Assembly (NCBI GenBank): GCA_003022945.1
Contig: PXRZ01000037.1
Location: 1 to 52,420, forward strand
Length of the DNA: 52,420 nucleotides
Reading direction: 5' to 3'
DNA from: Halobacteriales archaeon QS_8_69_73
GTDB lineage: Archaea; Halobacteriota; Halobacteria; Halobacteriales; Haloarculaceae
A model generated the notes under the pieces. It had not been told where the DNA came from, made no database searches, and worked only from the letters and a program-made list of their open reading frames with translations. Made by a program: the position numbers and the translations under genes. Positions 1 through 52,420 of this stretch are shown piece by piece (position 1 is the stretch's first letter; each line of letters starts with the position of its first letter).

Positions 1-875
1 ACGAGCAGCACGACGATGAGAAACAGCGGCGCGGCGACGAAGGCGACGATGAATATCTCCGCCAGAATCGACAGCGTCTCCAGGAACCCCTCCTGTTCGT
101 CCTGGGCGCGGTTCATGTACGTCTCGGCCTCGTCCTCAAGGAAGGTCGCGAACTCGCTGCCGGAGTCCAGCACGGATATCAGGTCGTCGACGAACTGCTC
201 GAAGTTCTCCGACGGCGTCGCGCTGCGGGCGTCCCGCAGCGCCGAAAAGAGGTCGTTGCCGAACAGCTCCACGTCCCGGACGATGGTGTCGAACTCCTGG
301 GCGACCTCGCCGTAGACGTCGTCGGCCTCGGCCATCTCCTTCATCACCTCGAAGGCGTTCATCCCGCCGTGGCTCAGTGCGTACATGTAGACGATGGCGT
401 GCGGCAGCAGCACGTCGATCTGCCGTTCCCGCGAGCTCGCCCGCGACGCCGGGTAGTAGTAGCCGGTCGCGAAGGCGCTGCCGGCGAACAGCCCGACGGT
501 CAGCGCCACCAGCAGCGCCGACCCGCCGGCCTGCAGCGCCGCCGACGTGACCCCCAGCGCCTCCCAGCCGCCGAAGACGAACAGCTGGAGACTCAATACG
601 GTCCCGAGGAACAGCCCGACGGCGCCCGCGATGAGGGTGTACCCCGTCACCCGCTCGAGGTAGACGTCGTACGTGTACCCCATCTGGGCCTGGTTGAGCC
701 ACCGCTGGAGCTTCTTGAACCGACCGGGGTTCAGCAGGAAGTACGTCCTGATGCGGCCGTGTTCGTCCCTGAGCCGGTCGCGATCGTCCGCCGAGAGGTC
801 GTGTCGCTCCGGGAACCGCTGTTCCAGTTCGTAGTCCGGGATCGGCGCCGGCTCGTCGAGCGTCTCCCCGCTCAT
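1..875 (-). CDS. Type II secretion system F-family membrane platform protein (archaeal pilus TadC/PilC type), 3' end outside window
   Basis: The visible 291 residues begin MSGETLDEPAP and hold a soluble N-terminus, two membrane spans at about residues 83-105 and 113-135, then a cytoplasmic T2SF domain with the typical stretches HAIVYMYALSHGGMNAFEVM and TPSENFEQFVDDL, and another membrane span before the window edge. These proteins form the inner-membrane platform on which the secretion ATPase drives pilin assembly. The ATG overlaps the stop of the upstream ATPase gene (ATGA at 872-875), so the two are translationally coupled. The gene runs off the left edge. A paralogous full-length protein lies at 4234-6324, which suggests a second T2SF domain beyond the edge. 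Confidence 0.9.
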   Translation of the reverse strand, partial: MSGETLDEPAPIPDYELEQRFPERHDLSADDRDRLRDEHGRIRTYFLLNPGRFKKLQRWLNQAQMGYTYDVYLERVTGYTLIAGAVGLFLGTVLSLQLFVFGGWEALGVTSAALQAGGSALLVALTVGLFAGSAFATGYYYPASRASSRERQIDVLLPHAIVYMYALSHGGMNAFEVMKEMAEADDVYGEVAQEFDTIVRDVELFGNDLFSALRDARSATPSENFEQFVDDLISVLDSGSEFATFLEDEAETYMNRAQDEQEGFLETLSILAEIFIVAFVAAPLFLIVVLL

Positions 876-2686
876 TCCTCTTGAAAGTCCCCGGACTCGA
901 GCGTCCCCTGGTCGACCTGTTCCAGCAGCGTCTCCTGGTCGTTGCCGAACATGTGGATGGCCGAGGTGACGTCCTGGTAGTCGGAGATGTCGTTGTCGAC
1001 GAGATACTGGAGGAACTCCCGGCGCTTCCGCAGCTCTTCGGCGAGTCTGCGGCCGCTCCAGCCGCGGTCGTCGGCGATGTCCTGTAGCACCTGGGAGTTG
1101 TTCACCCGCTGGATGATGTCCTCGTCGGCGTCGCGGGCGAAGATGTCGATCGCCCGGATGGCGTCCTCCGCGTCGCCGCTCGGCAGGATCTCCGTGACGC
1201 CGTCGTTCCGCCGCACCCGGTCGCCGTCCATGAACGTCTGCTTCTGGATGGAGATGATGTCCAGTTCCAGCACCATCTGCGTCGGCACGTTCAGCGGCTG
1301 GTTCTCCAGGCGGTTCAGGACGCCCTCGACGCTTTCGGCGTGGATGGTCGTATAGGCGGTGTGGCCCGTCCCGATGGCTTGGAAGAACGTGAAGGCGACG
1401 TTCTGCTCGGTTCGGATTTCACCGACCAGCAGGTACTCCGGCCGCTGCCGGAGCGCCGCCTGCAGGAGCTCGTACATCGACACCTCGCCGCGGCCCTCGG
1501 AGGTGATCGACTCCCGGGTGAGACTCTGGATCCAGTTGTCGTGCGGCAGCGTTATCTCGCGGGTGTCCTCGATGGAGACCACCTTCGCGTCCTCGGGGAC
1601 GAACATCGAGACGGCGTTCATCGAGGTGGTCTTGCCTGACCCCGTCCCGCCGGAGAAGATGAGCGAGCGGTTGTTCTCGATGGCCAGCCAGAAGTACGCC
1701 ATCTGCTCGGTGCTGAACGTGCCGCTCTGGATGAGATCGACCGGCGTGAACGGGATGGTCGCGAACTTCCGGATGGTGAAGTTCGACCCCCTCGTCGCCA
1801 CGTCCGAGCCGAACGTCAACTGCACCCGGGAGCCGTCCGGCAGGGTGCCGTCCATCAACGGCTCCGAGACCGAGACCTGCTCGCCGGCCCGCTGGGCCAG
1901 TCGGAGCGCGAACGACGACAGCTGCTGTTTCTCGAAGGCGATGTTCGTCGGCATGTCCCGGTGTTCGGTGTGGTAGACGTACACCGGAATGCCGACGCCG
2001 TCGCAGGAGACGTCCTCGATGTTCGGATCCCGCATGATCGGCTCGATGGGCCCCAGGTGGACGAAGTCCCGCATCAGGTAGTACCTCAGCTTCAGCAGCG
2101 AGCCCTCCTCGATCGTTGCGGCGGCGTGATCGGAGATGACGCCTTTGACCTCCTCCTCGAACAGCGCCTCCCGGTCGTCGCCGTCCTCGAGGTCCTGGTA
2201 CATCAGGCTGTTGCGCAGGATCTTCACGAGGTCCTCGCGGACGTACTCCTCGAACTCCGAGAGGTCCGGCTCGTGGACCCGGTACCGGAGCTTGTCCTCG
2301 CCGTCCCGCCGCAGGATGGACACGTAGGCGTACGGCTTGTCGACCCAGAGCCGCTCGATTTCCTCGTGGTTCTGGAGGTAGGAGAAATCAAAGAAGCGGC
2401 TCTTGATGAACTCGATGTCGGGTCGCTCGGCGAACGACCCGTCGAGTTCCGCCTCCTGGAAGTACTCTTCGACCGCCCTGAGGATCTCGCCTTTTATCGG
2501 GTGGTCGGCGACGAGCGACCGGTCGTCGGTGGCGATGCCGTCGATCGGCTCGCCGACCTCGTCGGGTTCCGCTCCGTCCGCTTCGTTCGCCCCGTCCGCT
2601 TCGTTCGTTCCATCAGCTCCATCGGTGACCTCGTCGGCCACTTCGAGATTCTCGTCGCCGTCGGTCGTCTCGCTGTCGCTGCTCAT
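872..2686 (-). CDS. Type II/IV secretion system ATPase (archaeal pilus PilB/GspE family)
   Basis: A hexameric ATPase that powers pilin assembly or secretion from the cytoplasmic face. The chosen ATG at 2686 gives 604 aa. It starts with a 55-residue Asp/Glu-rich tail, followed by the N-terminal domain with the IEDVSCDG motif near 223-230. Walker A is GGTGSGKT at 346-353, and the Asp box and the VGEIRTEQNVAF Walker B region follow. The frame stays open to 2890, so starts further upstream (ATG at 2803) are possible. The start was placed at 2686 because the upstream residues are basic and unlike the family, while the acidic tail is typical of haloarchaeal versions. Transcribed with the overlapping platform gene downstream. 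A paralogous pair lies at 4234-7964. Confidence 0.9.
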   Translation of the reverse strand: MSSDSETTDGDENLEVADEVTDGADGTNEADGANEADGAEPDEVGEPIDGIATDDRSLVADHPIKGEILRAVEEYFQEAELDGSFAERPDIEFIKSRFFDFSYLQNHEEIERLWVDKPYAYVSILRRDGEDKLRYRVHEPDLSEFEEYVREDLVKILRNSLMYQDLEDGDDREALFEEEVKGVISDHAAATIEEGSLLKLRYYLMRDFVHLGPIEPIMRDPNIEDVSCDGVGIPVYVYHTEHRDMPTNIAFEKQQLSSFALRLAQRAGEQVSVSEPLMDGTLPDGSRVQLTFGSDVATRGSNFTIRKFATIPFTPVDLIQSGTFSTEQMAYFWLAIENNRSLIFSGGTGSGKTTSMNAVSMFVPEDAKVVSIEDTREITLPHDNWIQSLTRESITSEGRGEVSMYELLQAALRQRPEYLLVGEIRTEQNVAFTFFQAIGTGHTAYTTIHAESVEGVLNRLENQPLNVPTQMVLELDIISIQKQTFMDGDRVRRNDGVTEILPSGDAEDAIRAIDIFARDADEDIIQRVNNSQVLQDIADDRGWSGRRLAEELRKRREFLQYLVDNDISDYQDVTSAIHMFGNDQETLLEQVDQGTLESGDFQEE

Positions 2687-3314
2687 GGTATTCCCCACGC
2701 TCGGGTCGTGGTCCGGTTCCCTACTGTCGGTGTTCCGTCGATTCCGTCGGTCATCTGTATCAAGGACTGACACCGCTGGCCGTCGGTCGCTCTCGTGACG
2801 CATGTCGTCTCGTCGACCGTGTAAGACGAGAACATGCTTGCTGTGTCGGTTCTGTAGCCCTAACCTATTATCGCTGGCGAATAAAACCACTGGTGAGCCG
2901 AGCGGAAGGTTCTAACCACGGGACGCGACCACGCCCCCGCACGGCGATTGAACCGCCGCCATCCGACCGGAGGCGCCGTTATTGACCGTTCCCACAATCC
3001 GGCCGCGACGACGGCGCCCGACGTGTCGGGCGCTGTCACCTCGCGTCGTCGCAGGGTGCAGTTACGGCTCGCTTCTCGCCGCTCGCGTCTCCGAGGCCTC
3101 GTTTCGCTCGGCCTCGCTATGCGCTCGCGGGTCACGACGTTCTCCGCTCGCGTCTCCGAGGCCTCACTACGTTCGGCCTCGCTATGCGCCGACCGGGACT
3201 CCCGCGAGGGAGGCGAAACGCGACCGGAGGGAGCGTCTCGAAGCGGCCGAACGGTGACCGGAGAGAACCGTGAGGCAGCGAGCGGGAGGTCGGTCGGCAA
3301 ACGACCGCAGGGAG
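2687..3314. other. Non-coding region with tandem haloarchaeal repeat and tRNA-Gly tail copy
   Basis: No convincing gene is seen apart from a possible upstream extension of the ATPase. At 3079-3123 and 3144-3190 the same ~45-base block occurs twice (CGCTCGCGTCTCCGAGGCCT near the start, CGGCCTCGCTATGCGC at the end). At 3185-3198 there is a 14-base copy (TGCGCCGACCGGGA) of the tRNA-Gly 3' end found at 3315-3328. Short open frames here are composed of these repeats and look non-coding. Confidence 0.6.
3079..3190. repeat. Two-copy ~45-bp direct repeat downstream of tRNA-Gly
   Basis: Copy 1 at about 3079-3123 and copy 2 at about 3144-3190 share their first 22 bases (CCGCTCGCGTCTCCGAGGCC then TC) and their last 16, and differ in the middle. 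The second copy runs directly into the partial tRNA-Gly tail copy at 3185-3198. Confidence 0.7.
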
Positions 3315-3385
3315 TGCGCCGACCGGGATTTGAACCCGGGCCATGAGCTTGGAAGGCTCAGGTCCTACCACTAGACCATCGGCGC
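3315..3385 (-). tRNA. tRNA-Gly (anticodon TCC)
   Basis: A 71-nt cloverleaf on the minus strand. The acceptor stem is GCGCCGA/TCGGCGC with discriminator A (CCA not encoded). The D-arm is present, the anticodon stem TGAGC/GCTCA encloses loop CTTCCAA (anticodon TCC, reads GGA/GGG), and the T-arm is CCGGG-TTCAAAT-CCCGG. The length is normal for Gly. No intron. Partial copies of its 3' end lie downstream (3185-3198) and of its 5' end upstream (3440-3454). Confidence 0.97.
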
Positions 3386-3418
3386 GCTCGTCACTCCGTT
3401 CCTCACGCGCCGGGACTC

Positions 3419-3454
3419 GTAATCCCTCCGGGATTACTCACCATCGGCGCGCTC
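3419..3454. repeat. Hairpin plus 15-bp copy of the tRNA-Gly 5' end
   Basis: GTAATCCC-TCC-GGGATTAC (3419-3437) is a perfect 8-bp hairpin. It is followed by ACCATCGGCGCGCTC at 3440-3454, an exact copy of 3375-3389, which covers the tRNA-Gly 5' acceptor end and its upstream flank. The similarity continues into ACTCCGTT after both copies. Confidence 0.65.
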
Positions 3455-3550
3455 ACTCCGTTCGCGCCCCGCGGCTCGCGACCTGCTCGCCGTCGGCGCG
3501 CGTGGCGACGTAACGCGGCGCCGATTAAGGGCCTTTCCGTTCCGTCGTGG

Positions 3551-4189
3551 TCACGACGGGGCGACGACGGCGTAGCAGTTGCCGCTGGAGCGCCACGAGC
3601 GGGCAACCGAGAGGTCACTGGCCGCCAGGTCGGCCTCGAACTCCGGCGGCGCGTAGATGTGGTAGTACCGCGGGACGGTCTCGCCGTCCGGGAGCGTCCA
3701 GTCGACGTGGGTATCGAAGCCGACCTCGGCGTCGTCGGCGTCGAAGCGGTCGTGTGTCGTGCTCCAGGCGCTGACCAGCGCCTCGCCGCCGGGCGCGAGC
3801 ACCCGCGCCAGTTCCCCGAGACTCCGCCGCCGGAGCCGCCGCTCCGGGAGGTGATGCAGCGTCGCGACGTAGACGCCGAGGTCGGCGACGTCGGCCGCGA
3901 GCGGCAGCCGCGCGGCGTCGCCCTGCAGGAGCGCCGCCGCCGACACCCGATCGGCGGCCGTCGCCAGCAGCCCGCCGCTGGCGTCCACGCCGACCACCCG
4001 GTCGGCGACGCCGGCGAGTAGCTCCGCGTTGCGGCCGTTGCCGCAGCCGACGTCGACGGCGACGTCGCCGCTCCGGTCCTCGCAGAACGCCTCCGCCTCC
4101 GGCCAGGGGTGGGCCCGCGTCCGCGCGAAGTGCTCGGCGATGGCGTCGTAGGTCGTCCGGACGCCCCGCCGGTCCCGGTCGTCAGCCAT
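3551..4189 (-). CDS. Class I SAM-dependent methyltransferase, Trm9/ALKBH8-like
   Basis: 212 aa. Motif I is DVGCGNGRN at residues 46-54. The N-terminal YDAIAEHFARTRAHPWPEAE stretch and the later TLHHLPERR and GGEALVSAW segments match the Trm9/ALKBH8 group, which methylates wobble-uridine modifications in tRNA in eukaryotes. The archaeal substrate is not proven. The ATG at 4189 gives the standard family N-terminus. Much longer reading is possible upstream in this frame but is antisense to or out of frame with the secretion genes. It lies between tRNA-Gly and the platform gene at 4234, same strand, and may be co-transcribed with the latter. Confidence 0.85.
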   Translation of the reverse strand: MADDRDRRGVRTTYDAIAEHFARTRAHPWPEAEAFCEDRSGDVAVDVGCGNGRNAELLAGVADRVVGVDASGGLLATAADRVSAAALLQGDAARLPLAADVADLGVYVATLHHLPERRLRRRSLGELARVLAPGGEALVSAWSTTHDRFDADDAEVGFDTHVDWTLPDGETVPRYYHIYAPPEFEADLAASDLSVARSWRSSGNCYAVVAPS

Positions 4190-4233
4190 ATCCTGCGTTC
4201 CGGGGCCGGTGACAAGAGCGCCGCGGTTCCGCG

Positions 4234-6324
4234 CTACCCCAGGAGCGTGAGGACGAGGTACGTGATCGACAGCATCACCGTCGCGTGCTTGGCGCCGTCC
4301 TTCAGCGAGCCGCCGCCCATCATGCCGCCGACGAGCCCCGACAGCAGCGATTGTATCAGCGCCGAATGGAAGAACACGAGCTGGTAGGTGTCGACGTCGC
4401 TGCTCTCGACACCGCCGACGACGCCCGGCGCCCGTTCGGCGGCGTCGCCGCTGATCGCCCCGGAGTCGGGCAGGTTCGGTATCAGCACGAAGTCGATGGC
4501 CATGATGACGACCAGGAAGACGACGAAGGAGATGTAGATGACGACGAGGTACGTGAGCATCTCCTGGCGGCGCTGGCGCTCGAGCAGCCGGTCGGCGCGG
4601 GCCTGCTCGGCGGCGATCCGGAGCACGGGCCCGATCTGGTTGGACGCCCGCATCGAGTTCGTGATGAGCGTCACGACGCGGGTGACGGAGGCCGTCTGGA
4701 CGCGGCTCTCGAAGCGCTCCAGCGCCTGCTCGACGGTCGCGCCCCACCGGATGTCCTGCCAGATGCGCTCGACCTCGTCGTCGAGCGGGCCGAGGTCGCT
4801 CCGGCGGACCCGGTCGAACGAGGAGACGACGGCGGTACCGGCCTCGTTGAGGCTGGCCAGCCGGTCGAGCAGGTCGGGAACGGCGCCCTCCAGCCGTCGG
4901 AGCCGGCGTTTTTTCAGCTCGTAGACGACGGTGAACGCCCCCATGACGAACAGCAGCGCCTGCACGACGTAGTCGTCGACCAGCCGGACCCCGAGTTCGC
5001 CCGCCGCGGCCGGCTCTCGGAGCCGGTACAGCGTCGCGACGACGGCGATCGGCACGGTGACGTAGATCATCAGCGCCGGCCGGTCGATCAGCGCCTGCAG
5101 CGGCGAGGCGAGCTTCGCCCGGAGCGACCGGACCGCCTCGTACGCCCGCAGCCGCCCGTGGTTGCGCCGGGAGTTCGGCCGGAGGTAGCCGCCGTCCGAG
5201 CGGACACCCCGGAGCGAGTCGCTTTCCGTTCCGCCGACCAGCGTCCGCTCGCTGTCCCGCGAGATCCGCAACGGCCCGGTGACGTCGTAGAGGTACGCGA
5301 TGAAGATCAGGTTCACCGCCGGCAGGAGGACGTACGTGATGACGCGCAGCGCGACCAGCGCCTGGCCCGTCACCACCCCGATGATGAACAGGATGGTGAT
5401 GAGAAACAGCATCCCGGCGACGACGACCGTCACGTACACCTCGGCGGTCGTCGCCAGCAGGTCGAGGATCTCCTGCTGCTGCTCCTCGGCCTCCTCGCGG
5501 TAGCGCTCGTACTGGTCGCGGAGGAACTGCGAGACGTCGCCGCCGCTCCGGAGGATGCTCCCGAGGTTCTCGGTGAACTGCTCGAACTGCTCGGACGGCG
5601 TCCGCAGGGAGACCTTCTGGACCGCGGTGACGAAGTCGGCGTTGAACAGATCGATGCTGCGGACGGCGGCCCGGACCTCGGTCGCGCTCTCGCCGAAGAC
5701 CGCCTCGTTGCGCGACAGCGCCCGCATCACGTCCGGAAACGACATTCCCCCACGGGTGAGCGCGTAGACGAACGCCACGGTCCGGGGCATTCCGGCGTCG
5801 ATCTGCCGTCTCCGTGTGTCGGCCCGTATCGACGGGGCCCGCCACCGGACGAGGTGTGTGACGGCCCCGCCGACCGCCCCGAAGACGACCGCCCCGAGGA
5901 CGACGGCGACGGCGATGGCGCCGTCGACGCCGACCGCCGCCACCCCCCCGAGCGCCTCGAGCAGCCACGAGAGGTCGGGGGCGTTCGTGAACAACCCCAA
6001 CTGCGGCAGCGAGACGGGTCCGGCCCCGCCGAGGAGCCGGGCCCCGATCCGGGCCGCGTAGCCGCCCAGCACGCCGCAGGCCAGCGCCGACCCGGCGACG
6101 TACAGCCGGGTCCGGGCGGCGTACTCCCGGTACGGCGTGCCGATCGCCGCCCGCCGGAGGAGCAGTTCGCGATAACCGTCCGGCTCGAGATCGACCCCCG
6201 GCGAGAGCGCGAAGGCCACCCGCGAGAAGAGCCGATCGAGTCGGCCGCTGTACGGGACCACCACGAACAGACACAGTAGCAGGAACGCCGCGATCGCCGG
6301 CAGGTACCACAGGGAGGCGGCCAT
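4234..6324 (-). CDS. Type II secretion system F-family membrane platform protein with two T2SF domains
   Basis: 696 aa. Membrane span at about 5-25, spans at about 75-95 and 135-155, first cytoplasmic T2SF domain about 177-295, paired spans about 293-348, a soluble linker, spans about 417-468, second T2SF domain about 478-590 (VPDLLDRLASLNEAGTAVVS, then TLITNSMRASNQIGPVLRIA), span about 590-615 and a hydrophobic C-terminus. This duplicated layout is typical of archaeal TadC-like platform proteins. The ATG overlaps the stop of the upstream ATPase (ATGA at 6323-6326), so expression is coupled. It is paralogous to the partial gene at 1-875. Confidence 0.93.
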   Translation of the reverse strand: MAASLWYLPAIAAFLLLCLFVVVPYSGRLDRLFSRVAFALSPGVDLEPDGYRELLLRRAAIGTPYREYAARTRLYVAGSALACGVLGGYAARIGARLLGGAGPVSLPQLGLFTNAPDLSWLLEALGGVAAVGVDGAIAVAVVLGAVVFGAVGGAVTHLVRWRAPSIRADTRRRQIDAGMPRTVAFVYALTRGGMSFPDVMRALSRNEAVFGESATEVRAAVRSIDLFNADFVTAVQKVSLRTPSEQFEQFTENLGSILRSGGDVSQFLRDQYERYREEAEEQQQEILDLLATTAEVYVTVVVAGMLFLITILFIIGVVTGQALVALRVITYVLLPAVNLIFIAYLYDVTGPLRISRDSERTLVGGTESDSLRGVRSDGGYLRPNSRRNHGRLRAYEAVRSLRAKLASPLQALIDRPALMIYVTVPIAVVATLYRLREPAAAGELGVRLVDDYVVQALLFVMGAFTVVYELKKRRLRRLEGAVPDLLDRLASLNEAGTAVVSSFDRVRRSDLGPLDDEVERIWQDIRWGATVEQALERFESRVQTASVTRVVTLITNSMRASNQIGPVLRIAAEQARADRLLERQRRQEMLTYLVVIYISFVVFLVVIMAIDFVLIPNLPDSGAISGDAAERAPGVVGGVESSDVDTYQLVFFHSALIQSLLSGLVGGMMGGGSLKDGAKHATVMLSITYLVLTLLG

Positions 6325-7964
6325 CAGTCGTCCGGGCCGAGCCGCATCGCCTCCTGTCCCTCGAGCTCTCCGATGCGGTCCATCACCTCGCCCGGCCTGG
6401 CGTAGTAGCGGTTCACCATGGCCGTGAACTCCTGATGCCGGTCGACGCCCTCGTCCCAGAGGTGCTTGAGGAACCGCCGCCGCCGCTGCATCTCCCGGAG
6501 CAGCTCCGACTGCGCCCAGCCGCGCTCCTCGCGGATCTCGTCCAGCATGTTCTGGTTGCCCTCCCGGAAGCCGTCGTCGGCCGACTGCCACTCGTAGGCA
6601 TTCGTGTAGTCGAGCTCGCCGGTCCGCCCGTCGATGCCCTCGATCTCGGCGACGGCGTCGGCTCGCCGAACCCGCTCGCCGCCGAACCGCGCCAGCGTCT
6701 GCACGCAGAGGACGTCCAGCGACTGCACCATCGGCCGCGGCACGTTGATCGGCTCGTTCTCCAGGCGGTTGATGACCGTCTGCACCGAGTCGGCGTGCAT
6801 CGTCGACAGCGTCGTGTGGCCGGTGTTCATCGCTTGGAACAGCGTGATGGCCTCCGCACCCCGGACCTCGCCGACGATGATGTACTCCGGCCGGTGCCGC
6901 AGCGACGACCGCAACAGGTCGTACATCGAGACGCTGGAGCCCTCGTTGAGCCGCTCGCGGGTGACACACGACAGCCAGTTGTCGTGGTTCAGTGACAGCT
7001 CGCGGGTGTCCTCGATGGTGATGAGCTTCGACCCCGGCGGGATGAACATCGAGATGGCGTTCATCGAGGTGGTCTTGCCCGAGGCCGTCCCGCCGGCGAA
7101 GATGATGTTTCGGTTGTGCTCGATGGCCATCCACAGATACGCCATCTGCTCCAGCGAGTAGGTGCCGAACTCCAGGAGGTCGATCGGCGTGAACGGTTCC
7201 TCGCTGTACTTCCGGATGGTGAACGCCGAGCCGTGCGGCGTCACCTCCTCGCCGAGGGCCAGCTCCGCCCGGGAGCCGTCCTCCAGCGTCGTCTCGACGA
7301 TGGGGTTGCCGACCGAGATGTGCCGGCCCGCCTGCTGAGCCATCCGGACGATGTAGTCGTCCAGCTCCTCCCGCCCGAAGACGACGTTCGTCTTGATGTC
7401 CTGGTAGTCGTCGTGGTAGGCGTACAGCGGGTAGTCGTAGCCGTCACAGGAGATGTCCTCGATGTCGGGGTCGTGCATCAGCGGGTCGATGCGCCCGAAG
7501 CCACGAAACCGCCGGTGGAGGTAGTAGTAGAGCCGGTGGAAGCCGGCGACGTCGGCGTCGACGCCGTACTTCTCGAGCCGGCTCCGCAGCTCCCGCCCGA
7601 GCACCGTCTCCGGGTCCTCCTCCGTCTCGTCGGTGCCGTAGACGAGCGGCGTCCGGACGTCGTCGTACAGCGCCTCCAGCAGGTCCGTCTCGAACCGGTC
7701 CAGCTTCGGCTCGACGACGCGGTAGAGGTGCTCGTCCGTCCGGTCGTCGTAAGTGACGGCCGCGTAGGCGAACGGCGGGTTCAGCCAGTACCGGTCGACG
7801 ACGCGGTCGTCGAACTCCATCTCGTCGACGAGTCGACCGTGATCCGACGGTCGGTAGCGCTCGTTCGGAACCGTCGACCCCCGGAGCAGCTCCGCGGTCC
7901 GTGTCAGTCGCTCGCGAACGTCGGAGAGGGCGCCGCTCGAGGGGTTGTCCTGGTTTCGTGCCAT
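6324..7964 (-). CDS. Type II/IV secretion system ATPase (archaeal pilus PilB/GspE family), second paralogue
   Basis: 546 aa. The N-terminal domain carries IEDISCDGYDYPLYAYH near 168-184, Walker A is GGTASGKT at 291-298, and VGEVRGAEAITLFQAM follows in the Walker B region. It is the same family as the ATPase at 872-2686 but has a shorter N-terminus and lacks the acidic tail. It forms a two-gene unit with the platform gene at 4234. No pilin gene with a type III signal peptide is seen next to either pair, so the pilins must be encoded elsewhere. Confidence 0.93.
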   Translation of the reverse strand: MARNQDNPSSGALSDVRERLTRTAELLRGSTVPNERYRPSDHGRLVDEMEFDDRVVDRYWLNPPFAYAAVTYDDRTDEHLYRVVEPKLDRFETDLLEALYDDVRTPLVYGTDETEEDPETVLGRELRSRLEKYGVDADVAGFHRLYYYLHRRFRGFGRIDPLMHDPDIEDISCDGYDYPLYAYHDDYQDIKTNVVFGREELDDYIVRMAQQAGRHISVGNPIVETTLEDGSRAELALGEEVTPHGSAFTIRKYSEEPFTPIDLLEFGTYSLEQMAYLWMAIEHNRNIIFAGGTASGKTTSMNAISMFIPPGSKLITIEDTRELSLNHDNWLSCVTRERLNEGSSVSMYDLLRSSLRHRPEYIIVGEVRGAEAITLFQAMNTGHTTLSTMHADSVQTVINRLENEPINVPRPMVQSLDVLCVQTLARFGGERVRRADAVAEIEGIDGRTGELDYTNAYEWQSADDGFREGNQNMLDEIREERGWAQSELLREMQRRRRFLKHLWDEGVDRHQEFTAMVNRYYARPGEVMDRIGELEGQEAMRLGPDD

Positions 7965-8107
7965 GTGATCGCGGCGTCCGTGATCAGTTGTAGCGGACTA
8001 CATCCTCCGGCGGTATAAATCCCGCCAGCGAAACGAGCGCCGACGACGGCCGGCTTGACGATGGCGTTACGTTCATCACGCCGGGCCCATTACATGGATA
8101 ACAAGGG
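7965..8107. promoter_or_regulatory. Divergent promoter region
   Basis: 143 bases between the divergently transcribed secretion ATPase (minus) and the DUF5793 gene (plus). On the minus strand the sequence GGATTTATACCGCCGG (about 8008-8023) contains a TATA-like ATTTATAC element some 45 bases before the ATPase start. The plus-strand promoter is less clear. Confidence 0.4.
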
Positions 8108-8514
8108 ATGCGGCGTGATTATTTCACTCTGACGGTCGACGGCGTCGGCGGCGAATCGGACCGCCGGCCGGTCGTCACCGTCGGCTACGAGGGCCCGGCC
8201 GGACAGCTGGAGACACGGATGACCAAGGGCGAGGCGCTGCTCGACGACCCCGAAGTGGACGTCGGCTACCGCCTCCGCGGCGACGGCGACGGCGGCAGCG
8301 ATGACGACCCCGACGGCGTGCTCGCCGTCGCCGACCGCGTCACCGGCGAGTACCTCCTGGAGCTCAACGCCCCGTCGGCGGACGTCTTCGCGCTCGTGGA
8401 GGCCGCCCGCGAGTTCGGCCAGACCGCCGACACCGAAGAGCGGTACCGCATCGTCGTCGAGACGGCGAGCTGCTCCGGAGCCGAAGTCTCATTCCCAGCG
8501 GCGTCGAGCTGTAG
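8108..8514 (+). pseudogene. DUF5793-like haloarchaeal protein, internal deletion with frame change
   Basis: The N-terminal part (MRRDYFTLTVDGV through ERYRIVVETA) resembles the haloarchaeal DUF5793 family. In the starting frame the reading continues to 8761 antisense to the HNH gene, which is not family-like. In another frame 8467-8514 reads ELLRSRSLIPSGVEL then stop; from memory, DUF5793 proteins end in this SLIPSGVE tail. The piece between (roughly 12-15 residues) is missing and the frame shifts by one. The likely history is a short deletion near 8461-8467. A gene caller would instead report 217 aa ending at 8761. The function of the family is unknown. Confidence 0.6.
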
Positions 8515-8515
8515 G

Positions 8516-8800
8516 TCACCGCCGGTCCCGGACGTGACCCGAGGTCTCGACGCTGATGTCGGTCTTCTTCGTCCCACGGATCCACGAGAGGTACTCCGCC
8601 ATCCGGTCGGCCCCCCGGAGCGCCGCGGCGGAGTCGAACCGCTCGCGGAGCTCCTCGTTCGTGAACAGCGCGTGGAGCTGGTCGTGACACGGCGAGCAGA
8701 CCTCGACGACCGGGCTCTCGGCGCGGCGCTCCGGCCGGAGGTGGTGCCGTTCGGTCGGTAGGTCGGGCCCGTGTCGGCGACAGAGCACGCACTCGCCCAT
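8516..8800 (-). CDS. Small HNH endonuclease-family protein
   Basis: 94 aa from the ATG at 8800 (MGECVLCRRHG). It has zinc-binding pairs CVLC and CSPC and the HNH-type core ERHHLRPE...CSPCHDQLHALF. Small HNH proteins of this kind are predicted metal-dependent nucleases, and the target is unknown. The frame is open to 8851, but the upstream extension lacks family character. It abuts the DUF5793 gene tail to tail, with stop codons two bases apart. Confidence 0.75.
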   Translation of the reverse strand: MGECVLCRRHGPDLPTERHHLRPERRAESPVVEVCSPCHDQLHALFTNEELRERFDSAAALRGADRMAEYLSWIRGTKKTDISVETSGHVRDRR

Positions 8801-8884
8801 GCCGGACGGAAGGGTCAGAGCCTCGAAACGGTTACGGGATATAAACATCATAGGTATTTTCCATGCTAACCGTCCTCATCTCAG

Positions 8885-9940
8885 TCACCGACAGAATACG
8901 TGAGTCGCGTAGACCTCCTGACTTTCGGTGATGTACACACCGACACCGGACGACTCGTACTCGCGTAGTAGGTTCTTCCTGTGTGGGTCTGAGTTCATCC
9001 ACAGTTGGACCAGCCCATCGACCAATTCTGCTTCGGAATCGTACACTTCCGTTCCGTTCTCGGTTCTGACACGCGTGTCGATATAAGTCATCGCGATATT
9101 TTCATCCGGAGTGCAACTGTACCGCTTTCCGATACCTTCTCCATCGGGTGAGGTGTGTGAAAAGTATCCTCTCGTTGCCATATCTTCGGAGTGGTCCCGT
9201 GCTGCAGTTCGGACGGGAGAATCGACGGCCAATGGCCGCAGAGATTGCTTTCCACGTTCAATTCTGATTTCGTTGATGCTTTCGAGGACCAGCCGCTCGA
9301 CTCTCCGTTCGTCGAACCCGTTCGAAGTGTCTACCTGGTTCGACTCCGTCTGTGCTTCACCACTCTCATCGCTTCGTTGATCTTTGTTCTGTCTTTCAGG
9401 ATTTGCGACGCCCTGTCGGTCCTCGCCCTGTCTTTTATTTTTCTCAAGTTCCTGCTCGGTCGGGGTCGCCTCGTCCGCAGATTCGACCGAGTCCACCAGA
9501 GGGGTGACTCGATCCGTAGCATCCGAGACGGCGCCGGAAACCGCGGCAGGTGCGAAGAGCCCCGAAACTGCGAGCACTACCAACAAGAGCCGTGGTCCTG
9601 CGACAGTTCGGCGTAACTGCTGCGATGGGACTGACTTCGTGAACCACCGGAGTACGGGCCATCCTGCAGTCCATCCACAGCGACCACAGCGCAGAATCAA
9701 ATCGCGCTCGAATCGATAGATGTACCGTCCGCAGTTCGGGCATGAATCGCCATCGTTTCGATTCCCACCGTGGTAGTACCAGAACTTGCTCCGGAACGTC
9801 CAGGCGATTCCCCAGCGGACGGCGATGTACACGATAATGCCAGCAAGGATGGCAACCACTGACCGATATCCTTGATCGTGAAGATACGTCCCTCCCGCGA
9901 GCGCGGCCGCAAGAGACAGTGCAATCTGCCCCCAGTACAC
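8885..9940 (-). CDS. CAP (SCP/PR1) domain exoprotein with zinc ribbon and membrane anchors
   Basis: 351 aa from a GTG at 9940. Two hydrophobic segments lie at about 5-50, then a zinc ribbon (CPNCGRY...LRCGRCGW) at about 68-92, then a third hydrophobic segment near 116-138, a charged Glu/Gln/Asp-rich linker, and a C-terminal CAP domain from about 215 with DHSEDMATRGYFSHTSPDG and a late NSDPHRKNLL...GVGVY signature. CAP domains are usually outside the cell; here the domain would be tethered by the preceding span. The base composition is clearly lower in GC than the neighbours, suggesting transfer or a different constraint. The function is unknown. Confidence 0.8.
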   Translation of the reverse strand: MYWGQIALSLAAALAGGTYLHDQGYRSVVAILAGIIVYIAVRWGIAWTFRSKFWYYHGGNRNDGDSCPNCGRYIYRFERDLILRCGRCGWTAGWPVLRWFTKSVPSQQLRRTVAGPRLLLVVLAVSGLFAPAAVSGAVSDATDRVTPLVDSVESADEATPTEQELEKNKRQGEDRQGVANPERQNKDQRSDESGEAQTESNQVDTSNGFDERRVERLVLESINEIRIERGKQSLRPLAVDSPVRTAARDHSEDMATRGYFSHTSPDGEGIGKRYSCTPDENIAMTYIDTRVRTENGTEVYDSEAELVDGLVQLWMNSDPHRKNLLREYESSGVGVYITESQEVYATHVFCR

Positions 9941-10014
9941 GAACCGGTATTGCAGAAGCGGCGAAAAATGTCTTTGGATGGTTCGCTGAGAACGAACAAG
10001 GAGTCTCCGAGCTG

Positions 10015-10574
10015 CTATTGAATGAGGCCGGTGACGACCCGGGATTCGGCCTTCCGGAGGTGTTCGTCGACGGTCGACGGCGCACAGCCGAGGTTGTCGG
10101 CGATGTCCTTGTGCGTCGCCTGCCGCGGGACGTCGTAGTACCCCTCCTCGACGGCCGTCTCGAACACCTCGAGCTGGCGGTCCGTCAGCGGCGACAGCAG
10201 GTCCTCGCCGCCGGGGACGTAGGTAGTCCCTCGTCGGCGAACTCCAGCGGCGTGTCGACGATGAGCGCGTTGTCCCGGGCGATCTCCAGCAGTACCCCCC
10301 CGTCGTCGACGGCGTCCGCCTGGACGAAGGCGTGGTAGCCGTTGCCGGCGAGGTCGACCACGTCGTGGTCGACCACCCCCGCCCGCTCCTCGAGCGTGTC
10401 GTCGAACCCCGCTCCGTCGCCGGTCACCCTGTAGAGCAGCACCGTCGTCCCGTCGGCCCGCGCGTCGACGTGCAACAGGGCCTCCCGCGTGATCCCGTCG
10501 TGGCCGGCGAGAAACCGGTCGATGGGATGGATGGCCCGGTCTGTCGGCGAGAGGGTGAGCTTCAGGTACTTCAT
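10015..10574 (-). pseudogene. Bat-type HTH transcriptional regulator, frameshifted
   Basis: The ATG at 10574 opens MKYLKLTLSPTDRAIHPIDR, the N-terminus of the haloarchaeal Bat-like regulator family, and this frame runs to VDTPLEFADEG. The family's C-terminal HTH_10 domain (LTDRQLEVFETAVEEGYYDV, then HKDIADNLGCAPSTVDEHLR) follows in a different frame, ending at 10015. The frames meet at about 10216-10228, and one missing G in the GAGGGACT run would explain it. If real, the protein loses its DNA-binding domain; a consensus sequencing error is equally possible. Confidence 0.75.
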
Positions 10575-10696
10575 CGTATAGGGTCTGTACGATACCGGGG
10601 TGCAACGGGGATTTAAGATTATGACAAAACCTTCCAAAGGTCGTCGCCCGACGCCGGGGTCGCAAGCGCTTTGACGACGGCCCACCGACGGCGGAC

Positions 10697-10999
10697 ATGG
10701 AGTGGCCGCACGACCCCGACGGCGAGGACGGCTCCGAGGGGATGCGCAAGTACGGACAGGCGATCCTCGCGAAGAAGCTCGACGAGGAGGCGGACTTCCC
10801 GCTGACGAAGGCGGAGTTCCTCGAAGCCCACGGCGACGAGCCCGTCCGACTCAACCACGAGGAGGTCGTCAGCGTCGCCGACATCCTCGAGGCCGTCGAC
10901 CGCTCGGAGTTCGAGGACATCGCCGAGTTCCACGTCGCCGTCGGCGGGGCGATGCGCGAAAACGGCATGTGGGAGATCGACCTCGCGGACCGCGCCTGA
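10697..10999 (+). CDS. DUF5785-like haloarchaeal protein
   Basis: 100 aa, MEWPHDPDGEDGSEGMRKYG at the start, which I recall as characteristic of the haloarchaeal DUF5785 family. Acidic, no membrane segment and no signal peptide. Family function unknown. It is divergent from the Bat-type gene. Confidence 0.75.
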   Translation: MEWPHDPDGEDGSEGMRKYGQAILAKKLDEEADFPLTKAEFLEAHGDEPVRLNHEEVVSVADILEAVDRSEFEDIAEFHVAVGGAMRENGMWEIDLADRA

Positions 11000-11105
11000 C
11001 CGGCACGGCGCCGTCGCGTCGACGTCGAGCCGTCGGCGGTGCCGCCTGACTCCGCAGTACCCACGACCGGGGAGGGGTTTTGCAGGTCGCTCTCACAGCG
11101 AGAGC

Positions 11106-11872
11106 GTGCGCCGACGAGATGTGATGGCCGCTCTCGGGGCGGCGACGGCGACCGCCGGCTGTGTCACCGTCTACGCCGGCCGGACGTCCGACGACGGAGA
11201 GGTCGAGACGCCGATCCTCGCCGAGCATGATATTCCCCCGATCATCTACGGGGAGGAACCCTCTCCGAGTGACATCCGCGCCGTCGATGACCCGGCGTTC
11301 GGCCCCGGCGACGCGTGGCCGGCCGACCCCGACGGCTGCCGGCTGCTCGAGGTGACGGCGATAATACTCGGGCTGGAGGGCGGGATCGGGCTGGAGGGCG
11401 GGATCGGGCTGGAGGGCGGGATCGGGCTGGAGGGCGGCGATGTCGCGTGCGCGTGCCCGCCATCGTAAGCGCCCATGAGGCCGTCGATGACCTCGGCGGC
11501 CCGGTGCTCGTGACGCACCGTCCCGTCTGCTGCAGCGGGACGGTTGCCGAGCGGGTGGTTGACGGTGCCCCGACGCGGTCCGACGCCTCGGGGCTGCTGT
11601 GGACTCCACCCCGCGTCCGGACGGCCGCCGCCGAGGACGGCCAGGTGTTCTCGGACGGCGAGGCAGGCGTCGCCGACGGCGGCAACCTCGTGTACGACGA
11701 CTGGACCGGCTCCCACTGGTGCAGATGCTCGCGCAGGGGATCCGGTCCGAGGACCGAGGACCGGCTCTCGGTACGACCCTCGACGGTGACGACGTGGGTC
11801 GACTGACGCGACCGACACCCCGACGCGGAGGTGTTGCCGCCGCCGGGTTTCGTCGTCGATCCGCCGATATGA
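11106..11872 (+). pseudogene. DUF3179-family lipoprotein, N-terminal half, multiple frameshifts and a nonsense codon
   Basis: GTG at 11106 opens MRRRDVMAALGAATATAGC, a twin-arginine-like lipobox, then IPPIIYGEEPSPSDIRAVDD. An 18-bp repeat follows, then GDVACACPPS and a stop. One base away the frame resumes as IVSAHEAVDDLGGPVLVTHR, CCSGTVAERVVDG and SGLLW, matching the DUF3179 pattern. Further frame changes near 11710-11770 separate YDDWTGS, VQMLAQGIR, VRGPRTG and RLSVRPSTVTTWVD. An in-frame TGA at 11804 then interrupts a readable HPDAEVLPPPGFVVDPPI that ends at 11872. At least three frame changes and one nonsense codon make this a pseudogene. The matching C-terminal half is at 38299-38693 on the other strand. 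Confidence 0.8.
11370..11438 (+). repeat. 18-bp tandem repeat, about 3.8 units
   Basis: Unit GGGCTGGAGGGCGGGATC repeated head to tail, encoding GLEGGI repeats within the DUF3179 pseudogene. The family would have only one short Gly-Leu-Glu stretch here, so this looks like a slippage expansion. Confidence 0.9.
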
Positions 11873-11965
11873 GGGTCGTCTATCGGTCGTCAGTTGAAAC
11901 CCCGCGAATGCGGTTATAGCCGGCCGGTTATTCCAGCCGCCCGGTCCGTCGGCATCCCGTGGCCA

Positions 11966-11980
11966 GATTTTATATACCAT
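11966..11980 (+). promoter_or_regulatory. TATA box of the binding-protein gene
   Basis: ATTTTATATACC at about 11967-11978, with its centre about 25 bases before the ATG at 11999. This spacing is typical of a leaderless haloarchaeal transcript and supports that start. Confidence 0.75.
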
Positions 11981-11998
11981 GGGATGGTGCCGTTGGGT

Positions 11999-13333
11999 AT
12001 GTCACGTGACGTGCGACGGCGCGACATGGTGAAGGGCATCGGAATCGCCGGGGTCTCGTTCGGTCTCGCCGGGTGCTTCGGTAACGGCGGGGGCAACGGC
12101 GGCGACGATACCGACACCGGCAACGGTGGCGGCAGCGGCCTCGAGATCAACCCGACCGTCGAGGACACCGAGACCCGCTCGAACGCCGGCACCGAGGCCG
12201 CACAGCGACTCGTCAGTCAGGGCATCCCGATGGTCTGTGGGACCGCCTCCTCCGGCGTCAACGTCCCCGTCTCCGACGGCGTTCTCGCGGACAACGAGGC
12301 CGTCGGCTGCTCGCCGTCTTCGACCGCCGTCTCGGTGACCAACCTCGAGGACGACGACTACATCTTCCGGACGGCACCCTCCGACATCCTCCAGGGCACC
12401 GTCGACGCCCAGGTCATGTCTGAGCGGCTCGGGGCCTCGTCGGTCTCGACGCTGTACGTCGACAACGACTACGGCCAGCAGCTCAACGACCAGTTCGCCG
12501 AGCAGTTCGACGGCGAGGTGCTCAGCCAGAACGCCTACGCACAGGGTGGGTCGTCGTACGGGTCCACGATCCAGTCGGCGCTCAGCGGCGACCCCGACGG
12601 ACTGTTCGTCGTCGGCTACCCGGAGGACGGCATACAGCTCTTCCGGGACTACTACTCCGCCAGCGACGGCAGCGAGGAGATCCTGATCCCGGACGGCCTG
12701 CGCGACGGCGCGCTACCGAGCCAGGTCGGCAACGACATGGCGAACGTCACCGGCACCGCGCCCGCCGCGGGCGGCCCGGCACAGGAGGCGTTCACGGCGG
12801 CGTTCGAGGAGCGGTACGGCGAGTCCCCCGGCGTGTTCACCTCCCAGTCGTACGACTCGGCCGCCGTCCTCATTCTGGCGAACGTCGCCGCCGGCGAGAA
12901 CGACGGGACGGCCGTCCGCGACCAGATGCGCAACGTCGCCAACCCGCCTGGAGAGGAGATTACCCCCGACAACTTCGTCGAGGGCGTCGAGCTGGCCGCC
13001 AACGGCGAGCAGGTCAACTACCAGGGCGCCTCCTCGGACGTCAACTTCAACGAGGCGGGCGACCCCGCCAACGCAGCCTACGACATCTGGGAGTTCGACG
13101 GCCAGGACAACCAGTCCACCTCGGTCGCCGACACCCAGTCCTTTGAGGGCGACAACCCCGACGGCGCCGGCCCCTCGGCCGAGGAAACCCCCGGCAGCGA
13201 CCCGGGTCGGACGGTCGAACTCGGCATCCTGCTGCCGACCTCCGGTAACCTCGCGTCCGTGGGCGGACCGATGGTGCAGGCCGCCGAGATGGCCGCCCTC
13301 GAGGTCAACGAGGCCGACCTCGACATCAGCTGA
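11999..13333 (+). CDS. ABC transporter substrate-binding lipoprotein (LivJ-like), apparently circularly permuted
   Basis: 444 aa. Twin-arginine-like start with lipobox LAGC (Cys26) and a Gly/Asp-rich linker. The Peripla_BP_6 fold then begins at its second strand (LEINPTVEDTET from residue 48) and continues normally through VCGTASSGVNVPVSD, YIFRTAPSDILQG, STLYVDNDYGQQLND, DGLFVVGYPEDGIQLF and NYQGASSDVNFNEAG. After a second acidic linker (about 380-404) the last 40 residues read VELGILLPTSGNLASVGGP then MVQAAEMAALEVNEADLDIS, which is the usual first strand and helix of this fold. The order is therefore 2...n,1. It would bind branched-chain amino acids or similar small solutes outside the cell for the convergent liv operon at 13659-17911. 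Confidence 0.9.
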   Translation: MSRDVRRRDMVKGIGIAGVSFGLAGCFGNGGGNGGDDTDTGNGGGSGLEINPTVEDTETRSNAGTEAAQRLVSQGIPMVCGTASSGVNVPVSDGVLADNEAVGCSPSSTAVSVTNLEDDDYIFRTAPSDILQGTVDAQVMSERLGASSVSTLYVDNDYGQQLNDQFAEQFDGEVLSQNAYAQGGSSYGSTIQSALSGDPDGLFVVGYPEDGIQLFRDYYSASDGSEEILIPDGLRDGALPSQVGNDMANVTGTAPAAGGPAQEAFTAAFEERYGESPGVFTSQSYDSAAVLILANVAAGENDGTAVRDQMRNVANPPGEEITPDNFVEGVELAANGEQVNYQGASSDVNFNEAGDPANAAYDIWEFDGQDNQSTSVADTQSFEGDNPDGAGPSAEETPGSDPGRTVELGILLPTSGNLASVGGPMVQAAEMAALEVNEADLDIS

Positions 13334-13658
13334 GTTGACGCGCCTCCCGTTTTGCCGTGTACCCCGTCCGCCTGTCGCTACGACCGACCAGCGCCGGCGG
13401 TATCCGACCCGAGTCGTGACTCCGTGCCGGGCCTCCGTCCGTGACCGCTCCGGGACTACCCGTCCCGGACCCCCCGGCTCCTTGGCTCCCCTGCGACGGG
13501 TCGGCGACGACGAATGTGGTCGACACCGGAGTCCGCCGTCCCGCCGAGCGTCCGACGAGTCGCTCCGCGCGACGCACTCGAGATGAAAAGTCGAAGATCA
13601 CACCGCGGAGAATCCGGGCGCGGCAGCGGAGCGACCCGACCGCACGGCGGGGCCGCCG
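13334..13658. other. Convergent intergenic region
   Basis: 325 bases between the stops of the binding-protein gene and livF. No gene, RNA or strong terminator hairpin is evident. Open frames here lack family character. No leftover of a second binding-protein copy is readable after the stop at 13333. Confidence 0.5.
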
Positions 13659-14420
13659 TCAGCCGCCGAGGAAGTCGCGTCTGACCTGCTCGTCGTCCAG
13701 CAGGGCGGTTCCGCTGTCCTCGTAGCGGTTCTGGCCGTCGACGAGAACGTAGCCGCGGTCGCAACGGCGCAGCGCCTCCTTGGCGTTCTGCTCGACCATC
13801 AGGATGGCCGTCCCGGAGTCATTGATCTCGTCGACCTTCTCGAACATCTCGTCGACGAGGTCCGGCGCCAGCCCCGCCGACGGCTCGTCGAGCAGCAGCA
13901 TGTCGGGCGACAGCATCAGTGCCCGCCCCATCGCGAGCATCTGCCGCTGGCCGCCGCTCATGGTGCCGGCCGTCTGGCTCTCCCGCTCTTCGAGGATGGG
14001 AAACCGCCGGAACACCTCCTCGAGGGCGTCGTCCGGCACCTCGTCGAGGATGTACGCGCCCATCTCGAGGTTCTCCCGAACCGACAGCGAGTCGAAGATG
14101 TTCTGATTCTGCGGAACGTAGCCGAGCCCCTCGTAGATGATCTCGTCGGGCGGCATCCCGGTGATGTCGGCCCCGCCGAACGTCACCGTCCCGCCCATGT
14201 GAGAGGTGAGCCCGAAGACGGACTTCATCACCGTCGACTTGCCGGCGCCGTTCGGGCCGACGATGGTGACGTACTCGTCGTCCCGGACGTCGAGGTCGAC
14301 GTCGGTAAGGATCTGGAGGTCGCCGTAGCCGGCGTCGAGGTTCCGCACCTGCAGCAGCGCGTCCGACCACCGGTCGATCTCGGTGGCGGCGCCGCTTGCG
14401 GCGTCCGTCTCGGCGCTCAC
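13659..14420 (-). CDS. livF: Branched-chain amino-acid-type ABC transporter ATPase (LivF)
   Basis: 253 aa. Walker A GPNGAGKST, Q-loop region VPQNQNIF, signature MSGGQRQ, Walker B MLLLDEPSAGL and switch histidine region LMVEQN are all present, with the short LivF-type C-terminus. It hydrolyses ATP to drive solute uptake with LivG, LivH and LivM. Last gene of the minus-strand operon; its ATG (14420) overlaps the livG stop (14417). Confidence 0.93.
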   Translation of the reverse strand: MSAETDAASGAATEIDRWSDALLQVRNLDAGYGDLQILTDVDLDVRDDEYVTIVGPNGAGKSTVMKSVFGLTSHMGGTVTFGGADITGMPPDEIIYEGLGYVPQNQNIFDSLSVRENLEMGAYILDEVPDDALEEVFRRFPILEERESQTAGTMSGGQRQMLAMGRALMLSPDMLLLDEPSAGLAPDLVDEMFEKVDEINDSGTAILMVEQNAKEALRRCDRGYVLVDGQNRYEDSGTALLDDEQVRRDFLGG

Positions 14421-15322
14421 GTCTCGACCTCCCCGCCGAGATACGCCTCAAGGACGCGCTCGTCGGCCTTGACGTCTTCCGGCGTCCCCTCGGTGAGGAC
14501 GCTGCCCTGGTGCATCACGATGACGCGTTCGCAGTTGTCCATGATGAGATCCATGTCGTGTTCGACGATGAGGAAGGTGTAGCCCTGTTCGCGGAGTTCG
14601 TGGAGGTGCTCCAAGAGCCGCTCCTCCAGCGACGGATTGACGCCGGCGAACGGCTCGTCCAGCAGGAGCACGTCGGGGTCGGTCAACAGCACGCGCGCCA
14701 GCTCCAGCAGCTTCCGTTGGCCGCCCGAGAGGTTGCCCGCGTACTCGTCGGCGAGGTGGTCGATGTCGAAGAAATCCAGGGTCTCCCAGACATCCTCGAG
14801 CACCTCCTCTTCCTCTTCGACGACGGACCCGCGGGTGAACGGCAGGACGCTCCGCCACAGCGACTCGCCGCGCTGGTGCATCGGCGCCAGCATCAGGTTC
14901 TCGAGGACGGTCATCTCGCCGAGTTCGCGGGCGATCTGGAACGTCCGGGCGAGCCCCCGGTCGGCGATCTGGTGGGGGGCGAGCCCGGTGATGTTCTCGC
15001 CGTTGAACCGGACGGTACCGGCGGTCGGCTCGAGAACGCCGGTGACGCAGTTGAACGTCGTCGACTTGCCGGCGCCGTTCGGGCCGATGAGCCCGGTCAG
15101 ACTCCCCTGTTCGACCTCGAAGGAGGCGCCGTCGACGGCCGTCAGTCCGCCGAATCGCTTGGTCAGATTCTCCACCTGCAGCGGGATGGCCTCGGGGACG
15201 TGCTTTGCGGCCTCCTCGGCGGCCGAGTCCTGTGTTTCGGCCTCCTCGTAGTCGACGTCGGCATCCTCGGGGACGTTCGCCTGGACCGCCTCCTCCGGCG
15301 GGTCGATGTCCGTGTCACTCAT
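14417..15322 (-). CDS. livG: Branched-chain amino-acid-type ABC transporter ATPase (LivG)
   Basis: 301 aa from the ATG at 15322, which sits inside the livM stop (ATGAGTGA); another in-frame ATG three codons upstream (15331) is possible. A 40-residue acidic N-terminal extension precedes the ATPase core, where LivG proteins usually start at once. Walker A GPNGAGKST, signature LSGGQRK, Walker B VLLLDEPFAGVNP and the LivG-type insert with NLMLAPMHQRGE are visible. Partner of LivF in the ATPase heterodimer. Confidence 0.92.
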   Translation of the reverse strand: MSDTDIDPPEEAVQANVPEDADVDYEEAETQDSAAEEAAKHVPEAIPLQVENLTKRFGGLTAVDGASFEVEQGSLTGLIGPNGAGKSTTFNCVTGVLEPTAGTVRFNGENITGLAPHQIADRGLARTFQIARELGEMTVLENLMLAPMHQRGESLWRSVLPFTRGSVVEEEEEVLEDVWETLDFFDIDHLADEYAGNLSGGQRKLLELARVLLTDPDVLLLDEPFAGVNPSLEERLLEHLHELREQGYTFLIVEHDMDLIMDNCERVIVMHQGSVLTEGTPEDVKADERVLEAYLGGEVET

Positions 15323-16679
15323 CCTCGACACCTCCGTCGGCGGCGACCGCGCGGTCGCCGTCGGACCGGCGGTCCGGCCGCGACAGCGAGATGGCGGCGG
15401 CCTGCTCCTTCCGGTGGCCGAGCAGCCCCTGCGGGCGGTTGTGCATCAGGTAGATGATGACCAGCCCCATGATGAGCAGCTGGAGACTCTGGAGCTTGGT
15501 GACGGTGTAGAGCAGTAGGGGGATAACGTCGAAGCTCCCGGCGATGGGTGCCATCGCCTCGCCGAACCCGGTCTGTCGCGCGAAGCGACCCAAGTCCGTC
15601 TCCGTCAGCTTGTCGATGACGCTCTGCAGAAACCGTGGCCCGCGGTAGAGAACGGCGGCGAACAGCGCTCCGCCCATCACGCTGCCGGTGTTGGAGCCGG
15701 CGCCGCCGATGATCAGTGCCACCCAGATGTAGAACGTCGTGTCCGGGCGGAACTGCGTGGAGTTGATCGAGCCGCCGCCGCCCCCGGCGTTCATGAACCA
15801 CAGTACGCCGAGCAGCCCCATCAGCCCGCAGCCGATCATGAAGACGACGATCTTGAACCGGTCGGTGTCCTTGCCGAGGGAGTTGGTCGCCTCCTCGTCC
15901 TCGCGGATGGCCTTCAGGACGCGCCCGAACGGCGAGTTGCCCATCCGCTGCAGCAGCGCGTAGTACCCTATCATGAAGGCCAGCAGTATCAGCGCGTATC
16001 CGATGCGGTCGGCCGTGACCGGGCTGCCGGTCACCTGCTCCGCCGCCACGGTGAGGCTGTCGTAGACCCCGCCGAGCAGCAGGGCGTCGAAGAGGAGTTC
16101 GACCTCGCTGCCCCAGTCGAGCTGGAGTCCGTCGCCGCCGCCGAACCCGACGGACAGGCCGCCGACGTCGAAGGAGGCGATGTTTCCGTTCCGAACCGAC
16201 AGCCGGAAGATCTCGCTGACGGCGACGGTGACGATGGCGAGGTAGTCGGCCCGCAGCCGGAGCGCCGGCAGCGCGACGAGCAGGCCGAAAAGCGCCGCCG
16301 CGACCGCGCCGGCCAGCATACCGATCGGAAGCGGGAGTCCGAGTCCACCGGTCGCACCGCCGACCGCACCGCCGCCTCCGGCCGCCACCGGGTCCTTGGA
16401 GACGATCGCCGCCACGTAGACGCCGATGCCCATGAATCCGATGACGCCGATGTTGAACAGACCGGTGTACCCCCAGTGGAGGTTCAGCGCCAGCGCGGCG
16501 ATGGCGAACAGGCCGATCCACCTGGTCAGCGACGTCATGTTCGAGACGGGGTCGATTCCGGCGACGCTGCCGAGGACCAGATACACCGCGTAGATGACGG
16601 CCAGCAGCCCGATAATCTTCGCCGGATCGCTGCTCCCGACCGCGGAGACGCGGTCCGGAACTCTGTCGCTGACGCTCAT
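15315..16679 (-). CDS. livM: Branched-chain amino-acid-type ABC transporter permease (LivM)
   Basis: 454 aa with 8-10 predicted membrane spans. LivM-type motifs include ALNLHWGYTGLFNIGVIGFM, then ALRLRADYLAIVTVAVSEI, FGRVLKAIREDEEATNSLG and the late GALFAAVLYRGP. The cytoplasmic EAA-like loop that contacts the ATPases is the RVLKAIREDE segment. Gly-rich loops around 135-150 and 335-345 are typical insertions in haloarchaea. The ATG overlaps the livH stop. Confidence 0.92.
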   Translation of the reverse strand: MSVSDRVPDRVSAVGSSDPAKIIGLLAVIYAVYLVLGSVAGIDPVSNMTSLTRWIGLFAIAALALNLHWGYTGLFNIGVIGFMGIGVYVAAIVSKDPVAAGGGGAVGGATGGLGLPLPIGMLAGAVAAALFGLLVALPALRLRADYLAIVTVAVSEIFRLSVRNGNIASFDVGGLSVGFGGGDGLQLDWGSEVELLFDALLLGGVYDSLTVAAEQVTGSPVTADRIGYALILLAFMIGYYALLQRMGNSPFGRVLKAIREDEEATNSLGKDTDRFKIVVFMIGCGLMGLLGVLWFMNAGGGGGSINSTQFRPDTTFYIWVALIIGGAGSNTGSVMGGALFAAVLYRGPRFLQSVIDKLTETDLGRFARQTGFGEAMAPIAGSFDVIPLLLYTVTKLQSLQLLIMGLVIIYLMHNRPQGLLGHRKEQAAAISLSRPDRRSDGDRAVAADGGVEDE

Positions 16680-17911
16680 GCTGTCGTCCTCCCCGCGAAC
16701 AGTCCGGACGGCTTGACGACCAACACCACGATCATCAGCGCGAACGCGGAGGCCTTCGCCAGCCCACTCGGGATGAAAACCGTCGAGAGGTCCCGCGCCA
16801 GCCCGATGATGAGTCCACCGGCCATCGCGCCGTAGATCGACCCGATGCCGCCCAGGATGACCGCGGCGAACACCAGCAGCAGGAACAGCCAGCCGTCGAA
16901 CCAGCCGAACGTCCCCCGCCACAGCACCCAGGTGTAGCCGGCGACCCCGGTGAGGCTCCCGCCGAGCACCCACGTGAACCGGATGACCCGCTCCGTCGGG
17001 ATGCCGGTCACGCGGGCGAGGTCCTTGTTGTCGGCCATGGCGCGCATCGCCTTGCCCAGCTTCGAGGTCTGCAACAGCACGTGGACCCCGAGCATCAGCG
17101 ACACCGCGATGACGAGCAGGGCGAGGTCGTGTGCGTTGGCGCTGATACTGCCGCTCAGTTCGGTGATGACGAATTCCCACGTGGGCGGGCCCTCTGCAAG
17201 GGCTCGGTCCTCGGGGTTGCTACCAAGGACGGCGACATTCCACACGCTATTCGAGCCCGCGTTGGTCGAGAACTTCTCGATGCCCCAGATAAAGTTGACG
17301 AGATACCGGATGACGAGCGCGACGCCGATGCTGGTGATCAGCAGCGAGACGCTCGAGCGGTCCCGAATGGGTTCGAACGCCAGCCGGTCGACGAGCAAAA
17401 CGACGCCGATGGTCCCGACGCCGGCGACGAGTAATCCGAGCACGATGGCCGCGAAGGCCAGCGAACCCCCCGTGATGGCCAGTCCCAACTGGCTCGCCTC
17501 GACCTTCATGAGCGCCAGGGTACCGATGTCGTACGTCGCGGCGCCGACCACGCCCGCGACGATGTACGACGTCATCGCCCCTATGAACGCACCCACGGTG
17601 ATGAAGTCGCCGTGAGCGAAGTTCGCGAACCCGAGGATGCTGTAGGTCATCGAGAGGCCGATGCCGGCCAGCCCGATGATGAGCCCTCTCAGGATACCGT
17701 TGATGACCTTGCTCAGGAAGCTGTCCAGCGGCTCGACCCCGCCCATGACCTTGGTCGCGCCCAGCCCCGGAATGTTCACGACGACGTCGACGCCGCTCAG
17801 CTTCAGGATCAGGTCGGCGACCAGATAGAGGCCGATGAACACGAGTAACCCGTTGAAAGGGTTCTCTACGAGCCCCTCGGCCCGCGTTCTATATCCGTCT
17901 GCGACACCCAT
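16676..17911 (-). CDS. livH: Branched-chain amino-acid-type ABC transporter permease (LivH)
   Basis: 411 aa, the first gene of the operon. Membrane protein with the LivH signatures GLAGIGLSMTYSILGFANFA and GDFITVGAFIGAM near the N-terminus, LGKAMRAMADNKDLARVTGI as the ATPase-contact loop and GGIGSIYGAMAGGLIIGL near the end. Forms the transmembrane channel with LivM. Length is longer than the ~300 aa bacterial form because of loops near 155-185 and 225-250. Confidence 0.93.
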   Translation of the reverse strand: MGVADGYRTRAEGLVENPFNGLLVFIGLYLVADLILKLSGVDVVVNIPGLGATKVMGGVEPLDSFLSKVINGILRGLIIGLAGIGLSMTYSILGFANFAHGDFITVGAFIGAMTSYIVAGVVGAATYDIGTLALMKVEASQLGLAITGGSLAFAAIVLGLLVAGVGTIGVVLLVDRLAFEPIRDRSSVSLLITSIGVALVIRYLVNFIWGIEKFSTNAGSNSVWNVAVLGSNPEDRALAEGPPTWEFVITELSGSISANAHDLALLVIAVSLMLGVHVLLQTSKLGKAMRAMADNKDLARVTGIPTERVIRFTWVLGGSLTGVAGYTWVLWRGTFGWFDGWLFLLLVFAAVILGGIGSIYGAMAGGLIIGLARDLSTVFIPSGLAKASAFALMIVVLVVKPSGLFAGRTTA

Positions 17912-17912
17912 A

Positions 17913-17957
17913 CGTGTGACTCACACGCTACCCGGGGCACGGGATATTGAATAAAGC
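17913..17957 (-). promoter_or_regulatory. liv operon promoter with palindrome
   Basis: On the minus strand a TATA-like CTTTATTCAA (17948-17957) lies about 40 bases before the livH ATG. Between it and the start codon is CGTGTGA-C-TCACACG at 17913-17927, a perfect 7-bp inverted repeat around one central base, ending two bases from the ATG. Its place at the transcription/translation start fits an operator for a repressor, but this is inference. Confidence 0.5.
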
Positions 17958-18076
17958 TTCGTTATTTTGGACATCAGCGTATTAAGAAGCACCACTCATG
18001 CCCGGATACGACCGTACAACGCCGCCGTTCCGTCGCAAGGGAAACGACTATCTCCCCGCCGTGGGCACGCCCATGC

Positions 18077-19261
18077 ATGATACGGACCCTCGACGACCTG
18101 GAGGCCGAGGGGGCGGCGCTCGGGGTGCGCGTCGACATCAACAGCCCCCTCGCGGAGGGGACGCTGGCCGACGACGCGCGGCTCCGGGCCCACGTCGACA
18201 CCGTCGACGAGCTGTGCCGACGGGACGGCCGGGTCGTCATCCTCGCCCACCAGGGTCGTCCGGGCGGCGAGGCGTTCGCCGACCTCTCCTCGCACGCCGC
18301 CCGCCTCGACGAGCTGCTGGCGGCGCCGGTGTCGTACTGCGACGCCACGTTCAGTGCGGCCGCCCACGATCGCATCGCCGACCTCGATCCCGGCGAGGCC
18401 GTCCTGCTCGAGAACACCCGCTTTTACTCCGAGGAGTACATGTCCTTCGAGCCCGCGGCGGCCGCCGAGACGCACCTGGTGTCGAAGCTCGCGCCGGCGC
18501 TGGACGCCTACGTCAACGACGCCTTCGCCGCCGCCCACCGGAAGCAGCCGTCGATCGTCGGCTTCCCGACCGCGCTACCGGCCTACGCCGGCCGCGTCAT
18601 GGAGCGGGAGCTGGAGGTGCTCGGTTCCATCGAGGAGAGCCCCGAGCCCCGGGTGTACGTCCTCGGTGGCGCGAAGGTCGACGACGCCATCGGCGTCGCC
18701 CGATCGGTGCTGGAGCGGGGGCTAGCCGACGCCGTCCTGACGGCCGGCGTCGCCGGCAACGCGTTCCTGTTGGCCGACGGCGTCTCCCTGGGGGCGGCCT
18801 CCGCCGGCGTCGTCAACGAGCGGAGCCACGGCGCGGTCAAGGCCGCCGGCGACCTGCTGGACGACTTCAGCCACCGCATCTACGTCCCCCGCGACGTCGC
18901 CGTCGAGCGAAACGACGAGCGCGTCGAACTAGGCCTCGACGACCTCCCCGCGGAGTCGCCCGCCATGGACATCGGCGCCCGGACGCTGGCCGCCTACGCC
19001 GACATCCTCGAGAACGCCGGCACCGCGGTCCTCAACGGCCCGCCCGGCGTCTTCGAGGACGACCGCTTCGCCTTCGGCACCCGGGAGCTGTATCAGGCGG
19101 CGACCCGCGCGGAGACGAGCATCGTCGGCGGCGGCGACACGGCCGCGGCGATGCGCCGGCTCGACGTCGAGGGGTTCGATCACGTCTCCACCGGCGGCGG
19201 CGCCGCCCTCCGGATGCTCTCCGGCGAGACGCTCCCCGGCGTCGAGGCCCTCCGGGGGTGA
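18077..19261 (+). CDS. pgk: Phosphoglycerate kinase
   Basis: 394 aa. Transfers phosphate between 1,3-bisphosphoglycerate and ADP in glycolysis/gluconeogenesis. The N-lobe carries VRVDINSPL, LAHQGRPGG and the LLENTRFYSEE segment; the C-lobe has YVLGGAKVDDAI, AVLNGPPGVFED, GGGDTAAAM and STGGGAALRMLSG, covering substrate and nucleotide sites. Size is normal for archaeal enzymes. The ATG follows the last possible upstream in-frame stop closely. A GNAT gene follows four bases after the stop and is probably co-transcribed. Confidence 0.96.
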   Translation: MIRTLDDLEAEGAALGVRVDINSPLAEGTLADDARLRAHVDTVDELCRRDGRVVILAHQGRPGGEAFADLSSHAARLDELLAAPVSYCDATFSAAAHDRIADLDPGEAVLLENTRFYSEEYMSFEPAAAAETHLVSKLAPALDAYVNDAFAAAHRKQPSIVGFPTALPAYAGRVMERELEVLGSIEESPEPRVYVLGGAKVDDAIGVARSVLERGLADAVLTAGVAGNAFLLADGVSLGAASAGVVNERSHGAVKAAGDLLDDFSHRIYVPRDVAVERNDERVELGLDDLPAESPAMDIGARTLAAYADILENAGTAVLNGPPGVFEDDRFAFGTRELYQAATRAETSIVGGGDTAAAMRRLDVEGFDHVSTGGGAALRMLSGETLPGVEALRG

Positions 19262-19264
19262 GCC

Positions 19265-19801
19265 GTGGGCGCCGACGCCAACGCCGACCCCGACCCCGAT
19301 GTCGAGGCCCCGCCGGGCTACACCGTCGACCGGCTCGACACCGACGACGCCGGGGCCGCGGCGGCGCTGTGGGTCGAACTGGCGGCCGGCCAGCGCGACC
19401 ACGGCTCGCATCTTCTCGCGCCGGCGAACCGCCAGCGGGTCCGCGAGACGATGCTCCGTCACGCCGCCGCCGCCACCGCCTTCGTCGCCCGCGACGGCAC
19501 CGACGTCGTCGGCTTCGTCACCTTCGGCACGGAGTCGGAGGGCTACGCCCAGGACGTCGACCGCGGGGTCGTCCACAACCTCTACGTCCGGCCGGCCGAC
19601 CGCGGCGACGGCGTCGGCAGCGCCCTGCTGGCGGCCGCCGAGGCGGCGCTGGCCGACCGCGGCGTCGGCACCGTCGCGCTGCGGGCGATGGCCGACAACG
19701 AGGCCGCCCGGCGCTTCTACCGCCGGCACGGCTACGAGCCCCACCGCATCGAACTCGAGAAGTCGGTCGAAAGCGATACGCTCACAACGGACGACCGATA
19801 A
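19265..19801 (+). CDS. GNAT-family N-acetyltransferase
   Basis: 178 aa from a GTG start four bases after the pgk stop. The acetyl-CoA-binding core reads VVHNLYVRPADRGDGVGSAL, followed by LRAMADNEAARRFYRRHGYE, the classic GNAT motif A and B region. The acceptor substrate is unknown. An Asp/Pro-rich N-terminus of about 20 residues is not part of the fold. Confidence 0.88.
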   Translation: MGADANADPDPDVEAPPGYTVDRLDTDDAGAAAALWVELAAGQRDHGSHLLAPANRQRVRETMLRHAAAATAFVARDGTDVVGFVTFGTESEGYAQDVDRGVVHNLYVRPADRGDGVGSALLAAAEAALADRGVGTVALRAMADNEAARRFYRRHGYEPHRIELEKSVESDTLTTDDR

Positions 19802-19812
19802 CGGGCGAACGC

Positions 19813-19886
19813 GCCAGGGGAGCTTGGGCGGTACAAGCACCCGACTTGTAATCGGGAGTTCGGGGGTTCAAATCCCTCCCCTGGCT
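19813..19886 (+). tRNA. tRNA-Thr (anticodon TGT)
   Basis: 74-nt cloverleaf. Acceptor GCCAGGG/CCCTGGC, discriminator T, anticodon stem CCCGA/TCGGG with loop CTTGTAA (anticodon TGT, reads ACA), and T-arm GGGGG-TTCAAAT-CCCTC. CCA not encoded. A degenerate copy of its 3' half lies about 100 bases downstream (19967-19985). Confidence 0.96.
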
Positions 19887-19899
19887 CTTCTGTCCGAGC

Positions 19900-19985
19900 G
19901 GCAGCGAGGACGAAGAGCAGCGAGCGGATTTGAACCCTGGGAGGCGAGCGAAGCGAGTCTCCCTCCGGTTCAATATTCCTCCCCT
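19900..19985 (+). repeat. tRNA-tail-like hairpin module downstream of tRNA-Thr
   Basis: An inverted T-arm-like segment GGATTTGAACCCTGGGAGG (19926-19944) and a direct one GGTTCAATATTCCTCCCCT (19967-19985) bracket a short GGGAG...CTCCC stem. The direct copy matches the tRNA-Thr T-arm/acceptor (from 19865) at most positions with one gap. Same architecture as the units next to tRNA-Val at 43198-43545. Confidence 0.6.
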
Positions 19986-20209
19986 TCGTTTCGAGCGACC
20001 GCCGGCTGCGACCGTTACCTCCTCCGTGTCGGCGGCGTCAGTTATCAGAAGCCTGCCGACCGGAATAGTGTCGGCCCGCTGGTCATCACCGGGTCCATCC
20101 GGGTACCAGCCGAATCCGACCCGGTCGGCTACCGCCACCTGCGGTGACGACGCGGCGGACCGCTGCGGCCGTCCCGGGGCTTATCCGGACGTGGCCGGAC
20201 GGAGATGAC

Positions 20210-20662
20210 ATGCGACGTCGGGAGGTCCTGGCGACGATCGGCGCGGCCTCGGCGGCCGTCGTGGCGGGGTGTTCGGACGACTCCTCGAGTGCCGACGACG
20301 GAACGGCGGAGCGGCGGTCGGCCACGGCGGTCGAGGTGACGACGGCGACGTCGGCACCGCGGCCGTCTCCCGCGAACATCGACGGCTGGCTGAGCGAGCT
20401 ACGGTACCTCGAGTCGGTCTCCGTCGGCGCCTACGTCGACGACCGCGCCGCGGGCGTCCGGGGGACCGTCGAGAACACCGCCGACCGGCGACTGCGGGAC
20501 GTCCGGGTCGAGGTGTCGTTCTACCACGGTCAGACCCGGGTCGGGGACGGCCTCGACGGCCCCGTCGATCTCGACCCAGGCGACGGGTGGCGGTTCGACG
20601 TGCCGTACCCCGGCGACCGGCGGTGGGACACTTACGTCGGCATCACGGACCACGGGGGATGA
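20210..20662 (+). CDS. Haloarchaeal lipoprotein with FxLYD-like domain
   Basis: 150 aa from the ATG at 20210. Starts MRRREVLATIGAASAAVVAGC, a twin-arginine-type signal with lipobox Cys21, then a Ser/Asp/Thr-rich linker and a small beta-domain with GVRGTVENTADRRLRDVRVE and VDLDPGDGWRFDVPY, as in FxLYD/DUF3426-like immunoglobulin-type domains. Exported and lipid-anchored; role unknown. Confidence 0.75.
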   Translation: MRRREVLATIGAASAAVVAGCSDDSSSADDGTAERRSATAVEVTTATSAPRPSPANIDGWLSELRYLESVSVGAYVDDRAAGVRGTVENTADRRLRDVRVEVSFYHGQTRVGDGLDGPVDLDPGDGWRFDVPYPGDRRWDTYVGITDHGG

Positions 20663-20886
20663 GATCACTCGGCGGGACTACACCTCGGCTCCTATCCGGT
20701 CGCCGCCGCGGGCCTGGAAGCTGCTCGTCGCCCCCGTAACCCCGGGCAACGTCTCTCTCCGGCGAGCTCCGCACCGAACTCCCCAGTACCTATAACGGAG
20801 CAGGGGGGTCGGCCGGGCCGAAATTGGGTGAGAGTTTAGACCGAATTCGGCGAACGGTCAAGTGCGGCCACGGGGTACCGACGGGT
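20663..20886. other. Intergenic region
   Basis: About 220 bases with no gene. AGTACCTATAACGG at about 20784-20797 is a possible plus-strand TATA element, but it lies about 90 bases before the next start. Confidence 0.4.
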
Positions 20887-21006
20887 ATGACCGCCGAACA
20901 GCACCGACGGGACGCGGAATCGGTCGTCAGGGAGATCCAGCTCGAAGGCGGCGGCCTCATCGTCTACGACACGGACGAGGAGGGAGCCTGGATTCAGGCC
21001 GAGTAG
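20887..21006 (+). CDS. Small DUF7331-like haloarchaeal protein
   Basis: 39 aa: an acidic, His/Arg N-terminus followed by QLEGGGLIVYDTDEEGAWIQ, which I recall from the small haloarchaeal DUF7331 family. The ATG at 20887 gives the family-like start; an upstream start at 20824 would add 21 unrelated residues. Function unknown. Confidence 0.65.
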   Translation: MTAEQHRRDAESVVREIQLEGGGLIVYDTDEEGAWIQAE

Positions 21007-21031
21007 CACGTAGCATGGGTTCCCGCGGGCG

Positions 21032-22477
21032 TCAGGCCTCGATGTCGGCGAGCGTCTGAACGCCGCGGACCTCGAAGCGGGCGCCGCCGGAGCGGCTCTT
21101 GGCGGCGGAAATGTCCCAGCCGTGAGCCTCGGCGATGCTGCGGACGATGGCCAGCCCCAGTCCGGTGCCGTCGTCGCCGGTGGTGTAGCCGGCCTCGAAG
21201 ATCTCGTCCCGCTTGTGCTCGGGGATACCGGGACCGTCGTCGGCGACGTAGAACCCCTCGTCATCGATCATCCCGACGTCGATTTCGACCTCTTCGCCGC
21301 CGTGTTCGATGGCGTTCCGGAAGAGGTTCTCGAGAAGCTGTCGGATCCGATTGCCGTCGGCGGTGATCGTCGACAGCGTCTCGTATTCCATGGAAGCCTG
21401 CTTCTGGTCGATGGTCCCCCAGGCGAGCTGGACGGTCTCCTCGAGATCGACCTGCTCGAACTCGTCGACGTCCTTCCCCTGGCGGGCCAGCGCGAGGACG
21501 TCCTCGATGAGCTGTTCCATCCGCTCCAGGGCCTTTTCGGCGGAGTCGAGCTGCGACTGGTTGTCCTCCCGCTTCTGTGCCACGCCGATGCTGCCGATGG
21601 CGACGTTGAGCGGGTTCCGGAGGTCGTGGCTGACGACCGACGCGAAGGCCTCGAGCTGGTCGTTGCGACGCTCGAGCTGTTCGCGGCGCTCCCGCTCGTC
21701 GGTGCGGTCGGCCAACAGGAGCAGATAGCCGAGCAGCTCGCCGTCCTCGCCGTCGGTTTCGTTCCCGTCCTCGCTCTCGACGGCCGTCAGCACGCCGGAG
21801 CCGTGGAACGTCGACCCGTCGCTGCGGCGGAACTGCCGTTCGAGCTCGACGGCGTCGGTCCGGAGCGCGCGCTGGAGGTGCGTCCGGACCTCCTCGGCGG
21901 CGTCGTCGTCGGCGTACAGCTCGTCGATGCGCGAGCCGACGACCGCCTCGGCCCGGTAGCCAGTCAGCTCCCTGGCGCCGGTGCCCCAGGTCCGGACGAA
22001 CCCCTCGGGGTCGAGCCGGACGACGACCATCCCGCCGGCGTCCTCGATGACCTGCCTGGCGCGGTCGGCCCGCCGCCGGGCCATTTCGGCCGTCTCGTCC
22101 CGGCGGGCGGCGACGAACCCGCCGACGGCGCCGGCCGCCGCCGCTGCCGACGCGATGGTCGCGATCGGCAGCGTCGACTCCGGCAGCGTGACGCCGAGGG
22201 ACTGCGCCAGCACGAAGTCGCCGACGCCGCCGACGGCGACGGCCGCGACGACGGTCCAGGCCGCCACCCTGGCGTTGCCGGTCGACAGCGACCGGACTCG
22301 ATAGCTCAGCGTCACCAGGAGCCCGCCCGCCACGAACAGCGGCGCGATGGCCAACAGCAGCAACTCGTCGACCGTCTCGACGACCGTGGCGTGCCGCGCC
22401 GCGACGCCGATGGCGCCGAGGCCGCAGGCCGCGAGCACCAGCCACGCGGGCACGAACTCGTCGAAGCGTCCCATCAC
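21032..22477 (-). CDS. PAS-domain membrane sensor histidine kinase
   Basis: 481 aa. Four N-terminal membrane spans (about 9-26, 38-56, 70-90, 100-122), a PAS domain about 140-260 (WGTGARELTGY, then DGSTFHGSGVL), a short coiled coil, HisKA with SVVSHDLRNPLNVA (phospho-acceptor His) and HATPase with LFRNAIEHG, VADDGPGIP and GTGLGLAIVRSIAEAHG. A complete kinase; no response regulator lies next to it, which is common in haloarchaea. MM start; the second Met is also possible. Confidence 0.93.
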   Translation of the reverse strand: MMGRFDEFVPAWLVLAACGLGAIGVAARHATVVETVDELLLLAIAPLFVAGGLLVTLSYRVRSLSTGNARVAAWTVVAAVAVGGVGDFVLAQSLGVTLPESTLPIATIASAAAAAGAVGGFVAARRDETAEMARRRADRARQVIEDAGGMVVVRLDPEGFVRTWGTGARELTGYRAEAVVGSRIDELYADDDAAEEVRTHLQRALRTDAVELERQFRRSDGSTFHGSGVLTAVESEDGNETDGEDGELLGYLLLLADRTDERERREQLERRNDQLEAFASVVSHDLRNPLNVAIGSIGVAQKREDNQSQLDSAEKALERMEQLIEDVLALARQGKDVDEFEQVDLEETVQLAWGTIDQKQASMEYETLSTITADGNRIRQLLENLFRNAIEHGGEEVEIDVGMIDDEGFYVADDGPGIPEHKRDEIFEAGYTTGDDGTGLGLAIVRSIAEAHGWDISAAKSRSGGARFEVRGVQTLADIEA

Positions 22478-22627
22478 CCCCCTTTCCTCTCGCCTTCGAC
22501 ATAACGTCTCGCATCGGTCGACTCCACCGATATCGGCGCCGGCGCCGGTGCGACCGTAACTGCGAGTGCGGCCCCGAGGGCCTCGCCCGGTATTTCACCG
22601 CCCGTGCTCTCGTGGAAGTACGCCCAA

Positions 22628-23377
22628 ATGGTACCGGCGGCGTCGGTCGCTTCCGTCGCGACGCTGGCGGCTCTCCTGTGGCTGTCGGCGGCAACGCCAC
22701 CCTGAACGGTGCCGGCGACGGGATCGTGGGTGGTCGCCGCCGTCATCGCGGCCCGGACCGGCGCCCAATTCCCGTCCGCGTGCTCGCTCCCTCCCGACCG
22801 TCAGTTGGCGGTCGTCACCGGCCTCGCGGCCGTCTCGTGGGTCGTCGCCCGCCTCGCCGCTGCCTGCGGGCTCCCGTACCGCGAGCGCTACCTCGCGGCC
22901 GCCGAGTCGGGCGCGGCGGTCGTACTCCTGTCTGCGCCGACCGACCACCTCGGCGTCCCGGTCGGTCACCTCCTACTGGCCGCCGGAGCGCCGCTCGCCG
23001 GCGCCGTCGCGTGGCTCGTCCTCGTCGGTCCGATGCTTTCCGACCGGGTCGTCGTCCCGCGCCCGACGGTTACGGTCGAACCCGTCGGCGGCTACCTGCT
23101 CGTGGGGGTGCTGGCGGTGACGGCGGTGCCGCCGTGTGTGGCGCTGCTGTACGTCGTGGCCGCGAGCGCGGAGCGGCGAGCGGTGAGCGATGCCGTCAGT
23201 CGATCAGCCGGAAGCGGTTGTTCCCGCACCGGCAGTTGGGGTCGCCCTTGGTCCGGATGCCGTGCTCGGGACTCACCGTCACCGGCCGGATGGCACCGCA
23301 GTCCTCGCACACACCGACGCCGTGCCGTAGCTCTTTGCCGCTCGACATGCCCTTCCATGTGGGTCCCTCACACGTAG
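22628..23377 (+). pseudogene. Possible membrane protein, interrupted by TGA
   Basis: The ATG at 22628 reads a hydrophobic MVPAASVASVATLAALLWLS stretch, then a TGA at 22703. Reading resumes at a GTG (22709) with more hydrophobic segments: VVAAVIAA, QLAVVTGLAAVSWVVARLAA, GHLLLAAGAPLAGAVAWLVL and GGYLLVGVLAVTAVPPCVAL. These suggest a 4-5 span membrane protein. The 3' end runs antisense through the zinc-ribbon gene, so the original stop may be lost. No family recognised; it could also start intact at 22709. Confidence 0.35.
23196..23348 (-). CDS. Small zinc-ribbon protein
   Basis: 50 aa from the ATG at 23348. Two Cys pairs, CEDCG and CRCG, separated by about 20 residues, and ending NNRFRLID. Such stand-alone zinc ribbons are common in haloarchaea, with unknown roles. 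The frame is open to 23393, but the longer form adds residues without family character. Confidence 0.7.
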   Translation of the reverse strand: MSSGKELRHGVGVCEDCGAIRPVTVSPEHGIRTKGDPNCRCGNNRFRLID

Positions 23378-23430
23378 TCGCCCGCACCGACACGGCGCTC
23401 GATGTGAGCCAGAAGTATATTTCACCGTGT

Positions 23431-25146
<1,716 letters not shown>

Positions 25147-25322
25147 GTTGTGCGGAGCCTATCGCGGGGCGTACGTTACTCTATCGATTCGGACAACTGC
25201 CGACACCGGGGGAATTTACAGGCTGTCGAGGCGAATGCCACGGGGCTTGACCCCGTGAATGAAGCCGACACTCCGTGACACAAGCCATTAAGTAGCAACA
25301 CAACGATAATCAAGGTACAGCG

Positions 25323-26562
25323 ATGTGGTACGACTACCGCTTCCGCGCCTACCCTAACCGAACAGGTGTGACTGCGGAGGCGGAACGCCACATCGACATC
25401 CACCGCCAAGCCTACAACCACACCCGCTACGAATACAACGTCCTCGACACAGACAAGGACAATATCGGTTCGGCGTATCAACACCAGAAACGCCTCACCG
25501 AATGGAAGGACGAGTGGCCTGTATTCTCCGAAGTCCACTCGAAGGCGTTACAGAAGACTGTCGGACGCTTCTACGACAACCTCTCGAACCTCTCCGAGAA
25601 GAAGCAGAACGGTCACAAGGTCGGGTGGCTCAAGTGGAAGTCACCGCGAGAGTATCAGAGCGTGACGTACTCGCAGTCTGGCTTCGAACTCAAAAACACG
25701 AGTGGTCGGACTCGCCATCATCAAAGAAGTCACTCTGAAAAAGGAGACGACGGGTGAGTGGTGCGTCACGTTCGGCCTCAAAGTCGAGGATACCGCGCTC
25801 CCCGAGAAACCCGACGTGGATGACTTGAATGCTGAGGATTGCGTCGGCATCGACCTCGGTATCCAGAACTACATTTACACGTCAGACGGCGATAGCGTGG
25901 ACTGGCTCAACCTCACCGACGAATACGAACGACTGCGCCGTGAGCAATGCAGTCTCTCCCGCAAGGAACACGGGAGCAACAACTGGGAGAAACAACGTCA
26001 AGAGGTCGCCAAGATCAAGCGGCGAATCAAGCGGAAGGTCGAAAATTTCCAGCACAAGCTCACGACGTGGCTCGTCACGACGTATGACGCCGTGTTCGTG
26101 GAAGACTTGAACGTCTCGGGAATGCTTCAACAGCGTGGGAACGCTCGGAATAAGCAGGATGCCGCTTGGCGCGGGTTTATCGAGATGCTGGAGTACAAGG
26201 GCGACCTGTACGGGACATACGTCGTGCAAGTGAACCCTGCGGGGACGACCAAGGAGTGCGCCGAGTGTGGTGTCGAGACGGACAAACCATTGTGGGTGCG
26301 GGAGCACAGTTGTCCGAGTTGCGGGTTCGAGGCGGATAGGGACGCGAATGCGTCGTACAACGTTCTTTCTCGCGGTCTTCAGGAGTTAGGTCTGGGACAG
26401 GCCGAATCAACGCCCGTGGAGACTGCGGCCGCTGTGGAAACCGATGGAGGGCGGCCTTCGTCGGTTCCTGCAAGTCGCGTCGTTGAAATGGGAAGCCTCG
26501 GGGTCGTACGGAAGACGCAGTCTTCTGTGATGACGAGAGACGAAGTCTCTCGAACCACTTGA
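25323..26562 (+). pseudogene. tnpB: TnpB RNA-guided nuclease, frameshifted with internal loss
   Basis: The first frame (25323-~25700) reads the TnpB N-terminus MWYDYRFRAYPNRTG through SPREYQSVTYSQSGFELKN. The second frame (from ~25715) continues IKEVTLKKETTGEW to the end. About 20 residues usually lying between these are missing and the frame shifts. The RuvC residues are visible in GIDLGIQNY, VFVEDLNVSGM and DRDANASYN, and the zinc ribbon is CAECG...CPSCG. As read it cannot make an intact nuclease. The last codons overlap the structured right end, where TnpB guide RNAs normally originate. Confidence 0.88.
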
Positions 26563-26570
26563 CCCCGAGG
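26496..26570 (+). ncRNA. Structured right end of the TnpB element (candidate guide-RNA scaffold)
   Basis: 10-bp closing stem with two internal hairpins, GAAGAC-GCA-GTCTTC and CGAGAGAC-GAA-GTCTCTCG, joined by TGTGATGA and followed by AACCAC. TnpB guide (omega) RNAs cover this region and end in a guide taken from the flank. A second copy with different stem sequences but the same pairing is at 35966-36047. Confidence 0.5.
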
Positions 26571-26643
26571 CGGTTCACGCCGGCAACCGCCGCCACGCAG
26601 ACGGTCGACGGCCGACTCCCGTGACGTCTTTTGAGCCGTAACA

Positions 26644-26660
26644 CGGGATATATTGAAGTA
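26644..26660 (+). promoter_or_regulatory. TATA-like element before the kinase gene
   Basis: CGGGATATATTGAAG, about 35 bases before the GTG at 26686. Confidence 0.5.
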
Positions 26661-26685
26661 CCGAGGGTTGCCATGGTCGGTATCC

Positions 26686-28429
26686 GTGGGAGACTCGACG
26701 GCGACGGACGCCGACGGCTCGGACGCGGAGACGGGCGGTAAGGCGGAGCCGACGGTCTGTCTCCTCGAGGACCCGACCGCCGCCAAGGCGATCGCCGCCG
26801 CCCGGCCGTCGACGGAGTCGATCGACGACGAGACCGCGGCGGTCGAGCGGCTCTCCGAGGAGGCGGCCTGTCTCGTCGTGAACCCGACGCGGCTGGCCGC
26901 CTCGCCCGGGAGCTTCCTCGAGGAGGTCCGACGCGTCGCCCCTGACCGTCCGGTCGTCTGGGTGACCACCGACATGAGCCGTCTCGGCGACGGCGCCTTC
27001 GGCCCGGCGACGACGGTCGTCGAGCGGCCCGAGAACCCCGACGACTGGTCGTTTCTCGTCCAGAAGGTCCGGGCGGCGCTCGAGGACTCCGGCGGGACCG
27101 CCCGCGGCCCGGAGACCTACCGGATGCTCGTCGAGTCGGCCCGGGATGCTCGGCTACGACCGCGAGGAGCTGCTCGGTAGCCACGCCTCCCAAACGATGG
27201 CCGAGGGCGAACTCGAGCGGGGCCAGCAGCTGGTCGGCGAGCTCGTCGAGTCCGACAGCCGCGAGAGCGAGGTCATCGACATGGAGATGGAGACGAAGTC
27301 CGGCGACCGGGTGACGGCGTCGGTGAACTTCGTGGTCCTCACCGACGATGACGGCACCTACGACGGGCTGATGGGCGTCGTCCGGGACATCACCGAGCGA
27401 AAACAGCGGGAGCGGGAGCTGGAGCGCTACGAGACGATCGTCGAGACGACGACCGAACCGATCTACCTGCTGGACGCCGACGAGCGGTTCGTCCGGGTCA
27501 ACGACGCGATGGTCGACGAACTGGGGTACGACCGCGAGACGCTGCTCGGCAGCCACGTCTCGACGGTGACGACCGAGGCCGGCGTCCGGCGACAGGAGAC
27601 GCTGGTCGCCGAACTCGCCGCCGGCGACCGCGAGCAGGCCAGCACCGAAATCGAGATGACGACCGCCGACGGCACCCGCCGGCGGTACGACATCAGCCTC
27701 GGCGCCATCCACGAAAACGGCCGCTTCGAGGGGACCGTCGTCACCGCCCACGACGTCACCGACCTCCGGGAGCACCAGCGCCAGCTGTCGGTGCTGGACC
27801 GGGTGCTCCGGCACAACGTCCGCAACAAGATGTCGGTCGTCCTCGGCCACGCGAGCGACGTCGTCACGAGGGCGAGCCCGGAGGTGGCCCGGCGGGCGGA
27901 GGCCATCGAGAAGTCGGCGACGGAGCTGCTGGAGCTGAGCGACAGCGCCCGCGCCTTCGAGAGCGTCTTCGCCGACGACGCCCGCCGGACGACGACCGTC
28001 GACGCCGCCGAGACCGCCCGGGATGTCGTCCGGGAACTCCGGCTCGAACACCCGGCGGCGGAGATACGAACCACGCTGCCGGCATCGGCGCCGGTCTGCG
28101 CCCACGAGACGTTCGAGCTCGCGCTGAACGAGCTCGTCGAGAACGCCGTCGTCCACAGCGACCGACCGGCCCCGACGGTCGAGGTGTCGGTGACCGAACG
28201 CTCCGACGTCGTCGAGATACGCGTCGCCGACGACGGCCCGGGACTCGACGAGACCGACCGGCAGGCGCTGCTCCGGGGCGCCGAGTCGCCGCTGGAGCAC
28301 ACCCAGGGACTCGGCCTTTGGCTGGTGCGGTGGTCCGTCGAAACCGCCGACGGCAGCATCGGCATCGACGACAACGACCCCTGCGGGACCGTCGTCACCG
28401 TCCGGCTCCCGACGGCCGACGACGGGTGA
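26686..28429 (+). pseudogene. PAS-domain histidine kinase (HalX/Bat-like architecture), split by internal loss in the first PAS domain
   Basis: The GTG at 26686 opens an acidic tail and a receiver-like domain (PTVCLLEDPTAAKAIA to FLVQKVRAALED), then the first PAS domain begins ETYRMLVESARD. About 30 residues of that PAS are missing and the frame changes at ~27146. The second frame continues MLGYDREELLGSH, a full second PAS (YETIVETTTEPIYLLD), the phospho-acceptor motif LRHNVRNKMSVVLGH and HATPase with LNELVENAVVHS and VADDGPGL, to 28429. As read, two polypeptides result; the second still has the complete kinase core. Confidence 0.8.
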
Positions 28430-28457
28430 TCGCCCCGGCGTCCGATACTCCCCGGGA

Positions 28458-29051
28458 TCAGGGTGACCGTTCGGCCTCTCGGACGGCCTCCCGCGCGCAA
28501 CGGGCGAGTCGGCGGTGATTCTTGTGCCACTCCGGGACGTCCTCGGGGTGCCAGTACCGCAATTCGGTCCCCTCGTGGGAGATCTCGAGGTCACCGCCGC
28601 GCTCGGCGCAGAGATACAGGTGGACGACGAGACAGTGCGGGCCGTACTCGCCGGGGTTGCGGATGTACACTCCGATGAGTTGCCGGACGTCGACCGACAG
28701 GCCGGTCTCCTCGACGGCTTCCCGGACGGCGGTTTCGGCCGGCGACTCATTCGGCGCCACGTACCCGCCGGGCAGCCCCCACGTTCCGTCGTCGGCCCGC
28801 AACTGCAGGAGAATCCGCTCCTCGTCGTCGAAAAGTGCGGCGTCGGCGCCCAGCTTCGGCGTGACGTGGCCGAGTTCCTCGGCAAACCGCTCTCGGACCG
28901 CCTCCGGCGGCCGATCGACCGTATGGCCGTACCACTCGCCGACGAGTTCCAGGACGCGCTCGTAGCGCGCCTCGTCGTACGGGTCGTCTGCGTACCTCCG
29001 GCCGTTCTCCGCCAGAATCCGCAATTCGTCCAGAAGTTCGAACAGTTCCAT
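28458..29051 (-). CDS. Nudix hydrolase with N-terminal helical domain
   Basis: 197 aa. A ~65-residue helical N-terminus, as in the group with an 'NUDIX N-terminal' domain, precedes the Nudix box GGYVAPNESPAETAVREAVE then ETGLSV at about 96-120 (GX5EX7REUXEEXGU pattern intact). Hydrolyses a nucleoside diphosphate linked to another group; exact substrate unknown. A complete gene on the opposite strand to the kinase, 28 bases away. Confidence 0.92.
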   Translation of the reverse strand: MELFELLDELRILAENGRRYADDPYDEARYERVLELVGEWYGHTVDRPPEAVRERFAEELGHVTPKLGADAALFDDEERILLQLRADDGTWGLPGGYVAPNESPAETAVREAVEETGLSVDVRQLIGVYIRNPGEYGPHCLVVHLYLCAERGGDLEISHEGTELRYWHPEDVPEWHKNHRRLARCAREAVREAERSP

Positions 29052-29115
29052 ACCTGCCGTCGGACGCCCGCGGTGGTGTGTCTTTGTGGGGTCCCGACTC
29101 CTGACCGGGCGACCG

Positions 29116-29358
29116 TTACAGCCGGTCGGTCCGGCCGGCGACGGTCCAGGTGTCCCGCGGCGCCGCCGTCGGCACCCGGACGCGGCACCGCTGGAGGGCG
29201 TCGACGCGGCCCCGGAACCGCCAGCGGCGGCCCTCCCAGCCGCGATCGGCCGCGGCCTCCTCGTCGCCGTCGTCGTCGGCCGAGACGTGGGCCCGGACGG
29301 CGGCGGCGATGGCCGCTGCTTCCGCGTCGTCGGCGTCGTCCGGAACGTCGACGCGCAT
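29116..29358 (-). CDS. Small acyl-CoA carboxylase subunit (PccX-like)
   Basis: 80 aa: an Ala/Asp/Glu-rich helical first half and a C-terminus with [18 protein letters not shown] and DTWTVAGR. It begins two bases after the carboxyltransferase stop on the same strand, the place of the small PccX subunit in haloarchaeal propionyl-CoA carboxylase clusters. PccX is needed for holoenzyme activity in Haloferax mediterranei. Start ATG at 29358 fixed by the operon spacing. Confidence 0.75.
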
Positions 29359-29360
29359 CG

Positions 29361-30812
29361 TCACAGCGGGATGTTGCCGTGCTTGCGGTCCGGCCTGTCG
29401 GCCCGCTTGGATTCGAGCATCCGGAGGTCCCGGATCAGCCGCGGACGGGTCTCCTGCGGCTCGAGCACGTCGTCGACGAAGCCTCGTTCGGCCGCCGTGT
29501 ACGGGTTGGCGAAGGTGTCTCGGTACCCCTCGATCAGTTCCTCGCGGCGGCTCTCGACGTCGTCGGCCGCCTCCAGTTCGTCGCTGTACAGCACGTTGAC
29601 GGCGCCCTTCGGCCCCATCACCGCGATCTCGGCGCCCGGCCAGGCGTAGTTGACGTCGGCCTCCAGGTGCTTCGAGGCCATCACGTCGTAAGCGCCGCCG
29701 TAGGCCTTCCGCGTGATGACCGTCAGCAGCGGCACCGTCGCCTCGCTGTAGGCGTAGAGGAGCTTCGCGCCGTGTTTGATGATACCGTCGTGCTCCTGGT
29801 CGGTGCCGGGCATGAAGCCGGGGACGTCGACGAAGGTGACGACGACGCCGACCGAGCGGCCATCGAGCCGGCCGAAGCCCGTCACGAGGTTGCGAGCGAA
29901 CCCCTCGCCGACCTCGAAGAACGAATCGGAATCGAGGACCCGGTCGACGACGTCGACCATGTCGTACGGTTTTCGCGGCTCGGAGGGGACGACGTCGGCC
30001 AGCGCCTCGTCGCGGCGGTCGGGGTCGTCCCACGGCTCGACCCGCGGTGGGTCTTCGACGTTGTTCGCGGGGAGGTACGACAGCAGCCGCCGGATGTCGT
30101 CCAGCGCCCGCTCCTCGTCGGCCGCCGAGAAGTGCGCGACGCCGGATTCGGTGGTGTGGGTACGAGCGCCACCGAGTTCCTCGAACCCCACCTCCTCGCC
30201 GGTGACCGTCTCGATGACCTCCGGCCCCGTGATGAACATATGAGAGGTGTCCTCGATCATGAAGACGAAGTCCGTGATGGCCGGCGAGTAGACGGCGCCG
30301 CCGGCACACGGGCCCATGATCGCCGAAATCTGCGGGACGACACCGCTTGCCTTCTGGTTGCGGTGGAAGATGTCGGCGTAGCCGGCAAGGGAGTCGATGC
30401 CCTCCTGGATGCGGGCGCCGGCGGAGTCGTTGAGCCCGACGATCGGTGCGCCGGTCTCGATGGCGCGGTCCATCACCTTGCAGACCTTCTCGGCGAAGGC
30501 CTCCCCCAGTGAGCCGCCGAAGACGGTGAAGTCGTGGGCGAAGACGAACACCTGCCGGCCGTCGACCTCGCCGTAGCCGGTGACGACGCCGTCGCCGTAC
30601 GGCTGCCGTTCGTCCATCTCGAAGTTCGTACACCGGTGGGTCTTGAGCCGGTCGAACTCCTGAAAGCTGCCGTCGTCGAGGAAGTACTCGATGCGTTCGC
30701 GGGCCGTCATCTTGCCCTTCTCGTGTTGCTTCGCGATGCGCTCCTCGCCGCCGCCCAGCTCGGCCTCGCGCTTGCGCTCGCGCAGCTCTTCGAGTTCCTC
30801 GTCCGTCGTCAT
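29361..30812 (-). CDS. Acyl-CoA carboxylase carboxyltransferase subunit (PccB-like), with apparent 33-residue internal deletion
   Basis: 483 aa. Transfers CO2 from biotin to acetyl- or propionyl-CoA. N-terminal crotonase-like half with [32 protein letters not shown] and [17 protein letters not shown]-terminal half with [35 protein letters not shown] and KHGNIPL end. Between GRSVGVV and VTFVDVPGF the family has about 33 more residues (the ANQP...LDIDASEKAARF... segment); here they are missing without a frame change. The deleted piece lies at the active-site face, so activity is doubtful. Transcribed with the small subunit downstream; biotin subunit at 23431-25146. Confidence 0.9.
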
Positions 30813-30881
30813 GTCGTCTCTCGCCCCGCTGGTCTCATTACCGGCTCCAACGGCGGCGGCTGAAAAAGGGTTTCCGACTCC

Positions 30882-32198
30882 CTACAGCGGCGGCGCGCTC
30901 AACTTCAACAGGCTCAGGTACACAGTCAGTCCGACCGCCGCCAGCACGACCGTCCGGAGCGACCACAGCCAGACCGTCGACAGCGCCTCGGCGCCGCCGG
31001 TTCCTTGTCGGACCTCGTCGAGGGCGTCCCCGCCCATCACCCAGCCGACGAAGAGGACGACACCCAACGCCGCGAGCGGCAGCAGCAGGTTCACCGCGAC
31101 GGCGTCGAACCATTCCAGCCAAGAGGTCTCTATCGCCGAAGGGATGCCGACCACGAACAGGACCGCTCCCAGGGTGACGGCGGTCTGTGCCCGGCCGAAC
31201 CGGTAGTTGTCGACGACGTAGGAGACGACGACCTCCAGCAGGCTGATGGCCGACGACAGCGCCGCGATGAGGACGACCCCGAAGAAGACGACGCCCAGCA
31301 GCCGCCCGAACGGAAGCTGACCCAGTGCGGTTGCGACCGAGACGAACACCGCTCCGGGACCGGCGCTGCCGACGTCGACCCCCTGTGCGAAGAGGAACGG
31401 AAAGACGACGAAGCCGGCCAGTACGCCGATGAACGTGTTGAACGCGGCGATGCTGACGCCGTCGATCCCGAGGTTCTCGTCGTCGCCGATGTACGACGCG
31501 TAGGTGATCATGACGGAGAAGCCGAGCGACAGCGAGAACAGCGCCTGCCCGACCGCGGCCGGCACGACCGACCGGTAGTTCGCGACGATGGCCGAGACGT
31601 CCGGCGAGAGGAAGAAGGCGTACCCCTCGCCGCCGCCCGGCAGGGTCACCGCGTAGGCGGCCAGTCCCAACATCAGGACGACGATGCTCGGAACCATCAG
31701 CTTCGTCGCCTTCTCGATACCGTCCTCGATACCGAACGCGACGATACCGACGGTGACAGCGATGAACAGAAGATGCAGCGCCACCGCATCCGGGCCGGCC
31801 GAGATAGTCCCGAAGTAGTCGTTGGGGCTCCCGAAGTACGCCCCCGTCGCGCTGCCGTAGACGTACCGGATGACCCAGCCGCCGATGACGCTGTAGTACG
31901 ACAGCGTCCAAAAGCCGGCGAAGATACCGACCGCGCCGATGACCTTCCAGTTCTGCCGGTCCAGTCGGTCGAAGGCGTTAATGGCGTTGATGTTCGCCCG
32001 CCGGCCGATCACGAACTCCGCCAGCAGGGCCGGCAGCCCGATGACGACGACCGCGGCCAGATACACCATGACGAACGCGGCCCCGCCGTTTTCCGCGGTC
32101 TGGAAGGGAAACCGCCAGATGTTTCCGAGACCGACCGCGCTCCCGACCGAGGCGAGAATGAAGCCGAGCCGCGTCGCCCACGTCTCTCGTTCGGACAT
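30882..32198 (-). CDS. SNF-family sodium-dependent transporter
   Basis: 438 aa with about 11-12 membrane spans. Starts with TRLGFILASVGSAVGLGNIW then RFPF, the sodium/substrate-binding first helix of the NSS/LeuT fold, and later AGFWTLSYYSVIGGWVIRYV and GFSVMITYASYIG. Imports a small solute, probably an amino acid, with sodium. Complete; single gene, no clear operon partner. Confidence 0.94.
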   Translation of the reverse strand: MSERETWATRLGFILASVGSAVGLGNIWRFPFQTAENGGAAFVMVYLAAVVVIGLPALLAEFVIGRRANINAINAFDRLDRQNWKVIGAVGIFAGFWTLSYYSVIGGWVIRYVYGSATGAYFGSPNDYFGTISAGPDAVALHLLFIAVTVGIVAFGIEDGIEKATKLMVPSIVVLMLGLAAYAVTLPGGGEGYAFFLSPDVSAIVANYRSVVPAAVGQALFSLSLGFSVMITYASYIGDDENLGIDGVSIAAFNTFIGVLAGFVVFPFLFAQGVDVGSAGPGAVFVSVATALGQLPFGRLLGVVFFGVVLIAALSSAISLLEVVVSYVVDNYRFGRAQTAVTLGAVLFVVGIPSAIETSWLEWFDAVAVNLLLPLAALGVVLFVGWVMGGDALDEVRQGTGGAEALSTVWLWSLRTVVLAAVGLTVYLSLLKLSAPPL

Positions 32199-32297
32199 GT
32201 TTAGACCGACTAACGCAACCGAGACAAAAAGCTGGTGGAACCGTGCCGGTCTGCGATCACGCAGTTACGCTGTTTCGATGCGGACCGCGACACCGAC

Positions 32298-33005
32298 TCA
32301 GGACTCGCCGTACACCGGCACCGCGGCGCCGCTGGTCACCGTCGCCTCCGGCGAGCAGAGGAACAGCACCACGTCGGCGATGTTGGCGGGATCGGCCCAC
32401 TCCTCGAAGTCGGCGTCCGGCATCATCTCGCGGTTCATCGGCGTGTCGATGACGCTCGGCATGATCGCGTTGGCCCGAACCGTGCCGAGGTTCTCCGCGC
32501 CGCTGGTCACCGTCAGCAGCCGGACGCCGGCCTTCGAGGCGCGGTAGGGGCCGTCGCTCTCGCCGTCTTCCAGCGACGAGCGGGCCGACACCGAGACGAT
32601 CGCCCCTTTCGTCTCCCGCAGGTGCGGGATGGCGTGCTTGGAGGCGAAGAACACCGACTTGAGGTTGACGTCGAGCAGGGTGTCGAACTCGTCGACGCCC
32701 GTCTCGTGGATCGGGTCGCCGCCGCGCCAGGTGCTGGCGACGTTGCAGACCGCGTCCAGTCGGCCGTGTTCGCCGACGACGGCCTCGATCGTCTCCGCGA
32801 CGCTTTCCTCGTCGGTGGCGTCGGTTTCGTGAAGATCGATCGCCGCGGGGTCGACCAGCGTGTCCTCGTCGTCGGGGGCGACGATGTCGGCGCCGCAGAC
32901 CGTCACGCCCGTCCCGTCGAACGCCTCCGCGACCGCGCCGCCGAGCGCGCCGCTCGCGCCCGTCACCAGCACGACCGACCCTTCGAAATCGTACGTGATT
33001 TCCAT
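32298..33005 (-). CDS. Short-chain dehydrogenase/reductase
   Basis: 235 aa Rossmann enzyme. Cofactor motif VTGASGALGG at 14-23, active-site Ser in VSVSARSS (about 137-144), catalytic Tyr154 and Lys158 in YRASK. The Asp at residue 40 after the second strand favours NAD. Substrate unknown. ATG at 33005. Confidence 0.92.
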   Translation of the reverse strand: MEITYDFEGSVVLVTGASGALGGAVAEAFDGTGVTVCGADIVAPDDEDTLVDPAAIDLHETDATDEESVAETIEAVVGEHGRLDAVCNVASTWRGGDPIHETGVDEFDTLLDVNLKSVFFASKHAIPHLRETKGAIVSVSARSSLEDGESDGPYRASKAGVRLLTVTSGAENLGTVRANAIMPSVIDTPMNREMMPDADFEEWADPANIADVVLFLCSPEATVTSGAAVPVYGES

Positions 33006-33077
33006 GGCCGGCTATATGACGGCACCCGGAACAAAGGTCGGCCGCCGTCCGCCCGGCCACTTCCGCCGCGTGGCACA

Positions 33078-33091
33078 GCTTTATATACGAT
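33078..33091 (+). promoter_or_regulatory. TATA box of the phosphodiesterase gene
   Basis: GCTTTATATACGA, about 50 bases before the GTG at 33139. A classic haloarchaeal promoter core. Confidence 0.6.
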
Positions 33092-33138
33092 GCCGGCTCG
33101 ACCGTCGCACATTTGCCGCCCGCCCGCCTCCTCCGGCC

Positions 33139-33792
33139 GTGCGACTCATCGCCCACCGGGGCTTCACGGCGGTCGCCCCGGAGAACACCCGCGCCGCAGT
33201 CGGGGAGGCGGCCGCCCTCGCCGACGCCGTCGAGGTGGACGTCCGGCGGTGTGCGACCGGCGAACCCGTCGTCATCCACGATGAGACGGTCGACCGAGTC
33301 ACCGACGGCTCCGGGCCGGTCGCCGACCACACGCTCGCGGAACTGCAGGCGCTCGACGTCCTCGGCACCGGCGAGGGGGTCCCGACGCTGTCGGCGGTGC
33401 TGGCGGCGGTTCCCGATTCGGTCGGCATCGTCGTCGAGCTGAAGGCGGCCGGCACCGAGACGGCCGTCGACCGTCTCTCCCGTCCCGGAGCGGTCGTCTC
33501 GTCGTTCTCGCCGGCGCTGCTGTCGGCCTGCCAGGACCGCGACCCGTCGGTCGCCCGTGCGCTGCTCACGGACGACGGCGGCCCGGCGGCCGTCGAGATC
33601 GCCGCCGACCTGGGGTGTGCCCGCCTGCAGCCGTCGCTGGACTGCTGCGACGAGCGGCTGGTCGAGCGCGCCCACGCGGCCGGCCTGATGGTCGACGTCT
33701 GGACGGTCGAGCGGCGGGCGGCCGCGGAGTCGGCGGCACGGTGGGGCGTCGACGGCGTCATCGCCGACCGGCCGGACGTCCGTCCCGCGTAG
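33139..33792 (+). CDS. Glycerophosphodiester phosphodiesterase family protein
   Basis: 217 aa from a GTG. Signature LIAHRGFTAVAPENTRAAVG with catalytic His, then VEVDVRRCATGEPVVIHDE holding the metal ligands, and VWTVERR and GVDGVIADRPD at the end of the TIM barrel. Hydrolyses glycerophosphodiesters to glycerol phosphate and alcohol. No signal peptide; likely cytoplasmic. No in-frame ATG upstream after the TATA box, so GTG is chosen. Confidence 0.9.
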   Translation: MRLIAHRGFTAVAPENTRAAVGEAAALADAVEVDVRRCATGEPVVIHDETVDRVTDGSGPVADHTLAELQALDVLGTGEGVPTLSAVLAAVPDSVGIVVELKAAGTETAVDRLSRPGAVVSSFSPALLSACQDRDPSVARALLTDDGGPAAVEIAADLGCARLQPSLDCCDERLVERAHAAGLMVDVWTVERRAAAESAARWGVDGVIADRPDVRPA

Positions 33793-33869
33793 TTCCGGCC
33801 GTCGGGCCGGCGGCGTTCAAAAACCCCCGCACGACCACCGATTCGGCCGGTCACGGCCTGATATGGTAC

Positions 33870-33879
33870 ATTTTAAATC
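33870..33879 (+). promoter_or_regulatory. TATA box of sucCD
   Basis: ATTTTAAATC, centred about 29 bases before the sucC ATG at 33904, implying a leaderless transcript. Confidence 0.7.
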
Positions 33880-33903
33880 GCTGCCAGCCGCCGTCCGACG
33901 TGG

Positions 33904-35046
33904 ATGAAACTACATGAACACCAGGCGAAAGAGGTCTTCGCCGACGCCGGAATCCCGGTTCCGGAGTCGCGGCTTGTGGCGACCGTCGAGGAGGCGGCCG
34001 AGGCCGCCGAGGCGGTCGGCTACCCGGCCGCGGTGAAGGCCCAGGTGCGGGTCGGCGGCCGCGGCAAAGCCGGCGGCATCGAACTCGTCGACGACGCCGA
34101 CGAGGCCCGCGCGGCCGCCGAGGAGATCCTCGGAATGGAGCTGAAGGGTCTGCGCGTCGACGAGGTACTCGTCGAGGCCGCCGTCGACTTCGTCGACGAA
34201 CTGTACGTCGGCGTGACGATGGACCGCGGCGCGGGCGAGCCGGTCGCAATGGTGTCGACCCGCGGCGGCGTCGACATCGAGGCCGTCGCCGCCGAAGAGC
34301 CCGACGCCATCGTCCGGGAGGGCGTCGACCCGGTCTTCGGGATGCAGCCGTACGAGGCCCGCAAAGCCGTCTACGAGGCCGGCGTCGACCGCGCGGTCGC
34401 CGGCGACGTCGCCTCGGTCGTTCGGACGCTGTACGGGCTGTGGGACGACGACGACGCCACCGAGATCGAGGTCAACCCGCTGATGGTGACGGCCGACGAC
34501 GAGGTCGTCGCCGCCGACGCCGTGATGAACGTCGACGACGACGCGCTGTTCCGCCAGCCGGAACTCGCCGAGTCGGCGGAGGCGACCGACGGCGACAACC
34601 TCGAGGCGAAGGCCGACGAGTACGGCTTCGACTACGTCCGGCTCGACGGCGACGTCGGTATCGTCGGCAACGGCGCCGGCCTCGTGATGACGACGCTGGA
34701 CCTCGTCGACTACTACGGCGGCGCCCCCGCCAACTTCCTCGACATCGGCGGCGGCGCCAAGGCCGAGCGCGTCGCCAACGCCCTCGAGGTGGTCTTCGCC
34801 GACGACAGCGTCGAGGCGGTCGTATTCAACATCTTCGGCGGTATCACCCGCGGCGACGAGGTGGCCAGAGGCATAAACGAGGCGCTGACGCAGTTCGACG
34901 AGATCCCGACGCCGGTCGTCGTCCGGCTGGCCGGCACCAACGCCGAGGAGGGCATGGAGATACTGAACACCGACCTCGTAACCGTCGAGGCGACGCTGGA
35001 GTCGGCCGTCCAGCGCGCCGTCGACTACGCGGAGGGAGAGACATGA
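33904..35046 (+). CDS. sucC: Succinyl-CoA synthetase (ADP-forming) beta subunit
   Basis: 380 aa. Starts [20 protein letters not shown] with the ATP-grasp fold; [15 protein letters not shown] is the nucleotide-binding loop; the ligase domain has [28 protein letters not shown] and [13 protein letters not shown]. Cleaves succinyl-CoA to make ATP in the citric acid cycle. The stop overlaps the sucD start (ATGA, 35043-35046). Confidence 0.96.
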
Positions 35047-35912
35047 GCATCCTGGTCGACGCCGACAGCCGCGTCGTGGTACAGGGCATCACCGGCGGCG
35101 AGGGGAAGTTCCACACCCGCCAGATGACGGAGTACGGGACGAACGTCGTCGCCGGCGCCGTCCCCGGCAGGGGCGGCCAGGAGGTCGATGGTACCCCGGT
35201 GTACGACACCGTCGCCGGCGCCGCCCGCGCCGAGGACGCCGACACGTCGGTCGTCTTCGTGCCGCCGGCGTTCGCCGCCGACGCGCTGCTCGAGGCGCTG
35301 GACGCGCCGCTGGACCTCGTCGTCGCCATCACCGAAGGCATCCCACAGCAGGACATGGCGACGGTGTACCGCAAGGCCAGCGAGACCGACACCCACCTCG
35401 TCGGCCCGAACTGCCCCGGCGTCATCACGCCCGACGAGGCGAAACTCGGCATCCTGCCGGGCGACATCTTCGCGGACGGCGACGTCGGGCTCGTCTCGCG
35501 GTCCGGGACGCTCACCTACCAGGTGGTCGACAGCCTCACCTCGCGCGGGCTCGGCCAGACCACCGCCGTCGGCATCGGCGGCGACCCCATCATCGGCACC
35601 GACTTCGTCGACGCCCTGGAACTGTTCGAGGCCGACCCCGACACCCGCGCGGTCGTGATGTGCGGCGAGATCGGCGGCGAGGACGAGGAGGAAGCCGCCC
35701 GCTACATCGGCGAGCGGATGGACACCCCCGTCGCCGGCTTCATCGCCGGCCGCACCGCCCCGCCGGGCAAGCGGATGGGCCACGCCGGCGCCATCGTCTC
35801 CGGCTCCGGCACCGGCACCGCCGAGTCGAAGATAGCCGCCCTCGAAGAGGCCAGCGCCCCGGTCGGCGACACCCCCGAGGAGGTCGTCGACCGCGTCGAG
35901 GATTTCCTGTAA
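35043..35912 (+). CDS. sucD: Succinyl-CoA synthetase alpha subunit
   Basis: 289 aa. CoA-binding Rossmann domain begins [38 protein letters not shown] follows; the phosphorylated His is in [18 protein letters not shown]. Forms the heteromer with SucC. Normal length, translationally coupled to sucC, and followed by a strong hairpin. Confidence 0.97.
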
Positions 35913-35917
35913 CCCAC

Positions 35918-35953
35918 TTTTTGCACGGGGCGCTGCAGGCGCCCCGGCAAAAA
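35918..35953 (+). terminator. sucCD terminator-like hairpin
   Basis: TTTTTGC (35918-35924) pairs with GCAAAAA (35947-35953) outside an inner GGGGCGC-TGCAG-GCGCCCC stem. A strong symmetrical hairpin five bases after the sucD stop; with T-run on one strand and A-run on the other, it could act on both strands. Confidence 0.6.
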
Positions 35954-35965
35954 CTTGGGGAAGTG

Positions 35966-36047
35966 CGAGGTCGTTCGAGAGAGCGAAGCTCTCTCGTGAT
36001 GACGAGAGACGCCTCTGGCGTCTCTCGGACCACGCGAAGCCGCCTCG
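35966..36047 (+). repeat. Orphan right-end copy of a TnpB element (guide-RNA scaffold-like)
   Basis: Two hairpins, CGAGAGAG-CGAAG-CTCTCTCG (35976-35996) and CGAGAGACGCC-TCT-GGCGTCTCTCG (36003-36027), joined by TGATGA and followed by GACCAC, repeat the structure at 26511-26558. Translated, SSLVMTRDASGVSRTT matches the TnpB tail SSVMTRDEVSRTT. No tnpB body is nearby. A weak closing stem CGAGG/CCTCG may be present. Confidence 0.6.
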
Positions 36048-36366
36048 TTGAGTTGAACGGCGCCTACGGCGCCGTGGAACATATGCGCGCGTGCTCCTTC
36101 CGGCGGCCTTCGGCTGCCTCCAGTCCGCGCGCGCTACCGGACTTCGAGCGCCTGCGGCGCTCTCGTCCGGCGAACCGCGCCTCGCTGCGCTCTGCGCGGA
36201 TGCTCGGGCGTTCGGGTTTCCCTTCGGGTTTGTCCGCCAGTCTGCTTACTTTCGCCATCCACGGATTTCTGCTGTCGGCCGTCGACACCCAATATGCCGA
36301 CCGATCGGTTCGGCGCCGCGGGCCGCGACGCCGTCGTCACTGGCCCCACAGGGCATCGACAAACCA
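36048..36366. other. Hairpin-rich intergenic region
   Basis: No gene. Several short perfect or near-perfect hairpins (GGCGCC-TAC-GGCGCC near 36060, GAGCGCC-TGC-GGCGCTC near 36148, others) follow one another. The composition suggests decayed repeats of the kind seen near haloarchaeal tRNA genes. Confidence 0.4.
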
Positions 36367-37106
36367 TCATCGGACGGCTGGCCACCGACGAGCCGGCGTC
36401 GCCACCTGCCCGCGCGCCGACATATACTCCTCGCGGAGTGCGACGAGGGTGTTCTCGGGAGCGAAGTAGACGGTGCCGTCGGCGACAACGGGGTCGGACA
36501 GCGGGTTCTCAAGGCTCCGGACCCACCGCCGCTCGCCGGTCGCGGCGTCGACGGCATAAACCCGCGTCGCCCACGAGCAGAGGTACAGCACGCCGTCCGC
36601 GACGGCCGGTGCGTAGTTCGGCCACTTGCCGGGCGTGAGCTCATACGCCTGCTCGCCGGTCGCGGTGTCGACGGCGTAGAGCCGCGACGACAGGGAGCCG
36701 AGGAAGGCGAGGCCGTCGGCGACGGTCGGGCTGCCGGTATTGCTGGCCGGCTCGACCCGCCATAACTCCTCGCCGTCGGCCGCGTCGAACGCGTGCGCCG
36801 CCGTCGGGGTACCGGCGTAGACGACGCCGTCGACGACCGTGGGTGGCCCCCTGACGGCGCCGGGGTCGATCCACCACTCCCGGTCGCCGGCGACCGAGAC
36901 GGCGTCCACGCCACCCGTCTCGGTCGCCCCCGGCCCGCTCCCGGCGCTGGCCTGCCACCCGACGTACACCGTCCCGTCTGCGACGGCGGGCCCAGTCACG
37001 ACGCCGCCCCCGGCCTCGACCCGCCACTCGCGGTCGCCGGTCGCCGCGTCGACCGCGTACAGTCTCCCGTCGTCGCCGCGAGCACGCGTCTCCGCGGGAG
37101 GTTCAT
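36367..37106 (-). pseudogene. PQQ-like beta-propeller protein, N-terminus damaged
   Basis: The main frame (to 36367) holds repeated propeller blades: VADGTVYVG, VVDGVVYAGTPTAAHAFD, DGEELWRVEP, VADGLAFLG, RLYAVDTATGE, VADGVLYLCSW and VYAVDAATGERRW, ending PARRWPAVR. An ATG at 37106 opens MNLPRRRVLAATTG, a twin-arginine-like start, but this frame does not join the propeller; GRLYAVDAATGDREWRVEAGG starts one base off. Most of the signal, lipobox and first blades are missing. About five blades remain where the family has seven or eight. Probably secreted originally; now a likely pseudogene. Confidence 0.75.
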
Positions 37107-37208
37107 AACTCTCCGTCGGCCGGACGCCTGAAATATGTGATGGTCGTTACCACGCGACGATTCGCGCGCCGGAGCGTCCGCCGCCCCGTCGACGTCCGGG
37201 ACGGCCGG

Positions 37209-38189
37209 CTACGGAAGCGGATCGAGGATGCTCCCGTTGTCGGTTTCCGTCTGAGTGGCCGTGGGCTCGGGTGTGTCCGTCGGCGTCGGTGCCGGCGTCG
37301 GTGTGGGTGTCGGTGTCGGCGTCGGTGTGGGTGTCGGTGTCGGCGTGGCCGTCGGTTCCGGCGTGGGTTCGGGTGTGGGCTCGGGCGTGGGCTCGGGGGT
37401 CGGCTCCGGCGTGGGCGCCGGCGTGTCGGTCGCCACGCCGCCGGCCGCCTGCGCGCCGTCGCCGGGATCGGAGAAGCCGTTCGCCGGGCCCAGCGGCGCT
37501 ACACCGCCGGCCACCGTCAACGCGACCGCCATGAGCGTGGCCGCGAAGACGGCGATGACGGCCGCCTTCGGCGGCGCCAGGTCGGTGAGTCCCTCCCCCG
37601 GCGGCGTCGGGTAGGTCGGCTCGCCGCCCACCGCGGCGCCGGCCGTCGGCACCTCCGCCGTCTCGGCCGACGCGGCCCCCGACGGCTCCGATTGGAGCGC
37701 CTCGGGGTCGACGTACTCGGTGTCGTCCTCGCCGAGCCAGTCGGTGAACGCGAACCCGCCGTACTCCGCGCTCATCTCCGGCTCGGTCGCGCCCGCCTCC
37801 AGCTCGGCGAGACTCGGCGTGACGACCCGCGCCGTCTCCGGCGGCTGCTGCGGCCCGTCGACGCGGTCGTCGCCGCTCATCCACCGCCGGAAGTCGAACC
37901 CCTCGTGTGCCGACTCCAGTTCCGACGGTGCCTCGGCCGTCGGCTCCTCTCTGGGTTCGGTCCGGTCGAGCCACGTCTCGAAGTCGAAGCCGACGAAATC
38001 GGGTCCGTCGACGACCCCCTCGGCCTCCGTCTCGACCGACGTCTCTTCCGCCTCCGGGAACCCGCGGCTCGCCTCGCCGGCCCCGTCCGCCCGCTCTCGT
38101 CGGTCGTCGCGGCCGTCGGACGTCCCGGCCGAGCCGTCGGCTTCCGGTCGCCCGTCGTCGTCGCCCGGCCGCGGGTCGTCGTCCGTCAT
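37209..38189 (-). CDS. Acidic single-span membrane protein with three FDFxxWL-type motifs and a Pro-Thr tail
   Basis: 326 aa from the ATG at 38189, not a recognised family. A ~200-residue Asp/Glu-rich N-terminus contains three copies of a short motif: [21 protein letters not shown] and [12 protein letters not shown]. One membrane span ([20 protein letters not shown]) follows at about 220-240, then an outside segment of TPEP/TPTP repeats and a short end. The frame reads open to 38639 by chance through the DUF3179 remnant, so automated calls may give a fused 476-aa protein. TATA-like GATTTATTC on the minus strand at about 38207-38215 supports the start chosen here. Confidence 0.75.
37258..37425. 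repeat. Low-complexity tandem repeat coding Pro-Thr/Pro-Glu units
   Basis: Six-base units (GGTGTC / GGCGTC) and twelve-base units (GTGGGCTCGGGC) on the plus strand encode the TP/EP tail of the membrane protein on the minus strand. Such tracts expand and shrink easily. Confidence 0.8.
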
Positions 38190-38298
38190 CCGTCCGTCCC
38201 GTCTCCTGCGCGAATAAATCGTCATCACACGTAAAAGTTCTCTGGTGAACATAACCGGGAGCTTATGTTGTGCCGCCGTCATCCCGACAGCCGGCCGG

Positions 38299-38693
38299 TT
38301 ACCCGCCGTACAGCTCGGTGTCGGGGTCGAACTCGAGCCAGACGAGCCGGAACTGCGGCGAAACGTCACCGGTCGTGCTGGCCGGCTCTCTTCGTATGAC
38401 CCGTCGACGGCGTCGCCGGTCGACCGCCGCCACCGCGAGCCGGCGACTGCCAGCAGTCGGGCGGCGGCGGCGAACTCGACGGGTTCGCCGTCGACCTCGC
38501 GGACATAGGCGACCGGCGTTTCCCCGGGCGTCGTCACCACTACCGGGAGCACGCCGACATCGTCGTCAATGACGTCCGCCTCCCGGACGGCTGGCGTCGG
38601 GTACGCTCGGGCGACGCCCCCGTGGCTGATGCCGAGCACCTGTGCCTCGGGGTGGAGCCGGTCGTCGTCGAGGCCGCCTCGGTCGTCGGTGCA
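38299..38693 (-). pseudogene. DUF3179-family C-terminal half, N-truncated and frameshifted
   Basis: Reading from 38693 after an in-frame [72 protein letters not shown], then a one-base frame change to [14 protein letters not shown] and [16 protein letters not shown], stop at 38299. This matches the C-terminal half of haloarchaeal DUF3179 proteins, including the typical end. No start codon, signal or first half is present. The first half of such a gene lies at 11106-11872 on the opposite strand. Confidence 0.75.
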
Positions 38694-38743
38694 TCATCGT
38701 AGAAAAGTTCGGGTGATAGTGGCAGGAATCCGCCACTCCCCGC

Positions 38744-39340
38744 TTACTCCGACTCGTAGTCGGCCCAGACGTATCGCGTGGCGTGGCTCCGGTACGGCCG
38801 CCAGGCGTCGGCGACCTCGCGCATCTCCGCGCGGCTCATCTCGCCGTCGCCGTACAGCGTTTCGATGCCCCGCCGGACCGCCAGGTCCCCCAGCGGGAGC
38901 ACGTCCGATCGCTCGAGGACGAAGATGAGATACATTTCGGCGGTCCAGCGCCCGACGCCCCGGACCTCGGTGAGCCGGTCGACGACCTCGTCGTCCGAGT
39001 GGTCGGCCAGCCCCGCCGGCGTCAGGTCGTTGTCCCGGAAGGCCCGTGCCGCATTCCGCAGGTACTCGACCTTCGACGCCGAGAGGCCGGCCTCCCGCAG
39101 TGCCGTCTCGTCGGCCGCCAGCACGCCCGTCGGCGTCGGCTGCGTCAGCGTCTCGAAGACCCGCTCGCGGACGGCCGCCGCGCTCGCCGTCGAGAGCTGC
39201 TGGCCGATGATCGAGACACAGAGTCGCTCGAACGGTGCCCGGTCGTCCGTTTCGTAGGGGTCGTACCGCTCCAGGAGGTCGGCCATCACCGGGTCCGACC
39301 GGAGCACCGCCGCCGCCTCGGCCCGTTCGTCCGCCGTCAT
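38744..39340 (-). CDS. DNA-3-methyladenine glycosylase (AlkA-like, HhH-GPD family)
   Basis: 198 aa. Removes alkylated bases in base-excision repair. Early FERLCVSIIGQQLSTASAAA, helix-hairpin-helix LTEVRGVGRWTAEMYLIF, and catalytic Asp in VLPLGDLAVRRG. Compact archaeal form lacking the N-terminal AlkA domain; also related to MagIII/Ogg-like enzymes without the FeS cluster. Confidence 0.92.
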   Translation of the reverse strand: MTADERAEAAAVLRSDPVMADLLERYDPYETDDRAPFERLCVSIIGQQLSTASAAAVRERVFETLTQPTPTGVLAADETALREAGLSASKVEYLRNAARAFRDNDLTPAGLADHSDDEVVDRLTEVRGVGRWTAEMYLIFVLERSDVLPLGDLAVRRGIETLYGDGEMSRAEMREVADAWRPYRSHATRYVWADYESE

Positions 39341-39394
39341 GGCTCGACGGACCCGCGCCGGCGGGGTAAGGCTCTCGGTCCCGCTTCCGGTCCC

Positions 39395-40162
39395 TCAGTC
39401 GGCGTCCATCGGCGTCGAACAGCGGAGACAGTAGGTGCCGTCGGCGACCCAGTTGACGTCCGACGACCCACAGGTCGGACAGCGGTGGTTGTCGTTGCCG
39501 TACTCGGTGGTGCCGCGGGGCGTCGCGAGGTAGCCGTCGGCGACGGCCGCCTCGACGAACTCCGGGAACCGACGGCCCTTGACCCGGGCCCGGGCCGACA
39601 GGAAGGCGGCGCCGTCCGAGGGGTCGGCGCCGTGGAGGTCCTCCCACTCGAGGACGATCTCGCCGTTGGCGCTCCCGCGGGCGACGTGGCGAGCGAGGTC
39701 GGCGGCGGCCTGGTACAGCGGCGTCGTCGTCGGTTCCGTCGGCTCTTCCAGCGCCGCGCCGACCTCGCGGTAGGCGTCGGCGGCCGTCTCGTAGGCGTCG
39801 GCGACGCCGTCGAGACCGCCGGCGGCCTTGCAGTCGGCGACGAACTCCGCGAAGCAGGCCGCCTGCGCGTTGTCGTTGGTCGTCGCCCGGAGATCGCGGG
39901 CGACGGCGACGCCCTCGACGGCTTTGCGGGCGGCCCGGGCGTCCCGGCCGGCGACGCGGTAGGCGGTCGCCGCCGTCGCCGTCCAGGCGAGACCGCTGCC
40001 GACCCAGCCGCGGTCGTCGGCCGCGAACGGTGACAGCCCGTCCCGCGGCTCCGCAAGACAGCGCCAGGCGGCGCGGCTGTACGCCTCGCCGGCCGCCCCG
40101 TAGTCGCGGTCGGCCAGCGCCGCCACCGCCGTCTCCCTGTGCTCGTCACCGTTCACCGGCAC
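39395..40162 (-). CDS. Haloarchaeal helical-repeat protein with C-terminal zinc ribbon
   Basis: 255 aa from a GTG at 40162 (another GTG at 40156). The first two thirds are Ala-rich helices arranged like TPR repeats (DRDYGAAGEAYSRAAWRCL, YETAADAYREVGAALEE). The end has a zinc ribbon CPTCGSSDVNW...YCLRCSTP. No catalytic motif. A scaffold or regulatory role is possible; unknown. Confidence 0.7.
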   Translation of the reverse strand: MPVNGDEHRETAVAALADRDYGAAGEAYSRAAWRCLAEPRDGLSPFAADDRGWVGSGLAWTATAATAYRVAGRDARAARKAVEGVAVARDLRATTNDNAQAACFAEFVADCKAAGGLDGVADAYETAADAYREVGAALEEPTEPTTTPLYQAAADLARHVARGSANGEIVLEWEDLHGADPSDGAAFLSARARVKGRRFPEFVEAAVADGYLATPRGTTEYGNDNHRCPTCGSSDVNWVADGTYCLRCSTPMDAD

Positions 40163-40312
40163 GGTTCGCCCTCCTCGTCGGTCGACCGGTCGCTCATCGT
40201 CACCGGTTCGGCGCCGGTCCGCAAAAGCCCCCGTATCCCGGCCGACCGCGGGGGCTTCCGGCCGGCATGCCGGGAGCGCCGGACACAACACCCTGCCGGC
40301 CGAGGACCCGAC

Positions 40313-40771
40313 ATGGACCTCGACCGGTTCACCGACGACGCGCCGGCCGACGACGCGCCGGGCGACGGGCGGGTCTGCGTCGTCGCGACCCAACCCGAGA
40401 CCTTCCAGCGGTGCCGGGACGGCTACTACCCCGCCCCCCGGTCGTACGACCGTACCCGGGCCGCCTTCGACTACATGGCCTTCTACCGGACGGCGCCGGT
40501 GTCGGCGGTCACCCACTACGCCCGGGTGACCGACCGGGTCGAACAGCGGCGCGGCCGGCCGGGACCGCTCGACGAGCCCGACTGGAAGGCGCTCATCGAC
40601 CCCTTCTCCGAGGAGTCCGTCGTCGTCGTCTTCGAGTTCGACGAGCCGGTGCCGCTGGAGTCGCCGGTCGAAAGCACCGGCGACGCCGTCCGCGGCGCCT
40701 GGTACTGCTCGGTGTCGGATCTCCGGACGGCGGGGACGCTGTCGGCGCTGGCCGACCGCGCCGAGACCTGA
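40313..40771 (+). CDS. Uncharacterised haloarchaeal protein
   Basis: 152 aa from the ATG at 40313. Contains VCVVATQPETFQRCRDGYY, FDYMAFYRTAPVSAVTHYAR and VVVFEFDEPVPLE; the alternating strand pattern and the AFYRTxPVSAVTHY stretch suggest a small PUA/EVE-like barrel, but this is only a guess. Acidic, no signal. Followed after 5 bases by a membrane protein gene, likely one operon. Confidence 0.65.
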   Translation: MDLDRFTDDAPADDAPGDGRVCVVATQPETFQRCRDGYYPAPRSYDRTRAAFDYMAFYRTAPVSAVTHYARVTDRVEQRRGRPGPLDEPDWKALIDPFSEESVVVVFEFDEPVPLESPVESTGDAVRGAWYCSVSDLRTAGTLSALADRAET

Positions 40772-40776
40772 ACGGG

Positions 40777-41253
40777 ATGTCCGCCGCCGACCGCTCGCGG
40801 GCGCTGCGGGCCGCCGCCGCCGTCGCCGTCCTGCCGCACGAACTGGCGCACGCGCTGCCGGCCGCCGCGGCGGGGCTGCGCCCGGAGATCACGGTCCTTC
40901 CGGCCTACGAGGGCGACGCGACGCCGCTCGGTCGGTTCGACGCCGACCTCGATTCCGAGACGCCGGCGTGGGTGGTCCGGCTCGTCGCCGTCGCGCCCCT
41001 TCTCGTCTACCTGTCCACGGCGGTCGGGCTCCGACTGGCGGTCGCACCCTCCGGAGCGGTCGCGGTCGCCGCGCTGGCGGCCTGCGCCTACTGGGGGTCG
41101 CTGTCGGCCGGCGACGTCGGCGTCGCCGCCGCCCCCTCGGAGGCACTGTCGGCCGGCCGGTTCGCCGCCGGCGTCTCCCGCCGCGTCCGGCTGACGGCGG
41201 ACGTCGTCACCGTCGGAAACACCTTGCTCGTGGCGGCGGTCCTTCTCGTCTGA
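40777..41253 (+). CDS. Small integral membrane protein with HELAH zinc-protease-like motif
   Basis: 158 aa from the ATG at 40777. An early HELAH (residues 21-25) fits the HExxH zinc-binding consensus of M50-type intramembrane proteases and lies in a hydrophobic segment. Two more membrane spans follow at about 70-95 and 98-115 and one at the end. A clear NxxxDG/NPDG second motif of site-2 proteases is not seen. It could be a minimal protease or a degenerate relative. Confidence 0.6.
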   Translation: MSAADRSRALRAAAAVAVLPHELAHALPAAAAGLRPEITVLPAYEGDATPLGRFDADLDSETPAWVVRLVAVAPLLVYLSTAVGLRLAVAPSGAVAVAALAACAYWGSLSAGDVGVAAAPSEALSAGRFAAGVSRRVRLTADVVTVGNTLLVAAVLLV

Positions 41254-41588
41254 CTGATCATCGCGATAATTTTCGACACGGCAGCGAAAGCGAGGCTGCT
41301 TCGACGTTCGAACCCGGATTCCCTGAACCCGGAGTAGTAGAGCTGCATGACTGCGTTGGGTACTCGAAACCCCTCGGAATTCAGCTCCTTACCTCGAGTG
41401 AACGAACAAACTGTACTGCTGACCGCTGTAATAATCCGAAACTATTGTAATGTACTTATGATCGGAAAACTCAGGAACTTTACTATCAATTTCTCCCTCA
41501 GAATCCACCACCGTAATGAAATTACGGCTTCCGAAATCGCGATTTCCAAAATCGAGAGTTCTATTTGGGTAGAGATGCTATCGGATGT
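41254..41588. other. AT-rich intergenic region at the island edge
   Basis: 335 bases with a sharp fall in GC from about 41254. No gene seen. GTTCGAACCCGGATTC at 41311-41326 resembles a tRNA T-arm and might be a decayed attachment site. Runs such as ATCGCGATAATTTTC occur. The start of the ATPase gene is at the right end. Confidence 0.45.
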
Positions 41589-42971
41589 ATGAAGCAATTC
41601 GTTGATCGGGACGTCGAATTCGATCAACTCACGGACTGCTACGAATCCGAGACCGCAGACTTCGTCGTCATCTACGGCCGGCGTCGCCTCGGCAAGAGCG
41701 AGCTCGTCCGCCAGTCCATCGCTGATCGGGACGACGCCGTCTACTATCAAGCAGTCGAATCCACGGCACAGAACCAACTCGAACAGTTCGTCGACACCGC
41801 CACCGCACGATTTCCCTCGTTGCAGAACGTCCGCCGCGACTGGGAAGCCCTCCTCGAAACACTCGGCGAGGAAGACGCTATCGTGGTCATTGACGAATTC
41901 CCGTTTCTCATCGAGGAGGACGAATCGCTTCCCTCACGGATCCAGCGAGTGTGGGACATGGAGCTACAAGAGACGGGGATGACACTCGTGCTCGTCGGCT
42001 CCTCGATCAGCGTCATGGAGGACAAGGTGCTCTCCGGAAGCGCACCGCTGTACGGCCGTCGGACAGCGACGATTGATCTCAAACCTCTCGATGTAGCTGA
42101 CGCACGCCAGTTCTTCCCGGAGTACAATCCGGAGACAGCCATCACAGCATGGTCGATCTACGGCGGCACTCCGTACTACCTCCAGACCATCGATCCCGAC
42201 CAGTCGCTCGGAACGAACGTCCAGCAGGGGATTCTCTCGGAGCGGGGGCTACTGTACTCCGAACCCGAGTTCCTGCTCCGCACTGAACTCCGACAGCCGA
42301 ACACGTACTTCAGCATCCTCCGCGCGCTCGCGCACGGCCGTCGCACTCCGAACGAGATCGCGGGCATGGCCGGCGTGGAGTCTAGCTCACTCAGCACGTA
42401 CCTCCAGAAGCTCCGTCGGCTCCGCCTCGTCGAGCGTCACATCCCCGTGACGGAATCGCCGACCAGTTCGAAACGCGGCCGGTACCGCATCGCTGCGCCA
42501 CTGTTCCGGTTCTGGTTCCGCTTCGTCTATGGCAACCAAGATCAGCTGCGCATGCTCGACGACGACGCGTACGACGAACTCGTCACACCAGAACTAGCAG
42601 ATTACGTGAGCTCATTGTTCGAGCGTCTCTGCCAGCGAGCGCTACCGGACCTCATCGACCGGCAGTTCCGTGACGTCGGGCAGTGGTGGTTCAAGGAACA
42701 CGAATTGGATGTCCTCGGGCTTACCGACGACGGCCTCGTCGCCGGCGAGTGTAAGTTCACGTCCCAACCCGTGAGCGAAGGCATCCTCGTCGATCTCGAA
42801 CAAACGGCGTCGGAGGTTCGATGGTCAGAGGGACCGGCAGACGGGGAGACGATGTACGTCTTGTTCAGCCGCTCCGGGTACACTGACGACATCAAAAACG
42901 TCGCTGACATGCGTGACGACGTTCGACTCTTCGAGTTGTCCGACCTGATCACTACTAACACGAACGCGTAG
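41589..42971 (+). CDS. Archaeal AAA ATPase with C-terminal DUF234 nuclease-like domain
   Basis: 460 aa from the ATG at 41589. Walker A GRRRLGKS (30-37), Walker B IVVIDEF (98-104), sensor region LVLVGSSISVMEDK, a winged-helix section around 255-290 (SSLSTYLQKLRRLRLVER), and at the end KEHELDVLGLTDDGLVAGEC then KF, a PD-(D/E)xK-like D...ExK pattern typical of DUF234. Family members are found mostly in archaea, often in genomic islands; roles in defence or DNA handling are suspected. GC is clearly lower than in the surroundings, suggesting transfer. Stands alone. Confidence 0.9.
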   Translation: MKQFVDRDVEFDQLTDCYESETADFVVIYGRRRLGKSELVRQSIADRDDAVYYQAVESTAQNQLEQFVDTATARFPSLQNVRRDWEALLETLGEEDAIVVIDEFPFLIEEDESLPSRIQRVWDMELQETGMTLVLVGSSISVMEDKVLSGSAPLYGRRTATIDLKPLDVADARQFFPEYNPETAITAWSIYGGTPYYLQTIDPDQSLGTNVQQGILSERGLLYSEPEFLLRTELRQPNTYFSILRALAHGRRTPNEIAGMAGVESSSLSTYLQKLRRLRLVERHIPVTESPTSSKRGRYRIAAPLFRFWFRFVYGNQDQLRMLDDDAYDELVTPELADYVSSLFERLCQRALPDLIDRQFRDVGQWWFKEHELDVLGLTDDGLVAGECKFTSQPVSEGILVDLEQTASEVRWSEGPADGETMYVLFSRSGYTDDIKNVADMRDDVRLFELSDLITTNTNA

Positions 42972-43001
42972 CAGGGAGCGCCGGTCGCCTACAGGAACTC
43001 A

Positions 43002-43184
43002 TCAACGGTAATGTCTCTCCATGTATGTACTGACTGTTCGGCCGCGGGCGTGTTCGCGGAGGCGTGTGAGTCCGACTGCGAAACGGTGAGGGAGGCCCTC
43101 GTTCGGGTCGCCGTGTAATGATTGGACGTCGTCTCGACGGTTGATGAGGGTGCGGCCTTTTTGAGTAAGGCTGTACCATACTTT
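43002..43184 (-). pseudogene. Fragment of a winged-helix protein, probable element remnant
   Basis: Reads YSLTQKGRTLINRRDD then GDPNEGLPHRFAVGLTRLRE and a stop. The 'LTxKGR...GDPNEGLxHRFAVGL' style resembles winged-helix proteins of haloarchaeal plasmids and integrated elements, by memory only. Upstream it runs straight into the tRNA-tail array at 43198, so no proper start exists. Confidence 0.35.
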
Positions 43185-43197
43185 CCTTTGAAGCGGC

Positions 43198-43545
43198 CGC
43201 TTTGGGGCGGATTCGAGCCGCAGCCAGACGTGCTCGCTCATGCTCGTTCGCTGCGCGCGACTGGCAGGGTTCGAATCCACCGTGACCATCCGCTCCTCAC
43301 GTCCGTTCGTCGCAGGATGGGTCGGGGGGGGGATTCGAACCGCGAGGACTTCGCCCCGCTCGTCCTCTGGGCTCGAACCGCCCGCTCCCTGCTTCGTCTC
43401 TCACTCCGCGACGTTCCATTCGAGAATTCAGTGGGTCGGGGCGGATTCGAACCGTAGTCACTTCGCTCGCTACGCTCGCTCGTGACAGGGTTCGACCCGC
43501 CCGACGTGCGATTCGCTCGTCACGTCCGTTCCTCGCAGAATTGCA
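43198..43545 (-). repeat. Array of about 114-bp tRNA-Val-tail modules
   Basis: Copies of the tRNA-Val 3' end (core GGGGCGGATTCGAACCG on the plus strand) start at 43432 (exact 23-bp match to the gene at 43546), 43318 (two extra G) and about 43198 (GGGGCGGATTCGAGCCG). Spacing is 114, 114 and about 120. Each unit also has an inverted T-arm copy (43488-43502, 43369-43383, 43267-43282) and, between the two, a hairpin whose stem differs in each unit: GTCAC/GTGAC, GAGGAC/GTCCTC, CCAG/CTGG. Confidence 0.8.
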
Positions 43546-43620
43546 TGGGTCGGGGCGGATTCGAACCGCCGACTTCCTCCGTGTGAAGGAGGTGTCATAA
43601 CCGGCCTAGACCACCGACCC
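43546..43620 (-). tRNA. tRNA-Val (anticodon CAC)
   Basis: 75-nt cloverleaf on the minus strand. Acceptor GGGTCGG/CCGACCC with discriminator A, anticodon stem CCTCC/GGAGG with loop TTCACAC (anticodon CAC, reads GTG), T-arm GGCGG-TTCGAAT-CCGCC. CCA not encoded. Its 3' end faces the module array. Confidence 0.96.
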
Positions 43621-43715
43621 GACAGCCGGACGTACCTCCGCGCCGGACTTAACCCTTTTCAACCAACGAGCGGCGCGGCGTCACCGTTATACCCGTCGCC
43701 GCGCTACCGCTCGGC

Positions 43716-44084
43716 ATGAGTCAGACCGCCGACCCGGACGGGGACCCCGGTGACCCCGTCGTCGTAACCGAGACGGCCGCCGAACAGGCGCTGGAGCTCA
43801 TCGACCAGGAGGGGTACGACCCCGACGAGGCAGGACTCCGGCTGTTCGTCAAGCAGGGCGGCTGTGCAGGGCTGTCCTACGGCCTCCGGTTCGACCTCGA
43901 GCCCGAGGAGGACGACGCCGTCACCACCCACCACGGGCTCCGCGTCTTTGTCGACCCCGCGAGCCAGAACTACGTCGACGGCTCCCGCCTGGAGTTCGAA
44001 GGCGGCCTCCAGGGCGCGGGGTTCCACGTTGACAACCCCAACGTCGAAAGCGAGTGCGGCTGCGGAGAGTCGTTCCGCACCTGA
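43716..44084 (+). CDS. Iron-sulfur cluster carrier/insertion protein (HesB/IscA/ErpA family)
   Basis: 122 aa. Three conserved cysteines: Cys50 in KQGGCAGLSYG and Cys114 and Cys116 in the final ECGCGESF. Delivers Fe-S clusters to apo-proteins. The acidic N-terminal 15 residues are a halophilic extension. Complete. Confidence 0.93.
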   Translation: MSQTADPDGDPGDPVVVTETAAEQALELIDQEGYDPDEAGLRLFVKQGGCAGLSYGLRFDLEPEEDDAVTTHHGLRVFVDPASQNYVDGSRLEFEGGLQGAGFHVDNPNVESECGCGESFRT

Positions 44085-44094
44085 CACCTGACGA

Positions 44095-44292
44095 CTATTC
44101 CAGCTCGAAGGCGACCTCGACTTCGGCCTGGTACTCCCTGTTTTCGACGCTGTCGAGTTCGACGCCCATCTCCTCGACCTCGACCCAGCAGACGTTGTCC
44201 AGCGTGTCGTCGGCCCGGTCGATGGCGTCGTCGACGGCCGCGTCGAAGCTCTCGCCGCTCGTGCCGATGAGCGTGATCTTCTTGAACACCAT
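44095..44292 (-). CDS. Dodecin
   Basis: 65 aa. Small flavin-binding protein that forms a hollow dodecamer and stores riboflavin or lumichrome in haloarchaea. [20 protein letters not shown] and [14 protein letters not shown] are diagnostic; the flavin-stacking Trp is in the CWVEVEE segment. Convergent with the IscA-type gene, 10 bases between stops. Confidence 0.95.
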
Positions 44293-44343
44293 GACGCCGG
44301 CTTGTACCGGAGGGATTGTAAAGCTATCCTGATCGACGCGGGC

Positions 44344-44658
44344 CTACGGTGCCGGGAGTACGTCGGCGTCGGGGTGGAGCACGCGGTAGTCGTCGTCGTC
44401 GACGCTGACGACCGCCCAGTCGTACTCCGGTCCGGCCGCCAGAAGGCGCTCGCGGACCTCGGCGGCCCGTTCGGCCCGGGCGACGAAACACCGGAGCTGT
44501 CCGTGTGTAGCCGCCTGCTCCGGGTCGGCGGTCGTGACGTGGACGGTCCGCCACTTCCGCTCGGCGCGGAGCTCCTCGCCGTCGTCGGTGACCTCGTAAC
44601 CGAGGTTGCTGAAGATGGTACGTGCCTCCTCGATCAGGGATGTGCTAACGGCTCCCAT
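44344..44658 (-). CDS. DUF7116-like haloarchaeal protein
   Basis: 104 aa, starting MGAVSTSLIEEARTIFSNLGY, then ELRAERKWRTVHVT and YRVLHPDADVLPAP. I recall this pattern from the haloarchaeal DUF7116 family. Alpha/beta, soluble, role unknown. Same strand as dodecin but separated by 51 bases. Confidence 0.6.
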   Translation of the reverse strand: MGAVSTSLIEEARTIFSNLGYEVTDDGEELRAERKWRTVHVTTADPEQAATHGQLRCFVARAERAAEVRERLLAAGPEYDWAVVSVDDDDYRVLHPDADVLPAP

Positions 44659-44781
44659 TCGTCCGGAGTTGTGCGTACTCCGGAATAAACATTCGCACGT
44701 ACTTGTCCGGTGACCTGTCCGTCCACCGGCATCGCCGGACGGGACGGCCGCGGCGACTTTCTTTCGGACCTATCGGCGCGA

Positions 44782-45018
44782 TTACTCGTGGGCGGCGTCC
44801 CACTCCTCGGCTTTGTGGAAGTTCGAGCAGGCGTTGCACTGGATGCGGCCCATCGAGTCGACGGCGTTGTCGAACGACTCGCAGTTCGTGCAGTAGAAGC
44901 CCCAGCGCCGCTCGCCGTCGGGACCGGCGTAGACGACGCGGAACGGACCCTTGTTGCCGCGCTCGGCCCGGTCGGCGAGATACAGCGATTCGCCGTCCGG
45001 GCCGCGTCGTCGCTCCAT
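44782..45018 (-). CDS. DUF5816-like zinc-binding protein
   Basis: 78 aa. Two Cys pairs, CTNCESFDNAVDSMGRIQCNAC, form a zinc site; the end is NFHKAEEWDAAHE. Matches, by memory, the haloarchaeal DUF5816 family. Function unknown. Confidence 0.7.
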   Translation of the reverse strand: MERRRGPDGESLYLADRAERGNKGPFRVVYAGPDGERRWGFYCTNCESFDNAVDSMGRIQCNACSNFHKAEEWDAAHE

Positions 45019-45094
45019 ACTGACGGGAGGCCGGCTGCCGGCAAAACCCTCACGGTCTCGACACGGTTTTGCGGCCGCCGCTTCTCGCTACGGC

Positions 45095-46450
45095 GTGCGT
45101 CTCCTCCACTACTCCGACGTCGAGAACGCCCACGACGACCCCGAGCGGATCGCCCGGCTGGCGGGACTGCTCCGGGGGTTGGACGGCGACGACGCCGTCG
45201 TCTGCGGCACCGGCGACAACGTCGCCCCGGGCGTGCTCCCGCTCGTCACCCGCGGCGAGCAGGCGCTCGATTTCTTCGCGGCCGTCGACCCCGACCTCTC
45301 GACGTTTGGCAACCACGATTTTGACTTCGGGCTCGACCGGACGGCCGAGCTCGTCGCGCGATCCCCCCAGCGGTGGCTCTCGGCGAACGTCGCCGTCGAC
45401 GGCGCCCCCGTCGCCGGCGCCGACCCCTGGATCGTCCGGTCCGTCGACGGCCGCCGCGTCGGCTTCCTCGGGCTGACGGACCCGACGACCCCCTCCGGCA
45501 CCGACGACGCCGCCGCCCTGTCGTTCGACGACCCCGTCGAGGCGACGCGGCGAGCCGTCGAGGCGATGGACGACCCCGACGACGTCGTCGTGCTGTCGCA
45601 TCTCGGCCGCGCCGACGACCGCCTGGCGGCCGCCTGCGACGTCGACGTCGTCCTCGGCGGCCACGTCCACTCCGAGCGGGTCGAACGCGTCGCCGGGACG
45701 CTGCTCACCCGGCCGGGCGACGGCGGTCGGACGGTGCTGGAGGTGGATCTCGCCGATCGGTCGGTGACGCGCCACCCGGTCGCCGACGGCCCGCTTGAGG
45801 CGGCACTGGCCGAGCGATACCGCCGCCGGCTCGACGAGGCCGGCCTCGACGAGGTCGTCGCCCGGGTCGACGAGCCGGTCGAGCGCACCGACCGGGAGGC
45901 GTTTCGCGGCGAGAGCCGCGTCGGCAACTTCGTCGCCGACGCCTACCGGTGGGTCGCCGAGCGGGACCTCGGCTCCGCGCCGCCGGTCGTCGGCCTGCAG
46001 AACAGCGGCGGCATCCGGACCGGGCCGCCGCTGGCCGGCGCGGTGACCGTCGCCGATCTCGTCGGCCTAGTGCCGTTCAGCGAGCCGGTGGCCGTCGTCG
46101 AGCTGTCCGGCCGGGCGCTGCGGTCGACGTTCCGGGAGGCCGCCGACACGACCGGCTTCGGCGAGGCCGACTGGTGGCACGCCCACGTCTCCGGGGGCCG
46201 GCTCCGCTACGACCACGCCGACGACGCCCTGCTGTCGGCGCGCGTCGACGGCGACCCGGTCGACGACGACGCGCGCTACCGGCTCGCGGTCTCGGCGTTC
46301 CTCCTGGAGACCGACGCCGAGTTCCCGACGCTCACCGGCCGCGACCCGCTCGCCCGGTACGGGCCGCAGCACGAGGTACTGGTCGATTATGCCCGGACGG
46401 TCGGCGTCGAGCCGACCGTCGAGGGCCGCATCGTCCGGCGGGGGCTCTGA
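45095..46450 (+). CDS. 5'-nucleotidase/metallophosphoesterase family protein
   Basis: 451 aa from a GTG at 45095. Metallophosphoesterase domain: LLHYSDVENAHDD, GTGDNVAPG, STFGNHDFDFG, VVLSHLGRADD and LGGHVHSE carry the metal ligands. The C-terminal 5'-nucleotidase domain has SRVGNFVADAYRW and GLQNSGGIR. In the first motif the usual DxH is DVE, so one metal ligand may be changed. No signal peptide, so likely cytoplasmic, unlike bacterial UshA. Overlaps the convergent gene at 46387 by 64 bases. Confidence 0.85.
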   Translation: MRLLHYSDVENAHDDPERIARLAGLLRGLDGDDAVVCGTGDNVAPGVLPLVTRGEQALDFFAAVDPDLSTFGNHDFDFGLDRTAELVARSPQRWLSANVAVDGAPVAGADPWIVRSVDGRRVGFLGLTDPTTPSGTDDAAALSFDDPVEATRRAVEAMDDPDDVVVLSHLGRADDRLAAACDVDVVLGGHVHSERVERVAGTLLTRPGDGGRTVLEVDLADRSVTRHPVADGPLEAALAERYRRRLDEAGLDEVVARVDEPVERTDREAFRGESRVGNFVADAYRWVAERDLGSAPPVVGLQNSGGIRTGPPLAGAVTVADLVGLVPFSEPVAVVELSGRALRSTFREAADTTGFGEADWWHAHVSGGRLRYDHADDALLSARVDGDPVDDDARYRLAVSAFLLETDAEFPTLTGRDPLARYGPQHEVLVDYARTVGVEPTVEGRIVRRGL

Positions 46451-46950
46451 GCCGCCGCGTCGTGTTTAGTTACGCGAGAGCCGGTCACTCGGTCGACGTC
46501 GGGCGAGAGCTCGGACGGGGCTGACGGCAGCTCCGCCAGCTCGACATCGGTTTCGTCGAAGACGTCCGGCGTCTCGGCGACCGTCTGGAAGGTGCCGCGG
46601 TCGCCGACCCGGACGCTCACCGCCGACCGGGACGGTCCCTTCGGCTCGGCCGCCGGCATCCTCTCGAGGTCCGCGGCCAGGTACGACTCGCCGGACCGGT
46701 AGGTTAGCCCGATCGGCCCCTCGTCGACGCCCATCGGCTCGATGTCCTTCGGGGGCGTCGAATCCGAGATGGCCCGCACCTCCAGCAGCCCCGCCGACTC
46801 CAGATCGATCACGCGGATGCCGAAATCGGGGATTGCGTCGGCGGCCTCGACGGTGTGCTCGCAGATCGCCACTGGTTCCGTACGGTCCGCGATCCCGGCG
46901 GCGAAGCTGTCGAGCGCCCGCAGCGCTCGCTCCCCGTGGCCGCGTCTCAT
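46387..46950 (-). pseudogene. GAF-domain protein fragment
   Basis: 187 aa from the ATG at 46950. Reads like a haloarchaeal GAF sensor domain: AAGIADRTEPVAICEHTVEA, IPDFGIRVIDLE, VDEGPIGLTYRSGESYLAAD and FDETDVELAEL. GAF domains in this group normally continue LLxSHVSEAL and are part of a kinase or Bat regulator. Here the end turns into unrelated residues and overlaps the convergent nucleotidase gene. Probably a truncated remnant, perhaps with a frameshift near 46525. Confidence 0.5.
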
Positions 46951-47015
46951 CGCGTCCGGGGTAGGGCGGTCGCACTCGAATACCTGCGCCGCGTTCCGAG
47001 TCCCGAGTCGGCCGG

Positions 47016-48710
47016 TTAGGGGAACGGGTGGTGGGCCCGCTCCGGCCGGGGCTCGAAGCCGAGCGCGGCCGGCACCGTCTCGGCCCGCTCGCCGAAGTAC
47101 GGCTCGTCGGTGAACAGCGGCTGTGCGGCCGGGACGACGACCCGGACGGCCTCGAAGCCCAGCGCGTCGACGTCCCGGGGCGTCAGCCGGGCGCCGTAGG
47201 CGTCGAGGCCGGCCGTCTCGACCCGCTCGAGCAGGGCTTCCAACTCCGCCCGACCGTCCGGGATCGGGTCCGGGCCGACCGCCGCCGCCGGTAGCGTCGT
47301 CGCCGGGTCGACGAGCTCCTGGGCTGACTCCGGGAGGTCGGCGTACCGGCCGATGGCGCCGGACTCCTCGGCGGCCCGATCCGGCCCCATGCGGCGCAGC
47401 TCGAGCCAGTTCTGTATCGCCTCCGCCAGTGCCCCCCGGGCCGCCGCCGCCGGGTCCAGCGACGCCGACGACCCGGCCGCGAACCGCGGCCACGCGCCGT
47501 CGCGGTGGACGCAGGCCGCCACCACCGGCACGTCGACGTCCTGCGTGAGAAGCAGCGCCGTCGTCGACAGCCCCTCGCTGCCGGCCCGAGCGGCCAGCGT
47601 CTCGAACCCCTCGTCGTCGACGGCCAGCCCCGCTGGCTCGTCCGTCGAGTACCACGACAGCATCGCCGCGTCCCGCTCGAGGACCTCGTACAACCCCGAC
47701 AGCAGCGCCTCGACGCCGCCGTTGCCGAGCCCGAGCCCGGTCGTGATCGCCGGCCGTATCCGCCGCTCCGGCGGCGGGAAGACGACCAGCTCGGCCGGCA
47801 GCTGGACGGTCTCGCCCGACACGAGGTCCTCGGCGTCGTGCCAGGCGTCGACCGCCGCCGTCTCGACGGGGTCACCCGGCGCGACGAACCGCTCCGGCGG
47901 GACCGGCGACGCCGGCTCCCCGCGGAGGTCGTCGGTCCGGTAGACGGCCGCGGCGTACCGCTCCAGCGCCTCCCCGAGCGCCCGCATGAACGCCGGATCC
48001 CACTCGCGGGCGACGCCGGCGGCGTGGTCCGGCGGGTCGCCGTCGGCGAACGGCGCCGACGCGAGCGTCGACAGGTAGTACGGTACCGGAAACGACTCCG
48101 CCTCGCCGACCGCGGCGACCGGGCCGAGCCGCTCGTCGAGGGCCGCTTCCGCCGACGCGAGCGCCTCCGCCAGTGGCCGCTCGCCGTCGTCCGTCCGCAG
48201 CGACCGGTCGGGCGCCGGCGCGCAGTCGCAGAACGGAACCGGCAGCGGCCGGCGCCGGGCGTGCGGCATCTCGACGACGCCGCCGAGCAGCGACGACTCC
48301 CCGCCGCCGGCCAGCGCCGCCAGCTCCCGGCCGGCGACGGCGCCCGCGAACCGCACGGTCGCGGCCCCGGCGTCGCCGCCGTCGGTTTCGTCGCCGATCG
48401 CCTCGACCCGCCGGTGGAGGCAGTCGTAACACGCCGTCCCGGGTGCGTGTCCGGAGACGGCGGCGTCGACGCCGGCGACCGCCCGCCCGCCGATGCCGCC
48501 GACTTCGACGACGACGACCGGCGTCTCCGAGTTCCGGGCCGCCGTCGTCGCGCTCCGGAGGTCGTCGTCGACGCCGCCCGTGACGACGGCGACGTCCGTC
48601 CGACCGACGGCGCCCGGGTCAACCGGTCGTGCGTCGGTGTCAACGTCGTCGAGCGCCGCACGGACGGCCTCGACGGCGGGGCCGGCGCCGACCAGCCCGA
48701 CGGTCGTCAC
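47016..48710 (-). CDS. YcaO-type cyclodehydratase with E1-like N-terminal domain
   Basis: 564 aa. The first ~200 residues are a degenerate E1-like fold (TVGLVGAGPAVEAVRAALDD, and ACYDCLHRR, CDCAP as Cys sites), followed by a YcaO domain with REWDPAFMRALGEALERYAA, GLYEVLERDAAMLSWY and ALAEAIQNWLELRRMGPDR, which contain the ATP/Mg-binding Glu residues. The chain ends ERAHHPFP, like the Pro-rich C-terminus of azoline-forming enzymes. Predicted to make thiazoline/oxazoline in a peptide (TOMM) or thioamides. No precursor peptide, dehydrogenase or transporter is seen next to it. Confidence 0.88.
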   Translation of the reverse strand: MTTVGLVGAGPAVEAVRAALDDVDTDARPVDPGAVGRTDVAVVTGGVDDDLRSATTAARNSETPVVVVEVGGIGGRAVAGVDAAVSGHAPGTACYDCLHRRVEAIGDETDGGDAGAATVRFAGAVAGRELAALAGGGESSLLGGVVEMPHARRRPLPVPFCDCAPAPDRSLRTDDGERPLAEALASAEAALDERLGPVAAVGEAESFPVPYYLSTLASAPFADGDPPDHAAGVAREWDPAFMRALGEALERYAAAVYRTDDLRGEPASPVPPERFVAPGDPVETAAVDAWHDAEDLVSGETVQLPAELVVFPPPERRIRPAITTGLGLGNGGVEALLSGLYEVLERDAAMLSWYSTDEPAGLAVDDEGFETLAARAGSEGLSTTALLLTQDVDVPVVAACVHRDGAWPRFAAGSSASLDPAAAARGALAEAIQNWLELRRMGPDRAAEESGAIGRYADLPESAQELVDPATTLPAAAVGPDPIPDGRAELEALLERVETAGLDAYGARLTPRDVDALGFEAVRVVVPAAQPLFTDEPYFGERAETVPAALGFEPRPERAHHPFP

Positions 48711-48878
48711 CGCGACCGCCCCCGTCGTCGCGGCCGCGGCGCCGTCGCTCGCCGGCGTCCGTTCCGGCCGTCGTCCGTGCGGTCGCGTCGCGAGCCGGCC
48801 GGCGCGCGGAGTGGAAACGTCCTCACGGCAGCGGCTACGGGGGCGGCGTCGAAAAAACTGAAGATAATCCGTCGACCG
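48711..48878. other. Short intergenic region
   Basis: 168 bases of GC-rich sequence between ycaO start and tbsP stop. No gene or clear hairpin seen; the ycaO promoter should lie here, but no good TATA box is visible. Confidence 0.4.
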
Positions 48879-49688
48879 TTAGGCCGCGAGCATCGACTGG
48901 GCGACGCTGGCGAGCTGACCGTTGTCGGTCCCCTCGAGCCGCTCGTCGCCGAGCTTCAGCCGGAGGCGCGGCCGGCCCACGTCGATGGGGACCTTCTCGG
49001 TGTCGATGAGCCCCGTCTCCTCGAGACGGCTCTTGGTTCGCGAGAACGTGGCCTTCGAAGCGATGCCGATGTCCTCGCCCCACTTGGAGATGTCGTACAG
49101 CAGGTCCTCGTTCTTGGCGGCCACCAGAATGGAGATGGTCACCTCGTCGAGGCCGTCGCCGTCGCCCCGGGCGGTCTCCAGGGAGTCGAGCACGGAATCG
49201 AAGTCGTCGACGGTCGCCTCGCCGAGTTCGTCCTCCAGCGAGCCGCGAACCTGCGAGAGAGCGGGCGTCCGCAGATCGAACGCCTTGGCGTCGTCCCAGG
49301 CGGCGTCGATCCGGCCGTAAGCGCTGTCGACGAACGTCTCGTCGGTCGACGTCAGTCCTGCGGCACTGTCGCCGCCGTCGACGAGCGCGACGACCGTCGA
49401 GTCGGTGACGACGAGCGTGTTGGCGTCGGTCTCGGTGGCGCGGAACTCGAGTGTCCCGGCCTCGACGTGATCGGCGGCCGCGCTGGCGACGAGGAAGTCG
49501 TCGGTGACCGCCTTCAGCGTCTCCTCCGACGCCAGCAGCCGGACCGTCGGGCTATCGGCGTCGAGCACGTCGACGAGCTCTTCGATCGTCTCGTAGGTGG
49601 GGTTGATCAGGTACAGTTCCTCGTCCGCCGCCGAGAACGACTCCTCGAGGGCGGCGGCCAATGTATCAGCGACTACGTTCGTTTCCAT
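48879..49688 (-). CDS. tbsP: TbsP-family transcriptional regulator
   Basis: 269 aa from the ATG at 49688. An alpha/beta N-terminal sensor domain (LINPTYETIEELVDVLDADS, then TLVVTDSTVVALVDGG) and a C-terminal winged helix (ISKWGEDIGIASKATFSRTK, LEETGLID) that would bind DNA. TbsP of Haloferax volcanii acts with TrmB on glycolysis/gluconeogenesis genes such as gapII. Upstream TATTAAATACG (about 49713-49723) is a TATA box placing a near-leaderless start at 49688; the frame is open further upstream, but this start fits best. Confidence 0.85.
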   Translation of the reverse strand: METNVVADTLAAALEESFSAADEELYLINPTYETIEELVDVLDADSPTVRLLASEETLKAVTDDFLVASAAADHVEAGTLEFRATETDANTLVVTDSTVVALVDGGDSAAGLTSTDETFVDSAYGRIDAAWDDAKAFDLRTPALSQVRGSLEDELGEATVDDFDSVLDSLETARGDGDGLDEVTISILVAAKNEDLLYDISKWGEDIGIASKATFSRTKSRLEETGLIDTEKVPIDVGRPRLRLKLGDERLEGTDNGQLASVAQSMLAA

Positions 49689-49708
49689 TGTATTGGTATA
49701 ATGTTGAC

Positions 49709-49770
49709 CGACGTATTTAATATTAGCGACCGTTCGGCAACGAAATCCGACCGAGGGTTTAAATATATGT
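49709..49770 (-). promoter_or_regulatory. Promoter region of tbsP with two TATA-like boxes
   Basis: Minus-strand TATTAAATACG about 30 bases before the ATG, and ATATATTTAAACC at about 49757-49769 further upstream. Either could be used; two boxes could allow two transcripts. Confidence 0.55.
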
Positions 49771-49795
49771 TCCAAGCGCGCGGGAGAAACGTCAT

Positions 49796-51718
49796 CTAGT
49801 GTTCCGGCAGGTCGTCGACGAACTCGTCGGTCCAGTGGAGCCGGCCGTCGAAGCGGACCGGCGCGCTGTACCGTTCGAACAGCTCGCGGAGTCGCTCGCG
49901 GTCGAGCGTCGCCCGGGCGGTCGTCCCGGCCGCGCGCTCCCGGTCATCGAACGGGTCACGGTACCGGCGGCCGGCGGCGTCCGGCGCGGTCGCCTCGTAG
50001 CCGACCGCGAACCCGTCGTCGGCCCGCTCGAGCTCGAAGACACCGGCGTCGCCGCGCGGCGACCGGAGCCGCGCGGTGCCGTCGCCGACGACGACGTAGT
50101 CCTGGCCGGCGAGCACCTCGCCGCGGGCCAGCGCCATCGCGCGGTCGAAGGCGAAGCCGGCGGCCAGCAGCTCCGCGAACGCCGTCCCGACGGTCACCGC
50201 TTGCTCGTCGAGGACGGTCGTCAGCGTCACCGCCCCCGCCGTCGCCCCGCGCCGCACGAGGTCGTAGCCTTCGTGATAGGAGCCGCAGGCGTTGAGGAAG
50301 AACGACGCCGCCTCGCAGCCGTCGAGGTCGGCGGTCGCGAGGTGACCGTCGGGACAGACCAGTCCCTCCACCTCGCAGTGGCCGATGAAGTGGACGAGGT
50401 CGGTCGGCCGCTCGAACAGCGCCGCGAGTTCGGCGGTCGTCAGCCGCTCGCGGACGCGGACGTCGACGGACCGGCCGTCGAGCCGGCGCCGGTAGACCTC
50501 CGCGACGTCGCCCTCCGAGCGCATCGCCTCGTCGTTGCAGACCACCTCGACGTCGAAGCCGTCGCCGGCCGATCCCGGCTCGTCCCCCAGGAGGGTGAAC
50601 GCGTCGACCGGCGTCCCGTCGCCGCGCCAGGCGTGGAACCGGCTGTCGGCCAGCGTCGGGTCGACCGCCTCGACGCTGGCCGTCTCCCCGCGGAAGAATT
50701 CGTCGAGGCTCCGCTTTAACAGCGCCTGCGGGTCCAGCTCGGAGGCCTCGGCAGGGTAGACGGTGCTCAGCCGGTCCAGCAGGTACGGGAGATACCGGCC
50801 GTTCTCGACGTCGTCGTTCACGTAGGTGGCGAGCGGCCACGTCCCGCCGTAACTGCCGTCGTCGACGACGACCCGGAGCCGCTCGAGCGGCGTCGCCAAC
50901 CGGAGCCGGTCGGCGCCGTCGACGTCGACCGGCAGCGGCCCGCTCTCGCCGTCGACCGACCGGAGCGCGGTGTCGAGCCCGCAGAGGTCGCCGACCAGCC
51001 CGCCGACCGCCTCGGCGAACGCCGGCAGCGGCTCGAACTCGTAATCGAGGGCGTCGCCGCCGAGGGTCGGTGGCCCGGCCGTCGTCAGCAGGTCCGCGCC
51101 CAGGTAGTACGCAAGCGGCGCGGCGACGAGCACGGCGGTCGGGTCGGCCGGGACGGTCATCGTCGGCCGGTCGTCGTCCGGCTCGGGGTCAGCCGTCGCC
51201 CCCTCCTCGAGGACCACCTGCGGGGTCCGGGGCCGACGTCCGGGATGGGAGCGTCCGGGCCCCGCCGTCCGGTGGGTGCGGGCGGCGGCGGTCACCGCCG
51301 CCGCCAGCCCGGCCGGCGTCGGCGGCACCGTTACTGTCTCCCTCGGCGTCGGCGTCTCGCTGAACCCGACGGCCACGGACCGCGTCTCGGGAAAGCGGAG
51401 CCGCGGCCCCTCGGGACCGGCGTCGACGGACGCCGGACCCTCGAAGGCGACCCGCGTCTCGAGCGGTCCGTCGACGGTCAGCCGGTGAACGCCCGCGGCG
51501 AGCGTCCCCTCGGAGAGCGGTCGATCGTCGTCGCCGATCACGATGACGTCCCGCGCGGGGAGGCCGAGCTCCTCCGTCGTGCCGATCGCGGCCGCGTCGA
51601 CGCGGACGCCGAGCGCGGGCGGATCACCGCCCGGTCGCCAGCCCTCCGTGTCGAGGACGATGGCGTCCCGCTCCCCGAATCCGCAGAGGCGGTCGTCGGC
51701 CCCCGACCATTCGACCAT
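49796..51718 (-). CDS. CHAT-domain (caspase-like) peptidase
   Basis: 640 aa. The N-terminal ~150 residues form a beta-rich region (VHRLTVDGPLETRVAFEGPA). The C-terminal part from about 390 is a CHAT domain: LVHFIGHCEVEGLVCPDGHL holds catalytic His447 and FFLNACGSYHEGYDLVRRGA holds catalytic Cys478, the clan CD dyad. CHAT peptidases are often activated by partners to cleave targets in stress or phage defence. No partner is seen beside it; tbsP lies downstream on the same strand. No signal peptide. The target is unknown. Confidence 0.85.
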   Translation of the reverse strand: MVEWSGADDRLCGFGERDAIVLDTEGWRPGGDPPALGVRVDAAAIGTTEELGLPARDVIVIGDDDRPLSEGTLAAGVHRLTVDGPLETRVAFEGPASVDAGPEGPRLRFPETRSVAVGFSETPTPRETVTVPPTPAGLAAAVTAAARTHRTAGPGRSHPGRRPRTPQVVLEEGATADPEPDDDRPTMTVPADPTAVLVAAPLAYYLGADLLTTAGPPTLGGDALDYEFEPLPAFAEAVGGLVGDLCGLDTALRSVDGESGPLPVDVDGADRLRLATPLERLRVVVDDGSYGGTWPLATYVNDDVENGRYLPYLLDRLSTVYPAEASELDPQALLKRSLDEFFRGETASVEAVDPTLADSRFHAWRGDGTPVDAFTLLGDEPGSAGDGFDVEVVCNDEAMRSEGDVAEVYRRRLDGRSVDVRVRERLTTAELAALFERPTDLVHFIGHCEVEGLVCPDGHLATADLDGCEAASFFLNACGSYHEGYDLVRRGATAGAVTLTTVLDEQAVTVGTAFAELLAAGFAFDRAMALARGEVLAGQDYVVVGDGTARLRSPRGDAGVFELERADDGFAVGYEATAPDAAGRRYRDPFDDRERAAGTTARATLDRERLRELFERYSAPVRFDGRLHWTDEFVDDLPEH

Positions 51719-51849
51719 CTACCCGTCAGTACGGGGCCGACTGTATAGTACTGTTCCTCCGGCCGGGTCCGGTCGCACTCGGGTCGCGACGCCGGATGTT
51801 CTCGCCGGCAACGGGTAGATTCTTACTGTGCCCGCCCCCAGAAGAGGTA
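51719..51849. promoter_or_regulatory. Divergent promoter region between CHAT gene and glyA
   Basis: 131 bases. On the minus strand ACTATACAG (about 51743-51751) is a TATA-like box about 28 bases before the CHAT start. On the plus strand GGTAGATTCTTACTG (about 51814-51828) precedes the glyA ATG by about 30 bases; GAGG is close to the start. Confidence 0.45.
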
Positions 51850-52420
51850 TGAGTTACGACAGCGTCCGCGAGATCGACCCCGCGGCGGCCGACGCCCTCG
51901 AGGGCGAGCGCGACCGACAGGAAAACACCCTCGCGATGATCGCCTCCGAAAACCACGTCTCCGAGGCCGTACTCGAAGCCCAACGCTCGGAGCTGACCAA
52001 CAAGTACGCCGAGGGCTACCCCGGCGAGCGGTACTACGCCGGCTGCGAGCACGCCGACGAGATCGAGGAGCTGGCGATCGAACGCGCCCGACAGCTGTGG
52101 GGCGCCGACCACGTCAACGTCCAGCCGCACTCCGGCACCCAGGCCAACATGGGCGTCTATCTGGCAATGTTGGAGCCCGGCGACCGCATTTTGTCGCTAG
52201 AACTCGAACACGGCGGCCACCTGAGCCACGGCCACCCGGCGAACTTCACCGGCCAGACCTACGAGGTCGAACAGTACGAGGTCGATCCCGAGACGGGCTA
52301 TCTCGACTACGAGGGGCTCCACGAGCAGGCCGAGGCGTTCGACCCCGACATCATCGTCTCGGGCTACTCCGCCTACCCCCGGGAGGTGGAGTTCGACCGC
52401 ATCCAGGCGGCGGCCGACGC
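51850..52420 (+). CDS. glyA: Serine hydroxymethyltransferase, 3' part outside window
   Basis: The first 190 residues: EGERDRQENTLAMIASENHV, NKYAEGYPGERYYAGC, NVQPHSGTQANMGVYLAMLE, LELEHGGHLSHGHPANFTG and FDPDIIVSGYSAYPREVEF. These are the standard PLP-enzyme motifs of the family; the PLP lysine lies beyond the edge. Interconverts serine and glycine with one-carbon carrier. The start is a normal family N-terminus. Confidence 0.96.

Follow-up and report, generated by a model that had tools for sequence, protein, structure and literature searches.

Evidence for recurrent circular permutation of a lipid-anchored binding protein at one haloarchaeal importer locus

Our analysis of the window (i.e., the whole 52,420-nucleotide stretch from Halobacteriales archaeon QS_8_69_73) points to recurrent circular permutation at a single locus, in which the lipid-anchored binding protein of a LivFGMH-type importer has been permuted at the DNA level (probability roughly 0.78). 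Its function is probably ordinary, namely that of the binding protein of an ABC importer for amino acids or amides. We refer to the first unit of the canonical protein as piece C and to the parts that follow as A and B, so that the canonical chain reads C-A-B and the window protein A-B-C. In addition, we found a third order, B-C-A, in which the stretch matching query residues 193-443 comes first and the stretch matching 48-196 comes after it within one protein. This third order is common across Halobacteriales and is found in Haloferax, Halorubrum, and Haloquadratum, among others. Since the nearest relatives of the window protein in our trees are B-C-A and not canonical proteins, the simplest reading of the window gene is that an already permuted gene was permuted again.

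The reading frame at 11999-13333 is open, and its translation agrees with that given in the earlier note; other possible starts lie upstream (an in-frame ATG at 11984, noted by eye, and a TTG at 11894 that opens the longest frame). The parts of the gene and its transporter neighbors are listed in Table 1. The Pfam profile Peripla_BP_6 (PF13458) matched residues 43-313 with its positions 36-311 (E = 7.5e-34; 118.4 bits against a cut-off of 31.7), placing the protein among the Peripla_BP_6 or LivJ-type (HAAT) substrate-binding proteins. When the last 45 residues were searched alone, profile positions 1-35 were recovered at residues 405-439 (E = 2.3e-5), a match whose 24.7 bits lie under the whole-protein family cut-off of 31.7. 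The two stretches are complementary, with the cut at profile position 35/36. Because the chain runs through positions 36-311 and then 1-35, it contains a single copy of the first strand-helix unit, located at its C-terminus, and is cut at strand 2; this bears out the proposal in the earlier note that the canonical first unit lies at about residues 405-444.

Table 1. Positions of the permuted binding-protein gene, its parts, and the adjacent transporter genes in the window
Feature	Position	Strand	Basis
Permuted LivJ/HAAT-type substrate-binding lipoprotein, A-B-linker-C, 444 aa	11999..13333	+	Frame, Pfam, BLASTP
Twin-arginine signal peptide and lipobox (MSRDVRRRDM...GLAGC), residues 1-26	11999..12076	+	By sequence
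Gly/Asn/Asp-rich tether, residues 27-47	12077..12139	+	By sequence
Piece A, strand 2 to lobe-2 helix SYGSTIQSALS, residues 48-196	12140..12586	+	
Piece B, GDPDGLFVVGYP to QSFEGD, residues 197-385	12587..13153	+	
Linker, residues 386-401	13154..13201	+	
Piece C, canonical strand 1-helix 1 unit at the C-terminus, residues 402-444	13202..13330	+	
LivF-like ABC ATPase, convergent with the binding-protein gene, synteny marker	13659..14420	-	
LivG-like ABC ATPase	14417..15331	-	
LivM-like permease, probable start MSVSDR at 16679	15315..16679	-	
LivH-like permease	16676..17911	-	

Comparison with individual proteins gave the same picture. BLASTP matched the C unit of the window protein to the N-terminal unit of canonical proteins (L021, 1.3e-6; L009, 2.4e-6; L010, 3.7e-4; others weaker), and for all 10 solved relatives found, the best-matching stretch lay within residues 21-318 of the window protein and omitted the C-terminal unit. 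Each part occurs once, in rotated order and within a single chain, as in a natural permutant. The AlphaFold2 model of the window protein has a pLDDT of 92.8 and a pTM of 0.90 and displays a two-lobed type I fold, its superposition spanning model residues 7-343 only; with the corresponding values for a B-C-A protein at 91.6 and 0.90, chains of both orders are predicted to fold confidently. Selection on the pieces is also apparent, since each of them gave a dN/dS below 1 in all nine comparisons made (piece C offers few sites), and relatives in both the A-B-C and the B-C-A order show that the arrangement is conserved. Collectively, the complementary Pfam stretches, the same order in relatives, the low dN/dS, and the confident predicted fold uphold the claim of a clean in-frame permutation. 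What did not hold is the assumption that a canonical protein would be the nearest relative.

A chimera formed with a second gene nearby would be another explanation of the rotated order. We searched 4,998 bases upstream and 5,667 bases downstream of the window gene, as well as the flanks of three further A-B-C loci (L033, L034, and L057), and found in these flanks neither another copy of A, B, or C nor a convincing remnant of any of them (the best match was at chance level, E = 0.12). On the basis of these flanks, the chimera was rejected.

Orders were assigned by BLAST mapping together with piece-specific HMMs, and the samples comprised the family (146 genomes, 123 with a match), contigs of named genomes (37 loci), and the taxonomic order, where 216 of 293 genomes matched the B-C half. 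The frames across 199 loci included 138 B-C-A, 55 C-A-B, 9 A-B-C, and 8 that were partial, split, or odd (duplicates included), counts that should not be taken as frequencies because the loci were picked by their matches. Two proteins in which no C match was found (L002 and L181) were labelled C-A-B because A precedes B. After removal of identical sequences, B-C-A was present in 81 genomes of eight family codes and 30 named records (Haloferax, Halorubrum, Halobellus, Haloplanus, Haloquadratum, Halorussus, and Halospeciosus among them), C-A-B in 56 genomes and 1 named record, and A-B-C in 5 genomes. The genus of the window contains all three orders, and four genomes of the set (G104, G115, G279, and G309) carry a canonical and a B-C-A copy together. 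A scan of the phylum with a B-C-A alignment (246 genomes) returned at least 20 full-length matches, all of them in Halobacteriales among the matches listed; those listed from outside were partial or split and in canonical order, with no permuted form among them.

The search for orthologues with the same order, suggested in the earlier note, was productive, since A-B-C was found in four other genomes (G125/L033, G133/L034, G139, and G140/L057). Two of these relatives belong to the window clade (98% and 90% identity) and two to another clade (66-68%); all are in frame, with a clean A-B junction, a signal peptide of their own, and low dN/dS. The five A-B-C genomes are all incomplete assemblies (completeness of 57-88%), so that no finished isolate genome among those examined has this order; B-C-A was found in many isolate genomes. 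An assembly or binning artefact behind the A-B-C order of the window, for which this incompleteness speaks, is nevertheless highly improbable given the four in-frame relatives in two clades, their signal peptides and low dN/dS, and the presence of all four liv genes at each of the four A-B-C loci with enough flank.

A further observation concerns the canonical genes of G211, G170, G197, G218, G238, G191, and others, in which C-A is followed by B and a stop is counted inside the B match. This is probably the gene's own stop, with the profile running on into the B-C linker, and such stop counts are not evidence of broken genes.

All three orders occur at one syntenic locus, convergent with livFGMH. 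The liv-like genes at 13659-17911 in the window, named LivF, LivG, LivM, and LivH from their sequences, would encode an importer of this type beside the binding protein. A LivF-like gene on the opposite strand and within 2.5 kb was found at 44/47 B-C-A, 20/20 C-A-B, and 4/4 A-B-C loci (the latter being those with enough flank), and all four liv-like genes were found on the opposite strand within 7 kb at 43/47, 20/20, and 4/4 loci, respectively (67/71). Within one genus, moreover, a C-A-B genome (G049) and a B-C-A genome (G048) share one and the same regulator-like gene upstream of the binding-protein gene and the same LivF, LivG, and LivH genes downstream. Given the shared locus and neighbors, rearrangement in place is most likely.

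Several features upstream of the window gene were observed in passing. On the minus strand at 10015-10685, the N-terminal half of a regulator (10185-10685), which we take to be Bat/HTH_10-like, and an HTH-looking tail seem to be in different frames, and this regulator possibly carries a frameshift; several relatives match its N-terminal half at the equivalent site. Just upstream of the gene, on the plus strand (11106-11468), is a small frame, noted by eye, that looks like a lipoprotein and contains LEGGIG repeated in tandem and in frame. The minus strand at 8885-9940 encodes a membrane protein with a presumably CAP/SCP-like C-terminal domain, which is conserved at the equivalent place in L033.

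The junctions are informative about how the orders are related. Nearly all distinct B-C-A proteins (119/121) stop 0-5 residues past the end of the piece-A model, whose last element is the helix SYxSxLxxALS, the exceptions being L136 (25 residues past) and L041 (holds N), and 120/121 start at piece-B model position 1 or 2, with a strand like PDxLxVIGYP (L008 starts at position 4). The A-B border of the window protein is the very site at which its B-C-A relatives are opened, piece A being first in the former and last in the latter. At the other junction, many B-C-A relatives read ...DLDL-LEVN... without a break, confirming that LDIS and LEIN are the two sides of one strand, as had been suggested. 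In the window clade, C ends in LEVNEADLDIS or ..LDI and A starts with LEIN or LEVN; in G139 and G140, C ends some residues earlier (AELPAKMW..), as a separate event would predict. The A-B junction is equally clean in A-B-C and canonical proteins, and in every order the signal peptide remains in front. That of the window protein closely resembles the one of the B-C-A relative L025, and Pfam TAT_signal matches the equivalent part of a Haloferax B-C-A relative, below the family cut-off.

The linker across the old ends measures 15-31 residues between HMM hits (median of 18). The window clade has a linker of the type NPxGxGPSADxxPGG, alike in its A-B-C and B-C-A members and absent from the canonical proteins examined; because the linkers are alike, A-B-C most simply derives from a chain in which B and C were already joined. 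Linkers differ in type from clade to clade, and those of clades I and III have a short SAD-x-PG-like motif in common. A piece-C start of the form F-EAxVGVLMPETG was seen in most B-C-A rows of clade II and in canonical L026 and L194, and in no other row examined. Overall, the B-C-A proteins of Haloferax, Halorubrum, Haloquadratum, and others resemble the window protein in locus and in the B-linker-C join (for the clade I relatives compared, identity to it is 60-71% over piece A and 65-77% over piece B); unlike the window protein, their chain is opened in lobe 2 and not in lobe 1, which would place the anchor on the other lobe. Canonical LivJ/LivK-type proteins of Peripla_BP_6 (e.g., PDB 3td9 and 4gnr) are C-A-B and do not have the B-C linker.

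Trees of rotated sequences (59 and 63 rows) placed the window clade beside B-C-A L008/L036 (100/100) and G139/G140 among other B-C-A sequences; frames missing a piece or too short were left out as rows, and L041 was kept out of structure alignments. In a tree of 87 sequences (thinned from 184 distinct ones) rooted with canonical outgroups, the canonical proteins were at the base, with B-C-A in 5 places and A-B-C in 2 (7 changes); its deep branches are weakly supported. Trees of single pieces, built without the two longest rows (L002 and L189), required 8 changes for A and 6 for B, each with A-B-C in 2 places. They differ in their placement of B-C-A clade IV: the A-only tree joins it to canonical L167/L179/L187/L196, and the B-only tree, in which L026 is not the sister of clade II, joins it to clades III and V together with canonical L009.

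The unpermuted neighbors provide a record of their own. A tree of LivF, LivG, and LivH (52 rows thinned from 69; LivM was in no tree) likewise gave 7 changes with A-B-C in 2 places, and the nodes joining A-B-C to their B-C-A sisters had support of 100/100 and 97/89. Both A-B-C groups fall together with three B-C-A loci in one 8-row clade (99/93), so that here a single origin of A-B-C followed by two reversals costs only one change more. The AU test rejected A-B-C as one clade (p = 5.6e-4 for the binding protein and 4.4e-5 for LivFGH), and it rejected all permuted rows as one clade (p = 1.3e-5 and 8.6e-5, respectively); these one-clade rejections leave room for a single origin followed by reversals. 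Piece rotation as an artefactual cause of the tree pattern was checked with the single-piece trees and the unpermuted neighbors, and was rejected. Collectively, two origins of A-B-C are well supported, at least three origins of B-C-A are likely, and five are possible.

Two histories compete with recurrent permutation. B-C-A might have arisen once, early in Halobacteriales, so that nested C-A-B genes would be reversals or replacements by canonical copies, and A-B-C might likewise have arisen once with reversals. We find this unlikely, even though it explains readily why 119-120 of the 121 distinct B-C-A proteins are cut identically across all clades, why clades I and III share a linker motif, and why both copies coexist in four genomes; the weak deep branches, a B-only tree that joins clades III-V, and the one-change margin in the LivFGH tree also leave it room. 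It has to contend with the rejection of a one-clade permuted topology on two data sets (a test that does not extend to reversals), with a number of reversals far exceeding 5 gains when counted on the drawn tree with canonical outgroups, with clade-specific linker types, and with the signature that clade II shares with canonical L026/L194.

Less probable still is that B-C-A spread by gene transfer and recombination, with resident canonical genes converting A and B piecewise while the junctions stayed in place. Haloarchaea recombine readily, and conversion of this kind would fit the identical cut position, the coexisting copies, and the different placement of clades II and IV by the A-only and B-only trees. 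Against it, those two trees concur on where A-B-C belongs, and the unpermuted LivFGH neighbors mix B-C-A and C-A-B in the same way, so that near-complete conversion would be needed several times.

We therefore favor recurrent permutation, for which the following route is proposed. Several events (3 to 5) would have turned C-A-B into B-C-A. Each would have opened the same lobe-2 loop, which lies between the helix SYxSxLxxALS and the strand like PDxLxVIGYP, and a linker of ~15-31 residues would have come to span the old ends; A-B-C would have arisen twice from B-C-A. At the DNA level, a gene may well have been duplicated in tandem, fused in frame, and then trimmed, and the low-complexity Gly/Asp DNA of the tether may have assisted. 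Since the signal peptide and the tether always lead the chain, a new cut would shift the membrane anchor. From topology, the anchor would sit at the strand-1 edge of lobe 1 in canonical proteins, on lobe 2 in B-C-A, and on lobe 1 at strand 2 in the window protein; on this reading, several events would have carried the lipid anchor from lobe 1 to lobe 2, and a second permutation would have returned it to lobe 1 in the lineage of the window gene. Ligand binding and closure are expected to be as in an ordinary LivJ, and the change of tethered lobe might alter docking on LivH/LivM. We consider it evenly balanced that the permutation is convergent in the strict sense, with three to five haloarchaeal lineages each opening the same lobe-2 loop on their own, lobe 1 reopened in two descendants by a second permutation, and selection acting on which lobe is anchored. 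If so, circular permutation would be a repeatedly used evolutionary switch and not a one-off accident.

Among the frames of the 199 loci, we found no tandem-fused intermediates. At the g46 loci L132, L133, L134, L135, L139, and L155-L158, two B-C-A genes are in tandem, ~1.4-1.6 kb apart, and one wider g46 locus (L216) showed no liv genes within 16 kb. Such tandem pairs are the raw material that a duplication route needs.

Comparisons of circular permutations often involve distant proteins, for which the path is lost. With three orders at one locus, some of them in different species of a single genus, and unpermuted neighbors as an independent record of descent, the route, the number of origins, and the reason become directly testable. 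A genetically tractable host such as Haloferax would allow the duplication and trimming route, the origin number, and the anchor lobe and LivH/LivM docking to be addressed. For annotation, it should be borne in mind that the canonical profile matches permuted proteins only as two separate stretches.

We found no published account of permuted haloarchaeal binding proteins in the open-licence literature, a body that leaves subscription journals mostly outside. The view that such permutations are rare in binding lipoproteins has to be set beside a published precedent, TpMglB-2 (Tp0684) of Treponema pallidum, a crystallized, circularly permuted type I binding lipoprotein of a probable ABC importer (PMC4990184). 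As far as the consulted part of that report goes, the protein was proposed as "Type Ic / Cluster Bc," and its authors suggest tethering as a possible reason for the permutation (PMC4990184). Like the window protein, TpMglB-2 is a natural permuted type I binding lipoprotein with an extra linker crossing between the old ends. Unlike it, TpMglB-2 belongs to the MglB sugar-binding family of treponemes and Gram-positive bacteria and has the first three N-lobe strands moved to the C-terminus; the window protein is a Peripla_BP_6 member in which only the first strand-helix unit was moved, and therefore falls outside Type Ic / Cluster Bc as described there, and the B-C-A proteins are cut in the other lobe. 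The TpMglB-2 account, in the portion consulted, covers one topology, with neither a second permutation nor multiple origins (PMC4990184). Several orders or intermediates within one family are on record, for example for transhydrogenases and DNA methyltransferases, and the consulted sections of one source give duplication or fission-fusion models (PMC3320104). Our proteins resemble these in having more than one order in a family (PMC3320104); to judge from those sections, they differ in that the orders can be traced from species to species within a genus at a single syntenic locus and that a second permutation apparently lies atop the first. Permuted type I binding lipoproteins are thus already known, and the surprise here is their recurrence at one locus.
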